Positions 1 to 64,000 of a DNA stretch of 64,000 nt are shown here, in pieces. Position 1 is the first letter of the stretch, and every line of letters begins with the position of its first letter. The position numbers were made by a program, and so were the translations under genes. The stretch comes from an uncultured Oscillospiraceae bacterium. Its GTDB lineage: Bacteria; Bacillota; Clostridia; Oscillospirales; Oscillospiraceae. The notes under the pieces were generated by a model. The model searched no databases. It saw only the letters and a list, made by a program, of their open reading frames with translations, and was not told where the DNA came from. The stretch covers positions 1-64,000 of the forward strand of contig CALXDJ010000009.1 of the NCBI GenBank assembly GCA_944387035.1, in the 5' to 3' direction.

Positions 1-1
1 C

Positions 2-78
2 TGGTGGACGATACAGGACTCGAACCTGTGACCCCCTGCACGTCAAGCAGGTGCTCTAGCCAGCTGAGCTAATCGTCC
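2..78 (-). tRNA. tRNA-Val (GAC)
   Basis: The complement folds into a complete cloverleaf: a 7-bp acceptor stem (GGACGAT/ATCGTCC), D arm, anticodon stem CCTGC/GCAGG with loop TTGACGT (anticodon GAC, valine) and a T arm with TTCGAGT. The 3' CCA is encoded. It is transcribed toward the left edge of the window from its own promoter at 95-123. Confidence 0.96.
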
Positions 79-94
79 GAAGCGGAACAAATAT

Positions 95-123
95 AAGATA
101 CACGGTTTTACTTGATTTGTCAA
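95..123 (-). promoter_or_regulatory. Sigma-A type promoter for tRNA-Val
   Basis: On the minus strand, TTGACA (118-123) and TATCTT (95-100) are separated by exactly 17 bp, just upstream of the tRNA. A weaker plus-strand promoter for the oxidoreductase gene (TTGTCA 117-122, TGTAAA 140-145, 17-bp spacer) could overlap it back to back. Confidence 0.7.
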
Positions 124-196
124 TACTTTTTTTGTATTCTGTAAAAAAAGATTGCTTTGCCGGGAACTCCGGCAAAGTCGGGAAGGAATGATACGC

Positions 197-931
197 ATGG
201 AATCCATTGCCCTTGTCACCGGCGCGTCCCGGGGAATCGGCCGAGCCATCGCCCTGGAACTGGGCCAGGAAGGCCGCTGCGTCTGCGTCAACTATTACCA
301 GCACGCCGAAACCGCCCAGGAGGTTGTCCGCCAGCTCCAGGCCCGGGGCTGCCGCGCCATGGCAGTGCAGGCAGACGTTGCAGACCGGACAGCCGTGGAG
401 CACATGATCCACACGATTACGGATACCTGGGGCCCCGTGGACCTGTTGGTCAACAATGCCGGCATCTCCCTGCAGGGATTGTTTCAGGATACGACTGACG
501 AACAGTGGGACCGCATCCTGGGCGTCAATCTCACCGGCCCCCGCAATACCATTCAGGCCGTACTGCCTGCCATGATCTCAGCCAAGCAGGGCTGCATTGT
601 CAACATCTCTTCCATTTGGGGGCTGCGGGGCGCCAGCTGCGAGGTGGCGTATGCCTGCACCAAGGCGGCAATTGTGGGAATGACCCGCTCCCTGGCGCTG
701 GAGCTGGCCCCCTCCGGGATTCGGGTCAACGCCGTCGCCCCGGGCTGTATTGAAACCGACATGGTACGGGTGCTCAGCCCGGAAACCCGGGCCATGCTGG
801 TGGAGGAAACTCCCCTGGGGCGTCTGGGCACGCCGGAGGACATTGCCCACGCAGTGGCCTTCCTGGCCTCCGAGAAGGCCTCGTTCCTCACGGGGCAAAT
901 TCTCACCGCAGACGGGGGCTTTATCGGCTGA
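197..931 (+). CDS. SDR family oxidoreductase, FabG-like
   Basis: A 244-residue classical short-chain dehydrogenase/reductase, cytoplasmic and NAD(P)-dependent, most like 3-oxoacyl-ACP reductases. Visible motifs are the Rossmann TGASRGIG (residues 8-15), NNAG (86-89), catalytic Ser near 138 and YxxxK (Y152, K156). The length is normal for the family. ATG 197 is preferred because GGAAGGA lies 9 bases upstream; ATG 188 is in frame but crowds the ribosome site. A 9-bp stem-loop (155-177) lies in the leader. The gene stands alone, converging on the cobalamin operon, so the substrate cannot be inferred; a sugar or steroid dehydrogenase is also possible. Confidence 0.85.
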   Translation: MESIALVTGASRGIGRAIALELGQEGRCVCVNYYQHAETAQEVVRQLQARGCRAMAVQADVADRTAVEHMIHTITDTWGPVDLLVNNAGISLQGLFQDTTDEQWDRILGVNLTGPRNTIQAVLPAMISAKQGCIVNISSIWGLRGASCEVAYACTKAAIVGMTRSLALELAPSGIRVNAVAPGCIETDMVRVLSPETRAMLVEETPLGRLGTPEDIAHAVAFLASEKASFLTGQILTADGGFIG

Positions 932-1044
932 ATGCTTTCCGCAGGCGCCGGAAGTTCCATCATCCGCAGCGGCAGTCCAGCCGCCCCTCCGGCGGACATC
1001 CCCTGTGGCAGGAATGCCTTCCGCTGCCCTCAGACGTTCTTTAT

Positions 1045-1078
1045 AAAAAGGAGACCGGTCTCCCCGGTCTCCTTTTTT
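1045..1078. terminator. Bidirectional Rho-independent terminator
   Basis: The 9-bp stem GGAGACCGG/CCGGTCTCC (1050-1058/1064-1072) is flanked by A and T runs on both sides. It can end both the SDR gene and the 23-kb cobalamin operon. The 159 bases from here to the stop of cobA-hemD hold no gene I can see. Confidence 0.9.
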
Positions 1079-1237
1079 GCTGTTGTGCCCGGGCGGCAGT
1101 GAACACCGCATTGCCAGACGCCGGCCGCTCGCCGGAACGCTGTTCTCCCGGTACCCTGACCGCAGGCGCTTGGCGCCGGATTGGGTCAAAAAGCCGCTCT
1201 TGCGCAAACGGCAGTGCCGAGGCTTGGGCAGGCTTTC

Positions 1238-2728
1238 TCACATTTGGCAGCCGGAACAGGCCAGCTCTACCAGAGAATCAATCGTCGCCTCCCGCGCCAT
1301 CTGTACCGTCATACCGTACTTACGGGCCAGCGCCGCAGTCTGCGGTCCGATGCAAAGCGCATGGATCGCGCCGGCATCCACCTGCTCTCCCACCGTGGCA
1401 GCAAAGCCCCGAACTGTAGAAGCCGAAGTGAACAACACGGCGGACACTTCTCCCTGCTCCAGCGCACGCCGCATCGACTCTTTCTGGGAAGAGGCGTATT
1501 CCGTGCGATACACGGCGATATCGTCGTAGGCAACGGCGCGTTTTTGCAGAGCCTCCGTCAGGCCAGCGTCGCCCTCCTCCGCCCGGAGAATCAGAACTCT
1601 TCCCTGAGCAGGCAGTCCCTCTCCCAGATGAGCGGCGTCATAGACGGGCGGGACATAGTCCGCCCGCAACCCCATTTCCGCCAGTGCCCGCGCAGTGCCT
1701 GGGCCGATTGCCGCCAAGGACAGCCCCGACAGCTTCCGGCCATCCCAGCCCCATGCGTCCATTTGATGACGGAAGGCGGCCACGCCGCCGGGGCTGGTGA
1801 ATACCAGCCACTCGTAGTCCGCACAGTGGAGCAGCGCCTGCTCCATGGCGGGACAGGGGATTTTCGGCACCGTTTCAATGCAGGGATATTCCCAAACCTT
1901 CGCGCCCAGCTCCCGGAGGCGCCGGGAAATGGTTCCGCTCCGGGACTGCGGCCGGGTCACCACCAGGGTCTTGCCATGCAGCGGCCTCTGCTCCATCCAG
2001 CAAAATCGTGCGGACAGAGCGCACACATCGCCTACCACAATGACAGCCGGACTGTGGATCTGCATTGCCTCCACCTGCTGCAAAAGGGTCTCCAGGGTAG
2101 CGACACAATGCCGCTGCGTGGGCAATGTCCCGTTTTCCACCACCGCGGCCGGTGTCGTTCCTTCCATTCCCGCTGCCAGCAGTCCGGATACAATCCGGGG
2201 CAGGGTACTGATTCCCATAAGGAACACGAGCGTTCCGCGTGTCCGGACCAGCGCCTCAAAATCAATGTCCAGCGCTTTTCCGGCCCGGGCATGGCCCGTA
2301 ATGATATGCACTGAAGAGCAGAGATCCCGGTGGGTAACGGGGATTCCGGCGTAAGCCGGTGCGGAAATGGCGGAGGTAATCCCCGGAACCTCTTCAAATT
2401 CCACGCCATGACGCGCCAGCAGCTCCAATTCCTCGCCGCCGCGGCCAAAAACAAATGGGTCTCCCCCTTTCAGCCGCACAACGCGGTGACCTGCCAAGGC
2501 CTCCTCCAGCAGAATGCGGTTGATGTCCTCCTGGGGAACGGGATGGTGGGAAGCCTCCTTTCCCACATCTATCCGCCGGGCTTGCGGCGGGATCATAGAC
2601 AGGATCTCGGGGCCTACCAGCCGGTCAAACACCACGACTTCCGCCTCTTCCAGCGCCGTCCTGCCCTTGAGCGTCAGCAGGCCCGGATCCCCCGGTCCCG
2701 CTCCCACCAGCGTCACTTTTCCGCTCAT
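1238..2728 (-). CDS. cobA-hemD: Uroporphyrinogen-III C-methyltransferase / uroporphyrinogen-III synthase fusion
   Basis: A 496-residue two-domain enzyme at the branch point of tetrapyrrole synthesis. Residues 1 to about 250 are a SAM-dependent methyltransferase (CobA/SUMT) with VGAGPGDPGLLTLKG, GGDPFVFGRGGEE and PGITSAI, making precorrin-2. Residues from about 258 form a HemD domain, which closes hydroxymethylbilane to uroporphyrinogen III. Such fusions are known in clostridia. The ATG overlaps the hemC stop by four bases (ATGA) and has a GGAGGAG ribosome site. It is the last gene of the operon, ahead of the terminator at 1045-1078. Confidence 0.95.
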   Translation of the reverse strand: MSGKVTLVGAGPGDPGLLTLKGRTALEEAEVVVFDRLVGPEILSMIPPQARRIDVGKEASHHPVPQEDINRILLEEALAGHRVVRLKGGDPFVFGRGGEELELLARHGVEFEEVPGITSAISAPAYAGIPVTHRDLCSSVHIITGHARAGKALDIDFEALVRTRGTLVFLMGISTLPRIVSGLLAAGMEGTTPAAVVENGTLPTQRHCVATLETLLQQVEAMQIHSPAVIVVGDVCALSARFCWMEQRPLHGKTLVVTRPQSRSGTISRRLRELGAKVWEYPCIETVPKIPCPAMEQALLHCADYEWLVFTSPGGVAAFRHQMDAWGWDGRKLSGLSLAAIGPGTARALAEMGLRADYVPPVYDAAHLGEGLPAQGRVLILRAEEGDAGLTEALQKRAVAYDDIAVYRTEYASSQKESMRRALEQGEVSAVLFTSASTVRGFAATVGEQVDAGAIHALCIGPQTAALARKYGMTVQMAREATIDSLVELACSGCQM

Positions 2729-3600
2729 GCCAGCTCCTCCTTTAATCTTCGGGCCAATCCTGCTGCCAAATCCGGCCCCTGGGTGCGCGGACCGCAAACG
2801 GTTCCCCGCACCATCTGGTCCTCCGGCGTCACATAGAGTCCATGCAGTGTCAACGTCTCTCCGGCCGTGGTGGCATATGCTGCCACCGGAGAGGAACAGC
2901 CTCCTCCCAGCATTCGGACGAAGGCCCGTTCCGCCAAGGCGCAGTCCCGGCTGTCCGGGTCCCCCCAGCCTGCCAGGCAGGCCGGATCCAGATCCGCCCG
3001 GCCTTGTACCGCCAGGATTCCCTGACCGGCGGCGGGCAGCATCTCCTCCGGCGAAAAGATCCGAAAGATTCGCTCCTCCAGTCCCAGCCGCCGCAGCCCT
3101 GCTGCCGCCAGAATCAAGGCGGAAAACTGTCCTTCATCCAGCTTGCGCAGGCGCGTCTGGAGATTTCCCCGCACCGGTTCCACCCGGACTCCGGGGTACA
3201 GCGCCTGAAACTGAAGCGCCCGCCGCGGGCTGGCGCAGCCCACCGGCTTGGCGGGGTCCAGCTCCTGCACCCCCTGGGGAAGCACCAGCACATCCCGCGG
3301 ATCTTCCCGCACGGAAAACGCCAGCAGCGGAAGATCCGGTGCCTCCTCCATGGGCAGATCCTTGCAGCTATGTACACTCAAATCGGCCCGGCCTTCTCGC
3401 AGCGCGGCATCCAGCTCCCGGACGAAGAGCCCCTTTCCCCCGATTTTGTCCAGAGTCCGATCCAGAATCCGGTCTCCGGTGGTCTTCATGGTCACCAGTT
3501 CCAGTTCCAGCTCCGGATGAAGGCGAGAGAGCCCTTCCATGACCAGTTCACTTTGAATGACAGCCAACCTGCTCTCCCGGCTGGCAACGCGCAGTTTCAT
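2725..3600 (-). CDS. hemC: Porphobilinogen deaminase (hydroxymethylbilane synthase)
   Basis: 291 residues, close to the family norm. It polymerises four porphobilinogens into hydroxymethylbilane. Family motifs include the N-terminal RVASRESRLA, the active-site block around KTTGD and GGKGLFVRELD, the VHSCKDLP segment, and GGGCSSPVA, whose Cys carries the dipyrromethane cofactor. Start ATG 3600 follows GGGAGGAG; longer in-frame starts run into non-conserved sequence. It directly precedes and overlaps cobA-hemD. The 176 bases between it and hemA hold no gene, although a precorrin-2 dehydrogenase is often found here in clostridia. Confidence 0.96.
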   Translation of the reverse strand: MKLRVASRESRLAVIQSELVMEGLSRLHPELELELVTMKTTGDRILDRTLDKIGGKGLFVRELDAALREGRADLSVHSCKDLPMEEAPDLPLLAFSVREDPRDVLVLPQGVQELDPAKPVGCASPRRALQFQALYPGVRVEPVRGNLQTRLRKLDEGQFSALILAAAGLRRLGLEERIFRIFSPEEMLPAAGQGILAVQGRADLDPACLAGWGDPDSRDCALAERAFVRMLGGGCSSPVAAYATTAGETLTLHGLYVTPEDQMVRGTVCGPRTQGPDLAAGLARRLKEELA

Positions 3601-3776
3601 GTTTACTCCTCCCAATCCTCCGCAATCCAGCGGATTGCCGCTTACAGACGGCTCGGGCAGATCCTTTGCCGCCGCGCTGCCGTTTGCCATCATCACCCAT
3701 TTTTATGCAGCTTTCCCGCAGCGGAACCAGCCGTCATGCCCGCATCCGCTGCCCGGCACGCATCTCCTGTGCCGCT

Positions 3777-4964
3777 TCACGCCCGGGTATGCTGCCGGAT
3801 CCGGGCGGCACATTCCCGAATCGCATGTGCGGGCAGAGTGTCGTTCAGACCTCCGGCAATCAGCTCCACTGTCTTTTCCACTGTCAGCTCCATGGCCTCT
3901 TCCGCGTCCATTCCAGCTTCCAGATAGGCGCGCATTCTCTGGCGCAGCGCCTGTTTCAGTTCTTCCTGCGCCGGCAGGCTCTCCCGGTATGTATTCCACT
4001 GGAGAAACCGTTCCAGATATTCCTCCACAGCGGCCTGAACCCGCTTCATGGCATTTGCATCCACCACATCCTGCCGCCGCAGATGATCCACATTGAGCAG
4101 GGTCACCCCGGCCTGCTGGGCCAGCTCTGGCTGGATGTCCCTGGGAATGGCCAGGTCCACCAGCATCCGCGGCGGGCGGGCCAGCGCGGCAAACGCCGCC
4201 AAATTCACCGTATAGTGGGGACTGGTCGTAGCCGAAAGCAGCAGATCCATGCCCTCCATCGCCTCATAGCGCGCCTCATAGGGAACCACCTCGCATCCCG
4301 CCGGCACCACGGTCTGTCCATGGTGATAGGAGCGCAGGGTCACCGTCACCTGACATCCGGCCTCCCGCAGCAGCGAGGCGGACAGACGGCCCATCTCCCC
4401 ATTGCCGATCACCAGCGCGGATTTTCCTGCCAGCTCTCCCATTTGCTCCCGCAGGACTTCCACAGCCCGGTGTGCTACCGAGGTCGGCACACCGCTGATT
4501 CGTCCGCCGGATCTGGCCGTTTTCCCGCAAGCGGCGGCCGTCCGGAACAACGTCTCCAGCACGCCATCGGCGCTGCCTGCCTGCCGGGCCAGGGTTACCG
4601 CCGTTTTCACCTGGGTCAGGATCTGATCCTCCCCCAGAATTTGGGAGCACAGTCCACAGGCCACCTCCATCAGATGCCTGGCGCAGTCCGTTCCCCGCCG
4701 AATGACGAATGCGTCCGTAAATTCCGCACCGGAAACACCGGCCGCCTCACAAAGCCATGCACCCGGATCCGCGCTTTGGCCATCCGGCAAAGAGAGATAC
4801 AGCTCCGTGCGGTTGCAGGTGGACAAAAGCACTACCCCGCTGCAATCCGGAGACTTGGCGATTTTCTGATTCAGTTCCACCACTCCGGCACTGGTAAAGC
4901 TCATCCGCTCGCGCAGCGCAATGGGGGGCAGGGAATGGTCCAGGCCAGCCATGCAAATATTCAT
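3777..4964 (-). CDS. hemA: Glutamyl-tRNA reductase
   Basis: 395 residues. It reduces glutamyl-tRNA to glutamate-1-semialdehyde, the first committed step of C5-pathway tetrapyrrole synthesis, using NADPH. Visible are the catalytic LSTCNRTELY block near residue 50, the GEDQILTQVK motif, a Rossmann region with VIGNGEMG and a C-terminal dimerisation region. There is no fused SirC domain. It overlaps cbiL by four bases (ATGA). HemL and HemB, needed for the next steps, are not in the window. Confidence 0.95.
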   Translation of the reverse strand: MNICMAGLDHSLPPIALRERMSFTSAGVVELNQKIAKSPDCSGVVLLSTCNRTELYLSLPDGQSADPGAWLCEAAGVSGAEFTDAFVIRRGTDCARHLMEVACGLCSQILGEDQILTQVKTAVTLARQAGSADGVLETLFRTAAACGKTARSGGRISGVPTSVAHRAVEVLREQMGELAGKSALVIGNGEMGRLSASLLREAGCQVTVTLRSYHHGQTVVPAGCEVVPYEARYEAMEGMDLLLSATTSPHYTVNLAAFAALARPPRMLVDLAIPRDIQPELAQQAGVTLLNVDHLRRQDVVDANAMKRVQAAVEEYLERFLQWNTYRESLPAQEELKQALRQRMRAYLEAGMDAEEAMELTVEKTVELIAGGLNDTLPAHAIRECAARIRQHTRA

Positions 4965-5662
4965 GTCGCGTTTTCCCCCCGCCTGACGACTACAATCGTA
5001 AAGTATCCGGACGTCTCCGGCGCATCCTCCAGATGCTCCCAGACGGCCTCTGACGGCATTCCGCAGTCTGCCACCATGGAAGCCCGCTTCATCAGGCCGT
5101 GCTCTATTAGGGCCTGTCTCAGCGTACCCAGTTCCCGCCCGGCTTTCATAAAGACCAGATTCGCATCCTGCTCCAGGCAGTCAGCCAGCTCCGTGCGGGA
5201 AGCCGGAACAATCATCAGACGCTGACTTCCCTCACACAGGCTGACGTTCAGGCGGGCTGCCGCCGCGCAGAAGGACGGAACGCCGGGAACCAGCTCAGCC
5301 CGATACCCCATGGCCAGTATCCGCCGGTGCAGATACAGATAGGTGGAATATACGGTCGGATCTCCCAATGTAATGAATACCACCGTTTTCCCCTGGTCCA
5401 GCAGCGCTCCGATGCTGTTTGCCACCTCATCGTGACAGCGGTCCAGCACCGCCTGCTCCCGGGTCATCGGCATGGGGCAGGAGAGCAGCGGCTTTCCCTG
5501 AATCCACCGATCCACAATCCGCAGCGCTACCTGCTCTCCGTTTCCCTTGTCCGGTGCCGCGATCACGTCCGCTTCCTGCAGCAGCCGGACCGCTTTCAGG
5601 GTCAGCAGCTCCGGATCGCCCGGACCTACTCCCACCCCATACAGGATTCCCTGCTTTGTCAT
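4961..5662 (-). CDS. cbiL: Cobalt-precorrin-2 C20-methyltransferase
   Basis: 233 residues, a SAM-dependent tetrapyrrole methylase that methylates C20 of cobalt-factor II. The N-terminal GVGVGPGDPELLTLKA and the block FITLGDPTVYSTY distinguish CbiL from the other methylases of this operon. It starts 13 bases after cbiO and overlaps hemA by four bases. It sits apart from the other ring methylases (cbiF, cbiH, cbiE), with the cobalt transporter between. Confidence 0.93.
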   Translation of the reverse strand: MTKQGILYGVGVGPGDPELLTLKAVRLLQEADVIAAPDKGNGEQVALRIVDRWIQGKPLLSCPMPMTREQAVLDRCHDEVANSIGALLDQGKTVVFITLGDPTVYSTYLYLHRRILAMGYRAELVPGVPSFCAAAARLNVSLCEGSQRLMIVPASRTELADCLEQDANLVFMKAGRELGTLRQALIEHGLMKRASMVADCGMPSEAVWEHLEDAPETSGYFTIVVVRRGENAT

Positions 5663-5675
5663 CTCGTTTTCCTCC

Positions 5676-6563
5676 TTATACCATCCGGTCCTGTTTCACC
5701 GCTGCCGCCTCGGCGGTCTCCGTCTGCCGCAGCAGATGCAGAATCTCCCGCCGGGCAGCAGAAATCGTGGCGGCGGACCGGCAGACCTCCACGCCATCCT
5801 GGTCATGCAGAATTTCCATCAGGTGCGCAATCCGGGGCAGGCGCAGGTGATTCTCCCGCAGAATCTCCGGCTGGGAAAACACCGCTTCCGGCGTTCCGCC
5901 GCAGACGATTCTCCCGCTGCTGAGCAAGTAAATCTGGTCGCAGCAAAGCGGAACCAGATCCATATCGTGAGTCGCCAGCAGCAGGGTCATCCCCAGGCGT
6001 TCCCGCAGCTGATACAGCAGGCGCAAAATGTCGCTGACTCCCTGCGGGTCCAGACCGGCTGTCGGCTCGTCCAGAATCATCACTTCCGGTTCCATGACCA
6101 GCACACCGGCAATTGCCACCCGTTTTTTCTGCCCATAGGACAGCGCATGGGTCGGTTTCTCCCGCAGCGCACTGATCCCGGTCCAGGCCATGGCCTCCTC
6201 TACCCGCCGGCGCACCTCCTGCGGCGGAAGGCCCAGATTCACCGCGCCGAATGAGATATCCTGATAGACATCGGCGCAAAAGAGCTGGTCGTCCGGGTCC
6301 TGAAATACAATTCCCACCTGACGGCGCAGCTGGGGAAGGTCCTGCCGCCTGTACCGCACCTCGCGGCCGTCCAGCAGCACCTTTCCGCTCTGGGGCGTGA
6401 GCACCCCGTTGAGGTTGAGAAACAGCGTAGACTTTCCCGCGCCGTTTCCCCCCAAAATTCCGGTAATCTGCCCGGCCCTGGCCCGCAGGGAGATGGCATC
6501 CAACGCCCGGGTTCCATCTTCGTATGTATAGGAAAGATCCTGTACTTCCAGTGCGTCCTTCAT
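5676..6563 (-). CDS. cbiO: Cobalt ECF transporter ATPase
   Basis: 295 residues, the ABC ATPase of the CbiMNQO energy-coupling-factor cobalt importer. Walker A (GGNGAGKST), Q-loop (FQDPDDQLF), signature (LSYGQKKR) and Walker B (VMILDEPTAGLDP) are all present. There is a C-terminal extension of about 60 residues after the ATPase core. Its ATG overlaps the cbiQ stop as ATGA. A much longer upstream-open frame exists but reads through cbiQ in the wrong frame. Confidence 0.95.
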   Translation of the reverse strand: MKDALEVQDLSYTYEDGTRALDAISLRARAGQITGILGGNGAGKSTLFLNLNGVLTPQSGKVLLDGREVRYRRQDLPQLRRQVGIVFQDPDDQLFCADVYQDISFGAVNLGLPPQEVRRRVEEAMAWTGISALREKPTHALSYGQKKRVAIAGVLVMEPEVMILDEPTAGLDPQGVSDILRLLYQLRERLGMTLLLATHDMDLVPLCCDQIYLLSSGRIVCGGTPEAVFSQPEILRENHLRLPRIAHLMEILHDQDGVEVCRSAATISAARREILHLLRQTETAEAAAVKQDRMV

Positions 6564-7330
6564 ATCCAGCTCCCCCGCTCCGCCAACAAAATCAACCCCT
6601 GACTCACTGCAATCGCCGCCGCTGCCGGATAACACCAACGGCCGGTGGTATAGGTCCTCGGCAGAGTGGCAATCTGCCCGGTATAGCCCCGGCTTTCCAG
6701 CGCCGTATAAACCCGGTCTCCCCTTCGCAGCGCCCGCAGCAGCACCATTCCCGCCAGCATTCCTGCCGAGCGGAGGGACTGTGGGATACTCTGATATCCC
6801 AACCGGGACTTCTGTGCCACCTGAATCCGGGCAGCCTCTTCCCGTAAAAGAAACAAAAATCGGTAAATCAGCTCCATCAATTCCACCAGCAGTCCGGGAA
6901 CCCGCAGCCGCCTGAGCGCCCACGTCAAATCCGTGATGAGGGTGTTCATGGAGAAAAAGTACACCGCCGCCAGCGCTCCCAAGGCTTTGCACAAAACCAT
7001 CCATGCAAGCAGCAGACCCTGGCGGCTGATTCCCCAGCCGGAGTTTCCCAGTGCCCACAAAGCCTGCGCCTGCTCCAAGGGGCGAAAGGCGATCATTCCA
7101 CACCCAATGGCCAAAAATCCCATGGGAACGGCGAAAAATCGCGTCAATATCCGAAGCGTATGCCCCCCCAGCAGCAAATTGAGCACGGAAAACACCAGCA
7201 GCGTGAATCCTCCCACCGCCGCGCTGTCGGCAAACACGCAGACCAGCAGTCCTGCCAGCGACAGCCACAGCTTGGGGACCGGATCCACCCAGCGCAGGCG
7301 GGAGCGGCAAGCACAACGGTCCGTTCCCAT
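6560..7330 (-). CDS. cbiQ: Cobalt ECF transporter transmembrane subunit
   Basis: 256 residues with several hydrophobic helices. It is the T-component that couples CbiO ATP hydrolysis to CbiM. The coupling helix region contains the family's Ala-Arg-Gly-like segment (ALRRGDRVYTALESRGYTGQ). It begins directly after the cbiN stop and overlaps cbiO by four bases, typical of strict translational coupling in cbiMNQO operons. Confidence 0.92.
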   Translation of the reverse strand: MGTDRCACRSRLRWVDPVPKLWLSLAGLLVCVFADSAAVGGFTLLVFSVLNLLLGGHTLRILTRFFAVPMGFLAIGCGMIAFRPLEQAQALWALGNSGWGISRQGLLLAWMVLCKALGALAAVYFFSMNTLITDLTWALRRLRVPGLLVELMELIYRFLFLLREEAARIQVAQKSRLGYQSIPQSLRSAGMLAGMVLLRALRRGDRVYTALESRGYTGQIATLPRTYTTGRWCYPAAAAIAVSQGLILLAERGSWI

Positions 7331-7618
7331 TTATTTGCGCTCCTCCGGTGCCCGGGCAGTGAGCCGTCCCAGGGCAAAGCCCAGTACGCCAGCTCCTGCC
7401 GCCGCCTGCAAAGCAAACAGCAGCGACTCGATCTCGCCGCTGGCGGGCTCTAAAATCGGCTGAAACCAGGGCTCATAATCCGGATGCGTCTGGAGAATCA
7501 TCTCCTCTGCCATGCCGTCCGCTCCGCCAAATTCCGCCTCTTTGCAAAGCCACAAAGGCCCCGCTGCCAGCCCTACCACCAGCACCAGCAAAATCAGATT
7601 CTTCTGCCACAGTTTCAT
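7331..7618 (-). CDS. cbiN: Cobalt ECF transporter accessory subunit
   Basis: 95 residues, with two membrane helices (about 7-24 and 65-85) joined by an extracytoplasmic loop containing [12 protein letters not shown] and [11 protein letters not shown], which are family hallmarks. CbiN loads metal onto CbiM. The true start is ATG 7618, overlapping the cbiM stop as ATGA. Confidence 0.93.
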
Positions 7619-8373
7619 GTTGCATCCCTTCCCCCCAGTACCTTCAGTTCCCGCAGCTGAGGCGCGGAATATTTCTCCAGCACATTGAATACTACCACAG
7701 TCAGGCACCCTTCCGCTATGGCCAGCGGGATTTGGGTCACCGCAAAAATCATCAGGTATTCTCTGGTGTTTCCATAGACCACACCCAACTGCAGCGCGGT
7801 GGTAACATAGGTTGCAAGATCTCCCAGTGCGGCAGCGCAAAACACCGCCGCTGCAGGCCTGATCTCCCGGGAGCGCATCAGCCGATACACTCCCCAAGAA
7901 ACCAGCGGCCCGATAATCGCCATGGAACACATATTGGCGCCCAGAGTGGTAATCCCGCCGTGAGCCAGCAGCAGCGCCTGGAACAGCAGCACAATCAGTC
8001 CCAGCACCGAGGTCGCGGCCGGGCCAAACAAAATGGCAGACAGGCCCACTCCTGTCGGATGGGAACACGAGCCGCTGAACGACGCAATTTTCAGTGCGCT
8101 GAGTACAAAGGCAAATGCGCCGCACATGGCCAGCAGGATCTTCGCCCGCGGGAAGTCGGACACTGTTTTTCGAATGCTTTTCAATCCTGCCGCAAGAAAA
8201 GGCACACAGACCGCCATCCAACCAAATGCCCAAGGTTTCGGAAGCATTCCCTCGGCAATGTGCATCGCTCCGGCAGATGTCTCGAGCAAGGTCAGGGCCA
8301 GCGGAATCAGGGTCAGGCCGCGAATCCACCCACTCTGTTCCTCCCTACAAGGACCAGTTTTCAGCTGTTTCAT
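7615..8373 (-). CDS. cbiM: Cobalt ECF transporter substrate-binding subunit
   Basis: 252 residues, the S-component that selects Co2+. A hydrophobic N-terminal signal-like segment ends in AGAMHIAEG; in the family the His after the processed N-terminus is a metal ligand. Later helices contain [12 protein letters not shown] and [12 protein letters not shown]-like blocks. ATG 8373 follows AAAGGAGAG. It precedes cbiN, cbiQ and cbiO, making a complete importer directly downstream of the cobalt chelatase. Confidence 0.95.
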
Positions 8374-8444
8374 GCTTGTCTCTCCTTTCCACATGGTTGA
8401 AGCCGGTTTCCCTGTCTGTCCTGAACCGACTGTTTCCAAAGGTG

Positions 8445-9272
8445 TCACGTCTCTTCTTCCGCGTTCCAATCCGCCTGTGTTTTTTTCAGCTGGTTCCATT
8501 CCTCCACTGCGTGGCGGGCAAACAGCCGGCGAACAGCGGCATACTCTCCCAACCCCCGAAGGGTACAGCGCACGGCATAGCCTTCTGCTTCCAGGCGAGC
8601 CCGCCAGGAAGACGCCTCCGGGCCAGCCATATCACAAGTGGCATGGTCGCCCGCTACCACCATGAGCGGATGCAGATGGACCGCATGCAGATCCGGACGT
8701 TCCCGCAGGCGGCGCAGCACCTCTTCAAATCCCGGATACCCTTCCACCGTTCCAACAAAGGCGCGGAACCATCCCCGGTCCTGCAGGACATATTCCAGCT
8801 GCGGATATGCGGCATTGGCATAATGTCCGCTGCCATGCCCCATCAGCACCAGTGCCTCTCCTTCACCAGGCTCTTCCAGGGACTCCATCAGGGCATCCGC
8901 CAGAGCAAAATAGTCTTCCAGTTCCGTCAGCAGCGGCGTGCCGATGCGCAAAGAGAGCATGGAGCCAAACGCGGACGCCTGCGCGCAAAGTTTTTCAAAT
9001 TCATCCCCGTTCATGATGTGAGTCGGCTGCACCACTACCTGCCGGTATCCTTCCCGGTAAAGCCGGTCCAGTGCCTGGGGAACATCATCAATCACAACCC
9101 CATCCCGGCGGGCCAGCTTGCGCAGAATCATGCCGCTGGTAAACGCCCGCCTGACGGGCATATCCGGCAGCGCCGCCGCAATCTCCCGTTCAATGGCTGC
9201 GATATTGCGTTCCAGAGTGCCGGGGAAGCTGGTTCCAAAGGATACCACCAGAGTTGCACCGCGAGAAGTCAT
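8445..9272 (-). CDS. cbiK: Anaerobic sirohydrochlorin cobaltochelatase
   Basis: 275 residues. It inserts Co2+ into sirohydrochlorin, without [14 protein letters not shown] at the N-terminus, [11 protein letters not shown] and [11 protein letters not shown] match the class II chelatase CbiK, with His residues that bind the metal. ATG 9272 lies just after the cbiH stop, behind AAAGGAG. Placement directly before cbiMNQO couples uptake with insertion. No CbiX is present, so this is the cobalt-early route. Confidence 0.93.
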
Positions 9273-9276
9273 CCTT

Positions 9277-10083
9277 TCACTCCTTTTCTGCCTTCGTCTC
9301 GTAGGCGGGGGGCTCGGGACAATCCGTACTCTCCGCAGCATCTCCCGAACGCGCCCGCTGCAGATATCCCCGGGGCGTCACCATCCGGCCATTTAGCAGC
9401 ATGGTCTGCCGGTTGCCCACAAAAACGGTGGTAAACATATCCACCTCTTCATTATCCCGCAGCGCCTCCAGCGTCAAGGTCACCGCCTGCTCGCCCTCCC
9501 GGCCGATATTGCGGACAAAGCCGCATACCGTTTCGGCAGGTTTATGCCGCAGCAGAATATCACAAGCCCGGCGCAGGGCCTCGGCCCGCCCGCGGCTGCG
9601 GGGGTTATAAAGGCAAATAACAAAGTCCGCCTCGGCAGCAGCTTCCAACCGCCGGGAAATCGTCTGCCAGGGGGTCAGCAAATCGCTGAGCGAAATTACC
9701 GCAAAATCATGGGTCAGCGGCGCTCCCAGCACCGCCGCGCCGCCGCACGCGGCCGTGATCCCCGGAATCACCTCAATTTCAATGGGAGGGTACTCTTGGG
9801 CCACTTCGTACACCAGTCCCGCCATTCCGTAGATCCCGGCATCTCCCGAACAGACCACCGCCACGTTCTTTCCGCCGGCAGCGGCCGCTACCGCGGCGCG
9901 GCAGCGTGCCTCCTCCTGCTTCATTCCGGTGGAAATCATCTCCTTATTCGGAAATGCGTCGCGAATCAGCGCAATATAGGCAGAATATCCCACCACCAGA
10001 TCTGCTTGCGCAATGGCCTGCCGGGCTCGTCCAGTCAGATCTTCACCCGCGCCGGGCCCCAGGCCCACAACCGTCAGTTTCAT
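9277..10083 (-). CDS. cbiH: Cobalt-precorrin-3 (precorrin-3B) C17-methyltransferase
   Basis: 268 residues, a SAM-dependent methylase that also contracts the ring. VGLGPGAGEDLTGRARQAI at the N-terminus, CSGDAGIYGMAG and PGITAACGGAAVLGAPL are typical for CbiH/CobJ. It starts two bases after cbiG stops. The C-terminal tail of about 30 residues is charged and not conserved in the family. Confidence 0.93.
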   Translation of the reverse strand: MKLTVVGLGPGAGEDLTGRARQAIAQADLVVGYSAYIALIRDAFPNKEMISTGMKQEEARCRAAVAAAAGGKNVAVVCSGDAGIYGMAGLVYEVAQEYPPIEIEVIPGITAACGGAAVLGAPLTHDFAVISLSDLLTPWQTISRRLEAAAEADFVICLYNPRSRGRAEALRRACDILLRHKPAETVCGFVRNIGREGEQAVTLTLEALRDNEEVDMFTTVFVGNRQTMLLNGRMVTPRGYLQRARSGDAAESTDCPEPPAYETKAEKE

Positions 10084-10085
10084 AT

Positions 10086-11108
10086 TTATTCTTCACTTTC
10101 TTCGAATTTCAACACAGGATTCCGCCGTGCAATGGCCACCGTAACCCCGTTTTGCGCCCGTTTGGGCACCAGCAGGGTTCCGCCGCCGGCAAGGGCAGCC
10201 CGTTCACACACATTGTCCACTCCCATCACGGAGTAGACAAAGGATGACGCGGTAAAGGTCCCCGGCAGAGATCCCAACACCTGGGCAGAATAGGTCCGCA
10301 GCGGCCAGTTCTGCCGTTGGCAGTACCTGCACAGTCCTTCTTCATCGGCTTTTTGGTCAATGGTCGCCACTTCCAGCACTGCCGCCGTGTCGATCTCGGC
10401 CTCCTCCGCGGCAGCTTGTACCGCTTGCGCAATGGCCTCCTCCGTCGTTCCCCGCCGGCAGCCGATGCCCAGAACCAGGCATCGGGGGACCAGGCGGAGA
10501 ACCCGCGGCTGCGGCCGGTTATGGCAGGTCACCTGAATTTCCGGCAAAATGCCGGCCTGTTCCGTCAATCCAAACGGCAGGGCGCCTTCCACGGGAAACT
10601 CCGAGGAAAACCGAACCGATGCCCCGGCCAGCAGCGCAGCTGACACTTCTTTCGCCACTTGACGGTCCTTCAGCAAGAGTCCCTGCCTGCTCGCCCAGAC
10701 ATCCACCGCAAATCGGCCGTGGAGATCCGTAGCCGTGCTGATCACGGCCGTTCCCCCCGTTAATCCGGCGATGCGAGCGGCCAGCGAATTGGCTCCCCCC
10801 ACATGTCCCGAGAGCAGCGCCACGGCGTACTGTCCCGTTTCATCCACGCTGACTACCGCCGGATCACGGAACTTGTCCTGGACATGAGGCGCAATCGCCC
10901 GAACTGCGATTCCCGCAGCTCCTATAAACACCAATGCCCGTCCGGTTTCCCAATGACTGGCAGTCCAAGCTTCCAGGGAATCATAGGATGGCATTCCAGT
11001 GGACTGCGCCAAGCGCGCAGGCACATGCAGCGTTCCGCCCAAAGCGTCCGCCAGGCGTTTTCCCAGTGCGGCTCCTCCGGGCGTAAACGCCACCAATGCG
11101 CAAATCAT
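10086..11108 (-). CDS. cbiG: Cobalt-precorrin-5A hydrolase
   Basis: 340 residues. It opens the delta-lactone and releases C20 as acetaldehyde, a reaction specific to the anaerobic pathway. Visible are the N-terminal VFIGAAGIAVRAIAPH, the central LLSGHVGGAN and the C-terminal domain with VLGIGCRRGT. It overlaps cbiF by four bases (ATGA) and sits between cbiF and cbiH in pathway order. Confidence 0.94.
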   Translation of the reverse strand: MICALVAFTPGGAALGKRLADALGGTLHVPARLAQSTGMPSYDSLEAWTASHWETGRALVFIGAAGIAVRAIAPHVQDKFRDPAVVSVDETGQYAVALLSGHVGGANSLAARIAGLTGGTAVISTATDLHGRFAVDVWASRQGLLLKDRQVAKEVSAALLAGASVRFSSEFPVEGALPFGLTEQAGILPEIQVTCHNRPQPRVLRLVPRCLVLGIGCRRGTTEEAIAQAVQAAAEEAEIDTAAVLEVATIDQKADEEGLCRYCQRQNWPLRTYSAQVLGSLPGTFTASSFVYSVMGVDNVCERAALAGGGTLLVPKRAQNGVTVAIARRNPVLKFEESEE

Positions 11109-11863
11109 GAGCGCCCCTCCCGATACCCATGGGTAAAGGCAGGGTCATAGAGTTTGGAGCGTTCGTAGGCACCTTCCAGAAACGCTCCTACCGTAATCAG
11201 TGCCATGCGGGTAATCTGATGCTCCCGGGCTGTCCGGGCCAGGGTCCCCACCGTGCAGCGGAACACCTGCTCATCCGGCCAGGTCGCTTTGTAGACGATG
11301 GCCGCCGGCGTATCAGGGGTATATGCTCCCCCAGCCAGCAATTCCCGCTCCACTTCTTCCAAAAGCCCCGTGGAGAGGAAGAGCGTCATCGTGCAGCCAT
11401 GACGGGCCATTTCCCGCAGCCGCTCCCGCTCCGGAACTGGCGTCCGCCCTTCCATCCGGGTGATGATCACACTCTGGCTCACCTGCGGCAATGTATACTC
11501 CGCTTTCAGTGCCGCAGCCGCCCCGGAAAACGCCGAGACGCCAGGCGTCACATCATAGGGAATGCCCCGCTCTTCCAGCGCATCCATCTGCTCCCGAATG
11601 GCGCCGTACAGGGCAGGGTCCCCGGTGTGCAGGCGGACGGTGTCCACGCCTTCCTGTTCTCCCTGGCGCATCACATCCAGGACTTCCTCCAGCGTCATTC
11701 CTGCGCTGTCATAAACCCGGCAGCCTTCCTGTTTGTATGCCAGCAGGGCGGGATTGACCAAACTGCCCGCGTAGATGATCTGTCCGGCGAGCCCCAGCAG
11801 CCGGGCTCCCCGCACCGTAATCAAATCTTCCGCGCCAGGCCCCGCTCCAATGAAATGAATCAT
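11105..11863 (-). CDS. cbiF: Cobalt-precorrin-4 C11-methyltransferase
   Basis: 252 residues, a SAM-dependent methylase with HFIGAGPGAEDLITVRG, YAGSLV, LHTGDPALYGAI and PGVSAFSGAAA, all diagnostic of CbiF/CobM. ATG 11863 follows AAGGAGG; an upstream in-frame extension has no ribosome site. The 133 bases between this gene and cobC are the longest internal gap in the first half of the operon and contain only a 34-codon open frame that I do not call. Confidence 0.95.
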   Translation of the reverse strand: MIHFIGAGPGAEDLITVRGARLLGLAGQIIYAGSLVNPALLAYKQEGCRVYDSAGMTLEEVLDVMRQGEQEGVDTVRLHTGDPALYGAIREQMDALEERGIPYDVTPGVSAFSGAAAALKAEYTLPQVSQSVIITRMEGRTPVPERERLREMARHGCTMTLFLSTGLLEEVERELLAGGAYTPDTPAAIVYKATWPDEQVFRCTVGTLARTAREHQITRMALITVGAFLEGAYERSKLYDPAFTHGYREGRS

Positions 11864-11996
11864 GAGATTGCCTCCTTTATCCTGTTGCGCTCCACCGCCG
11901 CGGCGGTTCCAAAGACGCTGCATCTATTTTTCGCGCCGTCTCTTCGCCGGAAGAGAAACCGGACTTCACCGCTTCTTCCATCCGGCAGGACGCCGC

Positions 11997-12575
11997 TCAC
12001 TCCGGCGTCCGGATTTCTTCCACATGCAAGATGCCCTCCCGGCAGGAGCAGCGAACATACCCGCCGTTGCCGATGTGGTAGTCATAAAAATTCCGGGCCG
12101 GTCTGGCGTAGGCTTCCAGCAGCGCCATAATCACGCCGCCGTGGATCACCCACGCCGTATGGATGTCCGGCGGCAGCAAGGGCTCTATCCGCCGGAATCC
12201 TGCGCAGCAGCGGGCCTGAAACTCCGCCAGCTGCTCTCCGCCCGGCACCGGCCCCCGGCACCCGGAATCCACCCAGGCCCGGTAGTCCGGATCTTCTTCC
12301 ATCTCTTGGGCAGTTTTTCCCTCGAAGATTCCAAAATCCGTCTCCCGCCATTCCGGAATCACCTGATAGGGCATCGCCGGGAATGCCAGCTGCGCGGTTT
12401 GTCTGGCCCGAAGCGCGGGACTGACCAGCAGGGCATCCACATGCAGTCCTTGCTGCTGCAGCCACAGTGCCTGCAGCCGGCCCTGTTCGCAAAGCGGCTC
12501 ATCCGTGCGGCCGATATACCGCCGCTCCAAATTGCTGGCTGTGGCACCGTGCCGAATCAAAATGATTTCTTTCAC
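11997..12575 (-). CDS. cobC: Alpha-ribazole phosphatase (histidine phosphatase family)
   Basis: 192 residues, dephosphorylating alpha-ribazole-phosphate or adenosylcobalamin-phosphate late in B12 assembly. The catalytic LIRHGATASN motif is at the N-terminus, followed by GRTDEPL and a second catalytic region with WVIHGGVIMALL. It starts at GTG 12575, which overlaps the cobS stop as GTGA; GGAGGT lies 8 bases upstream. The family includes general phosphoglycerate mutases, but the operon supports this role. Confidence 0.88.
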   Translation of the reverse strand: MKEIILIRHGATASNLERRYIGRTDEPLCEQGRLQALWLQQQGLHVDALLVSPALRARQTAQLAFPAMPYQVIPEWRETDFGIFEGKTAQEMEEDPDYRAWVDSGCRGPVPGGEQLAEFQARCCAGFRRIEPLLPPDIHTAWVIHGGVIMALLEAYARPARNFYDYHIGNGGYVRCSCREGILHVEEIRTPE

Positions 12576-13336
12576 GCCAGCAAACCTCCAACCCAGCAGC
12601 CCGCGGCAGCCGACAGCTCGCATACCTGAAGGAAAAATCCCGCGGTATCGCCCGTCGCTCCGCCAAACTGGCGCATCGCCATCCGGCGGTACGCCGCCAC
12701 ACTGATCAGTCCCGCAGCGACCGCACCGGTCCCGGCTGCGGGCGAAAGCATCACCATGCCGCTGCCTGCCAGCACAGCCGTCAGCCCTGTGGCTGCCACT
12801 GCGGCCGAGGTCCGTGCGGAACTGGTAAAGGTCGCCAGCATCCCGCTACCCCGGGCGTTGGGCATGGTAATGGCGCACAGAGCGGAAAGCGCCCTGGAAA
12901 ATGCAAATACGGGATACAGCGCCGCCACCTGTCCGGCAGTGTATATTTCCACATACAGCCCAAAGAGCAGCATAAACCAGATTCCACAGTAAATTCCCGC
13001 AAAGGCACCGCAGTGGGAATCCTTCAAAATGGCCAGCTTCTTTTCCCTGGGCTGATGGGATGCCAACGCATCCACAGTGTCCATATACCCATCCAGATGA
13101 ATGCCCCCGGTCAGCAGCAGCGGCAGGCAAACTGCCCCGCAGGCAAACAGGACACTGCCAACACCGGCAGCCCGGCAAATCCAGTTCCAACCCCACAGCA
13201 CAATGCCGCACACCACACCGACTGCCGGGAACCAGCAGATGGCGTAGCGGGTTCTGGGATCCCCCCAGGCCGGCTGCGGCGTCGGCAGCACACTGTAAGT
13301 GGACAGCGCCGCCCAAAGCGGTTCAAGCCAACGCAT
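12572..13336 (-). CDS. cobS: Adenosylcobinamide-GDP ribazoletransferase
   Basis: 254 residues, an integral membrane enzyme joining adenosylcobinamide-GDP with alpha-ribazole. Several hydrophobic helices are visible, and the CobS motif GGIHLDGYMDTVDAL with the nearby KDSHCGAFA binds Mg2+ and substrate. ATG 13336 is chosen for its GGGGGGAG ribosome site; it overlaps the end of cobU by 14 bases. The longer open frame upstream is not conserved. Confidence 0.93.
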   Translation of the reverse strand: MRWLEPLWAALSTYSVLPTPQPAWGDPRTRYAICWFPAVGVVCGIVLWGWNWICRAAGVGSVLFACGAVCLPLLLTGGIHLDGYMDTVDALASHQPREKKLAILKDSHCGAFAGIYCGIWFMLLFGLYVEIYTAGQVAALYPVFAFSRALSALCAITMPNARGSGMLATFTSSARTSAAVAATGLTAVLAGSGMVMLSPAAGTGAVAAGLISVAAYRRMAMRQFGGATGDTAGFFLQVCELSAAAGCWVGGLLA

Positions 13337-13844
13337 CCACTCCCCCCTTTCGCCAGCAGGCAACTCCGTCACGGAGCTCCGCAGCCGCATCCGCCTGGCG
13401 GAACAGCTCCTCATTGAGCGCATCCAGCCCCCGGATATACTCCGCAGTTTCTCCTGTATATTGTTCCGCCTGCAGCCCCGAAATGGTCACCACTGTCAGG
13501 ACGCGGCACCGATTCTGCAATTTCCGGATTTCTGCCAGGGCTGTTTTTTCATCTCCGTGTGTTTCGAAGAAGAGATTGGCCAGCAGATTGGACGCATCCT
13601 CCAGCAGTACTGCGCTTTCCGCTTCCACCGGCGCACGGTCAATTCCGTGCGCCAGTTCCAGGGTGGTAAAGCCCAGATCCGCCCGCTGCAGGCGGTGCTT
13701 TTCAATCCGGCGGTAATTCTCCTCCGTCTGGGGAACCATGGTGGCAATGTAATAGCGCTGTCCCGGTATGCGGCTCATCAGTGATTCGGCAAACGCGCTC
13801 TTTCCGCTCTCGTTGGGGCCGGACACCACGATCAGTTTTCCCAT
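13323..13844 (-). CDS. cobU: Adenosylcobinamide kinase / guanylyltransferase-like protein
   Basis: 173 residues. By position between cobT and cobS and by the segments YYIATM, RRIEKHRLQR and LEDASNLLANLF, this is CobU, which phosphorylates adenosylcobinamide and transfers GMP. The P-loop reads GPNESGKS rather than the usual GGARSGKS, and the block after it is also divergent (QTEENYRRI). The core GKS and the His region are kept, so activity is likely, but the protein is unusually diverged. It overlaps the cobT end by 13 bases. Confidence 0.82.
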   Translation of the reverse strand: MGKLIVVSGPNESGKSAFAESLMSRIPGQRYYIATMVPQTEENYRRIEKHRLQRADLGFTTLELAHGIDRAPVEAESAVLLEDASNLLANLFFETHGDEKTALAEIRKLQNRCRVLTVVTISGLQAEQYTGETAEYIRGLDALNEELFRQADAAAELRDGVACWRKGGVDALA

Positions 13845-14887
13845 GGTGTATATGCCTCCACCTGAATCTGTTCAAACCGCGCCGCCCGGTGATATACCGC
13901 CGCCGCCAAATCCAGCAGCGGGAACAGAGCCACCGCTCCGGTGCCCTCTCCCAGGCGCATGTCCGCATGCAGCGGCGCGGACAAGCCCAGTTCCTCCATC
14001 AGCAGTTTTCCGGCCGGTTCGGCACTGACATGGGAGGCCAGCAGATAGGTGCCTGCCGCCGGACACATCCGCACCGCGCACAACGCCGCCACTGAGGAAA
14101 TCAGTCCATCTATGACGACCGGCACATGAAACGCCGCTCCTCCCAGAAACGCGCCCGTCATGGCAGCCAGGTCGAACCCGCCTACCTTGGCCAGCACATC
14201 CAGCGGATCTTGCGGGTCCGGCCGATTGACCTCCAGTGCCCGGGCAATGATCTGCTGCTTATGTACCAGTCCCGCATCACTCAGGCCGGAGCCGCGCCCG
14301 GTTACCCGTTCCACCGGCTGGCGGAGCAATACGCTGGCCACCGCACTGGACGTGGTGGTATTTCCAATTCCCGCCTCGCCGGTGGCAATCACCCGATAGC
14401 CTTCCTCCACGCGCTTGCGGACCAGTTCCATGCCGGTCCACACAGCCTGCTGCGCCGTCTGGCGGGACATGGCCGGTCCCAGTGAAATGTCGCCGGTCCC
14501 GCTGCCCAGGCGGCAGTCCATTACCCCCGGAACCGGTTGAAGCATGCCCATGTCAACCGGATATACATCCGCTCCGCAGGCCTGGGCCATGACGCTGACG
14601 CTGGTGGTTCCGGCCGCCAGTGACCGGGCAATCGCCCCGGTCACTTCGCTGCCGCTTTGGGCCACGCCCTGCGCCACCACTCCGTTATCCGCGCAAAACA
14701 CCAGAATACACTTTTTCCCCACGTCGATCTGCGCCGTTCCGGATGCCGCCGCTACCCGGCACAAAAGCGTTTCCAGTTTTCCCAGACTCCCCAGAGGTTT
14801 GGCGATCTGATTCAACTGTGCCTGGCAGGCCGCATAGGCCGCCTGGTCTGCGGGCTTAATCCCCGCAATCCGTTCCATCAGTTCCAT
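13832..14887 (-). CDS. cobT: Nicotinate-nucleotide--dimethylbenzimidazole phosphoribosyltransferase
   Basis: 351 residues. It activates the lower-ligand base to its alpha-ribotide. KPLGSLGKLE, FCADNGVVAQGV, MGIGNTT-like GEAGIGNTTTSSA and the C-terminal GEGTGAVALFPLLD, with the catalytic Glu, are present. ATG 14887 follows GGAAGGAAG; an upstream TTG overlaps cobO but lacks a ribosome site. No DMB-synthesis gene (bluB or bzaABCDE) is in the window, so the base must be made elsewhere or scavenged, or be a different one. Confidence 0.94.
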   Translation of the reverse strand: MELMERIAGIKPADQAAYAACQAQLNQIAKPLGSLGKLETLLCRVAAASGTAQIDVGKKCILVFCADNGVVAQGVAQSGSEVTGAIARSLAAGTTSVSVMAQACGADVYPVDMGMLQPVPGVMDCRLGSGTGDISLGPAMSRQTAQQAVWTGMELVRKRVEEGYRVIATGEAGIGNTTTSSAVASVLLRQPVERVTGRGSGLSDAGLVHKQQIIARALEVNRPDPQDPLDVLAKVGGFDLAAMTGAFLGGAAFHVPVVIDGLISSVAALCAVRMCPAAGTYLLASHVSAEPAGKLLMEELGLSAPLHADMRLGEGTGAVALFPLLDLAAAVYHRAARFEQIQVEAYTPWEN

Positions 14888-14913
14888 GTGCGCACTTCCT
14901 TCCGATCTGCGAT

Positions 14914-15444
14914 TCAATACTCGATGCCCCGCCTGGCACCCACTCCCTGGTCATAGGGATGCTTTATTTTCTGCATCTGCGTCACATAATCCGCAAGGTC
15001 CACCAGCGTCCGGTCCGGATTCCGCCCGGTCAGCACCACTTCCAGGCCATCCGGCCGGGTGCGGAGCAGCTCCACCAACCGCTGCGTTTGAATCATGCCG
15101 TGGCTGCATGCGGAAACCGCCTCATCCAGCACCCACAGCCCGGCGCCGTCCCATGCCGCGGCCCGTGCCTGCTCCAGAAGCGCTGTATACTCCTGCTTTG
15201 CAAGCTGCCGCTCCGCTTCATCCATTTTGGCAAATCTGTGGTGGGGATGCGCCGCCTCCACGACCTGTACCTGCGGCAGCTGCCGCAGAATCTGCAGTTC
15301 TGAGGAGGTCCCGGTCTTGAAAAACTGCGTGAATACCACCCGCGCTCCGGCACCTGCTGCCCGGATGCACAATCCCACTGCGGCAGTGGTCTTTCCCTTT
15401 CCGTCTCCGCAATAAAGGTGAATCCGTCCCGGCGTTCCCCACAT
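14914..15444 (-). CDS. cobO: Cob(I)yrinic acid a,c-diamide adenosyltransferase (CobA/BtuR type)
   Basis: 176 residues. It transfers the adenosyl group of ATP to reduced cobalt. The P-loop GDGKGKTTAAVG near the N-terminus, the central HPHHRF-containing region, and LDEAVSACSHGMI followed by LTGRNPD match the CobO/BtuR family. It lies three bases after cbiP. Confidence 0.94.
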   Translation of the reverse strand: MWGTPGRIHLYCGDGKGKTTAAVGLCIRAAGAGARVVFTQFFKTGTSSELQILRQLPQVQVVEAAHPHHRFAKMDEAERQLAKQEYTALLEQARAAAWDGAGLWVLDEAVSACSHGMIQTQRLVELLRTRPDGLEVVLTGRNPDRTLVDLADYVTQMQKIKHPYDQGVGARRGIEY

Positions 15445-15447
15445 CGC

Positions 15448-16914
15448 TTATTCCTCCCGCTTCAAAATCCGGTAAATCCGTTCCATGTCCAGTCCCTGGC
15501 GTACCGTCCGGGCCAGCAGGTCGTACTGCTGCTGCCGGTACTGCGTCATATCAAAGGCGCCCAGTCCTTCCGGATCAATTCCCTGCCGGAGACATACCGC
15601 CCGCAAAACCGCATCCGCCACTCCCGGGGCATCGAACAGTCCATGGATGTAACTGCCGTATACATTGCCGCCGCCGTTGATGGCCGGCCGTTCCTCCCGG
15701 CTTCGGCCCATATGAATCTCATATCCTTCATACCGCAGGCCGTTGAGCGGCTCCAAGACCCCCGTCACGCCAGAAAATGTGCCGCTGGTCTGCCGCTGGA
15801 CTTTTTCCGGTGCAAAGACGGTCTCCATCTCCAGCAGTCCCATGCCCTTCATCCGGGTAATTCCACAGGCCTCCACCTGTTCGGGATCCTCGATCTGGCT
15901 CCCCAGCATCTGGTATCCGCCGCAGATGCCCATCAGCAGCGTTCCAGCCTCTGCGGCGCGCAGCAGGGCCGCTTCCAGCCCGCTTTGCCGCAGCCACGCC
16001 AGATCGGCCAGCGTGCTTTTTGTTCCCGGCAGCAAAATCAGATCCGGCCGTCCCAGATCTCCCACGCAGTCCACATACCGTACGGATACATTTTCATACC
16101 GCTCAAACGGCGAGAAATCCGTGAAGTTGGAAATCCGGGGCAGGCGAATCACCGCAACATCCAGCAGCTTGCGGGCACAGCGCCGGTCAAAGCGCCGGGA
16201 CAGGCTGTCCTCTTCATCAATGTCCACCTGCGTGTACGGGACCACTCCCACTACCGGAATGCCGCACAGCGCTTCCAGCTGCGCAAGGCCGGGCTCCAGA
16301 ATTGCGCGGTCTCCCCGGAACTTATTAATAATCAGTCCCTTGACTCTCCGCCGCTCCGACTCCTCCAACAGCGCGATCGTACCATAGAGCTGGGCAAACA
16401 CACCGCCCCGGTCAATGTCTCCCACCAGCAGCACCGGCGCATCCACCATCTCGGCAAGCCCCATGTTTACGAAATCATTCTGCCGGAGATTGATTTCCGC
16501 AGGGCTGCCCGCCCCCTCGATCACCACAAGGTCATACGCTTCTTCCAGGCTGTGGTAGGCCTCCAGAACGGCGGGAACCAGCGCCTGCTTTTTTTGATAG
16601 TACTCTGCGGCGCTCAAATTCCCTATGGGCCGTCCGTTGACGATCACCTGGCTGCCCGCATCCGTGGTGGGTTTGAGCAAAATGGGGTTCATGCTCACGT
16701 CCGGCTCGATGCCTGCCGCCTCCGCCTGCACCACCTGCGCCCGTCCCATCTCCCCGCCTTGCGCGGTAATAAAGGAATTGAGCGCCATATTCTGACTTTT
16801 GAAGGGGGCTACTCGGTATCCATCCTGATGGAAAATCCGGCAAAGACCGGCTGCCAGCAGACTTTTCCCCACATTGGACATGGTCCCCTGAATCATGATG
16901 CTCTGCGCCGCCAT
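15448..16914 (-). CDS. cbiP: Cobyric acid synthase
   Basis: 488 residues. It amidates side chains b, d, e and g of the corrin ring with glutamine and ATP. The N-terminal dethiobiotin-synthetase-like domain shows MIQGTMSNVGKSLLAAG and FKSQNMALNS; the C-terminal glutaminase domain shows the nucleophile in MGICGGYQMLG and a late His in YGSYIHGLFD. ATG 16914 is behind GGAGG; an upstream TTG start overlapping cobD is less likely. Confidence 0.95.
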   Translation of the reverse strand: MAAQSIMIQGTMSNVGKSLLAAGLCRIFHQDGYRVAPFKSQNMALNSFITAQGGEMGRAQVVQAEAAGIEPDVSMNPILLKPTTDAGSQVIVNGRPIGNLSAAEYYQKKQALVPAVLEAYHSLEEAYDLVVIEGAGSPAEINLRQNDFVNMGLAEMVDAPVLLVGDIDRGGVFAQLYGTIALLEESERRRVKGLIINKFRGDRAILEPGLAQLEALCGIPVVGVVPYTQVDIDEEDSLSRRFDRRCARKLLDVAVIRLPRISNFTDFSPFERYENVSVRYVDCVGDLGRPDLILLPGTKSTLADLAWLRQSGLEAALLRAAEAGTLLMGICGGYQMLGSQIEDPEQVEACGITRMKGMGLLEMETVFAPEKVQRQTSGTFSGVTGVLEPLNGLRYEGYEIHMGRSREERPAINGGGNVYGSYIHGLFDAPGVADAVLRAVCLRQGIDPEGLGAFDMTQYRQQQYDLLARTVRQGLDMERIYRILKREE

Positions 16915-16915
16915 T

Positions 16916-17986
16916 TCATTCCTCCTCTGCAATTCTGCGCAGCGCCGCCACCAGCAGGCGGTTTTCTTCCGGCCGCTTCACTGCAATCCGATACCAGCCC
17001 TGTCCCAAACCCGGATAGTTGGCACAGCGCCGAATCAAAATTCCCTGCTCCAACAACGCCTCATACAGGGGACGATCACAGTAAAACAGCATGTAGTTGG
17101 CCTGGGACGGACAAATCCGTGCCCCCAGATACTCCCGCAGTGCCCTTTCCAGATATGCCCGTTCCTGTACAATCAGCTTCCTGGCCTCAGCCAGATACGC
17201 GTTTTCTCCCAACGCTGCCTCTCCTGCTTTCTGCGCCGGCAGCGACACGTTCCACGCCTGGACCATCCGGCTCATCTGCGCCAGCAACGCCCGGTCGGCG
17301 CTTATGCCGTACCCCAGCCGCAAGCCGGCCATAGCGTAGCTTTTCGTAAACGCCTTGAGCAAAAACAGCCCCGGCCAGTCCAGCAAATAGGACTGGAACG
17401 ATGCTTCCCGCCCCTGGTCCGATAAATCCAGAAAGCATTCATCCACAAACAGCCGTTTCCCCTGCCGTCGGCACTGCTCCACAATCCGCTCCCGCAGCAC
17501 CGGATCCACCAGCCGCCCTGTGGGATTATTGGGATGGCACAAAAACAGCACATCCGGAGCCTGCTGTTCGAGAAAGGAGAGCACATCCTCCTCCAGCGCA
17601 AACCCCCGGTCCGGAGAAAGCGGATATCGCACCACCGTGCACCCCACTGCCTCCAGCGATGCTGTGTACTCGCAGAACGTCGGCGCCAGCTCCATCGCCC
17701 GGCGGGGGCGCAGAGCCTGGCAATACGAATGGATCAGCTCCGCCGCCCCGTTTCCGCACAGGAGATTCTCCTGCGCGACTCCTTCCCATTGGGCAATGGC
17801 ACCGGTCAGCTCCCGGCAAAACGGGTCCGGGTAGCACGCAAGCTGTCCAATGGACTCCTGCACGGCGCGGCACACTGCCTCCGGAGGCCCCAGCGGGTTG
17901 GTATTGACAGAAAAATCTGCCGCGATCTGCATGCCATACCCATCTCCGCCGTGGGGGTTTTTCTGTTCATATAACAACGCCTCCAC
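16916..17986 (-). CDS. cobD: L-threonine-O-3-phosphate decarboxylase (aminotransferase fold)
   Basis: About 356 residues, a PLP enzyme supplying (R)-1-amino-2-propanol phosphate for the nucleotide loop. It has PHGGD at the N-terminus, ADFSVNTNPLGPP, LFLCHPNNPTGRL, and the PLP lysine in FTKSYAMAGLRLGYG. The start is uncertain: GTG 17986 or TTG 17977, the latter better spaced from GAGGAGG; both overlap the end of cbiB. It resembles histidinol-phosphate aminotransferases, but the operon decides the call. Confidence 0.88.
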   Translation of the reverse strand: MEALLYEQKNPHGGDGYGMQIAADFSVNTNPLGPPEAVCRAVQESIGQLACYPDPFCRELTGAIAQWEGVAQENLLCGNGAAELIHSYCQALRPRRAMELAPTFCEYTASLEAVGCTVVRYPLSPDRGFALEEDVLSFLEQQAPDVLFLCHPNNPTGRLVDPVLRERIVEQCRRQGKRLFVDECFLDLSDQGREASFQSYLLDWPGLFLLKAFTKSYAMAGLRLGYGISADRALLAQMSRMVQAWNVSLPAQKAGEAALGENAYLAEARKLIVQERAYLERALREYLGARICPSQANYMLFYCDRPLYEALLEQGILIRRCANYPGLGQGWYRIAVKRPEENRLLVAALRRIAEEE

Positions 17987-18956
17987 CTCCTCTCAAAAGA
18001 TTCCATCCCAGCCGCATCAGCACCAACACCACCAGCGCCAGCAGCGATGCCGCCTTCGCCAGACGGCATGTCCGGGAAATGTCCCCGGGTTCGATGGCGC
18101 GCAGGGCATCTCCAATAACCGGTTTTTCATGCCGGACTCCGTGGTACCAGGCGCTGCCTCCCAGCTGTACCCCCAGAAGCCCCGCGCAGGCCGACTCGGT
18201 CTGTGCGGAATTGGGGCTGGCATGACAGAACCGGTCCCGCCTGAAGATTTTCCATCCCCGCCGGAAATCCATGCCCAGCATGGCGCCAGCTGCCAGCATC
18301 ATGAGGGCGGAAAACCGAGAGGGAATCCAGTTGGCCAGATCATCCATCCGGGCCGGAACCAGCCCGATGTCCCGATAGGGCGGATCCACGTATCCCAGCA
18401 TGGAATCCATGGTATTGATAGCCTTGTAGCAAAATCCCAGCGGTGCGCCGCCCAGCACCAGAAAAATCAGAGGAGCAATGACCCCGTCAGATACGTTTTC
18501 CGCCACGGTTTCCACCGCAGCCCGGGTAACTCCTGCCGCATCCAAACGGTGTGTTTCCCGGCCCACAATCCGGGCCACAGCCCGCTGAGCCCCCTCCAGG
18601 GGTTCTTCCGTCAGGGCCCGCTCCACCCGCGTGGCCTCCTGACACAGGCACTTAAGCGCCAGGACCTGCCAGCACATCACACTTTCCACCACCAGCGCCA
18701 GCCAGGGGCTCACCATCCGGCAAAGCCACAAAATTCCTGCGGGAAGCGCAGTGGATACCAGCACCACCATCAGCCACAGTCCCCCGCCTCCCAGCTTTTG
18801 GCCGGCGGGCGTGTCCGGAAAAACCCGTCTCACCAGCTGCTCCAGTGCGGCGATCAGCTTTCCAATCCACACCACAGGGTGTGCCCTGCTCAGCGGATCT
18901 CCCCACAGTGCATCCAGCACGCCTCCGATTCCCACTGCCACCAGTGTCAGATTCAT
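17967..18956 (-). CDS. cbiB: Adenosylcobinamide-phosphate synthase
   Basis: 329 residues, an integral membrane enzyme attaching aminopropanol phosphate to adenosylcobyric acid. Conserved segments include DALWGDP near the N-terminus, HPVVWIGKLI, VAENVSDGVIAPL and NTMDSMLGY. ATG 18956 overlaps the stop of the CbiJET fusion as ATGA; a longer frame upstream is an artefact of the overlap. Confidence 0.94.
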   Translation of the reverse strand: MNLTLVAVGIGGVLDALWGDPLSRAHPVVWIGKLIAALEQLVRRVFPDTPAGQKLGGGGLWLMVVLVSTALPAGILWLCRMVSPWLALVVESVMCWQVLALKCLCQEATRVERALTEEPLEGAQRAVARIVGRETHRLDAAGVTRAAVETVAENVSDGVIAPLIFLVLGGAPLGFCYKAINTMDSMLGYVDPPYRDIGLVPARMDDLANWIPSRFSALMMLAAGAMLGMDFRRGWKIFRRDRFCHASPNSAQTESACAGLLGVQLGGSAWYHGVRHEKPVIGDALRAIEPGDISRTCRLAKAASLLALVVLVLMRLGWNLLRGGGGVVI

Positions 18957-20941
18957 TCTGTACCGCTCCTTGCCTGCATAGTAAAGAGGTAAACCGGATT
19001 TTGTCCGGAAAACAGGTGATAGTGCCCCGCTTCCCGGGTCCGGGCCACAAACAGGCAGACCGTTTCCCACTCCAGTTCAGGGAACGCCTCCATACATGCC
19101 GTCAGCTCCGCAACCGATTCCAGCGACACCGCAGCCGCAACGATCCGCACAGCCGGATTTTTCTCCAGCGCCAGCGCTATGATCTCCCGGAACCGGCCCG
19201 AAGTTCCCCCCAGAAATACACGGTCCGGAGCGGGCAACTCCCGGCATGCTTCCGGCGCGCAGCCTGATACCACCGTCAGATTGTCCAGTGAAAACCGCCG
19301 GCGGTTTTCCTCCACCAGTGCTGCGGCTTCCTGGACCCGTTCCACCGCGTAGACCTGTCCCCGGCGGGCCTGCAATGCCATCTCCACAGATACCGAGCCG
19401 GTTCCCGCGCCCACATCCCAGCAAACGGAACGCTCCGTCAGCTGCAGTTTGGAAAGGCACACAGCCCGCACCTCGCTTTTGGTCATGGGGACCATGCCCT
19501 CCGGCTTGCTGCCGCGGCAGAATTTCGAATCAGGCAAGCCGATTCCCACAGCGCGGTCCGCCGCCGGATTTTCAATCAGCACGGCACTCAGCGGGGCAAA
19601 GTCCTGCTCCGCCAGTTCCCGGGCCTCCCCGGTACGAATCTGTTCGTCGGGATAGCTCAGGCGCTCACCCACATATACCTTCACCGCTCCCAACCCGGAT
19701 TCCGTCAGTACCCGGCACAGATCCTTTACCCCGGTACTGCCTCCGACCAGGACAAAAATCCGGCGGTTGGCCCGGACCTCCTCCGCAATGGGGCGCGTCC
19801 GCCCATGAAGGCTGACACAGGCCACATCTTCGTAGCTGCAGGAGAGCCGGGCACACAGATAGGACAGCGAGCTGATGCCCGGCAGAATCTCCACCGGATG
19901 TTCTGGTAAATACTGCACCAGTTTTCGGGTCCCGCTGTAAAACCCCGTATCCCCGGACATCACCACGGCGATGGAGCCATACTCCGGATGCGCCTGAATC
20001 GCTTCCGCCATTGCTTGCGGTGTAGCCGCCTCCAGAACCTCCTGCCCCGGCGCCGCTGCCGCCAGCATCCGCCGGGCTCCTACCACGCAGTCCGCCCGGG
20101 CAATGGCCGCCCGGGCCTCTCCGGTCATGCAGGCCTCCGCCCCGGGACCCAGTCCCACAATGCTGATCCGTGGATACAGCTGCATGCCGAACCGGCGCTG
20201 TATTTCCTCCAGCACCGCGCTCAGGCTCATTCCCTCCCGGCTGGGCGGACGGCCCACCACCACCAGCACGGCCCCAGTCTGCTGGGCGGCAGCCGCCTTG
20301 GCCGCAAAGCCGCCCACGTCTCCGCTCTCCTTGGTCACCAGATACCGGGCCGACACACTGCGCAGCATGGCTGCGTTGAGTTCTTCGGAAAAGGGCCCCT
20401 GCATGGCTATGATGTGCCCGGCCGGGACGCCTGCCGCCTGGCAGGCCTGCAGGGATGCTTCCATGGGCAAAACCCGCACATAGGCCCGCCGCCCAAAGTC
20501 CCGGATTCCAGACGCATACTGCGCCAGTTCCTTGCTGCCCGTCGTCAGCAGAATCGTCCCTTCGGTTTCATCCAGAAATGCGGCGGCAGCCGCGCTGTCC
20601 GGCACGGTCACTGCGCCGTCGGGAACCGTGCTTTCCTCCCGCAAAAGCCGCAGGTACTCTACCTCCGCGGCCTGACAAGCAGCCAGCACATTCTCCGTCA
20701 CGACCCGGGCATAGGGATGCGTGGCATCCACCACCAGATCAAACCGCTCCTGACGCATCACGCGTTCCATCTCTTCCGGTTCCATCCGTCCGGCCCGCAC
20801 CCGCAGGCACTCAGACGGTGACAGCAGCGTCTGCCCGTACTCGGTAGCTACGCAGGCCGTCACATCCATTCCATTGGCTGCCAGCAGCTGCGCAAGACGC
20901 CGCCCTTCCGTGGTACCGGCAAACACGCAGATCTTATTCAT
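18953..20941 (-). CDS. cbiJET: Triple fusion: cobalt-precorrin-6A reductase / C5-methyltransferase / C15-methyltransferase-decarboxylase
   Basis: 662 residues holding three enzymes in one chain. Residues 1-255 are CbiJ/CobK, with FAGTTEGRRLA, DATHPYA and VTKESGDVGG. Residues 258-465 are CbiE, with IVGLGPGAEACMT, VVMSGDTGFYSG and LPGISSLSYL. Residues 470-662 are CbiT, with a SAM-binding WDVGAGTGSVSVE. Together they cover consecutive steps from cobalt-precorrin-6A to cobalt-precorrin-8. CbiET fusions are well known; the added N-terminal CbiJ is much less so. ATG 20941 has GGAGG seven bases upstream, better than ATG 20947. It overlaps cbiB and almost touches cbiD. Confidence 0.92.
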   Translation of the reverse strand: MNKICVFAGTTEGRRLAQLLAANGMDVTACVATEYGQTLLSPSECLRVRAGRMEPEEMERVMRQERFDLVVDATHPYARVVTENVLAACQAAEVEYLRLLREESTVPDGAVTVPDSAAAAAFLDETEGTILLTTGSKELAQYASGIRDFGRRAYVRVLPMEASLQACQAAGVPAGHIIAMQGPFSEELNAAMLRSVSARYLVTKESGDVGGFAAKAAAAQQTGAVLVVVGRPPSREGMSLSAVLEEIQRRFGMQLYPRISIVGLGPGAEACMTGEARAAIARADCVVGARRMLAAAAPGQEVLEAATPQAMAEAIQAHPEYGSIAVVMSGDTGFYSGTRKLVQYLPEHPVEILPGISSLSYLCARLSCSYEDVACVSLHGRTRPIAEEVRANRRIFVLVGGSTGVKDLCRVLTESGLGAVKVYVGERLSYPDEQIRTGEARELAEQDFAPLSAVLIENPAADRAVGIGLPDSKFCRGSKPEGMVPMTKSEVRAVCLSKLQLTERSVCWDVGAGTGSVSVEMALQARRGQVYAVERVQEAAALVEENRRRFSLDNLTVVSGCAPEACRELPAPDRVFLGGTSGRFREIIALALEKNPAVRIVAAAVSLESVAELTACMEAFPELEWETVCLFVARTREAGHYHLFSGQNPVYLFTMQARSGTE

Positions 20942-20943
20942 AC

Positions 20944-22098
20944 TCATTCCTCCAGGCTCCACGGATATTGTTTGGAATTTTGCACCTGCCGGACAATGGC
21001 GGCGGCCATCTCCTCCGCCCGGGGCGTTTTTCCCAACAGTCCATACCGTTCAGAAAACACCACCGCCTCCACAGCAAGTGCTCCCGCTCCGACTCGGGAA
21101 AGCTGTTCTTCTATCCGTTCCATCAAGTGCTGAAGAACCGGACCGTCTTTGCCGTCTTCCCGCAGAATGCGCAATGCCTCATCGCAGGACACGCAGCGGA
21201 GAATCTCCGCGATCCGGTGCGGGGCAAGACCTGCCGCTCCAGCATAGGCCGCCAGGATCTCCATACGGCAGTCTCCATACCGGGAGTGGGTGTCCATCAT
21301 CCCGCCGGCCACCTTGACCAGCTTTCCGATATGCCCGACCAGCAGCACTCCCGCAAACTCCATTTCCCGGCACATCTCCAGGGTCTGCCCAATAAAATTG
21401 GAAGTCAGTACCGCTTGTTCCGGTGCCATTCCCAGCATCTTTCCGGCAAACGAAGCCCCGTAATTTCCCGGCGCCAGCAGCAAAAACCGCTCCCCGCTGG
21501 CCTGGCGCTGGCGCAGGTGTGTCCGGATGGTTTCCACCAGCGCCCGTTCACTCATGGGCTCCACGATTCCGGTGGTCCCCAGAATGGAAATCCCGCCCTG
21601 GATGCCCAGCCGGGGATTGAAGGTTCTTTTCGCCAGCTCCTGTCCGCCGGGAACGGAGATCACCACCAAAAGTCCTCCCTGGTATCCGGCCATGCGGCAC
21701 ACGTCTTCCACATGCTCCCGGATCATCTTTCTGGGGACCGAATTGATGGCGGCCTCGCCCACAGGCTGGTCCAAACCAGGCAGGGTGACACGTCCCACGC
21801 CTTCCCCGCCGTCCACAACAATACCGGGCAGGTCGCGCCGGGACACCGTAGCGAAAATCAGAGCACCCGTCGTAATATCCGGATCATCTCCGCCGTCCTT
21901 TTTGACCGCGCAGGAAACCGCCGTCTCCGTAATGGAGATCTCCTGCAGCTCCGGGCTCCATGTTGTGCCGCCGGGCATCCGTACCGTGCTCCGCTCCTGC
22001 CGCTGCCCGGTCAGCAGCATCCAGGCGGCAGCCCGGGCGGCAGCTGCCGCGCAGGAGCCGGTGGTATACCCGTGCCGCAGGACCTTTGCTGGTTGCAT
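20944..22098 (-). CDS. cbiD: Cobalt-precorrin-5B C1-methyltransferase
   Basis: 384 residues. It methylates C1 in the anaerobic pathway. It has the N-terminal LRHGYTTGSCAAAAA, KKDGGDDPDIT, GVGRVTLPGL and INSVPRKMI segments of the CbiD family, and ILGTTGIVEPMSE. The length is usual. It starts 22 bases after cbiC. Confidence 0.96.
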   Translation of the reverse strand: MQPAKVLRHGYTTGSCAAAAARAAAWMLLTGQRQERSTVRMPGGTTWSPELQEISITETAVSCAVKKDGGDDPDITTGALIFATVSRRDLPGIVVDGGEGVGRVTLPGLDQPVGEAAINSVPRKMIREHVEDVCRMAGYQGGLLVVISVPGGQELAKRTFNPRLGIQGGISILGTTGIVEPMSERALVETIRTHLRQRQASGERFLLLAPGNYGASFAGKMLGMAPEQAVLTSNFIGQTLEMCREMEFAGVLLVGHIGKLVKVAGGMMDTHSRYGDCRMEILAAYAGAAGLAPHRIAEILRCVSCDEALRILREDGKDGPVLQHLMERIEEQLSRVGAGALAVEAVVFSERYGLLGKTPRAEEMAAAIVRQVQNSKQYPWSLEE

Positions 22099-22120
22099 AA
22101 CGCCTTCCTCCTACTTCGCT

Positions 22121-22744
22121 TCAGCGGGTAATCTGATAGAGCAGTGCATTGCATATCGCTGCCGCCACATTGCTGCCGCCTTTGCGGCCCCGGGCCACAA
22201 TGTGGGGCGTCGGAAGCGTCAGAATCCGCTCTTTGCTCTCCACTACATTCACAAATCCCACCGGCACACCGATGATCAGCGCCGGATCGATCTGCCCGGT
22301 TTCCACCAGTGTATACAGCGTCAGCAGGGCGGTGGGCGCATTGCCGATGGCAAATATGCACGGGCGTCCCAAGGCCGCCGCCCGCTCCATCGATACCACT
22401 GCCCGGGTGACACCCCGTGCCTGTGCCTCCTGCGCCACATCGGGGTCGGACATAAAGCAGTGTACCTGTCCGCCCAAACGCGCCAGCGCGGTTTTGTTGA
22501 TTCCCGCCCGGGCCATTTGCGTATCTGTCACAATGTCGCACCCGGACCGGAGTGCCGCCACGCCCTTTTCCACAGCGCCTGCGGAAAACACGAGATTGTC
22601 CGCATAATCAAAATCCGCAGTGGTATGGATGACCCGCTTGATTACAGCCTCATGCTCCGGAGCCAGCGGATGGCCCTGCAGCATCTCACCGATTATTTCA
22701 AAGCTGCGCCGCTCAATCTCCTGCGGCCGAATTGTTTCAATCAT
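22121..22744 (-). CDS. cbiC: Cobalt-precorrin-8 methylmutase
   Basis: 207 residues. It moves the C11 methyl group to C12, giving cobyrinic acid. The catalytic His lies in RVIHTTADFDY; SGCDIVTDTQMARAGI and RGRKGGSNVAAAICNALL are also typical. It overlaps the cbiA end by eight bases. Confidence 0.95.
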   Translation of the reverse strand: MIETIRPQEIERRSFEIIGEMLQGHPLAPEHEAVIKRVIHTTADFDYADNLVFSAGAVEKGVAALRSGCDIVTDTQMARAGINKTALARLGGQVHCFMSDPDVAQEAQARGVTRAVVSMERAAALGRPCIFAIGNAPTALLTLYTLVETGQIDPALIIGVPVGFVNVVESKERILTLPTPHIVARGRKGGSNVAAAICNALLYQITR

Positions 22745-24092
22745 GACTCCGCTTCTCCTTCAAACAGATTTCATAAAACCGCCGGGCAAAAGACAGGTTG
22801 GCATGGAAATGGAAATGGGGAAACCCCGCATACAGCCGCTCCGTCGCCACTCCGCAAGCCCAGCTGCGGCCGGTGGGCTTCCGCGCAGTCAGGTCTCCAC
22901 CGGGACAGGTACAATCCCAGCGGTGGAATTCATGCCCTCGGATCTCCTCCCCCGCGCCGCACAACAGATTCTCCCGCTGGGAGCTGAGCGTCACATACCC
23001 AAAGCGGGTCAGCTTTCCGGCGTCAAAACACCGGCCGGGAAGGAACCCCACCATGGGCCACTCTCCGATGGCCTCTGTCAGGTACATGAAGCCTCCGCAT
23101 TCTGCAATGCACGGCAGTCCTCCCGCCAGTGCCGCCGCCACAGAATTCCGCATCGCATGGTTCTCACTCAGCTGCCGCGCATGCAGTTCCGGATATCCGC
23201 CTCCCAAATAAAGGCCGTGAATCCCCGCGGGCAGCGCGGGGTCCGTCAGCGGACTAAACGGCACCAGCTGTGCACCCATGGCCCGCAGCACCTCCAGATT
23301 TTCCGCATAGTAGAAGGAGAAGGCCGTATCCTGTGCCACCGCAATCCGCACCGGCTCCTGCTGCGGCAGCGAGATCGGTTCGCAGGAAAGCGGCGGCGCG
23401 GAACCGGCCAGCTCCAGCAGTCCGTCCAAATCGATGCTGTCTCCTGCCTGATGGGCCAGGCGCATCAGTTTTTCCTGCAGTCCTTCCACTTCCGCGGCTG
23501 TTACCAATCCCAAATGGCGGCTCTCCAGCCCGCACTCCGGCATGACCGGCAAATAGCCCAGCGGACGGATCTGCCCGTCGAATCGCTGCTGAATGGCTGC
23601 CTCCAGCATCCGGTAGGTTCCGGCGGAGCAGCGATTTAAAATCACGCCCCGAATGCAGCTTTGCGGCATGAAGGTCCGAAATCCCTCAATGACAGCCAGA
23701 ATGGACAGGGCGGCCCCCCGGGCATCCACCACCAGTACCACAGGCGTCTTTGTCAATCGGGCAATTTCCCAGGTACTGGCCCGTCCATCCAGGCCGATGC
23801 CATCATAGTACCCCATTACACCTTCTAAAATGGTCACATCCCGCTCCGCCCCATTCTGCGCCAGGAGGCTTTTCAGGGTGTTGGGGGCAAAGAAAAAGGC
23901 ATCCAGAGTCGTGCTCCTGACTCCGACCACCCGGCTGTGAAACATGGGATCAATATAGTCCGGGCCGCACTTGCAGGCCGCCAGCCGGACTCCCCGCTGC
24001 GCCAGTGCCAGCAGCACCGCGCAGGTCAGAGACGTTTTTCCGCAGCCGCTGCCCGTTCCAGCCAGCAGGACCCGGGGCCGTATCTGCTCCAT
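22737..24092 (-). CDS. cbiA: Cobyrinate a,c-diamide synthase
   Basis: 451 residues, an ATP- and glutamine-dependent amidotransferase. The P-loop region LLAGTGSGCGKTSLT, the CGPDYIDPMFH block and the glutaminase nucleophile in IAECGGFMYL are visible. It is the first gene of the 24-gene cobalamin operon. The leader carries a cobalamin riboswitch (24232-24421) and a hairpin just upstream of the ribosome site (AAGGAAGTGG). Translation starts at ATG 24092. Confidence 0.95.
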   Translation of the reverse strand: MEQIRPRVLLAGTGSGCGKTSLTCAVLLALAQRGVRLAACKCGPDYIDPMFHSRVVGVRSTTLDAFFFAPNTLKSLLAQNGAERDVTILEGVMGYYDGIGLDGRASTWEIARLTKTPVVLVVDARGAALSILAVIEGFRTFMPQSCIRGVILNRCSAGTYRMLEAAIQQRFDGQIRPLGYLPVMPECGLESRHLGLVTAAEVEGLQEKLMRLAHQAGDSIDLDGLLELAGSAPPLSCEPISLPQQEPVRIAVAQDTAFSFYYAENLEVLRAMGAQLVPFSPLTDPALPAGIHGLYLGGGYPELHARQLSENHAMRNSVAAALAGGLPCIAECGGFMYLTEAIGEWPMVGFLPGRCFDAGKLTRFGYVTLSSQRENLLCGAGEEIRGHEFHRWDCTCPGGDLTARKPTGRSWACGVATERLYAGFPHFHFHANLSFARRFYEICLKEKRSHD

Positions 24093-24143
24093 CTTTCCAC
24101 TTCCTTTCCGGCGCCTTGCCCTTGCGCCGAACGTACCGCATGC

Positions 24144-24179
24144 AAAACGGCCGCGGCAGCAAATTCATGCTGCCGCGGC
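24144..24179 (-). terminator. Strong hairpin in the cobalamin leader, probable expression platform
   Basis: A perfect 12-bp stem (24150-24161 with 24168-24179, loop of six) is followed by CG and four U, between the riboswitch and cbiA. The U tract is short for an intrinsic terminator. An alternative 8-bp stem (24184-24191 with 24217-24224) lies between it and the aptamer and could be part of the switch. Confidence 0.6.
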
Positions 24180-24231
24180 TGTTTTTCCACGACAAAAAAC
24201 GCCCTTTTCCATCACACGTGGAAACGAGCGG

Positions 24232-24421
24232 ACTTCAAGCAGGTCTTCTGACTCGCGCACAAGAGATTTCTCCAGCCGGACGCTGCCTTCCCAGTTTCCC
24301 AGTGACTGACTTTCGTCAACGCATCCGGCCCGTACGCATACAGCGGCGGCACTGTCCGGGATTCTCACCCGGTTCTCTATTCTTCTCAGGACCTGAACGC
24401 ATCCATGAGACACTTGAAGTA
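24232..24421 (-). promoter_or_regulatory. Cobalamin riboswitch
   Basis: Read on the minus strand, an 8-bp P1 stem (24414-24421 with 24232-24239) encloses the known landmarks in order: GAATCCCGGACAGTGCCGC, then GTCACTGGGAAACTGGGAAGG, then the B12-box variant AGTCAGAAGACCTGC. This is the Rfam RF00174 layout. It lies 140 bases upstream of cbiA and should lower expression of the whole operon when adenosylcobalamin is abundant. Confidence 0.95.
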
Positions 24422-24446
24422 TCGAAATAATCAAAGATTGTTTTTA

Positions 24447-24476
24447 TTTTAATCACGTTCCAGAGAGCTTGTCAAT
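24447..24476 (-). promoter_or_regulatory. Promoter of the cobalamin operon
   Basis: Minus-strand TTGACA (24471-24476) and TAAAAT (24447-24452) are separated by 18 bp and placed so that the transcript starts about 20 bases before the aptamer. The stretch 24477-24589, between the two divergent promoters, is AT-rich and shows nothing else. Confidence 0.7.
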
Positions 24477-24589
24477 CCCCGACTTCCATTTTCGATCATC
24501 CCAATCACCATGTCCACCTCCAATTCACATCAGTGCAAATTTCTACCAAAATTCAAAACCCTTTTCAATACACTTCTTTGCAAAGTGTC

Positions 24590-24704
24590 TATAATGAAAT
24601 GAGCTACGCATCTTTGTGCTGTGTTGTCATATCCGGTGCAAACCCGGCGGCGGTCCGTTTTGATGCCGCCCGCCAAATCAGGAAACGAATTGGAGGAACC
24701 ATTC
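24590..24704 (+). promoter_or_regulatory. -10 box and structured leader of the methyltransferase cassette
   Basis: A consensus TATAAT (24590-24595) with no good -35 is followed by a leader of about 100 bases. The leader contains CCGGTGCAAACCCGG and a GGCGGC/GCCGCC stem before GGAGGAACC. The first block looks like a part of cobalamin aptamers, but the remaining landmarks, including the B12 box, are absent. I record it as a structured leader of unknown function. Confidence 0.45.
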
Positions 24705-26072
24705 ATGACACCCAAGGAACTCTTATTTGCCACGCTGGAACACAAACCCACTCCCCGTCCCGCCTGGGTTCCCTTTGCCGGTGCCCATGCTGCTCGGCTT
24801 CTGGGATACACTGCCACGGAATTCCTGCAAAACGAAGATAAAATGGTTCGGTGTCTTCTTGAGGTCCACCGTATGTTCAAGCCGGATGGCGAGTGCTGTA
24901 TTTTTGACCTCCAGGTAGAGGCAGAAATTTTGGGCTGTGATCTGGCATGGGCAGATAACGGTCCCCCGTCTGTTGCCTCCCACCCGCTGGCCTGCGATGA
25001 AGATGATGAGCCCATCGTCCCCTGCGTCTGCACCATTCCCGGCCCCAGCGACGGCCGCATTCCCCTGATCTGCGGTGCCATGCGGCGGGTAAAAGAGGCC
25101 ATCGGCGATACGACCGGTTTGTATGGCCTGATTACCGGTCCGTTCACCCTGGCCTCTCATCTGCGCGGCAGCGATCTGTTTATGGATATGTTTGACCGCG
25201 AGGAATATGTCCACAGCCTGCTGGATTACTGCACCCAGGTGGCCTGCAAAATGGCGGAGTACTATGTGGACGCCGGAATGGATGTCATTGCCGTGGTGGA
25301 TCCCCTGATCTCCCAGATTTCCACCTCCGCTTTTGAGACGTTCATGGCAGATCCGTTCTCCCGCCTGTTTGCCCGGATTCGTGAATTGGGGGTCTACTCT
25401 TCCTTCTTTGTCTGCGGTGATGCCACGCGCAACATTGAAGCCATGTGCAAAACCGGCTGCCATGCCATTTCCGTGGACGAAAACGTCGACCTCAAGGCGG
25501 CAAAGGCAATCTGTGACCGCTACGGCGTAAGCATCGGTGGCAACATCCCCCTCACGACCACGATGCTCCACGGCACCCAGCAGGACAACATGAAGTGGGT
25601 GGTGGACCTTCTCGATTCCCTGGAGGACCACACCGGCCTGGTGGTGGCGCCGGGATGCGACATGCCCTTTGAAACCCCCTTTGAAAACACCATCGGCTGC
25701 TCCCAGGCCGTGCTGCAGACCGATCAGGTCCGGGAAATGGTCCGGGATTATACTGCCACTGAGGACACCCTGGATGTGGAACTGCCGGATTATGAGCACC
25801 TGAATAAGCCTTTGGTGGAGGCCTTTACCCTGGACCCGGCCACCTGTGCCGCCTGCACCTATATGGTTGCCGCCACGGATGAAGCCAAGGCCGCCTTTGG
25901 CGACCGCATCGACTATCGGGTGTACCGGTATACCATCCGGGAAGACATTGCCCGCACCAAGAAAATGGGGGTTCCCAATCTGCCTTCTCTGTACATCAAC
26001 GGAAAGCTGGCATTCCAGTCCATCATTCCCTCCCGGGAAGAACTGGAAAAAGCCATCGAACAGTACCTGTAA
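24705..26072 (+). CDS. UroD-fold corrinoid methyltransferase with C-terminal thioredoxin-like domain
   Basis: 455 residues. Residues 1-360 match the uroporphyrinogen decarboxylase/MtaA-MtbA family, which moves methyl groups from a corrinoid protein to coenzyme M or another acceptor. The family's Zn ligands are His-x-Cys plus a distant Cys; here the first motif reads FVCGD (Phe235, Cys237) and the second is PGC (Cys318), so the His is missing. Residues 370-455 form a thioredoxin-like fold with C381AAC384 and a VPNLPSLYINGK segment placing a likely cis-Pro. ATG 24705 follows GGAGG. First gene of a three-gene cassette with DUF1638 and a corrinoid protein. Acceptor unknown; the Trx tail suggests thiol redox chemistry. 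Confidence 0.8.
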   Translation: MTPKELLFATLEHKPTPRPAWVPFAGAHAARLLGYTATEFLQNEDKMVRCLLEVHRMFKPDGECCIFDLQVEAEILGCDLAWADNGPPSVASHPLACDEDDEPIVPCVCTIPGPSDGRIPLICGAMRRVKEAIGDTTGLYGLITGPFTLASHLRGSDLFMDMFDREEYVHSLLDYCTQVACKMAEYYVDAGMDVIAVVDPLISQISTSAFETFMADPFSRLFARIRELGVYSSFFVCGDATRNIEAMCKTGCHAISVDENVDLKAAKAICDRYGVSIGGNIPLTTTMLHGTQQDNMKWVVDLLDSLEDHTGLVVAPGCDMPFETPFENTIGCSQAVLQTDQVREMVRDYTATEDTLDVELPDYEHLNKPLVEAFTLDPATCAACTYMVAATDEAKAAFGDRIDYRVYRYTIREDIARTKKMGVPNLPSLYINGKLAFQSIIPSREELEKAIEQYL

Positions 26073-26118
26073 ATTCAGGTACTGTTCCCGATCAAATTCG
26101 CTTACGAGGTGACCTTCC

Positions 26119-26880
26119 ATGCCCCTTCTTCCCGATCCCATCCATATGGTGATGGCACGCCAGCTCAGCTATCTGATCTCTCAAAGCCGCAATATTGTGC
26201 GCCCATGGTGGCTGCGGCAGAGTTATCACAATACCCCGGACCTGCTCCACACCCAGCTGCAGTCATTGATTGATCAGATTGAACAGGAAAACGAGACGCT
26301 CGTACCGACAGAACGGTTTGACCAAATTGTTCTGGCATACGGTCTCTGTTCCAACAGCGTGATCGGCCTTTGCAGCCGTTCCCTCCCCGTTGTCTTGCCC
26401 CGCTGCGACGACTGTATCGCACTTTTGCTGGGATCTGCGGAGCGCTATCAGCATTTTTTTCAAAAGCTTCCCGGCACATATTGGTATACCACCGGCCGGA
26501 TTGAGCAGGGAAATCCTCCCTGCAGGGCCCGCTATGAGCGGGACCGTGCCCAGTATGTGGAGCTGTACGGCGAGGAAAACGCCGAGTATCTCATGGAACA
26601 CCAAAATCATTGGCTGCACAATTACCAAAATTGCGGATATATCACCTGCCCCCTGGGCGATTTGCCTGAGCACATTGAATTTGCCAAGCAGGTCTCCCGC
26701 GACTTTGGATGGACCTATCAGGAAATTCCGGGAGATCTGGCCTATTTGTCCCGTCTGATCAATGGTCCCTGGGAGGATGACCAGTTCCTTGTCTGCCCTC
26801 CCCACAGCAAAATCGAAGCCGACTATACCGCTCAAAAATTTCACAGCATTCCCTGGAATCCGGAGACAACAGGGGCTTAA
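26119..26880 (+). CDS. DUF1638 family protein
   Basis: 253 residues, cytoplasmic, no signal peptide. The segments VLAYGLCSNSVIGL, LPRCDDCIALLLGS and GTYWYTTGRIE match the DUF1638 family, which is commonly found beside corrinoid-dependent methyltransferases; its biochemical role is not established. Several Cys (in GLCS, RCDDC, NCG, CPLG) could bind metal. It starts at ATG 26119 behind GAGGTG, 46 bases after the methyltransferase. The following 175 bases before the corrinoid gene are AT-rich with a weak hairpin and may hold a processing site or secondary promoter. Confidence 0.78.
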   Translation: MPLLPDPIHMVMARQLSYLISQSRNIVRPWWLRQSYHNTPDLLHTQLQSLIDQIEQENETLVPTERFDQIVLAYGLCSNSVIGLCSRSLPVVLPRCDDCIALLLGSAERYQHFFQKLPGTYWYTTGRIEQGNPPCRARYERDRAQYVELYGEENAEYLMEHQNHWLHNYQNCGYITCPLGDLPEHIEFAKQVSRDFGWTYQEIPGDLAYLSRLINGPWEDDQFLVCPPHSKIEADYTAQKFHSIPWNPETTGA

Positions 26881-27055
26881 CCCATCCTGAAAATGCTTTT
26901 TTGAGGGAAAAAAGCAGTGTATTTTTCAGATAGAGAAAATTGTTCAAAAACAGTGCAAGGAATTTCAAGATAATTTTCCCGAAACCCTTTAGAGTAAGCT
27001 ATGACAGGTAATTCATTGATTCGATCATGTAAAATTACAAATGGAGGAATGCATC

Positions 27056-27691
27056 GTGAGTATTTTAAATGATATCAGTGACGCATTGCAGCAGGGCCGT
27101 GTCCCCAAGGTAAAGGAATTTGTGCAGCAGGCGCTGGATGAAGGCATTCCTGCCAGCGAGATCCTGGAGCAAGGCCTTTTGAGCGGCATGAATACCATCG
27201 GCGAAAAGTTCAAAAACAACGAGGTCTTCGTCCCCGAAGTTCTGATCGCCGCCCGCGCCATGAACAAGGGCACCGAAATCCTGCGTCCTCATCTGGTGGC
27301 TGCTGGTGTGGAAGATAAAGGCACGGTTGTTATCGGCACCGTCAAGGGCGACCTGCACGATATCGGCAAGAATCTGGTACGGATGATGATGGAAGGCAAG
27401 GGCCTGAAAGTAATCGATCTGGGCGTGGACGTACCGGTGGAACGCTTTTTGGATGCCGCCCGTGAAAACCACGCGCAAATCATCGCCTGCTCTGCTTTGC
27501 TTACCACTACCATGGGCGAGATGCGCAACATTGTGGAAGCAGTGGAAGACTCCGAGCTCAAGGGCAAGGTACGCGTCATGATTGGCGGCGCACCCATTAC
27601 GCAGGCCTACTGCGACCAGATCGGCGCAGACTGCTACACGCCCGACGCCGCTTCTGCTGCGGATGCTGCTCTGCAGCTTTGTACAGCTTAA
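27056..27691 (+). CDS. Corrinoid-binding methyl carrier protein (MtaC/MtbC-like)
   Basis: 211 residues in two domains: an N-terminal helical cap (about 1-85) and a C-terminal Rossmann-like B12 domain. The cobalt-ligating His101 is in GDLHDIGKN; SALLTTTM and GGAPIT are the other B12-binding blocks. It carries the methyl group between a substrate-specific methyltransferase and the UroD-like enzyme. GTG 27056 is chosen because GGAGGA lies seven bases before it; ATG 27041 overlaps that ribosome site. No MttB/MtaB-type substrate methyltransferase is in the window, so the methyl donor is unknown. Confidence 0.9.
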   Translation: MSILNDISDALQQGRVPKVKEFVQQALDEGIPASEILEQGLLSGMNTIGEKFKNNEVFVPEVLIAARAMNKGTEILRPHLVAAGVEDKGTVVIGTVKGDLHDIGKNLVRMMMEGKGLKVIDLGVDVPVERFLDAARENHAQIIACSALLTTTMGEMRNIVEAVEDSELKGKVRVMIGGAPITQAYCDQIGADCYTPDAASAADAALQLCTA

Positions 27692-27705
27692 TCCCTTCCC
27701 CGCTC

Positions 27706-27755
27706 GGCCGACACAGGATGCGCACATGATAAGCCTGTGTCGGCCGGTCTTTGTT
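27706..27755 (+). terminator. Terminator of the corrinoid cassette
   Basis: A perfect 12-bp stem GGCCGACACAGG/CCTGTGTCGGCC (27706-27717 with 27734-27745) is followed by a T-rich tail, starting 14 bases after the stop codon. Confidence 0.8.
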
Positions 27756-27756
27756 T

Positions 27757-28068
27757 GCCTACCTCACGGACCATACGCCGCGGGCATATCAGCATCGAAT
27801 GCCGCGCAGCCGGATGGTTCTTATAGCGGGGCTATCCGGCGGCATTTGCCGCAGTCTCTCCCCAAATTCTCCGCTTCCCCTCTATACGTTTGCCAAAGGG
27901 CCTTGGAACCGTAAGTTCCAAGGCCCTTTCTTCCCGCTCTTCCAATTTTAGTTTTTACTTTAAAAGACGTTCCTCCGTCTGCCAAAATTCCCTGCTGGTC
28001 ATTCTCCGCAAAATCGGTCATCACCCAAGCATTTGACACGCTCTTCTTTGAAGTCTTCTCCAAATGCG
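27757..28068. other. Gene-free stretch with several hairpins
   Basis: No convincing gene. It holds an imperfect CCGGAT/ATCCGG hairpin near 27810-27840 and a perfect 15-bp stem (27895-27909 with 27915-27929) followed by TTTCTTCC on the plus strand. An 80-codon minus frame crosses this stem and starts with TTG without a ribosome site, so I do not call it. Confidence 0.5.
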
Positions 28069-28101
28069 AAAAGAGCGGGCCTTATCAGCCCGCTCTTTTT
28101 T
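28069..28101. terminator. Terminator of the repressor gene
   Basis: The stem AAAAGAGCGGGC/GCCCGCTCTTTT (28069-28080 with 28088-28099) lies directly after the repressor stop codon on the minus strand; T runs occur on both strands. Confidence 0.8.
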
Positions 28102-28861
28102 AGTTCTTTCCCGGCAGCGGAAGCGTATGCACCATAACCCGGCCAAGACAAACCACGTTCCGTCCGCAGCCCGGAGTCAGCACCACATCCGCATCTGCCC
28201 GGGCACGGTTCAGTGAAAACAAATACACCACACCCGCCGGGTCCTTATAATATTGCTTGCAGAACATATCTCCATCCACGCAGAAAATGCCCACATCACC
28301 GGCCCGGAGCGGATCCCGGTTCACATAGACAATCGAGCCGTCGGCAATGACCGGGATCATGGAATCTCCCTGAATGCGCACGGCAAACTCCGCTGCCTGG
28401 GGAACAGTCTCGTCCACCTGGATATAGTCGAAATCCTCCCCAAACACGGGTGCGGCATAGCCTGCCGCCGCCGGACTGCGATAAAGCGGAATCACACGGG
28501 GCTCCGGTTCCGTAGGCATGGCCTCCAGATCATCCCGATAGGCGCACATGGCGGTTACCATGGAACCTACCGCCTCTTTTCCCAGCGCAGACAAACTCCG
28601 GTAGTGTTTCAGCAGTTCCCGCTCCCGGTCGCTGAGAACCGTTTCCCCCCGAAGGAAATGATCCTGAAAGAGGGTATTGGGATCCGTTTCCAGACAGTCA
28701 AACAGCCGCAGCAATACCGGCTCCTTGGGAAAACTGGTGTCTTGTTCATAGTTTCCGATGGCGGACGGCGAAACACCCAACCGCTGGGCCAGTTCGGTCC
28801 GGGAAATTCCCAGCGCTTTTCGCTGTTCCCGCATGCGTTGTCCAAAGCTCATCCCGTTCAT
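28100..28861 (-). CDS. CI/LexA-like repressor: XRE helix-turn-helix with S24 peptidase domain
   Basis: 253 residues. Residues 5-60 are an XRE helix-turn-helix (TELAQRLGVSPSAIGNYEQ). Residues from about 125 form an S24/LexA-type autoprotease: a cleavage-like AAAGYAAP linker, the catalytic Ser in QGDSMIPVIADGS and the Lys in DGDMFCKQYY. Such proteins repress prophage or stress genes and self-cleave when RecA is activated. ATG 28861 has GAGG five bases upstream; ATG 28852 is possible. Its promoter faces three dyads (28926-29005), so autoregulation is likely. No cro, integrase or phage structural gene is nearby; it may be a relic of a lysogeny switch. Confidence 0.88.
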   Translation of the reverse strand: MNGMSFGQRMREQRKALGISRTELAQRLGVSPSAIGNYEQDTSFPKEPVLLRLFDCLETDPNTLFQDHFLRGETVLSDRERELLKHYRSLSALGKEAVGSMVTAMCAYRDDLEAMPTEPEPRVIPLYRSPAAAGYAAPVFGEDFDYIQVDETVPQAAEFAVRIQGDSMIPVIADGSIVYVNRDPLRAGDVGIFCVDGDMFCKQYYKDPAGVVYLFSLNRARADADVVLTPGCGRNVVCLGRVMVHTLPLPGKN

Positions 28862-28890
28862 CCTTTCCTCATCCTCTTCCCATTATGATT

Positions 28891-28919
28891 ATGGTATCGG
28901 ATTTTTCCTTGCCTGTCAA
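28891..28919 (-). promoter_or_regulatory. Promoter of the repressor gene
   Basis: Minus-strand TTGACA (28914-28919) and TACCAT (28891-28896) with a 17-bp spacer. The first operator dyad begins seven bases upstream of the -35 box. Confidence 0.75.
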
Positions 28920-28925
28920 TCTTAA

Positions 28926-29005
28926 TTTACAAGTTTCTTGTAAAAAATATATTGACATAACAAAATTCTTGTGTTAATGTAGTCATGCTTACAGGAAACT
29001 TGTAA
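28926..29005. promoter_or_regulatory. Three operator-like dyads at 31-bp spacing
   Basis: Three related inverted repeats: TTTACAAGTTTCTTGTAAA (28926-28944, perfect), ACAAAATTCTTGT (28960-28972) and TTACAGGAAACTTGTAA (28989-29005). Their centres are at 28935, 28966 and 28997, exactly 31 bp apart, about three helical turns. The common half-site is ACAAG. They lie between two divergent promoters, with the middle site inside the plus-strand promoter spacer. The adjacent repressor is the natural binding partner (inference). Confidence 0.8.
28952..28980 (+). promoter_or_regulatory. Plus-strand promoter controlled by the operators
   Basis: TTGACA (28952-28957) and TAATGT (28975-28980) with a 17-bp spacer that contains the middle operator; the third operator covers the start site. 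It points away from the repressor toward two tRNA genes on the opposite strand and, beyond them, the small genes at 29353-30048. Confidence 0.7.
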
Positions 29006-29070
29006 ACTCCCTCACAGTAAATCAGGTAAATTGTCAGTTCGTGTCTATTTCGCAGATCTGCCTGAAAACA

Positions 29071-29104
29071 AAAAAAGTTGGGACAAGCAATGCTTGTCCC
29101 AACT
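29071..29104 (-). terminator. Terminator of the tRNA-Thr/tRNA-Tyr unit
   Basis: A 14-bp stem (29075-29088 with 29092-29105) directly adjoins the CCA end of tRNA-Tyr and is followed by a run of U on the minus strand. The plus strand has no T run after the stem, so it is one-directional. Confidence 0.88.
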
Positions 29105-29188
29105 TGGTGGGGGAAGGTGGATTCGAACCACCGAAGCCGAAGCAACAGATTTACAGTCTGCCCCATTTGACCGCTCTGGAATTCCCCC
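29105..29188 (-). tRNA. tRNA-Tyr (GTA)
   Basis: An 84-nt class II tRNA on the minus strand with long variable arm, 7-bp acceptor stem GGGGGAA/TTCCCCC, anticodon loop CTGTAAA (GTA) and encoded CCA. Confidence 0.96.
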
Positions 29189-29199
29189 ATATGAAATTT

Positions 29200-29275
29200 T
29201 GGAGCTGGTGGACGGATTCGAACCCCCGACCTGCTGATTACAAATCAGCTGCTCTACCAGCTGAGCTACACCAGC
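29200..29275 (-). tRNA. tRNA-Thr (TGT)
   Basis: A 76-nt cloverleaf with acceptor GCTGGTG/CACCAGC, anticodon loop TTTGTAA (TGT), discriminator U and encoded CCA. The T stem (GGGGG/CCGTC) has one G-G mismatch. It is cotranscribed with tRNA-Tyr. Confidence 0.94.
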
Positions 29276-29294
29276 AGTTCCAACAGCAGGATTT

Positions 29295-29323
29295 ATCTTA
29301 GCAGATAAGTCCCATTTTGTCAA
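29295..29323 (-). promoter_or_regulatory. Promoter of the tRNA-Thr/Tyr unit
   Basis: Minus-strand TTGACA (29318-29323) and TAAGAT (29295-29300), 17-bp spacer, 20 bases before tRNA-Thr. Confidence 0.82.
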
Positions 29324-29352
29324 CACCTTTTTTGATTTTTTTTGAAGGAGGA

Positions 29353-29544
29353 ATGAACCTGCATTTTTCACATCGCATTAGGCACCATATTTTGCTGTGC
29401 ACGCTCTGCGGCCGGGAAATTGCGCCAGGCGAAGAATACTGGGCCTGCAATGGCAGCCGCGTCTGTGCTGCATGCCTTTTGGATTTTGCCAAACAGGAAT
29501 TTGCCGCCTGCCGGCAGACGCGGGGAAAGGAGATACCCTTATGA
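29353..29544 (+). CDS. Small zinc-ribbon protein, hypothetical
   Basis: 63 residues. Two CxxC knuckles (CTLC and CAAC) about 20 residues apart suggest a single zinc ribbon; no other domain. The start is not certain: ATG 29353 sits only one base after GGAGG, unusually tight. Four bases overlap the next gene, so it belongs to a three-gene set with 29541-29750 and 29752-30048. Small zinc-ribbon proteins of this sort occur in phage-derived gene sets, but I cannot name a function. Confidence 0.6.
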   Translation: MNLHFSHRIRHHILLCTLCGREIAPGEEYWACNGSRVCAACLLDFAKQEFAACRQTRGKEIPL

Positions 29545-29750
29545 CATTACTGGAACTATCCGTTCAATATGCCGACGGCGCTGCCGCCATCCATACCCGC
29601 ATTCGGGAGCTGGAACAGCTGGAGCAGCTCCAGACAGACCCGGTCTGTGCTCAGGCACTCCGGCGCCGGATTCTGGAGCTGACGCCCCTGTGGCGGGACA
29701 TGCGGGAAATGACCCGCCGCACAGCGCACTACTACGACAGGAGGCATTGA
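29541..29750 (+). CDS. Small helical protein, hypothetical
   Basis: 69 residues, largely charged and predicted helical (IRELEQLEQLQ, ALRRRILELTPLWRDMRE), probably a coiled coil. ATG 29541 is behind AGGAGA and overlaps the upstream gene by four bases; the stop is one base before the next start. The organisation suggests it acts with the sigma-like protein that follows, as a partner or accessory subunit (inference). Confidence 0.65.
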   Translation: MTLLELSVQYADGAAAIHTRIRELEQLEQLQTDPVCAQALRRRILELTPLWRDMREMTRRTAHYYDRRH

Positions 29751-29751
29751 G

Positions 29752-30048
29752 ATGGCAAATCGCACCTTTGATACCCGCAGCAGTGAATGGCTGGGCGATA
29801 TGACCGTATGGCTGCGGGACAACGCCAATACCAACTCTGAGCTGCTGACCCGTCTGCGGCAGAATCTGCGCCGGGCGCGCCAGCAGGAGCTTACCCCCCG
29901 CCAGCAGCAGGTCCTGACCCTGTATTACGACCAAGGAATGAATATGACCCAGATTGCGCAGACTCTGGGCGTCAACTGCTCTACGGTGTCCAGAACCATT
30001 CGGAGGGCCAAGCAGCGGCTCTACCGCTGCCTGCGCTATTGTCTCTGA
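29752..30048 (+). CDS. Sigma-70 region 4-like DNA-binding protein
   Basis: 98 residues. The C-terminal half (LTPRQQQVLTLYYDQGMNMTQIAQTLG, then STVSRTIRRAKQRL) is a sigma-70 region 4 helix-turn-helix; regions 2 and 3 are missing, so it cannot be a complete sigma factor. Proteins of this size are typical of prophages and conjugative elements of clostridia, where they act as transcription regulators. RBS AGGAGG, ATG 29752. Last gene of the small cassette; no terminator follows before the promoter at 30065. Confidence 0.8.
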   Translation: MANRTFDTRSSEWLGDMTVWLRDNANTNSELLTRLRQNLRRARQQELTPRQQQVLTLYYDQGMNMTQIAQTLGVNCSTVSRTIRRAKQRLYRCLRYCL

Positions 30049-30064
30049 TCTGTACATTTTTCTC

Positions 30065-30093
30065 TTGAGCTTTTTCGGACAAGCCCGTATAAT
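30065..30093 (+). promoter_or_regulatory. Promoter of the YitT/racemase pair
   Basis: TTGAGC (30065-30070) and TATAAT (30088-30093) separated by 17 bp, 53 bases upstream of the YitT start. Confidence 0.75.
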
Positions 30094-30145
30094 TGTCCCA
30101 GATGGATCACCCAGCCCTGAGTACATTGTCCGGGAGGGACCTGCC

Positions 30146-31030
30146 ATGCTGTACAACACCCTGCATAACCGATGGCTCCGCCTGATCGCCGCCGTTGTGG
30201 GCGAACTGATTTCCGCATTGGCACTGAACCTGTTTATTGTGCCCCTGAACCTGTACACCGGCGGCACCATGGGCGTATGCCAGCTGGTGCGGACGCTGCT
30301 GCAAACGTATGGCGGATTGGATTTCGGCCCTTACGATGTGGCCGGCATTCTCTATTTCATCACCAACATCCCCATCCTGATCTTTGCCTACAAGAACCTG
30401 GGACGGGGACTGGTGATCCGCACGGTGATCTGCACGGTTGCCTACTCGTTCTTTTACAGTATCATCCCCACGCCTTCCGCTCCCATCGTCAATGACTATT
30501 TGACTGCCTGCCTGCTGGGCGGAATCCTGACAGGAATCGGCAGCGGCATTGTCCTGACCTGCGGATGCAGCGGCGGCGGACTGGACATTGTGGGGCTTTG
30601 CCTGAGCAAGCGGGGCAGTACCTTCACCGTGGGCCGGTTCTCTCTGCTGTTCAACGCTGTTTTGTACTCCGCCTGCCTCGTCTTGTTCAGTGTGGAAGTG
30701 GCGATCTACTCCATCATTTATAATTTCTGCACTTCCCTGGTACTGGACCGGATGCATCAGCAAAATGTCAGCGTTCAGGCGCTGATCTTTACCCGGGAGG
30801 ACGAAAGCCAGCTGAGCCATTTCATCATCGACCGGCTGGGCCGCAGCGTCACATTCTGGTCCGGAACCGGCGCCTATACCGGTGAAGGCGTCCATGTGCT
30901 GTGCGTATGTCTTTCCAAATATGAAATTGAAGAGCTGCTTCATGCCGTCAGCTCCATCGATCCCCACGCATTTGTGACTGTACAGGAGGGGACCCGCATC
31001 TACGGCAATTTCCCCAAAAGATTGGAATGA
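30146..31030 (+). CDS. YitT family membrane protein
   Basis: 294 residues with five or six hydrophobic helices in the first 210 residues (LIAAVVGELISALALNLFIVP, then a GGTMG segment and a Gly-rich GCSGGGLDI loop) and a C-terminal DUF2179 domain (about 225-285, with SGTGAYTGEGVHV). The family is widespread in Firmicutes; function not established. ATG 30146 follows GGGAGGG. It is followed after seven bases by the racemase-like gene. A second YitT protein is encoded at 33465-34322. Confidence 0.88.
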   Translation: MLYNTLHNRWLRLIAAVVGELISALALNLFIVPLNLYTGGTMGVCQLVRTLLQTYGGLDFGPYDVAGILYFITNIPILIFAYKNLGRGLVIRTVICTVAYSFFYSIIPTPSAPIVNDYLTACLLGGILTGIGSGIVLTCGCSGGGLDIVGLCLSKRGSTFTVGRFSLLFNAVLYSACLVLFSVEVAIYSIIYNFCTSLVLDRMHQQNVSVQALIFTREDESQLSHFIIDRLGRSVTFWSGTGAYTGEGVHVLCVCLSKYEIEELLHAVSSIDPHAFVTVQEGTRIYGNFPKRLE

Positions 31031-31037
31031 TTACACA

Positions 31038-31685
31038 ATGGAAACCCCTGTCGCCGTTTTGGCCGGAACACCCGTAGACACGCAGATGGGCGCCGTCTTT
31101 GTGAAACAAGCCGGCCTCCTGGCCTGTCCATTCCCCTTGGCAGCCGATCCCCGGTCCCAAACCGCTTTTCAGATCTCCTCCTACGCGGAAAAGATGCAGA
31201 CCGTCCGTGACGTGCTGGCCCAAGCGCAAACCCAGGGCTGCCGGCGTGTGTTTGTCTACTGCAATTCCCTCTCTTCCTCCGTAGACTTCCCCACACTGGC
31301 CCGCGAGACCGGCCTGCGGATTGTAACTCCCCTGGATGTCTACCGGCATCTGGCGCCCTCCTATGGCCGTCTGGGACTCATTGCCGCCAACGCTCAAGGA
31401 CTGGCGGGGATCGAGCGGACGCTGCTCACCGCCAATCCGGAGCTGGATTTACTGGGGGCTTGCCTGCTCCCGGTGGTATTGTCCATTGAGGCCGGGCTTC
31501 CGCCCCGGGAACTGGTGAAGCAGCACCATCTGGGCGAACTGGCCGAGTGGTACCGCACCTGCGGCATGGACGCTTTGATTTTGGGCTGCACTCATTTTCC
31601 CTATTTTAAGGAGGCCTTGGCAGAGCAAACCTCTTTGCCGCTGATCGACCCGGCGCAGGAAATGGTCCGTTTACTGCTGGCATAA
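31038..31685 (+). CDS. Aspartate/glutamate racemase family protein
   Basis: 215 residues. The two catalytic cysteines of the superfamily are visible: Cys75 in VYCNSLSS and Cys184 in GCTHFPYF, with Asp14 in a TPVDT loop. It is shorter than MurI (about 265) and has no DSGVGG N-terminal motif, so it is probably not the cell-wall glutamate racemase; amino-acid or hydantoin racemase activity is possible. Cotranscribed with the YitT protein. Confidence 0.8.
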   Translation: METPVAVLAGTPVDTQMGAVFVKQAGLLACPFPLAADPRSQTAFQISSYAEKMQTVRDVLAQAQTQGCRRVFVYCNSLSSSVDFPTLARETGLRIVTPLDVYRHLAPSYGRLGLIAANAQGLAGIERTLLTANPELDLLGACLLPVVLSIEAGLPPRELVKQHHLGELAEWYRTCGMDALILGCTHFPYFKEALAEQTSLPLIDPAQEMVRLLLA

Positions 31686-31691
31686 CGTTAA

Positions 31692-31732
31692 CCCCCCGCA
31701 GAAGCCCTTAAAATGGCTTCTGCGGGGGATTT
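31692..31732 (+). terminator. Terminator of the YitT/racemase unit
   Basis: A 14-bp stem CCCCCGCAGAAGCC/GGCTTCTGCGGGGG (31693-31706 with 31715-31728) is followed by ATTTTCG. Confidence 0.85.
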
Positions 31733-31806
31733 TCGTGTACAGTGCCCAACTGCCACTCCGGATGCGCTCCGCGCCGGTGGAGGCAGCGCGTTCTCTCCGT
31801 CTATGC

Positions 31807-31839
31807 AAAAAAGAGGACATCCAGATCGGATGTCCTCTT
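31807..31839 (-). terminator. Duplicate copy of the tRNA-Gly terminator
   Basis: The same 12-bp hairpin as at 31978-32010 and a U run, in repeat copy 1; the loop differs by one base. Confidence 0.8.
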
Positions 31840-31845
31840 GCTATA

Positions 31846-31874
31846 TGGAGCGGGCAACGAGGCTCGAACTCGCT
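31846..31874 (-). pseudogene. tRNA-Gly 3' fragment (29 nt)
   Basis: Exact copy of the last 29 nucleotides of tRNA-Gly (T arm, acceptor 3' strand, discriminator and CCA) without any matching 5' part; the upstream sequence cannot complete the cloverleaf. Confidence 0.88.
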
Positions 31875-31934
31875 TCCGGCATCCCGCAAACGGCTTCGCC
31901 ATTTGCAGGAACCCTGCCGCACCTCTCTTTTTAC

Positions 31935-32045
31935 GCGCTCCGCGCCGGTGGAGGCAGCGCGTTCTCTCCGTCTATGCAAAAAAGAGGACATCCAAATCGG
32001 ATGTCCTCTTGCTATATGGAGCGGGCAACGAGGCTCGAACTCGCT
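31935..32045 (-). repeat. Direct repeat copy 2 (111 bp) overlapping tRNA-Gly
   Basis: The second copy, 171 bp from the first, which runs into the intact tRNA-Gly. Its end inside the T arm is a position where many integrases recombine. Confidence 0.9.
31978..32010 (-). terminator. Terminator of tRNA-Gly
   Basis: 12-bp stem AAGAGGACATCC/GGATGTCCTCTT with a 5-base loop, followed on the minus strand by six U, seven bases after the tRNA CCA. Confidence 0.9.
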
Positions 32046-32092
32046 ACCTCCACCTTGGCAAGGTGGCGCTCTACCAGATGAGCTATGCCCGC
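32017..32092 (-). tRNA. tRNA-Gly (GCC)
   Basis: A 76-nt complete cloverleaf with acceptor GCGGGCA/TGCCCGC, anticodon loop TTGCCAA (GCC), T loop TTCGAGC and encoded CCA. Its 3' 29 nucleotides are duplicated at 31846-31874. Confidence 0.97.
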
Positions 32093-32163
32093 GGAACAGG
32101 GAGTATCTTACCAGACATTATGCTCCTTGTCAAGGGATTTCTCCAAATTTCTTAATTTTATTT

Positions 32164-32853
32164 TCAGGGGGTCTCCTGCTCCCCTGCGCCCTGCGCTCCG
32201 TCCTCCTGAGTCTGGAAGAAAAACTCCACCATTCCCACAGGGCCATTGGCCGGATAGTAGTAGATGGTCCACTCCGGTGTCTGGGTCAACCCCCGCTCTT
32301 CCCGAACGCGGGTCACTGCTTCGGCAACCCGGCTCGTTCCATTCTCACCCCAGTAGCCAATTCGCACTGCCAATTCCGTTTTCCCTTCATCCAGCGCGGC
32401 CTGCAGCAGAGTATACAGTGCCTCCGTACTGGTGGCATTCACCACATTTTGAATCTGCTCCTCTGTGCGGCGGTAGCTGATCTGGACGGCGATCTCATAG
32501 TAACCCCTCTGGGCCTGGCTGGAGGAAGTGATATACTCCACCGCATACGCCCCCATGGGCGTCTCCTGCTGAATTTCCGTAGTTGCCTGCTCCAGAGTTT
32601 CTGCCACGGTCATATCGTCCTGGAAATTGTACAGGCGCAGCGTGGCGGTCTCCGTATGCTGGCCGATGAGCAGCAGCAAATCATTGACCACATCCTGATA
32701 ATTCTCCGCCCGCAGGGTGCTTGCTGCCTCGCTCTCCCAGAATTTGCTGCTGTGGGGCTCCGCGGTCACATACGTCCGCTCCAGCAGCGGTGCGCAGCCG
32801 GTCATGCCCAGCAGCGTCAGCATCACCAGGATGCCTGCCACCATCCGCTTCAT
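32164..32853 (-). CDS. Predicted lipoprotein, unknown function
   Basis: 229 residues. A type II signal peptide (KR, hydrophobic core, lipobox LGMTGC with Cys20) predicts a membrane-anchored extracytoplasmic protein. The mature part has no domain I recognise; it is acidic with a Gly/Gln-rich end. ATG 32853, 19 bases after the LUD gene. Last gene of the topoisomerase operon; its stop is about 70 bases from tRNA-Gly. Confidence 0.75.
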   Translation of the reverse strand: MKRMVAGILVMLTLLGMTGCAPLLERTYVTAEPHSSKFWESEAASTLRAENYQDVVNDLLLLIGQHTETATLRLYNFQDDMTVAETLEQATTEIQQETPMGAYAVEYITSSSQAQRGYYEIAVQISYRRTEEQIQNVVNATSTEALYTLLQAALDEGKTELAVRIGYWGENGTSRVAEAVTRVREERGLTQTPEWTIYYYPANGPVGMVEFFFQTQEDGAQGAGEQETP

Positions 32854-32872
32854 GGCGGACCTCCTTTCCGGA

Positions 32873-33463
32873 TCAGTAGCCCAGGTCTTCGTCTACCAAC
32901 ACCACTTCCATCTCCACGCCGGACATGGCCTCCCAGAGGACTGCCAGGCCCCGGCAGATCCGCTCCGGGCTCTTGCAGTCATAGCACCGGTCCCCCTTCA
33001 TGGCGCAGGGCGTCTTCTTGCCCAGCCGCTGGGCATTTTTCGGCGCGGCAATGTTCCGGGCCCGCCAAAGCGCTTCTTCGTAAGTAGGTGCCAGCTTGTT
33101 GCGTCCGGCTACCAGATAAACCTTCCGATGTCCGTAGAGCATGGAGGCCACCCGGTTGCCGTTGCCGTCGATGTTGAGGATCTCTCCCGTCTCGGCCAGG
33201 CCGTTGACGGAGGTGAGATATACCTGCGCCGTCATGGCCTTGGAAAGGACTTCCGCTCCGTCGGTCCAGTGCCAGTAGACCGTATTGTGGGAGGCCAGGC
33301 GGTCATGGAGTCCCATCTCCTGAATGGTAATGCTGCCGCCGATGCCCACACTGACGCCGTCAATGGCTCCGTTGAGATATTCCGCCGCCTCCGCCGCCGT
33401 GGCAAAGGTCTGTACGGAAAAGCCCCGGGCCTCCAGATTCTTCTTTACCGTTTCAAACGCCAT
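32873..33463 (-). CDS. LUD domain protein (lactate utilisation-like)
   Basis: 196 residues of the LUD/DUF162 family (LutC/YkgG-like). Visible are VGIGGSITIQEMGL, the GNRVASMLYGHRKVYLVAGRNKL block and a Cys-rich stretch (CAMKGDRCYDCKSPERIC). LutC takes part in lactate oxidation, but single-domain paralogues like this are often of unknown role. ATG 33463 follows AAGGAGGAG, one base after the upstream YitT gene. Confidence 0.82.
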   Translation of the reverse strand: MAFETVKKNLEARGFSVQTFATAAEAAEYLNGAIDGVSVGIGGSITIQEMGLHDRLASHNTVYWHWTDGAEVLSKAMTAQVYLTSVNGLAETGEILNIDGNGNRVASMLYGHRKVYLVAGRNKLAPTYEEALWRARNIAAPKNAQRLGKKTPCAMKGDRCYDCKSPERICRGLAVLWEAMSGVEMEVVLVDEDLGY

Positions 33464-33464
33464 G

Positions 33465-34322
33465 TCAGATCTCCTCCTTGTGATAATCTCCAAATCCCTC
33501 ACCCAGCACCTCGTGGGCGTTGCAGACAATCAAAAACGCGCTGGAGTCCAGATCCCGGATGGTCCGCTTGAGCTGCACGATCTCCTTTTGGGGAAACGCC
33601 ACCATCAGCACCTGTTTTTCCGCGCCGGTATAGGCGCCCTGTCCCCGAAGGATCGTCACGCCCCGGTCCTGTTCCCGCAGCAGCACATCGGCAATTTCCT
33701 GCCAGCAGTCGGAGACGATAATGGCCACCTTGGACGCATCCGTTCCGTAGAGCACGGCATCCATCACCTTAGCCATCACCACCAGGGCCACCGCACCGCA
33801 CAGGGCGGTCTCCACCTGGCCAAAGGCCACCGCCGCCAGGGCCAGCACCACGCCGTCCGGCACCAGCAGCAGCTTTCCCATCGGCAGCCAGGGGAAGCGC
33901 AGCTTCAGCAGCCGGGCCACGATATCGGTGCCGCCGGTGGTTGCCCCCTGGGAAAACACCAGGCCAAAGCCCGCTCCCATCACAGCACCGCCGCACAGGC
34001 ATGCCAGCAGCGGGTCCATGGGCGGAAATGTGTACCATGCGGCAATGATGTCAATGGCCACCGAGCTCACCGCCATAGAAAACAGCGAGGAGGCCAGCAG
34101 ATGAAAGCCGATGAGCTTCCATCCGGCCAAAAACAGCGGAACATTCAATATAATGGTCAAAATACCCACTGGAAGCGCCGGAATCAAGACATTGATTACC
34201 TGGGCCAAGCCGGTGACACCGCCCATGGCGATCTGGTTGGGGGCAAAGAACCAGTCAAAGCCCAAGGCAAATGCCAGGGACCCCAGGGCAATGATGGTAT
34301 AGCTTTTCAAAAACTGTTTCAT
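33465..34322 (-). CDS. YitT family membrane protein (second copy)
   Basis: 285 residues with hydrophobic helices, the family segments GGVTGLAQVIN and SQGATTGGTDI, and a C-terminal DUF2179 domain (RGQGAYTGAEKQVLMVAF). It is distinct in sequence from the copy at 30146-31030. Its ATG overlaps the stop of the ParC-like gene by four bases, so it is translated with the topoisomerase operon. Confidence 0.88.
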   Translation of the reverse strand: MKQFLKSYTIIALGSLAFALGFDWFFAPNQIAMGGVTGLAQVINVLIPALPVGILTIILNVPLFLAGWKLIGFHLLASSLFSMAVSSVAIDIIAAWYTFPPMDPLLACLCGGAVMGAGFGLVFSQGATTGGTDIVARLLKLRFPWLPMGKLLLVPDGVVLALAAVAFGQVETALCGAVALVVMAKVMDAVLYGTDASKVAIIVSDCWQEIADVLLREQDRGVTILRGQGAYTGAEKQVLMVAFPQKEIVQLKRTIRDLDSSAFLIVCNAHEVLGEGFGDYHKEEI

Positions 34323-36571
34323 GTGTTCTCATCCAGCAGACCCAGCTGCCGCTCCTCCGTATCTTCCTGCCGCAGCAGCGCACCGGCAGCCGGGATGGCC
34401 CGGACCCGGTAGCGGCTGAGATTGGAAATGGCACTCTCTTCCACCGTTGTTACCCGCTCCAAATGATACTTGGGCTTGAGGTTCATCACCGCCACACCCT
34501 GAGTGGTCCGGGTGGTCTTGGGTGCCAGCAGGGCGGTATGGAAGATCAGGCAGCGGGGCTCCGAAGAGTACACCGCCAGCTCACCCTCCTCGTCCACCCG
34601 CCGGATGCAGCAAAGGGGTGCCTTGTCCGAATACGCGCCGGTGAGCTTGCGGCGGTTGGACGTCGTCTGATAGGCCGAGAGCTCCACCCGGGCAACCTTG
34701 CCGTTTTCAAAGAAGAACAGCAGCGCACCGGCATAATCCGCCCCCGGCAGTACCGCGTAGATCACGCTCTCCCCCGGGTCCATGCCCAGCTTGGCAGGCA
34801 GATACTCGCCCAGCACGCTGGCCTTGCTGTCCTCAAACTCGCCCAGCCGGGTCTTGTAGACCTGATGCTGGTCCGTGAAGAACATGATCTCGGCATTGCT
34901 GGTGGTCTCGAAGCTCTGGCGCAGGCTGTCGCCCTCCTTGAACTTCTGGTCCGAGCTCATGCGCAGGCTCTGGGGGGAGATTTTCTTAAAGTATCCCTCC
35001 CGGGAGAGGAAGATGTGCACGGGATACTCCTCCGCCTGCTCCTCCTCATACACCGGCAGCTCATGGCCGTAGACAATGGTGGTGCGGCGGGGCTCGCCGT
35101 ATTTTGCCGCCACGGCCGTCAGCTCATCCACCAGGATCTTGCGGATTCTCTGGGGCTTGGCCAGGGTATCCTCCAAATCCTCGATCTCATCCCGCAGGGC
35201 GTCAGTCTCCTGGACCCGCTTGAGGATATACTCCTTATTGATATTGCGCAGCTTGATCTCCGCCACGTATTCCGCCTGGACCTGATCGATGCCGAAGCCG
35301 ATCATCAGGTTGGGGATGACCTCGGACTCCTCCTCCGTCTCCCGGATGATTTTGATGGCCTTGTCGATGTCCAGCAGGATGCGCTTGAGGCCCTTCAACA
35401 GGTGCAGCTTATCCTGCTTTTTCTTCATGACGAAGTACACCCGCCGCCGCACGGACTCCGTGCGCCAGGCCGTCCACTCCTCCAGGATCTGCCGTACCCC
35501 CAGCACCTTGGGACTGCCGGCAATGAGGACGTTAAAGTTGCAGGAGAAGCTATCCTCCAGGGTGGTCTGCTTAAAGAGCCGGGCCATGAGCTTGTCCGGA
35601 TCAGTTCCCCGCTTGAGGTCGATGGTCAGCTTCAAACCGGACAGGTCCGTCTCATCCCGCATGTCGGCAATCTCTTTGGCCTTGCCGGCTTTGATGAGCT
35701 CCGCCACTTTATCCAAAATGGCCTCCACCGTGGTGGAGTAGGGGATCTCATAGATCTCGATGAGGTTTTCTTCCTTGACATAGCGGTATTTGGCCCGCAC
35801 CCGGACGCTGCCCCGGCCGGTATCGTAAACCTCCCGCAGGGCATCGGGGTCGCAGATCAGCTCGCCGCCGGTGGGGAAATCCGGCCCCAGCAGCGTGGCG
35901 GTAAGATCGCACTCCGGATTCTTCAGGTAGGCCACAGTGGTCTCGCAGACCTCTTTGAGGTTGAACCCGCAGAACTGGGAGGCCATGCCCACGGCGATGC
36001 CGCTGTTGGCGGACACGAGAATATTGGGGAAGGTGGTGGGCAGCAGGGCAGGCTCCATCATGGTGTTGTCGTAGTTGTCCACGAAATCCACCGTATCGGC
36101 GTCAATGTCCCGGAACAGCTCAGCGCAGATGGGGGTGAGCTTGGCCTCGGTGTACCGGGGAGCGGCGCAGGCCATGTCCCGGGAATAGGCCTTGCCGAAG
36201 TTGCCCTTGGAATCCACAAAGGGCGTGAGCAGCGCGCCGTAGCCCCGGGACAGGCGCACCATGGTATCATAGATGGCCGCGTCGCCGTGGGGGTTGAGGC
36301 GCATGGTCTGGCCCACGATGTTGGCGGACTTGGTCCGGGCTCCCGTCAAAAGCCCCATCTTGTACATGGTGTACAGGAGCTTGCGGTGGGAGGGCTTGAA
36401 GCCGTCGATCTCCGGAATGGCCCGGGAGACAATGACCGACATGGCGTAGGGCATGTAGTTGACTTCCAGGGTATCGGTAATGGGCTGCTCCACCACTGCG
36501 GCGTGGAGTCCCATGACATTGGGATTGTTCGCTTTGTGCCGGTTTTCCTCCGGCTTCTTCTTTTTTGGCAT
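34319..36571 (-). CDS. parC: Type IIA topoisomerase subunit A (ParC/GyrA-like)
   Basis: 750 residues, the breakage-reunion subunit. The active-site Tyr140 is in AAPRYTEAK; RAIPEIDGFKPSHRKLLYTMY and GDAAIYDTMVRLSRGYG are the winged-helix and QRDR blocks, with Ala at the place of E. coli GyrA Ser83. The C-terminal beta-pinwheel domain is short, favouring ParC-type decatenation over supercoiling. It shares the operon with the divergent subunit B; together they form a second type II topoisomerase beside the presumed GyrBA elsewhere. Confidence 0.88.
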   Translation of the reverse strand: MPKKKKPEENRHKANNPNVMGLHAAVVEQPITDTLEVNYMPYAMSVIVSRAIPEIDGFKPSHRKLLYTMYKMGLLTGARTKSANIVGQTMRLNPHGDAAIYDTMVRLSRGYGALLTPFVDSKGNFGKAYSRDMACAAPRYTEAKLTPICAELFRDIDADTVDFVDNYDNTMMEPALLPTTFPNILVSANSGIAVGMASQFCGFNLKEVCETTVAYLKNPECDLTATLLGPDFPTGGELICDPDALREVYDTGRGSVRVRAKYRYVKEENLIEIYEIPYSTTVEAILDKVAELIKAGKAKEIADMRDETDLSGLKLTIDLKRGTDPDKLMARLFKQTTLEDSFSCNFNVLIAGSPKVLGVRQILEEWTAWRTESVRRRVYFVMKKKQDKLHLLKGLKRILLDIDKAIKIIRETEEESEVIPNLMIGFGIDQVQAEYVAEIKLRNINKEYILKRVQETDALRDEIEDLEDTLAKPQRIRKILVDELTAVAAKYGEPRRTTIVYGHELPVYEEEQAEEYPVHIFLSREGYFKKISPQSLRMSSDQKFKEGDSLRQSFETTSNAEIMFFTDQHQVYKTRLGEFEDSKASVLGEYLPAKLGMDPGESVIYAVLPGADYAGALLFFFENGKVARVELSAYQTTSNRRKLTGAYSDKAPLCCIRRVDEEGELAVYSSEPRCLIFHTALLAPKTTRTTQGVAVMNLKPKYHLERVTTVEESAISNLSRYRVRAIPAAGALLRQEDTEERQLGLLDENT

Positions 36572-36618
36572 GGTGTTGATTCCTTATCCTTTATCCGTAT
36601 ATCAGGCGTTTTATCGGG

Positions 36619-37005
36619 TCAGGCGGAGGTCTTTCCGGTATTCAGCAGAGGTGCAAACCCCAGCAGGGACACCAGCAGAAGGCCGACGATCTGGGCAAGC
36701 AGAATGAAGTCCGTATCAAAGGACACAAACGCAGCCAGCAGCCAGCCCAGGGGGCAGAGGGCGGCATTGAGGAGATACCCCACGCCCATCCGCCGGGCCC
36801 AGAGCCGCTGAACCGCCTCCGGAACCTTCCGCTGCTGCCAGAGATACGCATTTCCCGGTCCCCGCAGGCAGCCCAATCCGTACAGGACCGATGAGGCAGT
36901 CATGAGAGCGTAGAGCACGGCCATGGAGGGAAAGTCCTCCCACCAGTAAGGCGCCAGCACCACAGCCAGCAATCCGATGCTCAAGGCAAAATTCAGCTTG
37001 TTCAT
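36619..37005 (-). CDS. Small membrane protein between topoisomerase subunits
   Basis: 128 residues with four predicted membrane helices (about 5-22, 25-45, 75-95, 98-120). No family recognised. ATG 37005 follows GGAGGAATC; an upstream in-frame start lacks a ribosome site. It lies between the two topoisomerase subunit genes on the same strand, probably only as a passenger of the operon. Confidence 0.7.
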   Translation of the reverse strand: MNKLNFALSIGLLAVVLAPYWWEDFPSMAVLYALMTASSVLYGLGCLRGPGNAYLWQQRKVPEAVQRLWARRMGVGYLLNAALCPLGWLLAAFVSFDTDFILLAQIVGLLLVSLLGFAPLLNTGKTSA

Positions 37006-37069
37006 TTGATTCCTCCCGGCGTTCCCGCCGTACACACGCACAGCCTGCACTGGGCTCCATCAGCAGCTC

Positions 37070-39064
37070 TTACGAGATATCCGCCATCTCCAGATACTTG
37101 TAGCCGTTTTCCGCGATGTGGTCCTTGCGCCCCTGGAGGTTGTCCCCCAGCAGCAGATCAAAGACCGCCGCCGTGCGCTCCACATCCTCGGGCATGACCC
37201 GGATCAGCCGCCGGGTCTCGGGGTTCATGGTGGTCAGCCACATCATGTCCGGATCGTTCTCGCCCAAGCCCTTGGAGCGGTCGATCTTGTACTTCTTCCC
37301 CTCCAGGCTCTTGACGATGTCGTTTTTCTCCTTGTCGGAATAGGCAAACCAGGTCTTCTCCCCGGAGTTGATCTCAAACAGGGGCGTCTCAGCAATGTAG
37401 ACGTAGCCCTCCCGGATCAGCGTAGGCGTCAGCCGGTAGAGCATGGTCAGCACCAAGGTGCGGATCTGGAAGCCGTCCACATCGCCATCGGTGCAGATGA
37501 CCACCTTGTTCCAGCGGAAGTTGGCCAGGTCGAAGGCCGCCATGTTCTTGACGTGCCGTCCCTGAACCTCCACGCCGCAGCCCAGCACCCGGATGAGATC
37601 CATGATGATATCGCTTTTGAAGATCCGGGCATAGTCCGCCTTCAGGCAGTTGAGGATCTTGCCCCGGATGGGCATGATACCCTGATACTCCGCGTCCCGG
37701 CTGAGCTTGACGCTGCCCAGGGCGGAGTCGCCCTCCACGATATAGATCTCCCGCTTGGACACATCCTTGGACCGGCAGTCCACGAACTTCTGCACCCGGT
37801 CGGCAATGCTGATGTTGGCCGAGAGCTTGTTCTTGATATTCAGCCGGGCCTTCTCCGCGCTCTCCCGGGAGCGCTTGTTGATGAGCACCTGCTCGGCGAT
37901 CTTCTCCGCGTCAAAGTGGTTTTCAATGAAATAGATCTCCAGATTGGACCGGAGAAACTCCGTCATGGCCTCCTGGATGAACTTATTGGTAATGGCCTTT
38001 TTCGTCTGGTTTTCATAGGAGGTCTGGGTGGAGAAGTTGTTGGACACCAGCACAATGCAGTCCTCAATATCCGCCCAGGTTACCTTGCTCTCGCTCTTTT
38101 GATATTTGTTCTGCTGGCGCAGATACGCATCCACCGCTGAGACAAAGGCGGACTTGGTGGCCTTTTCCGGGCTGCCGCCGTGCTCGAGCCAGCTGGAGTT
38201 GTGGTAGTGCTCGATACAGCAGGTCTTGTTGGAAAAGCAGAAGGCCACGCTGAGCTTGACTTTGTACTCCGGCTTGTCCGCCCGGTCCCGGCCCTTCTTC
38301 TCCGCCTGCCAGAATACCGGCGCCGTCAGCGTCTCCGTTCCGGCCAGCTCCGCCACATAGTCGGCGATGCCGTTTTCATAGAGGAATTCCGTCTCCTCAA
38401 ACTTGCCCGGCTCCGTCTCATTGCGGAAGCGGAAGGTAATGCCGGCATTGACCACCGCCTGGCGCTTGAGCACATCCGTAAAGTACTCCGCGGGAATGGC
38501 GATGTCGGTAAACACATCCAGATCCGGCAGCCAGCGGGTGCGGGTACCGGTCTTTTTCTGCTGGCTCTTGGGCAGAGGCGTGGATTCCAGTCCCCCGACG
38601 ATCTCGCCCCGCTCAAAATGGAGGCGATACTCCTGGCCGTCCCGCCAGACCGTCACATCCATATACCGGGAGGCATACTGCGTGGCGCAGGCGCCCAGAC
38701 CGTTGAGACCCAGGGAGTACTCATAGTTGTCTCCGGCCAGGTTGTCGTATTTGCCGCCGGCATACAGCTCACAGTACACCAGCTCCCAGTTGTAGCGCTG
38801 CTCCTTTTCGTTCCAGTCCACCGGGCAGCCCCGTCCGGCATCCTCCACCTCTACGGAGCGGTCGGCATATCGGGTCAGGGTGATGACCCGGCCATGCCCT
38901 TCCCGGGCCTCATCGATGGAGTTGGAGAGAATCTCAAAGACCGCGTGCTCGCAGCCATCCAACCCATCGGAGCCGAAAATGACACCGGGCCGCTTCCGGA
39001 CCCGGTCTGCTCCCTTCAATGCGGAAATGCTCTCATTGCCGTAAGATTGCTTTCTCGTTGCCAT
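37070..39064 (-). CDS. parE: Type IIA topoisomerase subunit B (ParE/GyrB-like), divergent
   Basis: 664 residues: GHKL ATPase, transducer and TOPRIM domains. The conserved motifs are recognisable but altered: EILSNSIDEA (usually ELVDNSIDEA), DAGRGCPVD (DDGRGIPV), YSLGLNGLGA (SGGLHGVG), EGDSALGSVKLSRD (EGDSAGGSAKQGRD) and TDGDVDGFQI (TDADVDGAHI). The key Glu, Gly and Asp residues remain. First gene of the operon; ATG 39064 after CGGAGGC. Such a divergent pair is known in clostridia and annotated as topoisomerase IV. Confidence 0.9.
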   Translation of the reverse strand: MATRKQSYGNESISALKGADRVRKRPGVIFGSDGLDGCEHAVFEILSNSIDEAREGHGRVITLTRYADRSVEVEDAGRGCPVDWNEKEQRYNWELVYCELYAGGKYDNLAGDNYEYSLGLNGLGACATQYASRYMDVTVWRDGQEYRLHFERGEIVGGLESTPLPKSQQKKTGTRTRWLPDLDVFTDIAIPAEYFTDVLKRQAVVNAGITFRFRNETEPGKFEETEFLYENGIADYVAELAGTETLTAPVFWQAEKKGRDRADKPEYKVKLSVAFCFSNKTCCIEHYHNSSWLEHGGSPEKATKSAFVSAVDAYLRQQNKYQKSESKVTWADIEDCIVLVSNNFSTQTSYENQTKKAITNKFIQEAMTEFLRSNLEIYFIENHFDAEKIAEQVLINKRSRESAEKARLNIKNKLSANISIADRVQKFVDCRSKDVSKREIYIVEGDSALGSVKLSRDAEYQGIMPIRGKILNCLKADYARIFKSDIIMDLIRVLGCGVEVQGRHVKNMAAFDLANFRWNKVVICTDGDVDGFQIRTLVLTMLYRLTPTLIREGYVYIAETPLFEINSGEKTWFAYSDKEKNDIVKSLEGKKYKIDRSKGLGENDPDMMWLTTMNPETRRLIRVMPEDVERTAAVFDLLLGDNLQGRKDHIAENGYKYLEMADIS

Positions 39065-39108
39065 AGTGCCTCCGAAACGGCAAAAACTGCCGTGATTGAT
39101 CGGGTGTT

Positions 39109-39137
39109 ATTGTACCACAACCCGCCGGGCAGTTCAA
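39109..39137 (-). promoter_or_regulatory. Promoter of the topoisomerase operon
   Basis: Minus-strand TTGAAC (39132-39137) and TACAAT (39109-39114), 17-bp spacer, 45 bases upstream of the ParE-like start. Confidence 0.75.
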
Positions 39138-39336
39138 GGGTCGGCGCCGCCAACCCGGCTTTCCCGTCTTTTCCCGCCGGGAAGGAGTATTTTTCGAGAA
39201 AATGTTATTGCGCAAATTTTCTCATAACCTGGCTGTCACCTTCATAATTCCTTCATAATAAAGGGTTTTGCACATTCTCCACAGGGTTTTCCACACTGTT
39301 ATGTAAACTCTACACTTCCCGGAAAAATTCCTATGC
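39138..39336. other. Intergenic region between divergent units
   Basis: No gene. It contains an 8-bp stem (GAGAAAAT 39196-39203 with ATTTTCTC 39216-39223) and two DnaA-box-like 9-mers (TTCTCCACA 39275-39283, TTTTCCACA 39287-39295) that I regard as chance. Confidence 0.4.
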
Positions 39337-39401
39337 GCAACCGTCAGTTGCCGGGATGCCAGTTTGCGTTGGTTGCGTGCAACCGCAGCGTCTGCTATCA
39401 T
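39337..39401 (+). promoter_or_regulatory. Promoter and dyads of the XRE regulator gene
   Basis: TTGCGT (39373-39378) and TATCAT (39396-39401), 17-bp spacer. A perfect dyad GGTTGC-GT-GCAACC (39371-39384) covers the -35 box and a related GCAAC/GTTGC dyad lies at 39337-39351, consistent with autoregulation by the XRE protein. Confidence 0.65.
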
Positions 39402-39428
39402 AAAAGCAGAGCGAAAGGAGGATGCCCC

Positions 39429-40190
39429 ATGACCTTTTCTCAACGCCTCAGCCAGGCCCGCAAAGCCCGAGGGATGAATCAGGAGACCCTGGCCCACCAG
39501 GTCGGCGTATCCCGGCAGGCCGTGAGCAAGTGGGAAACCGGCGACGCCCTGCCGGATCTGCCGCGCCTGCTGGCCCTCGCCGATGCCCTGGAACTGCCAT
39601 TGGACGACCTGTGCGGCCGGGAACCCCCTCCGTCCCCCTCTCAACCGCCTGCTCCGATCAGCACTCCCACGCCGGAGTCCACTTTTCTGCCCGACTCCTC
39701 CCAGTCCGCACCGCCTCCCTGCCAGGATTCCATCCTCACCCGTCTCCGGCTGCGGCGCGTGCTCCCGCTGGTCATTGCCTTTTTCCTGGGCGCGGCCTTG
39801 ACGCTCGGCACCCTGTGGAGCCTTCGTCAATTTCAGCTGGTCCCCTCTCAGGCGGCGTCCGCCGCGGACCTGCCGGAGGCATTCACCGTCTCCGGGCTGT
39901 CTTTTTCCAGTCAGGGCGGCACTCTTTCCTATACCTTTACTCCCAGTATGGCCGCACCGGGAATCACCTATCAAATTTCTTTCACAGATTCCCAGGGAGA
40001 CACGGAAACCTTTGATCCGGCACTGGATGGCGGCGTGTGCAGCGGCACGGCGGCGCTGAACCCTCTGGAATCCTACCAGGTCACCGTGACGGCTCAAACC
40101 GCCACGGCCCAGCGGAGCCTGGCCGTGGCAGTCAATCTGACCTTCGGAGACAGCCGCGCCGACTGGATTCCGCTGGAAGAAATACCTTGA
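39429..40190 (+). CDS. Membrane-anchored XRE family regulator
   Basis: 253 residues. An N-terminal XRE helix-turn-helix (residues 4-58; ETLAHQVGVSRQAVSKWETG) is followed by a Pro/Ser-rich linker, one membrane helix (about 113-132) and an extracytoplasmic C-terminal domain of about 115 residues with beta-sandwich character (TYQISFTDSQGDTETF). It could carry an outside signal to DNA; the ligand is unknown. ATG 39429 follows AAAGGAGG. Its stop codon overlaps the -35 box of the fluoride riboswitch promoter. Confidence 0.82.
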   Translation: MTFSQRLSQARKARGMNQETLAHQVGVSRQAVSKWETGDALPDLPRLLALADALELPLDDLCGREPPPSPSQPPAPISTPTPESTFLPDSSQSAPPPCQDSILTRLRLRRVLPLVIAFFLGAALTLGTLWSLRQFQLVPSQAASAADLPEAFTVSGLSFSSQGGTLSYTFTPSMAAPGITYQISFTDSQGDTETFDPALDGGVCSGTAALNPLESYQVTVTAQTATAQRSLAVAVNLTFGDSRADWIPLEEIP

Positions 40191-40215
40191 CGCTGGCGGG
40201 TGCATATGATATGAT
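40187..40215 (+). promoter_or_regulatory. Promoter of the fluoride riboswitch/antiporter unit
   Basis: TTGACG (40187-40192) and TATGAT (40210-40215) with a 17-bp spacer; the start site predicted at about 40222 coincides with the first base of the aptamer. Confidence 0.8.
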
Positions 40216-40221
40216 ACCGCC

Positions 40222-40318
40222 CAGGGAATGAAGTTCTCCCCCGGGGCAACCCGAAACCGCTTGCAATGAGCTGATGACTTCTGCGATGCACTCCATCGCG
40301 GGATCATCAGCTTTTTTT
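40222..40318 (+). promoter_or_regulatory. Fluoride riboswitch (crcB motif) with overlapping terminator
   Basis: The leader begins with a GGGAATGAAGT...CTCCC stem-loop, continues with AAACCGC and ends with GCTGATGACTTCTGC. This is the crcB-motif pattern, in which the loop GAAGT pairs with ACTTC as a pseudoknot. An extra CGGG-GCAA-CCCG hairpin is inserted. The 3' part of the aptamer doubles as the 5' arm of a terminator (GCTGATGA 40270-40277 with TCATCAGC 40304-40311) followed by seven T, the usual fluoride expression platform. Fluoride binding should prevent termination. Confidence 0.85.
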
Positions 40319-40337
40319 ATGGAAAGGTGGCATTGTC

Positions 40338-41534
40338 ATGCTGACATCTCTCGCTCTGATTTTTTTGGTGGGACTGGCTATGGCCGCGCTGTGCCAGATG
40401 ATCCGTCTGCCCCGGATCATCGGTATGCTCCTGACCGGCATTTTGCTGGGTCCCTACGTGCTGAACTTGCTGGACGACTCAATTTTACTGGTCTCCGCCG
40501 ACCTGCGGGAGATGGCCCTGGTCATCATCCTCATCAAGGCGGGTCTGTCGCTCAAGCTTCAGGACCTCAAGGCGGTGGGCCGCCCGGCTCTGATGATGAG
40601 CTTTGTCCCGGCCAGCTTTGAAATTGTGGCCTATATTCTCTTCGCGCCTCTGGTGCTGGGACTGACCCGGGTGGAAGCCGCGGTCATGGGCTCCGTGCTG
40701 GCGGCGGTATCTCCGGCGGTGGTGGTACCCCGGATGGTGCAGCTGATGGAAGAAGGCCGGGGCACCAAGCAGCACATCCCCCAGATGATTCTGGCCGGTG
40801 CCTCTTTGGATGACGTTTATGTCATTGTGCTCTTTTCCACCTTCACGGGGATGGCCCAGGGCGGCAGCGCGGATCTGAGCGCCTTTGCCGGCATCCCGGT
40901 ATCCATTGTGCTGGGCATTGTCGTGGGCGCTGTGAGCGGTGTGGGACTGGCCTGGTTCTTTGAAACCCGCTATGCCCGCTCTCACAAGGTCCGGGGCAGC
41001 GTAAAGGTCATCATCATCCTGGGCACGGCGTTTTTGCTGACCGCTTTGGAGGACTGGCTGGACGGCCTGGTTCCCTTCTCCGGATTGCTGGCGGTCATTG
41101 CCATGGCCTGCGCCCTGCAGATGCGCAGCGCGGAGGTCGTCTCCCGGCGGCTGTCTGAAAAGTTCGGCAAGCTGTGGCTGGCAGCAGAAGTGATCCTCTT
41201 CGTGCTGGTGGGCGCGGCGGTGGACATCCGCTATACGCTTGCCGCCGGTGCCGGCGCTCTGGTGATGATCTTCCTCGCCCTGGCGGTACGCTCCTGCGGC
41301 GTGCTGGTATGCCTCCTGGGTACAGCCCTCACCGCCAAAGAGCGGCTGTTTTGCGTCATCTCTTATCTGCCCAAAGCCACCGTCCAGGCCGCCATCGGCT
41401 CCGTCCCCCTGGCCATGGGGCTTTCCTGCGGAAATCTGGTGCTGTCGGTGGCCGTGCTGGGAATCCTCATTACCGCTCCCCTGGGCGCCCTGGGCATGGA
41501 CGCCACCAAACATCGTCTCCTCCGGGCAGAATAA
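40338..41534 (+). CDS. Cation:proton antiporter (CPA family), likely fluoride-responsive
   Basis: 398 residues with about 12 membrane helices and the fold of Na+/H+ exchangers (LPRIIGMLLTGILLGP, IILIKAGLSLKL, ILAGASLDDVYVIVLFS with the conserved Asp pair). It sits directly behind a fluoride riboswitch. CPA-type antiporters are a known minor class of genes under this riboswitch, along with crcB/Fluc and CLC-F. It may remove fluoride or restore pH and ions disturbed by HF entry (inference). ATG 40338, weak AAGG ribosome site. Confidence 0.88.
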   Translation: MLTSLALIFLVGLAMAALCQMIRLPRIIGMLLTGILLGPYVLNLLDDSILLVSADLREMALVIILIKAGLSLKLQDLKAVGRPALMMSFVPASFEIVAYILFAPLVLGLTRVEAAVMGSVLAAVSPAVVVPRMVQLMEEGRGTKQHIPQMILAGASLDDVYVIVLFSTFTGMAQGGSADLSAFAGIPVSIVLGIVVGAVSGVGLAWFFETRYARSHKVRGSVKVIIILGTAFLLTALEDWLDGLVPFSGLLAVIAMACALQMRSAEVVSRRLSEKFGKLWLAAEVILFVLVGAAVDIRYTLAAGAGALVMIFLALAVRSCGVLVCLLGTALTAKERLFCVISYLPKATVQAAIGSVPLAMGLSCGNLVLSVAVLGILITAPLGALGMDATKHRLLRAE

Positions 41535-41537
41535 CAT

Positions 41538-41572
41538 ATGTGCCGCCGGTTTTTCCCGGCGGCACATTTTTT
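41538..41572. terminator. Bidirectional terminator between antiporter and spoVAC
   Basis: 12-bp stem ATGTGCCGCCGG/CCGGCGGCACAT (41538-41549 with 41556-41567) followed by a T run on the plus strand; it reaches the spoVAC stop codon. Confidence 0.85.
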
Positions 41573-42008
41573 ATCCCAGCAGCATCAGCACCACCCCATA
41601 AAGGACCGACGCCAACGTTCCAAATACGATCACCGGCCCGGCCACCTGAAACATTCTGGCCGCCATGCCGGTTACGAATCCCTCGCTTTTAAAGTCGATG
41701 GCCGGTGAAACCACCGCATTGGCAAACCCCGTAATGGGCACCAACGTTCCCGCGCCGCCGTAACGGGCCAGCCGGTTATAAAGGTTCAATCCCGTTAAGA
41801 GGGCCGACAGTGCCACCAGGGAGCAGGAGGTAGCCGTTCCCGCATCCTGACGGCTGAGCCCCGCGTCAATCCATCCGTTTTGAATCAGCTGTCCCAGCAC
41901 ACAGATTCCTCCGCCAATCACGAAAGCCAGCGCCGTGTCCCGCACAATGGGGGATTTCTTGGCACGGGCGCTGACAAAACGCTGATACGCCTCCGGCGTC
42001 ATATCCAC
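41571..42008 (-). CDS. spoVAC: Stage V sporulation protein AC
   Basis: 145 residues with hydrophobic helices and the segments LAFVIGGGICVLGQLIQ, GAGTLVPITGFANAVVSPAIDFKSEGFVTG and MFQVAGPVIVFG that mark SpoVAC. The SpoVA complex moves dipicolinic acid into and out of spores. It starts at GTG 42008 behind GGGGA, or ATG 42002. spoVAD and spoVAE, usually adjacent, are absent here; the flanking genes are unrelated. Confidence 0.85.
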   Translation of the reverse strand: MDMTPEAYQRFVSARAKKSPIVRDTALAFVIGGGICVLGQLIQNGWIDAGLSRQDAGTATSCSLVALSALLTGLNLYNRLARYGGAGTLVPITGFANAVVSPAIDFKSEGFVTGMAARMFQVAGPVIVFGTLASVLYGVVLMLLG

Positions 42009-42072
42009 GGATCATGTCCCCTTCCCATTCGTTTTTCCTAGTCTGACCGCTCCGGGCAGGAAATATGCGTTC

Positions 42073-42101
42073 TTGCAAATATTCCGCAAACGCGGTAGAC
42101 T
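42073..42101 (+). promoter_or_regulatory. Promoter of hemW
   Basis: TTGCAA (42073-42078) and TAGACT (42096-42101), 17-bp spacer, about 30 bases upstream of the start. Confidence 0.65.
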
Positions 42102-42132
42102 AAAAGAATCAGTGAATGGGGGGACCACATCG

Positions 42133-43344
42133 ATGCATATTACGCCGCGCCCACTGGGCCTGTATCTTCATATTCCCTTCTGCCGGCAAAAGTGTGCCTA
42201 TTGTGACTTCTACTCTCTGTCCGGTCAGGATGCCCGGATGGATGATTATGTGGACGCTCTGTGCGCCCATCTGACGGAGGCCGCGCCCTCCGCCTCCGGC
42301 CATCAGATCGACACCATCTATTTTGGGGGCGGAACTCCCAGTCTCCTGGGTCCCAAGCGTCTGACCACCCTGCTCAAAACCGTCTCCAAGCGGTATCACG
42401 TGGCCAAGGATGCGGAGATCACCCTGGAAGCCAATCCGGAGTCTGCCGGTGACTGGAAGGCGCTCAAAACCCTGCGCAAGGCCGGATTCAACCGGCTGTC
42501 CCTGGGGATGCAGTCCGCCAGCGACGCAGAACTCCAGCACATCGGCCGGGTCCATACCATGGAGCAGGTCACCGCCGCTGTGGAAGCAGCCCGGAAGGCC
42601 CGGTTTGAAAACCTCTCTCTGGATCTCATCTATGGCCTGCCCGGCCAGAGTGCGGAGCAATGGCAGGAAAATCTTGCCGCTGCCGTATCCTTGGCGCCGG
42701 AACATCTGAGCTGTTACGGGCTGAAGGTGGAACCGGGCACCCCCCTCTATGCCCGGCAGGCGGAGGAAGACCTGCCCGATGACGAAGCCCAGGCGGATAT
42801 GTACTTATATACTGTGGAGTATCTTGCCCAAAACGGCTACGCCCAGTACGAAATCTCCAACTTTGCCCGGCCGGGCCGGGAGTCCCGGCACAACCTGAAA
42901 TACTGGACCTTGCAGGAGTACGCAGGATTTGGTCCCGGTGCCCACTCCGACTTCGGCGGCGTGCGCTATGCCTATGAAAAGGACCTGGAAGGTTATATTC
43001 ACGGCGTGAAGCACCACATGCCCCTGCTTTCCGAAAGTGAACGGATTCCGCCCCTGGACCGCGATACGGAATGGCTGATGCTGGGTCTGCGCACCGTGCA
43101 GGGTCTGGACCCCCGGGAATTTGAATCCCGCTTCCGCCGCCGCTTCGACTGCTTTCTGCCCTTCCTGAACGAGTGCTGCCGGGCGGGCTACGCGGTGGAA
43201 GAGGACGGCCGCTGGCATCTGACCCCCAAGGGCTTCCTGGTATCCAACCGCATCATCGGCGGTATGCTGGACGCTCTGGCGGAGGAAAAGCGCCGCCGTG
43301 CGGAAGCCACCGCCCGGGGAGACTTCCGGGTCCATCTGGATTGA
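42133..43344 (+). CDS. hemW: Radical SAM heme chaperone HemW (CPO-III-like)
   Basis: 403 residues. The radical SAM cluster motif is PFCRQKCAYCDFYS, after the typical LYLHIPF; FGGGTPS and GFGPGAHS follow. It resembles coproporphyrinogen III dehydrogenase HemN but lacks the N-terminal HemN extension, so HemW is preferred. HemW binds heme and delivers it to respiratory proteins. ATG 42133 follows GGGGGGA. Confidence 0.9.
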   Translation: MHITPRPLGLYLHIPFCRQKCAYCDFYSLSGQDARMDDYVDALCAHLTEAAPSASGHQIDTIYFGGGTPSLLGPKRLTTLLKTVSKRYHVAKDAEITLEANPESAGDWKALKTLRKAGFNRLSLGMQSASDAELQHIGRVHTMEQVTAAVEAARKARFENLSLDLIYGLPGQSAEQWQENLAAAVSLAPEHLSCYGLKVEPGTPLYARQAEEDLPDDEAQADMYLYTVEYLAQNGYAQYEISNFARPGRESRHNLKYWTLQEYAGFGPGAHSDFGGVRYAYEKDLEGYIHGVKHHMPLLSESERIPPLDRDTEWLMLGLRTVQGLDPREFESRFRRRFDCFLPFLNECCRAGYAVEEDGRWHLTPKGFLVSNRIIGGMLDALAEEKRRRAEATARGDFRVHLD

Positions 43345-43366
43345 GAAAATTGAGAAAGGAGCATCC

Positions 43367-44389
43367 ATGCACGTCTATACCACCGGACAGTGGGTTTTGC
43401 TGTTCTTCTTTTACTGCTTTTGCGGCTGGGTCTGGGAATCGTGTTATGTATCCGTGTGCCAGCGCCGCTGGGTCAACCGGGGCTTTTTGAACGGTCCCCT
43501 GCTGCCGATCTATGGATTTGGCGCCATCATCATTCTGTTTGCCACATTGCCGGTGGAGGACAACCTGTATCTGGTATGGCTGTTCGGCATGCTTGCCGCC
43601 ACGGCACTGGAATATATCACCGGCGCGGCCATGGAGGCCCTCTTCAAAGTACGGTACTGGGATTATTCCAAGCACCGCTTTCAGCTCAACGGACACATCT
43701 GCCTGTCCAGTTCCATTGCCTGGGGATTTTTCTCCATCTTTCTGGTGCGCTTTCTCCATCCGCCCATTGGCCGGCTGCTGCTGGACATCCCCAGCTGGTG
43801 TGTGGATCCCCTGGCGCTGGTGTTAACGGCTGTGTTTACCGTCGATGTGGTCCGCTCCGTCCAGGCAGCCATGGACTTGCGGGAAGTGCTCATGCGTGTG
43901 ACGGAGGAGAACGAAGAACTGCGGCGCCTGGCCAAACGGGCGGAAGTGGCCGCAGCCTTTGCCGAAGATGATCTCCGGCGCTTCCGGGCCAAAACTGCAC
44001 TGGATGCCCATCTGCTGCGGGAACGGGTGGAAGCGGAGCGGAAAACCGCCGAAGCGGCCCATCAGGCCCGCAAACTGCGCCGCCGTGAGCTGGAAGAAGC
44101 CCGGATCCAGGGACGTGAGCAAGCCAAGCTGGAGATTCTGGACACCATCTCCGAGGCTCTGGAGCGGGGCAAGGCCCGCCTGGAGAGCATGGCGGAGGAC
44201 TCCGCCGCATCCGGCCGGGAGGAGCTGGCCGAGGCGCTGGAACGGATTCGGGATTACCGGGCGGCAATCCGTACCCGCAAAGCCGGTGCACACCGTGCCG
44301 CACTGCGTCTGCTGCGGGATAACCCCACCGCCAAAGCCCGTGACTTCGGGGAAGCTTTGGAAACTCTGCGCAACCTGATCCGCAAATAA
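43367..44389 (+). CDS. CmpB-like membrane protein with C-terminal coiled coil
   Basis: 340 residues. The first 175 residues hold four or five membrane helices typical of the 'putative ABC-transporter type IV' (CmpB) domain, with CFCGWVWESCYVS, GFLNGPLLPIYGFGA and RYWDYS. Residues 190-340 are very charged and predicted coiled coil (EENEELRRLAKRAEVAAAFAEDD). Function unknown. ATG 43367 after AAAGGAG, 22 bases after hemW, so probably cotranscribed. Confidence 0.8.
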   Translation: MHVYTTGQWVLLFFFYCFCGWVWESCYVSVCQRRWVNRGFLNGPLLPIYGFGAIIILFATLPVEDNLYLVWLFGMLAATALEYITGAAMEALFKVRYWDYSKHRFQLNGHICLSSSIAWGFFSIFLVRFLHPPIGRLLLDIPSWCVDPLALVLTAVFTVDVVRSVQAAMDLREVLMRVTEENEELRRLAKRAEVAAAFAEDDLRRFRAKTALDAHLLRERVEAERKTAEAAHQARKLRRRELEEARIQGREQAKLEILDTISEALERGKARLESMAEDSAASGREELAEALERIRDYRAAIRTRKAGAHRAALRLLRDNPTAKARDFGEALETLRNLIRK

Positions 44390-44395
44390 TGAGAT

Positions 44396-44426
44396 ACGCC
44401 CGACAGGCATCATGCCTGTCGGGCGT
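44396..44426. terminator. Terminator between convergent genes
   Basis: A 14-bp perfect stem (44396-44409 with 44413-44426) with a three-base loop lies between the CmpB-like gene and the MATE gene. T runs are weak on both sides. Confidence 0.65.
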
Positions 44427-44431
44427 GCTGT

Positions 44432-45796
44432 TTATGTTGGCGTATTCTCGGAAAAGTCGAGAATTTTTCGGATACACAGCGCGTATACCACCACGCTGGC
44501 CAGAGGCCCCAGAATATCGGAGATGGGCTCCGCGTAGAAAACCGCCCGCACGCCGAAAGCTCCGGGCAGCCAGAACAGCGCCAAAAAGTAGGTCACCTTC
44601 CGGAACGTGGACAGCGGCAGCGACAGCTGCACCAGGCCCATGCCGGTAAATCCGTCCACCAGAGCATACTGCAAGCCCAACGGAACCACCGCCAGCGTAC
44701 AGATCCGGATGGCTTCCATCGCCTCCGCAGCCAGATCCGGGGAGCGGGTAAACAGGCTCACAAACAATCCGCCCGCTGCCCGGGCCAGGAAAAACAGCAG
44801 CGCCGTATACCCCACGCACATCAGGACGATGTGCTTTTGTGCCTGCAGAATCCGGTCCCTGCGGCGGGCACCGTAATTGAAGGCCAGAATCGTCTGGGTG
44901 CCGGAGGAAATCCCGCCCAGGGGCATGGTGACCACCAGCATGAAGCTCTGGGCAATGGTGGCGCAGGTCACCATCTGATCTCCCAGCTCCGGCCCGCCGT
45001 AACGCTGCAAAACCGCGTTCATGGTGATGATCATGACATTGTCCACCGCCACAATCAAAAAGGGCGTCAGACCGGTGAGCAGAATCCGCCCCATCCGCCG
45101 AAGCTGGTAGCCGCCGAAGGTAATGGGGACCGGCACCTCCTTGCTGAACAAAAACCGCAGCACGTAGGCACAGCTGGCCATCTGAGAGAACACGGTGGCC
45201 ACCGCTGCTCCCACCACGCCCAGATCCAGGGCGAAGATAAACACCGGGTCCAGCACGATATTCAGCACCGCTCCCAGCATCACGGAGATCATGCCGCGCT
45301 TGGCATAGCCCTGGCAAATGATGAATTGATTCAGGCCCAGCGCCAGCAGGTTGAATACCGTTCCGCACAGATAGGCCGTGAAGTAGGTCTCGGCGTACGG
45401 ATACGTCACCTCGCTGGCACCGAAGGTCCGCAGCATGGGCTCCCGCAGCGGGAACACTGCCGCTGTCAGCACCACACCGCACACGCACAGCATCAAAAAG
45501 CTGTCCGCCAGGATGTGCCGGGCTTCTTCCCGCTTTCCCGCGCCCAGGCGGATGCTCATCAGCGGCGCACCGCCCACGCCGATCCAGGAGGCAAAGGCGC
45601 CGATCATGGTCACCACCGGACCGCACACGCCCACACCTGCCAGGGCCGTATCGCCGATCAAGGGAATATTGCTGATATAAATCCGGTCCACAATGCTGTA
45701 GAGCACGCTGACAAATTGGGCCAGCATGCTGGGAATGGCAATCCGCCACACCAGGGGCCGGATGGGATCCGTTCCCAGGTTGTTCTCCAATTTCAT
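44432..45796 (-). CDS. MATE family efflux transporter
   Basis: 454 residues with 12 predicted membrane helices in two homologous halves. The first half shows IPSMLAQFVSVLYSIVDRIYI and GVGGAPLMSIRLGAG; the second shows PLGGISSGTQTILAFNYGA. It would export cationic drugs or metabolites using Na+ or H+. ATG 45796 behind GGAGAG; longer frames upstream cross a terminator-like hairpin. The substrate cannot be told. Confidence 0.9.
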   Translation of the reverse strand: MKLENNLGTDPIRPLVWRIAIPSMLAQFVSVLYSIVDRIYISNIPLIGDTALAGVGVCGPVVTMIGAFASWIGVGGAPLMSIRLGAGKREEARHILADSFLMLCVCGVVLTAAVFPLREPMLRTFGASEVTYPYAETYFTAYLCGTVFNLLALGLNQFIICQGYAKRGMISVMLGAVLNIVLDPVFIFALDLGVVGAAVATVFSQMASCAYVLRFLFSKEVPVPITFGGYQLRRMGRILLTGLTPFLIVAVDNVMIITMNAVLQRYGGPELGDQMVTCATIAQSFMLVVTMPLGGISSGTQTILAFNYGARRRDRILQAQKHIVLMCVGYTALLFFLARAAGGLFVSLFTRSPDLAAEAMEAIRICTLAVVPLGLQYALVDGFTGMGLVQLSLPLSTFRKVTYFLALFWLPGAFGVRAVFYAEPISDILGPLASVVVYALCIRKILDFSENTPT

Positions 45797-45821
45797 AACA
45801 TGTCTCTCCGCTTTCACACAC

Positions 45822-45852
45822 AAAAATGGGACTGCCGCACCACCGGCAGTCC
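45822..45852 (-). terminator. Terminator hairpin in the MATE leader
   Basis: A 10-bp stem GGGACTGCCG/CGGCAGTCCC (45828-45837 with 45843-45852) followed on the minus strand by five U. It ends transcription from the PflX-like gene upstream, or acts as an attenuator for the MATE gene, since a promoter candidate (TTGCAA 45878-45883, TATAAT 45856-45861, 16-bp spacer) lies just upstream of it. Confidence 0.7.
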
Positions 45853-45933
45853 CATCATTATAATACACCGTTTCCAGTTTGCAAGCCCTGTTTTTCCGCA
45901 ATATCTGCATTCGGTCCAAACCGGGCATTCCGC

Positions 45934-46806
45934 TCATACGCCCCGGCCGTCAAAATCCGGCGTGTACTCCTCTTTGGCGGAGGTCCGCTCCTGGGTATAG
46001 CCGTCGGTGATGCCGCAGTTTTCCATATACGCCACCGCCGCCCGGTACTCCGCCCGGGTCACATGGCGCCTGAGATTCCCCTCCGCCCCGGGCTGGGGGG
46101 TATATTGGCTCATGAGGGAAACAAGCACCTCCCCCGGCCGGAAGTGCTCCGCCACAAAGTCGAGGCACCGGCGGGTATTCTCCATCTCTCCCGGCAGCAG
46201 CAGGTGGCGGATCAGCACGCCCCGCTTGAGCTGGCCGTTCTCCATAACATATGGTCCCGTCTGGCGGAACATCTCCAGAATCGCCGCGGATGCCCACTGA
46301 AAGTAGTCCTCCGCACCGGAGTAGCGCTTGGCCGGTCCCGGCAGGGCGTACTTCAGGTCCGGCAGATACACCTGCACCTTTCCCTCCAGTTGCCGCAGCG
46401 TCTCCGGGTCCTCATAGCCGCCGCAGTTCCACACCACCGGCACCGGCCAGACCTCGTCTCCCAGCGCTTCCAAAATGGCGGGGGTAAAGTGGGTGGGCGT
46501 CACCAGGTCCAGGCAGGCTGCTCCCTGGTCAATCAGCTCCCGAAAGATCTGCCGCAGCCGCTCCGGCGTAATGGCCTTGCCCATACCGCCCCGGGAGATG
46601 GGCTGATTCTGGCAGAAGCAGCAGCGCAGATTGCACCCGGAAAAGAAGACCGTTCCCGCGCCATGCTCCCCCACCAGACAGGGCTCCTCCCACTGGTGGA
46701 GCATGGCCCGGGCGGCCACCGGCATAGCCGGTTGGCCGCAGACTCCGCCGGAGCGGGTGTCGGTACGCTCCGCGCCGCAGCGGCGGGGGCAGAGATTGCA
46801 GATCAT
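45934..46806 (-). CDS. PflX-like radical SAM protein
   Basis: 290 residues, COG1313-type homologue of pyruvate formate-lyase activating enzymes. The [4Fe-4S] motif is SGCNLRCCFCQNQPIS; an additional N-terminal CNLCPRRCG could bind a second cluster or zinc. VTPTHFTPAI and WNCGGYE are conserved in this subgroup. The target is unknown. It overlaps tdk by four bases. Confidence 0.85.
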   Translation of the reverse strand: MICNLCPRRCGAERTDTRSGGVCGQPAMPVAARAMLHQWEEPCLVGEHGAGTVFFSGCNLRCCFCQNQPISRGGMGKAITPERLRQIFRELIDQGAACLDLVTPTHFTPAILEALGDEVWPVPVVWNCGGYEDPETLRQLEGKVQVYLPDLKYALPGPAKRYSGAEDYFQWASAAILEMFRQTGPYVMENGQLKRGVLIRHLLLPGEMENTRRCLDFVAEHFRPGEVLVSLMSQYTPQPGAEGNLRRHVTRAEYRAAVAYMENCGITDGYTQERTSAKEEYTPDFDGRGV

Positions 46807-47390
46807 CGCCGGTCTACCTCAAAGTCCGGTCCCAGATCCCCGGTCATCCAGTGGCGGCGGCACAGCCCGATGTACTGGTCGTTGGCACCCAGCACCACCT
46901 GTTCGCCTTCCTTGAGGACCTTGCCGCTGCGGTCAAACCGGGCGTTGAACGTGGCCTTGCGGCCGCACCAGCACACGGTTTTGATCTCCTCGATCTTGTC
47001 CGCCATGACCAGCAGCGCCTCGCTGCCCGGGAACAGGTCGCCCTTGAAGTCGGCCCGCAGACCGTAGCACATCACCGGAATTCCCAGATCATCCACCAGA
47101 TATACCAGGTACATGACCTCTTCCCGGGTGAGGAACTGGGCTTCATCCACAATGATGCAGGCATTTTGCTCCAGTTCCATCACCGTCAGCTGCTGCATCT
47201 CATCAAAATAAATGCACGGATACGTCAGGCCGATCCGGGAGACCACCTGATGATCTCCATCCCGGGTATCCATCCGGGGCTTGACCAGCAGGGCCTTTTG
47301 CCCCCGCTCTTCATAGTTGAACCGGGCCATCAGGGCGTTGGCGGTCTTGCTGGACCCCATAACGCCGTATTTAAAGTATAGCTGTGCCAT
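46803..47390 (-). CDS. tdk: Thymidine kinase
   Basis: 195 residues, type II thymidine kinase of the salvage pathway. P-loop GVMGSSKTANAL near the N-terminus, Walker B-like IIVDEAQFL, a lasso loop with YIGLCRRHW, and zinc cysteines (VCWC, LC). Length typical. It lies 17 bases after the DUF6487-like gene. Confidence 0.94.
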   Translation of the reverse strand: MAQLYFKYGVMGSSKTANALMARFNYEERGQKALLVKPRMDTRDGDHQVVSRIGLTYPCIYFDEMQQLTVMELEQNACIIVDEAQFLTREEVMYLVYLVDDLGIPVMCYGLRADFKGDLFPGSEALLVMADKIEEIKTVCWCGRKATFNARFDRSGKVLKEGEQVVLGANDQYIGLCRRHWMTGDLGPDFEVDRR

Positions 47391-47407
47391 GAAACACTGT
47401 TTCTCCC

Positions 47408-47911
47408 TTACTCATGATCTATATTGGATTCCGGGGCCTGCGTGTCCTCCTCCGGGGCGCGGGCAGGAATCCCCAAAAATGCTTCCGGTTGGATGTCTGC
47501 CACATCCAGAACCATTTTTTCACACGCGCCGCAGCGCCAGGCGGTTCGGTAACCGGCCAATGTGCCCCCTTCGGTATTGATTACCAGGGCATCGGCGGCA
47601 TGTCCCCGCAGGGACAGGGCCGTAGGCCGTTTGCGTTGCCAGTAGATCCACTGGCCGCTGAGCAGATATCCCCGCTCCATCTCCTTGCCGCACCAGGGGC
47701 ACATCTGCGGCGGAACCTCCGGCTCCGGCGCCTTCTCTTCCATGCCGAAAAACTCCCGTGCGCCTTTTCCCAGCTCCCGGAACATCTCCCGCAGCTCCTG
47801 GGCCGTATTCTCCTCCTGGCCGGTCCCGGCTCCGGCTTCTGGTGCCGGGCGTGGCTTCGGCCGCCGGACCGGCTGATCCCAGGGATCCTCGCTCTTTTTC
47901 CAAAACGGCAT
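47408..47911 (-). CDS. Zinc-ribbon protein, DUF6487-like
   Basis: 167 residues. The central part has CPWCGKEMERGYLLSGQWIYW and, 50 residues on, WRCGACEKMVLD, a two-knuckle zinc ribbon like DUF6487. The N-terminus is Pro-rich and charged, probably disordered. ATG 47911 is seven bases after GGAGGC; GTG 47917 overlaps the upstream stop but is too near the ribosome site. Function unknown. Confidence 0.7.
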   Translation of the reverse strand: MPFWKKSEDPWDQPVRRPKPRPAPEAGAGTGQEENTAQELREMFRELGKGAREFFGMEEKAPEPEVPPQMCPWCGKEMERGYLLSGQWIYWQRKRPTALSLRGHAADALVINTEGGTLAGYRTAWRCGACEKMVLDVADIQPEAFLGIPARAPEEDTQAPESNIDHE

Positions 47912-47913
47912 GC

Positions 47914-48108
47914 TCACGCCTCCTTATCCTGCTCTCTGGCCTGCCGGACATGCTCGTCAAAGTCTTTTCCCGACCGATGCGGCAGGAACGAAATGGGCTC
48001 CGGCGTCTCCTGGCCGTGATAATAGCACCACAGCCACCGGATGCACCACGCCAGCTTTCGGATCAGCAGCAGCAACAGTGCCGCCCCCGCCAGATTCACC
48101 AGCTCCAT
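47914..48108 (-). CDS. Small single-pass membrane protein
   Basis: 64 residues: an N-terminal membrane helix (about 5-27, LVNLAGAALLLLLIRKLAWCI) and a charged cytoplasmic tail. ATG 48108 follows GGAGGTG. Lies between two unknown genes in the mutY-tdk unit. Function unknown. Confidence 0.6.
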   Translation of the reverse strand: MELVNLAGAALLLLLIRKLAWCIRWLWCYYHGQETPEPISFLPHRSGKDFDEHVRQAREQDKEA

Positions 48109-48121
48109 CTCCGACACCTCC

Positions 48122-48913
48122 TCACCGCACCGTACAGATCCATCCCGCGGAGGGCGGATACGCGGCCGCCTCCATTCTGGGGTCCACGCCCCAGGCAGCG
48201 GCCAGATCCAGCACATCCTCCTCGGTGGGATTGGCTTCGCAGCGGTCCTCCCGTCCCTTTTGGGGAAACCGGCCAAATCCCAGGGCGATCTCCTGGGCCG
48301 TCAGCTCCCCGGTCTGGACCGTCACCACGCCCCGGGAACCGTCGTAAACATACATCCGCTCCAGCGTGCCGCTGTTCCACCGGGCCCAGGCGTGATACTC
48401 CGTCACCCGGTGGGTGGCAAAGGCCTGCACCTGCCGGAAGGCACCCGCAAGCCCCTGTTCCGGAAACCGGGACAGGCCGATCACCAGCACAAACCCATCC
48501 AGGCAGGGCGAGACGAACACACAGTTTGCCTCTTCCGCGGCCGCCTGCAGTCCCGTCTGCCAGTTGGCACGGCGGATATCCCGCCCGCCCAGGGCCCGGA
48601 TCACCTGCTTCGGATCCTGCGACGCCGCCGCCATCCAAATCGTCTTATATCCAAAGGGCAGCGGCCGGTCCGGCGTATCGGACACCGGCTGCACCTCCTG
48701 ATAGTCCACCGTGTACACCGGACCGTCAAAGGTCGGCTCTTCCGGTTTTTTCCAGGATGCGGCTTCCTCGTCCGTCTTTCTCCGGCGATAGCGGCGCAGC
48801 AGCATCGCCGCGCCAACACCGATGAGCACCGGCAATGCAAAGCGCAGCACCACCATCAAAATGCCGCCCAGCAGGCTCAACAGCTTCAGCGGCAGTCCCA
48901 GCAGCCACCCCAT
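48122..48913 (-). CDS. Membrane-anchored protein of unknown function
   Basis: 263 residues: an N-terminal hydrophobic region (about 3-40, one or two helices) followed by Arg-rich RRYRRRK and a soluble domain of about 200 residues with no motif I can name. It contains FVSPCLDGFVLVIGLSRFP and a Trp-rich HAWARWNSG. ATG 48913 follows GAGAGGAG. It is 37 bases after mutY. Confidence 0.7.
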   Translation of the reverse strand: MGWLLGLPLKLLSLLGGILMVVLRFALPVLIGVGAAMLLRRYRRRKTDEEAASWKKPEEPTFDGPVYTVDYQEVQPVSDTPDRPLPFGYKTIWMAAASQDPKQVIRALGGRDIRRANWQTGLQAAAEEANCVFVSPCLDGFVLVIGLSRFPEQGLAGAFRQVQAFATHRVTEYHAWARWNSGTLERMYVYDGSRGVVTVQTGELTAQEIALGFGRFPQKGREDRCEANPTEEDVLDLAAAWGVDPRMEAAAYPPSAGWICTVR

Positions 48914-48950
48914 ATCGGCTTCTCCTCTCTCGTCCGCCGCTGCGGACGCC

Positions 48951-50033
48951 TCACGCTTTCTCCTGCAAAATCCGTTCCGCTTCCGCACGGTACCGGGCAA
49001 ACGCCGAGGGCACCGCCCGCGTTGAAAACGCTTCCGCGTCTACCCACGCAAATGTCTCCGGTCCCGGTCCCCGCACTTCCAGCACGTAGCCGGTCATCTC
49101 CCACTCCACATGGGTGAAGATATGGCGCGCGTTCAGCTTTTGCCGCCATTCCAGCGGCGTCAGGCCCCAGGCCTCCACCGCCGCGGCTGCGGACGCCTCC
49201 TCCAGCGCCCCCTCCACATTGGGAAACTCCCAAAGGCCGGCCAAAAGGCCGGTATCCGGCCGCCGGCGCAGGGCCAGGCGGCCCTCCCGCAGCAGCAAGA
49301 AAACGGTTTTCTCCTCCCGCCGCCGCTCTTTCTTCCCGGATTTTACCGGCAGCGACAGCGCCGTGCCCCGTATCCGTCCCAGGCAAAACGGCGCTGCGGG
49401 ACATTCCTCGCACCGGGGCGGCCCGTTGGGAACGCAGACCGTGGCCCCCAGTTCCATGGTGGCCTGATTGAAAATCCGGATCTGCTCCGCCTCCTGGGGC
49501 ATGACTGCCTCCAGGGCCGCCCGGATGGTCCGTTTGGTCTTGGGCAGGGCAATATCCTCCCGGCTGTCGGTCAGACGGGATACCACCCGCAGCACATTGC
49601 CGTCCACCGCAGGGACCCGCAGACCAAAGGCCGCCGAAGCAATGGCTCCGGCGGTGTACTCTCCAATTCCCGGCAGGGCCAGCAGTCCCTCATAGCTTTG
49701 AGGAAAGCCGCCCTGCTGGGCCACCAGCCGGGCCGCTTTCTGCAAGTTCCGGGCCCGGCTGTAATATCCCAGGCCCTCCCAGAGCTTCATCAGCTGCTCC
49801 TCCGGCGCCTGGGCCAAAGCTTCCACTGAGGGGAACGCCTCCAGAAACCGGGCATAATAGCCCAATACCGCCGCCACCCGAGTCTGCTGGAGCATAATTT
49901 CCGACACCCAGATGGAATACGGGTCCCGGGTCCGGCGCCAGGGCAGATCCCGGGCGTGTTCCCGATACCAGTTCAAAAGGGGCTGCGGCAGAGCCGCAAG
50001 CATCGATTTCATCGTTGTTTCATCCATACACAT
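48951..50033 (-). CDS. mutY: A/G-specific adenine glycosylase
   Basis: About 360 residues. It removes adenine mispaired with 8-oxoguanine. The helix-hairpin-helix (LPGIGEYTAGAIASAAFG) and catalytic Asp (VPAVDGNVLRV) are present, then the [4Fe-4S] loop CVPNGPPRCEECPAAPFC, and a C-terminal NUDIX-like 8-oxoG recognition domain. The start is uncertain (ATG 50033, 50027 or 50012); none has a ribosome site, and a TATAAT lies seven bases before 50033, which would give a leaderless mRNA. First gene of a unit running to 45934. Confidence 0.9.
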   Translation of the reverse strand: MCMDETTMKSMLAALPQPLLNWYREHARDLPWRRTRDPYSIWVSEIMLQQTRVAAVLGYYARFLEAFPSVEALAQAPEEQLMKLWEGLGYYSRARNLQKAARLVAQQGGFPQSYEGLLALPGIGEYTAGAIASAAFGLRVPAVDGNVLRVVSRLTDSREDIALPKTKRTIRAALEAVMPQEAEQIRIFNQATMELGATVCVPNGPPRCEECPAAPFCLGRIRGTALSLPVKSGKKERRREEKTVFLLLREGRLALRRRPDTGLLAGLWEFPNVEGALEEASAAAAVEAWGLTPLEWRQKLNARHIFTHVEWEMTGYVLEVRGPGPETFAWVDAEAFSTRAVPSAFARYRAEAERILQEKA

Positions 50034-50099
50034 GGGGGGATTATACCACATTTCCCGACACCTTCCCACCCCCCTGTCCGATTTTTTTTGCAAACCCTC

Positions 50100-50130
50100 T
50101 TGACCTTCCCCTTTGAGGAAGGTATATCAT
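50100..50130 (+). promoter_or_regulatory. MerR-type promoter with 19-bp spacer and operator dyad
   Basis: TTGACC (50100-50105) and TATCAT (50125-50130) are 19 bp apart, the over-long spacer that MerR proteins correct by twisting DNA. A perfect dyad ACCTTCC/GGAAGGT (50103-50109 with 50117-50123) fills the spacer. It drives the MerR gene itself 25 bases on. Confidence 0.85.
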
Positions 50131-50154
50131 AAAAGCCAGAAAGGGAGGACGCCC

Positions 50155-50805
50155 ATGAGAATCAACGAGGTCGAGGCCCTGGTGGGCATCACCAAGAAAA
50201 ACATCCGCTTTTATGAAGCAGAAGGTCTGCTCACGCCCCGCCGGAACAGCGAAAACGGATACCGGGATTACGGGGACGCCGATGTGGCGGTGCTGCGGCG
50301 GATCAAGCTTTTGCGAAAGCTGGGCGTCCCTCTGGAGGAAATCCGCCAAATGCAAAGCGGCGCCCACACCGTGGGCGACGGGATGCGCCGTCACTTGGTG
50401 ACGCTGGAGCGGGAGCAGGAGAATCTGGCGGCCGCCGCCCGGCTGTGTGCCGGACTGACGGAGTGCCGGGACAAGCTGGAGACTCTGGACGCCCAGGCAC
50501 TGCTGGAGCAAATGGACGAAATGGAACAGCGGGGCACCACGTTTCAAAACAAGCAGCGGCTGGACATCCGCTTCCGCTATGTGGCGCCGGTGGTCATCAC
50601 GCTGCTGACGGTGGCCCTGATGGGCTCCATCGGGGCACTGATGGCCTGGGGCTACGTGCAGGATGCGGAAAACGCGCCGCCCCTGGCCATTATGGTGGCT
50701 CTGGCCGCCATTCCGGCAGCGGTGGCCGGCGGCGTGCTGCTGGCACTGGTGCAGCGGGTCCGGGAAATCGGAAGGAGGGAGCTGGATGAAGCGCGGCAAT
50801 TCTGA
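50155..50805 (+). CDS. MerR family regulator with C-terminal membrane domain
   Basis: 216 residues. Residues 1-70 are a MerR helix-turn-helix and wing (INEVEALVGITKKNIRFYEAEGLL, NGYRDY). A coiled coil (about 75-125) follows, then two membrane helices (about 140-165 and 175-200) and a short tail QRVREIGRRELDEARQF. It lacks the Cys metal-binding loop of classic MerR, so the signal is probably at the membrane. ATG 50155 after GGGAGGA. It overlaps the next gene by 20 bases, and its tail resembles the two following small proteins. Confidence 0.85.
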   Translation: MRINEVEALVGITKKNIRFYEAEGLLTPRRNSENGYRDYGDADVAVLRRIKLLRKLGVPLEEIRQMQSGAHTVGDGMRRHLVTLEREQENLAAAARLCAGLTECRDKLETLDAQALLEQMDEMEQRGTTFQNKQRLDIRFRYVAPVVITLLTVALMGSIGALMAWGYVQDAENAPPLAIMVALAAIPAAVAGGVLLALVQRVREIGRRELDEARQF

Positions 50806-51058
50806 CAAGCGATGGAAACAGCGGGCCGCTCCCATTGCGGCGGCCGTCCTGGTGATCGTATTTGTATTGCCGCTGGCGGCAGTGGGAGTCCCGGCGGCAC
50901 TGGATCTCATCCAGATCGGAGAAAATCTGGCGGCACTGCTGTTTTTGCTGTTCTATGCGGTGACCGGATTGGCGGTCGCACTGGGGGTCCTGGTAGCCAT
51001 GCGCCAGCGGCTGCGGGAACTGGACCAGGGGGAGGAAGAGGATGCCAAAAAATACTGA
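50786..51058 (+). CDS. Small two-helix membrane protein, module related to the MerR tail
   Basis: 90 residues: a basic N-terminus, two membrane helices (about 14-38 and 46-68) and a tail MRQRLRELDQGEEEDAKKY. The helix-hairpin plus QR(L/V)xE(I/L)...E..DAxxY ending matches the C-terminus of the preceding MerR protein and of the next small protein. ATG 50786 follows AGGAGG within the merR gene. Function unknown; possibly a partner that hetero-oligomerises with the regulator. Confidence 0.75.
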   Translation: MKRGNSDKRWKQRAAPIAAAVLVIVFVLPLAAVGVPAALDLIQIGENLAALLFLLFYAVTGLAVALGVLVAMRQRLRELDQGEEEDAKKY

Positions 51059-51296
51059 TCAGCGTACCCGGCGCGCCAGCGCCATCCGCGGCGCGCTGAC
51101 TGGCATCGCTGCGCGGCTGCTGGCCGCGGCAGTGCTGCTTTGGGTTCGACGGAACATGCCGGACGGTGTGCTCTCCACCCTGCTTCTGGCATTGATTTTG
51201 GTGGAACTGGGGAGCATAATCCCCACCATTGTCGTTTTAAAGCAACGTCTTAATGAAATTGAAGGAGGAGAAGAAGATGCTGCTGCTCAATATTGA
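51042..51296 (+). CDS. Small two-helix membrane protein, paralogue
   Basis: 84 residues with basic N-terminus, two membrane helices (about 17-36 and 43-66) and the tail LKQRLNEIEGGEEDAAAQY, closely like that of the previous protein. ATG 51042 after GGGGGAGG, overlapping the previous gene by 17 bases. Function unknown. Confidence 0.75.
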   Translation: MPKNTDQRTRRASAIRGALTGIAARLLAAAVLLWVRRNMPDGVLSTLLLALILVELGSIIPTIVVLKQRLNEIEGGEEDAAAQY

Positions 51297-51588
51297 TCAC
51301 ATTCCCGGAAAGAACGTGGAGGCACTCGGAATCGTCAAGGGAACGGTGGTGCAGTCCAAGAACATCGGAAAAGACTTTATGGCCGGGATGAAGACCCTGG
51401 TCGGCGGTGAAATTGTGGGCTACACGGAAATGCTGACGGAAGCCCGGCAGATTGCCACCAAACGCATGGTGGACGAAGCGGAGGCCCTGGGAGCCGATGC
51501 CATCATCAACATCCGCTTCGGCTCTTCTTCCGTGATGCAGGGTGCCGCGGAAGTCATTGCCTACGGCACGGCGGTGCGGGTGCTGTAA
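51277..51588 (+). CDS. YbjQ family protein
   Basis: 103 residues of the YbjQ/DUF74 family, which forms pentamers; called heavy-metal-binding by homology but without a proven function. Visible are the family blocks VKGTVVQSKNIGKDF, GGEIVGYTEML and ALGADAIINIRFGSS. ATG 51277 follows GGAGGAG and overlaps the small protein gene by 20 bases. In the MerR cassette it may be an effector under membrane-signal control. Confidence 0.85.
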   Translation: MLLLNIDHIPGKNVEALGIVKGTVVQSKNIGKDFMAGMKTLVGGEIVGYTEMLTEARQIATKRMVDEAEALGADAIINIRFGSSSVMQGAAEVIAYGTAVRVL

Positions 51589-52307
51589 TGCGCGTGACCT
51601 TTCTGGCCCACAGCGGCTTTTTTGTGGAACTGCCGGAGGCCTGCCTCCTCTTTGACTGGTGGAAAGGGACTCTGCCTCCCATTCCCCAAGACCGGCCTTT
51701 GCTGGTGTTTGCCAGCCACCGCCACGAGGATCACTTCTCCCCCGCCATCTTCTCTCTGGATGACGGCACCCGGGACGTCACATTCCTGCTGGGCCGGGAC
51801 ATCCGGCTGACTGACCGCAACCGCACCCGCTGGAATGTTTCCGACACCGCTGCGGAGCACTGCATTCGCCTGGGCGGCGGGGAAGTCCGGGACCTTCCGT
51901 CCGGCGTAAAGATTGAGACGCTGACCTCCACCGATGAGGGTGTGGCCTTCCTCGTCACCGTGGGCGGCCGCACTCTGTTTCACGCCGGGGATCTGAACTG
52001 GTGGCACTGGGAGGGTGAAGATCCCGGCTGGAACCGGAACATGGAAGTCAATTTCAAAGCCTATACACAGCCGCTCCAGGACCGGCATCTGGATCTGGCC
52101 ATGCTGCCCCTGGACCCCCGGCTGGGCAAAGATGGCTTCCGGGGTCCCCGGTACTTCCTGGATTTGGCCCGGATCCGCTGCATGATCCCCATGCACCAGT
52201 GGGAGGATTTTGGCTTTACCGGGCAGTTCCTGGATGCCTATCCCCAGTACCGCAGCCGTGTCCTTCCCGTTGCGGAAAACGGCCAGGTCTTTTCTCTGGA
52301 CATCTGA
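51588..52307 (+). CDS. MBL-fold metal-dependent hydrolase
   Basis: 239 residues. The metallo-beta-lactamase signature SHRHEDHF and a later FHAGDLNWWHW place it in the MBL-fold superfamily (UlaG-like group); the substrate is not clear. Its ATG shares an A with the YbjQ stop (TAATG), so translation is coupled. Last gene of the MerR unit. Confidence 0.85.
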   Translation: MRVTFLAHSGFFVELPEACLLFDWWKGTLPPIPQDRPLLVFASHRHEDHFSPAIFSLDDGTRDVTFLLGRDIRLTDRNRTRWNVSDTAAEHCIRLGGGEVRDLPSGVKIETLTSTDEGVAFLVTVGGRTLFHAGDLNWWHWEGEDPGWNRNMEVNFKAYTQPLQDRHLDLAMLPLDPRLGKDGFRGPRYFLDLARIRCMIPMHQWEDFGFTGQFLDAYPQYRSRVLPVAENGQVFSLDI

Positions 52308-52368
52308 ACCGCCTGTCCAGACCTCACACAGAACCACGGCTGCATTTCTGACACTCTCAGCAGAATAT

Positions 52369-52404
52369 AAAACGGACGCCTTTTGCAAGGCGTCCGTTTT
52401 TCTT
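52369..52404. terminator. Bidirectional terminator
   Basis: 13-bp stem AAACGGACGCCTT/AAGGCGTCCGTTT (52370-52382 with 52387-52399) with A and T runs at the sides; ends the MerR unit and, from the other side, the heat-shock operon tail. Confidence 0.9.
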
Positions 52405-52419
52405 GTTTGATTCCAGGCA

Positions 52420-53454
52420 TCACGATGCCAGCAGCAGCCAGCTGCCCTTGACCTCGGGATCATAGGCACTCAGCTCCGCCACGAAGTCCGGTGTCCCCTC
52501 CGCCGCCGCAGCCAAAGCCGAGAGCGCAGTGGTCCGGTCCGACGCAGTGACGGCATAGAGGCGGTCGACGTGGGGCGCAAACTGGGCCAGAGATGCCCCG
52601 GAGTTCTCCTCCGAACCGTTCAAAACGGCGGTCTCCGGCAGTTCCACAGAAAGCGTTACATCACAGCCCTCCAGGGCCAGACGCACTTCCGCCAAAAACT
52701 CTCCCAGCTGCGCCTGCCGGTCTACCTCTCCATAGGCAATCTTATTGAGCTTGCCCTCGGTGGGATAGGAGACGTCCGTGAGGAGAATCTCGTCAAATCC
52801 CAGTTCGGCAGCCTCCCGGATGATTCCCGTAAGATATTGCCGGGCCTCCGGCTTAGCGGGATCCAGCCACTGACTGTTGTTCCCGTCGTAGAAAATATAT
52901 CCGCCGGTATTTTTCAGTCCCATGGACTCCACCTCAGCGTTGGCAGCCTTGGGATCATGGAAACAGCTGATGCGGGCCACGGTGTAGAGGTCCTCCTGCC
53001 CGGTCAAGGTCGCCAGGGCCGCAGTGGTGTCCTCCTCCGTCCGCACCGTTCCGGACACGGCTCCGGCCGCGTCAAAATAAACCAATCCGGCAGCGTCTTT
53101 CAGTGTGACGGCAACGGCGTTGCACTCCGCCTGCGGCTGCGCCAGAGCCGTCTCCACCGTCTGCTGCGTCAATGCCTGTACAGGCAGGGAGAATGCATGG
53201 ATTTCCTGGGGGCCCTCCGGCTCCTGAATCACGACTTCCACCGACTCTTCCTCTTCCGGTGCATTCCCGGTGTCCTCCGTCTCCTGTTGAGGCAGACGCA
53301 GGTGCGGTGTTCCCGTCCCGTCATAGACAATATGCTCCTGAAGCACCATAAAGCCTACGGCACCCAAAATCACCAGCACCAGCACAACAGCCAAAGCGGC
53401 CTTCCACTTGGGCGTTCGCCCCCGGTAGCTGTGGTATCCTCTCGAGCGTGTCAC
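52420..53454 (-). CDS. Putative glycoside hydrolase, DUF4015 type
   Basis: 344 residues. N-terminal membrane helix (about 19-39) and an acidic linker anchor an extracytoplasmic (beta/alpha)8-like domain. YFDAAG, GGYIFYDGNNSQWLDPAKPEARQYL and ELGFDEILLTDVSYP match the DUF4015/GH-like family, with Asp/Glu that could be catalytic. Start GTG 53454 lies eight bases after GGAGG. Substrate unknown; cell-surface polysaccharide is likely. Last gene of the unit from hrcA. Confidence 0.8.
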   Translation of the reverse strand: MTRSRGYHSYRGRTPKWKAALAVVLVLVILGAVGFMVLQEHIVYDGTGTPHLRLPQQETEDTGNAPEEEESVEVVIQEPEGPQEIHAFSLPVQALTQQTVETALAQPQAECNAVAVTLKDAAGLVYFDAAGAVSGTVRTEEDTTAALATLTGQEDLYTVARISCFHDPKAANAEVESMGLKNTGGYIFYDGNNSQWLDPAKPEARQYLTGIIREAAELGFDEILLTDVSYPTEGKLNKIAYGEVDRQAQLGEFLAEVRLALEGCDVTLSVELPETAVLNGSEENSGASLAQFAPHVDRLYAVTASDRTTALSALAAAAEGTPDFVAELSAYDPEVKGSWLLLAS

Positions 53455-53487
53455 ACCCGTTTCCTCCTTGCCATTGCGGCGCTGCGG

Positions 53488-53934
53488 TCAGTTGCTGCGC
53501 TCCTCCAGCGCCATGATCTTGTCCACCCGGCGGGCGTGGCGTCCGCCCTCAAACTCCGTGGACAAAAATGCCTCCACCATCCGCTCGGCCATATTCCGGC
53601 CGGTAAAGCCTGCGCCAATGGCCATCATATTGGCATTGTTATGGCGGCGGGTCATTTCCGCCTCCACAGAATCGGCGCAGTGGGCACAGCGAATGCCGGG
53701 GATCTTATTGGCCACGATGGACATTCCAATTCCTGTAGTGCATACCACAATGCCCATCTGGCAGCTGCCGTCAGCCACAGCCCGGGCTGCCGCCGCGCCG
53801 AAATCCGGATAGTCGCAGCTGTCCGTGGAGAAGCAGCCAAAGTCCTCATACGTGTGACCCAGCCGCTCCAGCATCTTCTTAATCTCTTCTTTGAGCGCAT
53901 ATCCGCCGTGATCGGCACCCAGGGCAATTTTCAT
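53488..53934 (-). CDS. rpiB: Ribose-5-phosphate isomerase B
   Basis: 148 residues. It interconverts ribose-5-phosphate and ribulose-5-phosphate. It has IALGADHGGYALKEEI, the catalytic Cys in IVVCTTGIGMSIVANK, and RRHNNANMMAIG. ATG 53934 with GGGAGGA; a longer frame upstream reads across hisJ and is false. Confidence 0.94.
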   Translation of the reverse strand: MKIALGADHGGYALKEEIKKMLERLGHTYEDFGCFSTDSCDYPDFGAAAARAVADGSCQMGIVVCTTGIGMSIVANKIPGIRCAHCADSVEAEMTRRHNNANMMAIGAGFTGRNMAERMVEAFLSTEFEGGRHARRVDKIMALEERSN

Positions 53935-53965
53935 GGAATGTTCCTCCCGCAATTCAAATTTGTAT

Positions 53966-54775
53966 TTACAGTGCATGCCAAACCGGCTGCATCTTCTCAA
54001 AGGTACAAAAACGCGTAAATCCGCACGCACGCAGCAGTTCCTGGCGCTGCCGGACGGCGCAGCCCACAAAGTTGGGGCTGTGGGCATCGCTGCCCAGGGT
54101 AATGATTTCCCCGCCCAGCTGCCGGTACATCCGCAGCCACTTTTCCCCAGGCAGGGGATCGTTGCCCCGGTTGGTATTGATCTCAATGCCGCAGCCGTTT
54201 TCAATCAGGGCCCGGAAGATGGCCTCCACCTCTGCTTCAAAGCCGTCAAAGGTCAGGTGGAAGCCCCGCTTTTCATTGAGATACCGCAGCGGCAGCGTCA
54301 AATGGCCCAGGACTGAAAACTTTCCCCATTTGGCCATCTCGTATACCAGCGTCAGGTAATCCGCAATGCCCGCCCGGGCGGACGCCTCATCTCCGGGATT
54401 GAAAACGGACAGGTCGATCCAGCCGTAACGCCCGGAAAGCATATGCTCCGATCCAATGATAAAATCCAGCTCCGGCGCGTCAGCCATCAGGGTCTGGGTA
54501 TGGGCAAAGTCCCGGGGCGCATCGCCCAGTTCCACACCCAGACGCAGCTCAATCCGATTGCCCACCGCTTCCCGGGCCTTTTGAAACTCTGCCTGGAGTT
54601 TATGCCAGGGATACGGCGGGCTGGGCTGCTGGTCCGTCCAGGTGACCGGCTCCAGATGATCCGTAAAACAGAGCTCATCCAGACCCGCCTCCACTGCCGC
54701 CAGAGCCATTTGCGTCATGGGAAAGGAGGCATCCGGGGAACAGTCAGAATGGGTATGATAGTCCGCAAGATACAT
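53966..54775 (-). CDS. PHP-domain phosphatase, histidinol-phosphatase HisJ-like
   Basis: 269 residues. The PHP metal motifs are YHTHSDCSPDA at the N-terminus, TDHLE, IGSEHML, and GSDAHSP near the end. HisJ-type histidinol-phosphatases have this layout and length; no other his gene is near, so another phosphate ester is possible. ATG 54775 is preferred because GAGG lies seven bases upstream; ATG 54787 overlaps the dnaJ stop as ATGA. Confidence 0.82.
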   Translation of the reverse strand: MYLADYHTHSDCSPDASFPMTQMALAAVEAGLDELCFTDHLEPVTWTDQQPSPPYPWHKLQAEFQKAREAVGNRIELRLGVELGDAPRDFAHTQTLMADAPELDFIIGSEHMLSGRYGWIDLSVFNPGDEASARAGIADYLTLVYEMAKWGKFSVLGHLTLPLRYLNEKRGFHLTFDGFEAEVEAIFRALIENGCGIEINTNRGNDPLPGEKWLRMYRQLGGEIITLGSDAHSPNFVGCAVRQRQELLRACGFTRFCTFEKMQPVWHAL

Positions 54776-54783
54776 GCCGTGCC

Positions 54784-55914
54784 TCATTTCTTGAACTTCT
54801 TGAAGAACTTGGGCCGGGCTTCATAGTTGCTGTCCCCCATGCTTTCCGCGAACTTCTTGAGGGCTTCTCTCTGCTCCTTGTTCAGGTTGCGGGGCGTCTC
54901 AATGTAGACCGTAACGTACTGGTCGCCCCGTCCCCGTCCATTGAGGGCGGGAATGCCCTTGCCCTTGAGACGGAACGTCGTGCCGCTCTGCGTTCCCTCC
55001 GGCAGCTCATACTTAACCTTGCCGTCAATGGTGGGAATCTCCAGCTCCGCACCCAGAACCGCCTGGGCGAAGGTGATGGGCGCCTCACACAGCACCGACG
55101 TACCCTCCCGGCGGAACAGCTCATGAGGCCGGACGGTGATGGTGATGAGCAGATCGCCGGCGGGACCGCCGTTTTTGCCGGCGTTGCCCTGTCCCCGGAT
55201 GGAGATGGTCTGCCCGTTGTCAATGCCGGCGGGAATGCTGGCCTGAATGGTCTTGCGTTTGCGGACGGCGCCGGTGCCGTGGCAGTCCTTGCAGGGCTGA
55301 TGAATGATCTTGCCCTTTCCGCCGCAGCGGGTGCAGGGAGAACTGGTGGCAAACACGCCCATGGGCGTCTGCCGCCGGACCTGAACCGTACCGGTGCCGT
55401 GGCACTCCGGGCACACCTCCGGCGTGGAGCCGGGGGCGCAGCCGTTGCCGTGGCAGGTATCGCAGGTCTCCATCCGCTCCACGGTGACGGACTTTTCGCA
55501 GCCGAATGCCGCCTCTTCAAAGCTGATGGCCAGAGACAGCCGGATGCTCTCGCCCCGCTGCGGGGCGTTGGGATTGGTCCGCCGGCCGCCGCCGAAGCCG
55601 CCGCCAAAGAAGCTGCCGAAGATATCGCCCAGGTCTCCGAAGTCAAAACTGCCGTCGAACCCGCCGCCGGCGCCGAAGTTCGGGTCTACGCCGGCGTGGC
55701 CGTACTGATCATAGCGGGCTTTTTTGTCGGCGTCGGAAAGCACCTCATAGGCCTCGTTGACTTCCTTGAACCGGGCCTCGGCCTCCTTGTCGCCGGGATG
55801 GAGGTCCGGATGGTTCTCCTTGGCCAGCTTGCGGTACGCCTTTTTGATCTCGGCCTCCGAAGCTCCCCGGGAGACGCCCAGGACCTCATAATAATCTCGT
55901 TTTTGCTCTGCCAT
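54784..55914 (-). CDS. dnaJ: Chaperone DnaJ
   Basis: 376 residues. J domain (HPD in NHPDLHPGD), Gly/Phe-rich region, four zinc CxxCxGxG repeats (CDTC, CPEC, CTRC, CKDC) and the C-terminal substrate-binding domains. It delivers unfolded proteins to DnaK and stimulates its ATPase. It follows dnaK after 82 bases that hold a strong hairpin. Confidence 0.98.
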
Positions 55915-55942
55915 ACTGAAAACTCCTCATATTCCGAAACGC

Positions 55943-55979
55943 CGTATCAGGGACAGGTCAAATTCCTGTCCCTGATACG
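55943..55979. other. Intercistronic hairpin between dnaK and dnaJ
   Basis: A perfect 15-bp stem (55943-55957 with 55965-55979), loop of seven. In the operon's direction no U run follows, so it is more probably an RNA stabilising or processing element than a terminator. Confidence 0.65.
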
Positions 55980-55996
55980 TTTTATGTGAGGGAAAC

Positions 55997-57841
55997 TTAC
56001 TGCTTCTGCTCGTCGTCGTCAACCACCTTGTAGTCGGCGTCATAGTACTGTCCCTGCGCACCGGCGTCGGGACCGGGCTGCTGGGCACCGCCCTGGGCGC
56101 CCTGAGGATTGGCCTGCTGATAGAGCTTCTCGCTGACGGCGTAGAAGGCCTGGGTCAGTTCCTCGGTAGCGGCCTTGATGGCGGCGGTATCCTGACCTTT
56201 CAGGGTCTCCTTGAGCTTATCGATGCCGGACTGCACCTTGGCCTTGTCGTCGGCGGGAATCTTGTCGCCCATCTCGGAGAGGGTCTTCTCGCTCTGGTAG
56301 ACCATCTGGTCGGCCTGGTTGCGGACCTCGACCTCTTCCTTCATCTTCTTGTCCTGAGCGGCATACTGCTCGGCTTCCTTGACAGCCTTCTCAATATCGT
56401 CCTTGCTCATGTTGGAAGAAGAGGTGATGGTGATGTGCTGCTCCTTGCCGGTACCCAGATCCTTGGCGGAGACGTTAACGATGCCGTTGGCGTCGATATC
56501 GAAGGTCACCTCGATCTGAGGCACGCCTCGGCGGGCCGGAGCGATGCCGTCCAGGTGGAAGCGGCCCAGGGACTTGTTGGCAGCGGCCATCTCCCGCTCG
56601 CCCTGCAGGACGTTGACCTCCACGCTGGTCTGGTTATCCGCGGCGGTGGAGAAGATCTGGCTCTTCTTGACGGGGATGGTGGTGTTGCGGTCGATGAGCT
56701 TGGTGCACACACCGCCCATGGTCTCGATGCCCAGGGACAGCGGGGTCACGTCCAGCAGCAGCAGGCCCTTGACGTCGCCGGTGAGGACGCCTGCCTGGAG
56801 CGCTGCGCCCATGGCCACGCACTCGTCGGGGTTGATGCCCTTGAAGGGCTCGCTGCCGGTGAAGTTCTTCACAGCCTCCTGGACTGCGGGAATCCGGCTG
56901 GAGCCGCCCACCAGCAGGACCTTGGACAGGTCGCTGGGATTCAATCCGGCATCGGACATAGCCTGACGCACGGGGCCCATGGTGGCATCCACCAGGTGTG
57001 CAGTCAGCTCATTGAACTTGGCCCGGGTCAGGGTGATATCCAGGTGCTTGGGGCCGGTGGCGTCGGCGGTGATATAGGGCAGGTTGATGTTGGAGGTGGT
57101 CACGCCGGAGAGCTCGATCTTGGCCTTCTCGGCAGCCTCCTTGAGCCGCTGCATGGCGACCTTGTCACCGCTCAGGTCCACGCCGTCGCTGCGCTTGAAC
57201 TCAGAAACCAGCCACTTCATGATGCACTCGTCGAAGTCATCGCCGCCCAGACGGTTGTTGCCGGCGGTAGCCAGAACCTCGATGACGCCGTCGTCAATCT
57301 CCAGGATGGAGACATCGAACGTGCCGCCGCCCAGGTCGTAAACCATAATCTTCTGGGCCTGCTCTTTATCCACACCGTAGGCCAGAGCCGCAGCGGTGGG
57401 CTCGTTGATGATCCGCTTGACATCCAGGCCCGCGATCTTGCCGGCGTCCTTGGTTGCCTGACGCTGAGAGTCGGTGAAATATGCGGGAACGGTGATGACC
57501 GCCTCGGTCACAGGGCTGCCCAGGTAAGCCTCGGCATCCGCCTTGAGCTTCTGGAGGATCATGGCGCTGATCTCCTGCGGCGTGTAGGACTTGCCGTCCA
57601 CGTTCACCTTGTGGTCCGAGCCCATCTCACGCTTGATGGAGATGACGGTCCGCTCGGGGTTGGTAATGGCCTGACGCTTGGCCACCTGGCCCACCATCCG
57701 CTCGCCGGTCTTGGAGAAGGCCACAACAGACGGCGTGGTGCGGTTGCCTTCCGCGTTGGGGATAACGACTGCTTCGCCGCCTTCCATGACGGCCACGCAG
57801 GAGTTGGTAGTACCAAGGTCGATACCAATAACTTTAGACAT
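55997..57841 (-). CDS. dnaK: Chaperone DnaK (Hsp70)
   Basis: 614 residues. Nucleotide-binding domain with [30 protein letters not shown] and [14 protein letters not shown]; substrate-binding domain from about 370; Gln/Gly-rich C-terminal tail. It folds proteins with DnaJ and GrpE. Induced through HrcA/CIRCE. Confidence 0.99.
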
Positions 57842-57890
57842 AACGGGTTCCTCCTATAAAAACGAAAATTTCTTTCAATCTTATGCTGAT

Positions 57891-58505
57891 TTAGTTGGCC
57901 ACCTGCACGATGGCGTGGCGGATCACCTTTCCGCCCAGTTCAAAGCCTTCCTGGAACACCTGACTGACTACATTTTCCCCCAGGGATTCGTCGTCAATGT
58001 GCATCACAGCGTTGTGCTTTTCCGGGTCAAAGGGCTGGCCCAAAGCCTCAATCTGGGTCACACCCAGCTTTTTGAGGATCTCCTTATACTGGGCAAAGAT
58101 CATCTCCAGCCCCTTCTTGTGAGGCGAGTCCTCTCCGCCCTCGCTGGCCGCAGCCCGCTCCAGGTTATCATACACGGCAAGGAATTCCCGGATCGTGTCC
58201 GCCTTGGCGTCCTGATACAATCCTTCCTTTTCCTTGGTGGTGCGCTTGCGGTAGTTGTCATACTCGGCAGTGAGGCGCACGAACTGGTCCTTCACGGACT
58301 CCAGCTGCTTGGCAGCCAGTTCCATCTGCTCCACCTGCTCCCGGGTAAAGGTGATTCCCTTTTCCTTTTTCTTCTTTGCTTTGGCGTTCTTTTCTTCTTT
58401 CTCGCCTTCAGCGGCCGCCTCCGCCTGGGGCTGCTGCGCCTCCTGAGCCTGCGCCTCAGGCGCCTGCTCTTCTTCCTCCAGAGGCTGCTTGTTTTCCTCG
58501 TTCAT
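57891..58505 (-). CDS. grpE: Nucleotide exchange factor GrpE
   Basis: 204 residues: an acidic Gln/Glu/Ala-rich N-terminus, a long coiled coil (about 60-140), and the C-terminal beta domain with NAVMHIDDESLGENVVSQVFQEGF-type ending typical of GrpE. It releases ADP from DnaK. It overlaps hrcA by four bases. Confidence 0.96.
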   Translation of the reverse strand: MNEENKQPLEEEEQAPEAQAQEAQQPQAEAAAEGEKEEKNAKAKKKKEKGITFTREQVEQMELAAKQLESVKDQFVRLTAEYDNYRKRTTKEKEGLYQDAKADTIREFLAVYDNLERAAASEGGEDSPHKKGLEMIFAQYKEILKKLGVTQIEALGQPFDPEKHNAVMHIDDESLGENVVSQVFQEGFELGGKVIRHAIVQVAN

Positions 58506-59548
58506 TCCTTACCTTCCTCCTTCGGGGGTAATTCCTGTTTTCCGAACAGCCGCGTCAGTCCGTCGGCAAAGCCGGACAGCCGTGCGGCCACTGTTGCATA
58601 ATCCATACGGGTGGGTCCCACCACACCGATCAGGCCCCGCATCTCATCGCCGATATCATAGCTGGCCACCACCACACTGGTATCTTTCAGTACCTCGGTG
58701 ACATTTTCCGGTCCAATGAGGATCTTCATGGGGCCATCCTCCGGCATGGGGAGGCTCTCTTTTCGGTCGGCCAAAAAGCTCATCAGCTCATGGGCCTTAT
58801 CCGCATCCCGAAACTCCGGGAGCTTGAGAAGCTGGCTGGCACCTGCCGTGACGATCTCCCTCTGGCTGGCTTCCTCCAACGCATCCACCGCGTAGGCAAT
58901 GGTCTGCGAGAGCAGCAAAAACAGCTGGGGCGGAACCTGCTCGGCAACATTCATCAGCTCCTGATTCATCTCATCCACCGAGATGCCGGTAAAGTGGGTA
59001 TTGAGCAGATTGACCAAGGTAGGCATCTGCTCCAGATCCACCTTGAGCTGAAGCCGCAGCAGCTGGCTTTTCACCCGGTTATCGCCCATCATCATGACCA
59101 CGATGCAGCTGCGCTCATCCACCGCCAGCAGATCAAACCGCCGTGCAGTGAGATGTTTGCGTCCGGCAGCGGTCACATAGGCCGGATAATTGACAAAGGA
59201 GCTGACAGCCCGGCTGGCCTGGGAGAGAAGGTGATCCAGCTCCTCCATCTTCAGGTGAAGGGATGCATTGATCCGTTCCGTCTCCGCCACGCTGAGTCTC
59301 TGCTGCTCCATCAGCTCGTTGACATAGAGCCGGTATCCTTTGGGAGAAGGTACCCGTCCGGCTGAGGTGTGGGGCTGTTCCAGATACCCCAACTCCACCA
59401 GATCAGCCAGTTCATTGCGGATGGTGGCGGAACTGACGCTCCCGCCCATCCGGGCGGCAATGGTCTTGGAGCCCACTGGTTCAGCGGTGCGGACATAGTC
59501 CTCCACCACCACTTTCAGAATTTGCCGTTTTCGCTCCGTCAGTTCCAC
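58502..59548 (-). CDS. hrcA: Heat-inducible repressor HrcA
   Basis: 348 residues. Winged helix at the N-terminus (EPVGSKTIAARMGGSVSSATIRNELADLVELGYLEQ-type, here broken into standard blocks), a GAF-like dimer domain and an insert domain. It represses this operon at the CIRCE element and needs GroEL for activity. First gene of the operon. Confidence 0.97.
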   Translation of the reverse strand: MELTERKRQILKVVVEDYVRTAEPVGSKTIAARMGGSVSSATIRNELADLVELGYLEQPHTSAGRVPSPKGYRLYVNELMEQQRLSVAETERINASLHLKMEELDHLLSQASRAVSSFVNYPAYVTAAGRKHLTARRFDLLAVDERSCIVVMMMGDNRVKSQLLRLQLKVDLEQMPTLVNLLNTHFTGISVDEMNQELMNVAEQVPPQLFLLLSQTIAYAVDALEEASQREIVTAGASQLLKLPEFRDADKAHELMSFLADRKESLPMPEDGPMKILIGPENVTEVLKDTSVVVASYDIGDEMRGLIGVVGPTRMDYATVAARLSGFADGLTRLFGKQELPPKEEGKE

Positions 59549-59584
59549 AGTGACACCTCTGCCTGTCGGCTTGCTTTTGATGCT

Positions 59585-59611
59585 TTAGCACTCTCTTTCC
59601 CGGAGTGCTAA
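59585..59611. promoter_or_regulatory. CIRCE operator
   Basis: An exact TTAGCACTC-N9-GAGTGCTAA, the HrcA binding site, between the promoter and hrcA. Confidence 0.98.
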
Positions 59612-59615
59612 AGCG

Positions 59616-59644
59616 AGTTTACCACCACTGCAAACCATTGTCAA
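59616..59644 (-). promoter_or_regulatory. Promoter of the hrcA-grpE-dnaK-dnaJ operon
   Basis: Minus-strand TTGACA (59639-59644) and TAAACT (59616-59621), 17-bp spacer; CIRCE covers the start site. Confidence 0.9.
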
Positions 59645-59727
59645 TGGATGGATATAAACAAATTGTAAACAAAGGGGAACAGAATTTTGAATCTTTTTTC
59701 TGCGGTTCCTTGAATCCCGGCATTCCC

Positions 59728-59759
59728 GGAAAAAACGCGGGCACTTAGCCCGCGTTTTG
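59728..59759 (-). terminator. Terminator overlapping the end of the secreted protein gene
   Basis: 11-bp stem AAAACGCGGGC/GCCCGCGTTTT with the TAA stop codon of the preceding gene in its loop, then U run on the minus strand. Confidence 0.85.
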
Positions 59760-60701
59760 CAAGGTGGAGGCTGCGTGCAGCGTGATTAGCGTCGTCCAGT
59801 CCTCATCGCCTCCATCATAATAGTATTCCTGACTGGGATTCCATACCGACAAGCAGACCGCTCCGTCGCCTGTTACAAAGACAGCAGGGGCCTCCGGATC
59901 ATGCTGTCCGCTTTGAATCTCTGCCAGCAGCCGATCCCGGTTCTCCTCTGCGTGCTCGGCAATGACATCTCCCGGCTGTGCCGAACGTTGGGCAATCGCA
60001 TCCCACTCCTGCGTTACCATGGCACGGAGCTCCTGCCGGACCGCCTGTACAAACTGGGATATCCCCACCCGTGCAAGCACCTCCTGGTTATCCAGCAAGG
60101 TACCGTGATCCAAATCAAACGTCCATCCGCCCTGGACATGAACACTGCCAAAAACATTGCGGCACAAAATTCCCACCGACAGCATCCCGTCCCAGGTATT
60201 GGCAGCGTACCATACGTGATCCCATATGGGATCCCAGATCGGCAGTCCGTCTGCTTCCAAGGCATCTGTTTGCCCGCTTCCTTTTGTGCCCCTCTGGTTT
60301 TCCTCGTACCACGTCTGAATCAGCCGGTTGACTGCCGTCCCGTCCGGGGAGTCCAATAAAATCCGGGGCAGATACAAAGTCCCCTGTTCTTCCGGGGTTG
60401 CGGAGTCCCCCTCATTGCCGAATCCCACGTAGCGGGTCTCCACCCACTTGGGCGCATCATTGGACGGAAGATCCGGGGCAGACTCCCCCACCACCTCTGG
60501 GGCCGTGCGCTGCGCGGCGGCCTCCTGCGCCTTCTGCAAAGCCGCAGCGCCCTGCGCGACCTCTTCCCGTGCCCGCGCCACCGCCTCTTCCCACGCCGTA
60601 TGGTCCGGTTGTGACCGCTGCTGTTCCCAGCGCACAGCCGGAATCCATACCAGTGCCGCCAGGATCAAAAAGCCCAGGCGCTCCATCCATTCGCGCTTCA
60701 T
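59745..60701 (-). CDS. Membrane-anchored extracytoplasmic protein, unknown function
   Basis: 318 residues. An N-terminal membrane helix (about 9-25, FLILAALVWIPAV) and an Ala/Gln/Glu-rich linker precede a domain of about 200 residues with GGWTFDLDHGTLL and paired Trp/Tyr that is faintly like the DUF3298 domain of RsiV and PdaC (inference, weak). ATG 60701 follows GGAGGAGG. It lies between the folC terminator and the heat-shock operon, as a single gene. Confidence 0.7.
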   Translation of the reverse strand: MKREWMERLGFLILAALVWIPAVRWEQQRSQPDHTAWEEAVARAREEVAQGAAALQKAQEAAAQRTAPEVVGESAPDLPSNDAPKWVETRYVGFGNEGDSATPEEQGTLYLPRILLDSPDGTAVNRLIQTWYEENQRGTKGSGQTDALEADGLPIWDPIWDHVWYAANTWDGMLSVGILCRNVFGSVHVQGGWTFDLDHGTLLDNQEVLARVGISQFVQAVRQELRAMVTQEWDAIAQRSAQPGDVIAEHAEENRDRLLAEIQSGQHDPEAPAVFVTGDGAVCLSVWNPSQEYYYDGGDEDWTTLITLHAASTLQNAG

Positions 60702-60761
60702 GGTCTCTTCCTCCTCCCCTGTTGCCGGAACAGCCTTCCATTGTATTTTTATTTTACCACA

Positions 60762-60795
60762 AAAAGCCCGAAGCGGAAATTCCGCTTCGGGCTTT
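60762..60795. terminator. Terminator of folT-folC
   Basis: A stem AAAGCCCGAAGCGGAA/TTCCGCTTCGGGCTTT, with a U run on the minus strand, 16 bases after the folC stop. Confidence 0.9.
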
Positions 60796-60810
60796 GCGCA
60801 CGCTTTTCGT

Positions 60811-62091
60811 TTATCGGCACACACTCTCCCGCTGCACTGCCTGCCGGACCGCAGCGGCGGAATACAGCGACCCCAGGGCACATACCGCCCCCGTTTCTCC
60901 TGCCGTCCGCAGCGCGGCGTCTACTGCCGCCTGCACATCCGGGCAGGGATATGCCGTCACGCCCCGGCATTCCAGCCGGGCGCAAAGTGCCTCCGGCGCC
61001 ATAGCCCGGGGGCTCTCGGGCCGGATCACAAACACGGTCCCCGCCACCGGGGCCAGAAGATCCAGCATCTGCTCTACGTCCTTGTCCTCCAAAATCCCCA
61101 GGATCAGCGTCATCCGCTGCCCAGGAAACATCTGCCGGAGGCTTTCAACGGTCGCCCGCATCCCGTGGGCATTGTGAGCCCCATCCAGTATGAACACCGG
61201 ATTCCGGCGCAGCACTTCAAACCGGCCGGGCCATTGGACTGCGGCCAGTCCCCGGCGCAGGGCCTCCTCCGGCACGGACCACCCCTTTCGGGCCAGACAC
61301 TCCAGTGCCGTGATCGCCACAGCCGCATTGCGGGGCTGATACGCCCCGGCAAGGGGCAGCTCCAAGTTCCGGTGGGGGAGAAAATCGAATCGGTTCCCCT
61401 GCAAATCCGCTTGCTGAACGGAGAGGTGGGAAAAGTCCACCTCCGTCAGGTCCGCATGCTGCTCCCGGCAAACACTTCGGATGACTTCGTCTGCCACCGG
61501 GCAACCGCCGTAGCTGACCACACAGCCGCCAGGCTTGATGATCCCGGCCTTGGCAGTGGCAATGTCCCGCAGCGTGGGCCCCAGCTGAGCCATATGGTCC
61601 ATCCCCAGGGCCGTGATGACAGCCACTTCCGGCACATCGATGACGTTGGACGCATCCAGCGCTCCGCCCAATCCCACTTCCAGCACCACAAGATCGCAGT
61701 GGCTGCGGAGAAAGTGCAAAAAGGCACTGGCCGTGATGAGCTCAAACTCCGTGGGGTGCTCCGCCATGGACTCGGCAATGGGGCGAATCTCCTCCGTCAG
61801 GTCCGCCAGGGCTTCATCCGAGATCATCTCCCCGTTCACCCGGATCCGCTCGTGAAAGGTAATCAGATACGGAGAGGTATTGAGTCCTACCCGATAGCCC
61901 GCCGCCTGCAGCACCGCGGCCATGCAGGCACAGGTACTGCCCTTGCCGTTGGTCCCGGCCACATGAACAAAACGCAGCTGCTTTTGGGGATTGCCCAGCC
62001 GGTCCAGCAAAATGCGCATCCGGTCCAGCCCCGGCGCATGCGCCTTTCTTTGATAGGAGTGGATATAGGCGATGGCCTCCTGTCCGGTCAT
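60811..62091 (-). CDS. folC: Folylpolyglutamate synthase / dihydrofolate synthase
   Basis: 426 residues, a Mur-ligase-like ATP enzyme that adds glutamate to folates. ATP loop AGTNGKGST, LNTSPYLITFHERIRVNG, the Mg site LEVGLGGALDASNV and the C-terminal VLDGAHN-like FILDGAHNAHG are visible. It follows folT after four bases, so transport and retention of folate are coexpressed under the THF riboswitch. Confidence 0.95.
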   Translation of the reverse strand: MTGQEAIAYIHSYQRKAHAPGLDRMRILLDRLGNPQKQLRFVHVAGTNGKGSTCACMAAVLQAAGYRVGLNTSPYLITFHERIRVNGEMISDEALADLTEEIRPIAESMAEHPTEFELITASAFLHFLRSHCDLVVLEVGLGGALDASNVIDVPEVAVITALGMDHMAQLGPTLRDIATAKAGIIKPGGCVVSYGGCPVADEVIRSVCREQHADLTEVDFSHLSVQQADLQGNRFDFLPHRNLELPLAGAYQPRNAAVAITALECLARKGWSVPEEALRRGLAAVQWPGRFEVLRRNPVFILDGAHNAHGMRATVESLRQMFPGQRMTLILGILEDKDVEQMLDLLAPVAGTVFVIRPESPRAMAPEALCARLECRGVTAYPCPDVQAAVDAALRTAGETGAVCALGSLYSAAAVRQAVQRESVCR

Positions 62092-62095
62092 GGGA

Positions 62096-62701
62096 TTACC
62101 CTCTTCTTGAAAAGATACGGTTCCCGTTCAGCTGCTTGGGCGTCAGTCCCTGCTGATACAGCACCGGCAGCAAATAGCGCAGCACCAGTGCCAGCAATAC
62201 AATTTGCAGGGGCAAATACAGCACATTTTTAATGGCACTGGTCGTTAAGTAATACCAATATCCCTTGGAATACAGAATGGAACTCCACAGTGCTCCCAGC
62301 AGGACATTCTGAATGTTTGTCAGCGTCTTGGCCAGGATAATCCTTCCCCAGGAGATTCTGGCCCTGTAAAAGCAAAGGGCATAGGTAAAGCACCCCAGCA
62401 TGGTGGTCAGCACATAGCCCGGAAAATAGGGATAGCCGCCGGAGGAAAGGAAAAAGCTCAGGGTGTCTTCCGCAACGGCAAACACCAACACCGCAAGGGG
62501 GCCGCAGACCAGAGAGCATAGGGCTCTTGCCAGGAAGGTGACACTCAGACTCAGCGTCTCGGTCAAGGGAATCTGGAAATGGGAAAGTGCGATGCAGACG
62601 GCAATCATGACAGCGGAAAAGATCATGGTTCGCACGCTGCGAAAGCTTTGCAGCGCTTCCCGCCAGTAGCCGGCGGTAAAGGGATGGGAATACAGTGACA
62701 T
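62096..62701 (-). CDS. folT: Folate ECF transporter S component
   Basis: 201 residues with six membrane helices. Membership is shown by ALSHFQIPLTETLSLSVTFLARAL, GPLAVLVFAVAEDTLSFFL, and the GYPYFPGYVLTTMLG block of FolT. It binds folate and works with the shared EcfAA'T module, not in the window. ATG 62701 with AAGGAGG. A THF riboswitch precedes it. Confidence 0.9.
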   Translation of the reverse strand: MSLYSHPFTAGYWREALQSFRSVRTMIFSAVMIAVCIALSHFQIPLTETLSLSVTFLARALCSLVCGPLAVLVFAVAEDTLSFFLSSGGYPYFPGYVLTTMLGCFTYALCFYRARISWGRIILAKTLTNIQNVLLGALWSSILYSKGYWYYLTTSAIKNVLYLPLQIVLLALVLRYLLPVLYQQGLTPKQLNGNRIFSRRG

Positions 62702-62738
62702 AAAAAATCCTCCTTCTGTTTTGGCAGTCCGAAATCGG

Positions 62739-62782
62739 AAAATGCCGCACAGAGGAAGGTCCTGTTTTTCCCTTATGCGGCA
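62739..62782 (-). terminator. Expression-platform terminator of the THF riboswitch
   Basis: 7-bp TGCCGCA/TGCGGCA stem (62743-62749 with 62776-62782) followed on the minus strand by a short U run; its 5' arm overlaps the 3' strand of aptamer stem P1, so folding of one excludes the other. Confidence 0.65.
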
Positions 62783-62883
62783 GCGGGATGCGGAGCGCAC
62801 ACTGCAAGGCACTTTGCCCTTTCGTCCGGAAAACAACTCCCCGTTTTTCCGGCACTATTTCACACGTGCGGTCCTACTCTGCC
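62779..62883 (-). promoter_or_regulatory. Tetrahydrofolate riboswitch
   Basis: The minus-strand leader starts with GGCAGAGTAG and ends with GCATCCCGCTGCC, pairing as P1 (GGCAG/CTGCC), with the internal ACGAAAGGGC and GTGCGCTCC segments as in THF aptamers (RF01831). Folate transporter folT is the classic target. Confidence 0.85.
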
Positions 62884-62893
62884 TGTTACCGTC

Positions 62894-62922
62894 ATGATAT
62901 GCCTTCCGGTTCCAAATAGCAA
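62894..62922 (-). promoter_or_regulatory. Promoter of folT-folC
   Basis: Minus-strand TTGCTA (62917-62922) and TATCAT (62894-62899), 17-bp spacer; start site some four bases before the aptamer. Confidence 0.75.
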
Positions 62923-62925
62923 TAG

Positions 62926-62964
62926 AAAAAGTTCCCCAAATCCGAAGATCTGGGGAACTTTTTT
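62926..62964. terminator. Terminator of the rnf operon
   Basis: A stem AAAGTTCCCCA/TGGGGAACTTT (62928-62938 with 62951-62961) with A and T runs on both sides, nine bases after the rnfB stop. Confidence 0.88.
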
Positions 62965-62972
62965 CGTAAAAA

Positions 62973-63869
62973 TTACTCAGCAGCGGGAGCCTTGGGTTCA
63001 GCAGCCTTGGCCTCAGCAGCGGCCTTGGCCTTCTCAGCCTGAGCCTTCTTGATGGCCTTGTACTTTTCCTTCTCTTCCGCAGTGGCGATGGGCAAAATGG
63101 CGTCACGGGGGCAGACCTTGGTGCACAGCTTGCAGCCCTTGCACTTGTCATAGTCGATGACGGCCACACCATTGACCACGTGGATGGCGTCGAATTTGCA
63201 CTCCTTCTGGCACAGGCCGCAGCCGATGCAGGAGTTGGAGCACACGCTCATGGCAGCCTTGCCCTTATCCTGGTTGGCGCAGGCCACGTGGACCTTCTTG
63301 GACGCAGGAACGGAGACGATCAGCTTGCGGGGGCAGGCAGAGGCGCAGGCCATGCAGGCGGTGCACTTGTCGGGATCCACCACAGCGGTGCCGTTGGGGC
63401 CGATGCTCATGGCGCCGAAGTGGCAGGCAGCCACGCAGGAGCCGAAGCCCAGGCAGCCGAAGGCGCACTCCAGAGGACCGGCAGCCACCTTAGTGGCGGA
63501 CAGGCAGTCCTTCACACCCACATACTCAAAGCGCTTCTTGGCGTTGGTGCCGCCGTTGCAGCGAACGAAGGCCACCTGACGCTCACCGGTGGGAGCCTCC
63601 TGGCCCATGATCTGGGCAATGGCAGCGGCATTCTCCGCACCAGCGGGAGCGCAAGCCGTCACAGGAGCCTCGCCGGCCAGAATGGCAGCGGCGCAGCCAG
63701 CGCAGCCGGGATATCCGCAGCCGCCGCAGTTGGCGCCGGCCAGGTGGCTCAAAATTGCCTCTTCCCGGGGATCTTTCTTGACCTCAAAGATTTTGGAGGC
63801 AACAGACAGCACCAGGCCGAACAGAGCACCCAGAACGCCCAGCACTACAATTGCATAAACAATATTCAT
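62973..63869 (-). CDS. rnfB: Electron transport complex subunit RnfB
   Basis: 298 residues. N-terminal membrane helix (about 4-24), then the four-Cys cluster domain CGGCGYPGCAGC, a region with CAFGCLGFGSC, and two to four [4Fe-4S] ferredoxin motifs (CTACMACASACP, CIGCGLCQKEC, CKGCKLCTKVCP), ending in an Ala/Lys-rich tail. RnfB passes electrons from ferredoxin into the ion-pumping Rnf complex. It follows rnfA after 13 bases; the other rnf genes lie beyond the window. Confidence 0.96.
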   Translation of the reverse strand: MNIVYAIVVLGVLGALFGLVLSVASKIFEVKKDPREEAILSHLAGANCGGCGYPGCAGCAAAILAGEAPVTACAPAGAENAAAIAQIMGQEAPTGERQVAFVRCNGGTNAKKRFEYVGVKDCLSATKVAAGPLECAFGCLGFGSCVAACHFGAMSIGPNGTAVVDPDKCTACMACASACPRKLIVSVPASKKVHVACANQDKGKAAMSVCSNSCIGCGLCQKECKFDAIHVVNGVAVIDYDKCKGCKLCTKVCPRDAILPIATAEEKEKYKAIKKAQAEKAKAAAEAKAAEPKAPAAE

Positions 63870-63882
63870 GATTCCAGCCTCC

Positions 63883-64000
63883 TTACCAGATCTTCAGACC
63901 GGAGAAGCCCATGAACGCAAGGGCCATCAGACCGGCAGTGACCAGGGCGATGGGGAAACCGTCCCAGCACTTGGGGTAGTCCGCGAACACCAGCCGCTCC
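63883..64000 (-). CDS. rnfA: Electron transport complex subunit RnfA, 3' end
   Basis: Only the last 38 residues are in the window. They read [20 protein letters not shown] followed by [15 protein letters not shown], the conserved C-terminal helix of RnfA. The gene continues past the right edge of the window. Stop TAA at 63883-63885. Confidence 0.93.

Follow-up and report, generated by a model that had tools for sequence, protein, structure and literature searches.

A Probable Domesticated Phage-Type Repressor Switch with Phased Operators beside tRNA Genes in Oscillospiraceae

The window, that is, the whole stretch of DNA analyzed here, comprises 64,000 nucleotides from an uncultured Oscillospiraceae bacterium. 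On its minus strand, at positions 28103..28861, lies a gene for a protein of 253 amino acid residues. The protein matched helix-turn-helix models (HTH_31/HTH_3) and Peptidase_S24 above the Pfam cut-offs, and its PHROG match was to a transcriptional repressor. These Pfam matches confirm what an earlier note on this DNA had read from the letters alone, namely that the gene encodes a repressor with an S24 protease domain. The residues AAAG at 131-134, Ser-167 and Lys-202 were invariant in all 61 close relatives and in all 14 of the 16 distant rows that had letters there. By likeness to LexA and CI, we take the bond between Ala-133 and Gly-134 to be the cleavage site, and Ser-167 and Lys-202 to be the catalytic Ser/Lys pair. 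By this analogy, the conserved residues fit RecA-assisted self-cleavage of the protein. The possibility that the repressor is LexA itself was ruled out by its score against TIGR00498, which was 24.3 bits and below the cut-off of 110.95; a separate lexA gene is present in the same genome. A full-length relative of the repressor (E below 1e-90) was found in 61 of 86 same-genus genomes, and 47 repressor loci belong to named genome records, mostly Oscillibacter, Dysosmobacter, Oscillospiraceae or Clostridia. On the opposite flank, beyond the repressor, an SDR-like reading frame (named by eye) was common to 19 of 38 loci.

Two promoters diverge from the region upstream of this gene. The promoter of the repressor (TTGACA-17-TACCAT, 28891..28919, minus strand) was detected by a promoter scan, and its -35 box keeps its position relative to the first operator described below. 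The opposite promoter, P+ (TTGACA-17-TAATGT with an extended TG, 28952..28980, plus strand), was recognized from the window sequence and from its conservation in relatives; it is absent from the list of the generic promoter scan. The earlier note spoke of two divergent consensus promoters. Both promoters are present and P+ is conserved, but the word "consensus" is too strong for the P+ of the window, because its -10 box has only 3 of the 6 bases in addition to the extended TG.

The intergenic region upstream of the repressor gene contains three copies of an operator core, ACAAGNNNCTTGT, with their centres 31 bp apart. O1 (TTACAAGTTTCTTGTAA, 28927-28943, centre 28935) is a perfect dyad with 10 of 10 core bases and lies between the two -35 boxes. 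O2 (TAACAAAATTCTTGTGT, 28958-28974, centre 28966) and O3 (TTACAGGAAACTTGTAA, 28989-29005, centre 28997) have 9 of 10 core bases each; the former is inside the spacer of P+, and the latter is at or after the inferred P+ start. These positions agree with the proposal that one predicted operator occupies the spacer and another the start of P+. The likeness to lambda OR also held, in that predicted operators of a repressor with intact self-cleavage residues are flanked by divergent promoters.

Of 50,000 dinucleotide shuffles, none gave a triple of the family core at 30-31 bp, 43 had at least three sites at 8/10 or better, and 12 had a pair at 30-31 bp. The result depends on the shared core. That is, the centre of O2 by self-complementarity alone is 28967, which makes the spacing 32 and 30 bp, and evenly spaced weak dyads appeared in 4201 of 5000 shuffles when arms of at least 4 were accepted and in 110 of 5000 with arms of at least 5, a setting at which the window itself fails. 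Thus, when dyad symmetry is the sole measure, the window by itself is weak evidence. The array is nevertheless real, and the sizes of the gaps in the relatives settle the matter. We reduced 117 loci to 86 having distinct upstream DNA. The 102 gaps between successive operators were 31 bp in 41 cases, 30 bp in 20, 62 bp in 19 and 61 bp in 11, with 11 other single values; that is, 91 of the 102 were 30-31 or 61-62 bp. Together with the shared core and the shuffles, these gaps bear out three operators with centres 31 bp apart.

The arrangement relative to the promoters is also constant. The distance from O1 to O3 was 60-63 bp in 54 of the 57 close relatives with a called P+, and that from the repressor -35 box to the O1 centre was 15-17 bp in 54 of 57. 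In 56 relatives, a core of at least 8/10 was present in the O1 slot of 56, the O2 slot of 23, the O3 slot of 50 and the O4 slot of 15, and in only 2 at O0, the mirror slot in the spacer of the repressor promoter (background 0/171); O1 was the selection criterion for these counts, and one of the 57 loci, L068, was left out because its O1 fell below the cut. The slot counts therefore place the array over P+ and away from the repressor promoter. Conservation of the dyads had been named beforehand as one of the tests by which the proposal could be refuted, and the operators and their spacing proved to be retained across many species alongside P+. Three loci (L062, L068 and L077) keep the repressor without the arrangement of P+, O2 and O3. 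In a second clade, at about 55-61% identity, P+ is kept and the operator is different; the two clades can also be told apart almost consistently by positions 43-46, behind the recognition helix (S-F-P-K versus N-A/P-M/V-R).

P+ was called in 57 of the 61 close relatives. Among the other four, L027 and L105 were dropped by a length filter though P+ is visible in them, and L062 and L077 are truly without P+. The P+ called in L068 has no operators and adjoins another gene. Since the search fixed the spacing at 17 bp and took the best candidate, the conservation of the P+ spacing is partly imposed, and the information profile is the more independent evidence that P+ is conserved. In 54 deduplicated rows, ten-base bins of this profile gave 1.33 bits at the -35 box, 1.17 bits at the -10 box and 0.93 bits around O3, followed by 0.06-0.21 bits from +60 and under 0.1 from +80. 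P+ with its extended -10 box was also found in 20 of 22 family-level loci (L240-L261, of which L240 is from the same genus and the rest are from other genera). Two of these relatives, L241 and L247, have one in-frame stop in the repressor and retain P+ and the operators.

The middle slot of the array was found in different forms. In 57 relatives, the O2 slot held a LexA-like SOS box (of the GAACATATGTGC type) in 26, a repressor operator in 23, and neither in 8. The box resembles GGAACAAATGTTTG, which we found to precede the lexA frame by 71-90 nt in 4 of 7 lexA loci, including that of the source genome; the remaining three had a box at 246 nt, a box inside the gene and no box, respectively, and none within 100 nt upstream. 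On the repressor tree, the smallest number of switches between operator and LexA-like box was 7, and well-supported branches by themselves force about 3, the tree having been made by a quick method with 31 of its 72 inner branches weakly supported.

The earlier note called the locus a relic. In the sense of decay this description does not fit, since the repressor, the operators, their spacing and P+ are maintained in many species and in other genera of the family. It might still be argued that P+ is a non-functional leftover and that autoregulation alone matters, because no conserved gene stands behind P+ and because L062, L068 and L077 retain the repressor without the array. We regard this as very improbable. 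The -35 box and the extended -10 box are maintained in two clades with different operators and in other genera, and the O2 slot has switched between operator and LexA box while the promoter stayed.

What P+ produces is less easily read. A cro- or mor-like gene behind P+ was not recognized by eye in the frames of the window or in those listed for 18 loci, among which L068 has a divergent gene of an unrelated kind. No conserved gene or sequence was found behind P+ in the close relatives, in which the conservation of the information profile ends just past the operators. The absence of a cro-like gene, as proposed, is thus borne out by the window frames and by the relatives. Two reading frames antisense to the tRNA genes (29031 and 29041) were taken as spurious. 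Some RNA of an unassigned kind from P+ is possible. One candidate is a short RNA or a tiny peptide specific to each lineage: Shine-Dalgarno-like runs stand 50-60 nt after P+ in some distant relatives and a 50-codon frame is present in L273 (both by eye), and the profile of the distant clade, with 8 rows only, keeps 0.3-0.7 bits past +60. Against this, conservation past O3/O4 is at background in the 54 close relatives, and the Rfam search of 28860-29360 gave only the tRNAs near the gathering score. A short product of this kind appears quite unlikely to us.

P+ points at tRNA-Tyr (GTA; 29105..29188) and tRNA-Thr (TGT; 29200..29275), both on the minus strand and antisense to P+, exactly as had been proposed and as the tRNA annotation confirms. 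Read in the P+ direction, the terminator of the pair (29075..29105, minus strand) shows no U-run (by eye). Beyond the tRNAs, three small genes on the plus strand (29353..30045) encode proteins of 63, 69 and 98 residues, the last one resembling sigma-70 region 4. The order of repressor, array, tRNA-Tyr, tRNA-Thr and sigma-like gene was found in 61 of 76 distinct loci, mostly with the 69-aa and 63-aa genes before the sigma-like gene. The remaining 15 comprise nine whose upstream DNA is too short, L079, which stops at the tRNAs, L034, which was retrieved incompletely and whose genome retains the gene order by coordinates, and four real breaks, namely L050, L062, L068 and L077.

One alternative is that antisense transcription from P+ might act on the single tRNA-Tyr and on tRNA-Thr and lower them during SOS. 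In 57 of 76 loci, tRNA-Tyr lies in front of P+ and no more than about 800 bp from the repressor start, and the tRNA terminator, as noted, is without a U-run in this direction. There was one full-length tRNA-Tyr match in the source genome, as in each of the 9 genomes tested, and an antisense effect therefore stays conceivable. However, P+ is equally intact where extra DNA intervenes, and also in G075, whose tRNAs are on another contig. We consider such an effect quite improbable.

The small genes beyond the tRNAs were favoured as the target at first because of their synteny. Transcription from P+ would then cross about 370 nt of antisense tRNA genes and express the 63-aa, 69-aa and sigma-like genes, so that cleavage of the repressor during SOS would lead to a sigma-like factor in a cascade like that of PBSX and Xpf. 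Besides the gene order, several findings are consistent with such a cascade. By reading, no conserved promoter in the P+ direction stands between tRNA-Thr and the first small gene. The sigma-like gene has profile hits that include "positive control sigma-like factor" below its cut-off, and it was present (E<=1e-19) in 57 of 61 repressor-bearing genomes compared with 4 of 25 other genomes of the genus, kinship being ignored (58 and 5 at E 1e-10). Moreover, P+ and the sigma-like neighbour are both absent in L062 and L077.

The same block, however, exists without the switch. We selected from 118 genomes 18 sigma-like loci, belonging to 17 genomes without a comparable repressor match. Sixteen of the 18 had the same tRNA pair in front, 14 had a relative of the 69-aa gene, and the repressor was not found close to any of them, one of them having only 0.7 kb of upstream DNA. 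In G075, one contig holds the repressor and its four operators and another holds the block of tRNAs and small genes, which has neither P+ nor an exact operator. In G010, the block is without a repressor on 4.5 kb beyond tRNA-Tyr, and P+ was not found there. In nine loci, furthermore, tRNA-Tyr is 0.8-2.6 kb away from the repressor start, and six of these have a long opposing reading frame between. Since the tRNA pair and the sigma-like gene keep their order without repressor or P+, the small genes do not need the switch. Thus, the suggestion that the switch controls the small genes beyond it holds as far as synteny is concerned, but as a statement about control it is largely rejected, and we do not count these genes as part of the switch. 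The Xre/Xpf system of PBSX also combines a repressor with a sigma-like factor; here, nothing points to the sigma-like gene being dependent on the repressor. The read-through cascade is possible but quite unlikely.

Several other observations concern these tRNAs and small genes. Four repressors that are 38-43% identical (L265, L269, L273 and L274) are likewise neighbours of these two tRNAs and the sigma-like gene and have other dyads and a divergent promoter of the TTGACA type (by eye). In L203, L206 and L207, relatives of the 69-aa and sigma-like genes follow phage-tail-like genes, identified by Baseplate_J in L206 and by eye in the other two, and this gene pair thus also occurs in prophage-like elements. 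In L197 (4180-4282), whose genome lacks the repressor, a frame resembling the C-terminal part of an integrase (by eye) stops just past the tRNA-Tyr terminator, suggesting that the tRNA-Tyr site is an integration hot spot. Elsewhere in the window (31671-32092), two near-identical stretches beside a tRNA-Gly have overlapping frames that repeat the same peptide, possibly as a duplicated tRNA flank.

We also searched the genomes for further predicted operators. The perfect operator ACAAGWWWCTTGT occurred 121 times in the 86 same-genus genomes. Among the 75 of these listed, 63 were at the home array and 12 elsewhere, and a reversed control pattern matched 8 times in the genomes of the listed sites and 15 times across all 86. 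With 12 sites away from home against 8 control matches among the matches listed, few if any further targets are indicated, and the idea of a wider regulon was set aside. In the source genome itself (L008, contig C42, 5240-6760), an insert of about 1.4 kb with a flanking repeat of roughly 55 bp has HNH-like and ribbon-helix-helix-like frames (by eye) and two near-operators 43 bp apart; either a small element or an artefact of the assembly could account for it.

As to the origin of the locus, the comparison with related genomes that the earlier note had proposed did not find a prophage at this site. The same chromosomal place by tRNA-Tyr and tRNA-Thr is kept in 61 of 76 loci and no close relative of the repressor was found in IMG/VR; a prophage was accordingly rejected for the window. 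In a phage collection, 102 records matched the repressor; among the 20 listed, MT839951.1 was 59% identical and the rest were under 30%. MT839951.1 (L238) is an unverified 5.4-kb fecal scaffold filed as phage, with the same array and P+, a tRNA-Val and, by eye, the start of the antisense tRNA-Tyr. Because this neighbourhood of array, P+ and tRNAs is that of the chromosome, we took it as chromosomal DNA. MT836668.1 (L239), an unverified 9.2-kb fecal scaffold also filed as phage, has a relative of the sigma-like gene and small genes in the same order. Both records look like misfiled bacterial DNA. An anti-phage immunity through shared operators was unsupported, as just 2 IMG/VR contigs had paired operators, with a spacing of 29 bp. 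The virus contig L237 has the same layout with 29-bp spacing and a cro/CI-type helix-turn-helix gene after P+; its repressor gave no match to S24, and the next gene is IrrE-like (M78). The spacing, the missing S24 domain and the M78 neighbour make it an analogue in layout and not a demonstrated ancestor. In several paralogues of the repressor (L096, L128 and L130-L132; 33-46% identity), a small HTH-like gene occupies the divergent position (by eye), with weak, below-cut-off Pfam support for the two tested. The simplest account would be that a phage immunity region was captured beside a tRNA gene, lost its partner gene, and was retained for a long time.

Taken comprehensively, the locus is, in our judgment, likely to be a domesticated phage-type immunity switch, and the repressor is probably an autorepressor that can be cleaved in the SOS response. 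From the domains, the cleavage and catalytic residues, the array and the conservation of P+ as read in the sequence, we infer the binding, cooperativity, cleavage and SOS induction as follows. A dimer of the repressor would bind O1, O2 and O3, and in some relatives O4 too, probably cooperatively; operators 31 bp apart, or about three helical turns, would lie on one face of the DNA, and this spacing suggests cooperativity. The bound array would close P+ and leave the repressor's own promoter open, because the O0 slot in the spacer of the latter is not an operator. DNA damage may then trigger RecA-assisted self-cleavage at the Ala-Gly bond, upon which P+ would fire. In sister species, LexA in the O2 slot may add a second SOS lock. 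The likeliest output of P+ is a non-coding transcript that would act locally, and this is the most tentative part of the explanation.

A switch without Cro can also be imagined, in which P+ itself, and no protein, opposes the repressor. That is, transcription from P+ would cross O2-O4 and clear the array, so that RNA polymerase would play the part of Cro, and cleavage of the repressor or, in sister species, of LexA would tip the balance. If true, this would account for the retention of P+ regardless of the DNA that follows. We think of it as a tentative idea on the unlikely side.

The domesticated switch can be compared with several known systems. In lambda OR, several operators cover the lytic promoter and leave the CI promoter open, the spacing is about 23-24 bp, CI undergoes S24-type self-cleavage, and cro is present. 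The asymmetry is the same here, with an array over the divergent promoter and the repressor promoter spared, but the spacing is 31 bp, cro is missing, and the locus is chromosomal and kept at one place. In the CTX phage, RstR and LexA jointly hold one phage promoter, which a phage gene follows; here, in contrast, the middle operator gives way to a LexA-like box in part of the species.

The switches of phage 13 and TP901-1 (PMC8516035) also operate in a Gram-positive host; their divergent promoters are separated by three palindromic CI sites with the operator half-site AGTTCAYR, and mor stands behind the lytic promoter. That partner gene is present there, whereas none was recognized here. The closest known system seems to be FddR of Francisella (PMC13148647), a co-opted phage S24 repressor that occurs genus-wide, binds its own promoter region in a DNA-damage context through the motif GTG-N11-CAC, and regulates mainly itself and a divergent protein-coding gene. 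The present repressor appears to share with it the origin as a co-opted phage-type S24 repressor, the genus-wide occurrence (61 of 86 genomes), the targeting of itself (63 of the 75 listed sites at home) and the small number of genes regulated beyond. It differs from FddR in having at least three phased operators, a middle slot that can be swapped for LexA and a separate LexA gene, and in the lack of any conserved gene in the divergent position.

Searches among open-access papers gave no account of this locus. The locus would represent a phage immunity module that most of the sampled species of the genus, and other genera as well, have kept as a chromosomal circuit of one locus. It also offers a natural series of variants, in which the operator specificity varies in step with the residues that follow the recognition helix, the middle operator and a LexA-like box have replaced one another several times, and the promoter is conserved without a conserved product. 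This series would make two questions directly testable, namely the purpose served by a self-contained SOS repressor unit, and whether the antagonist protein of a two-state switch may be replaced by nothing more than a promoter.
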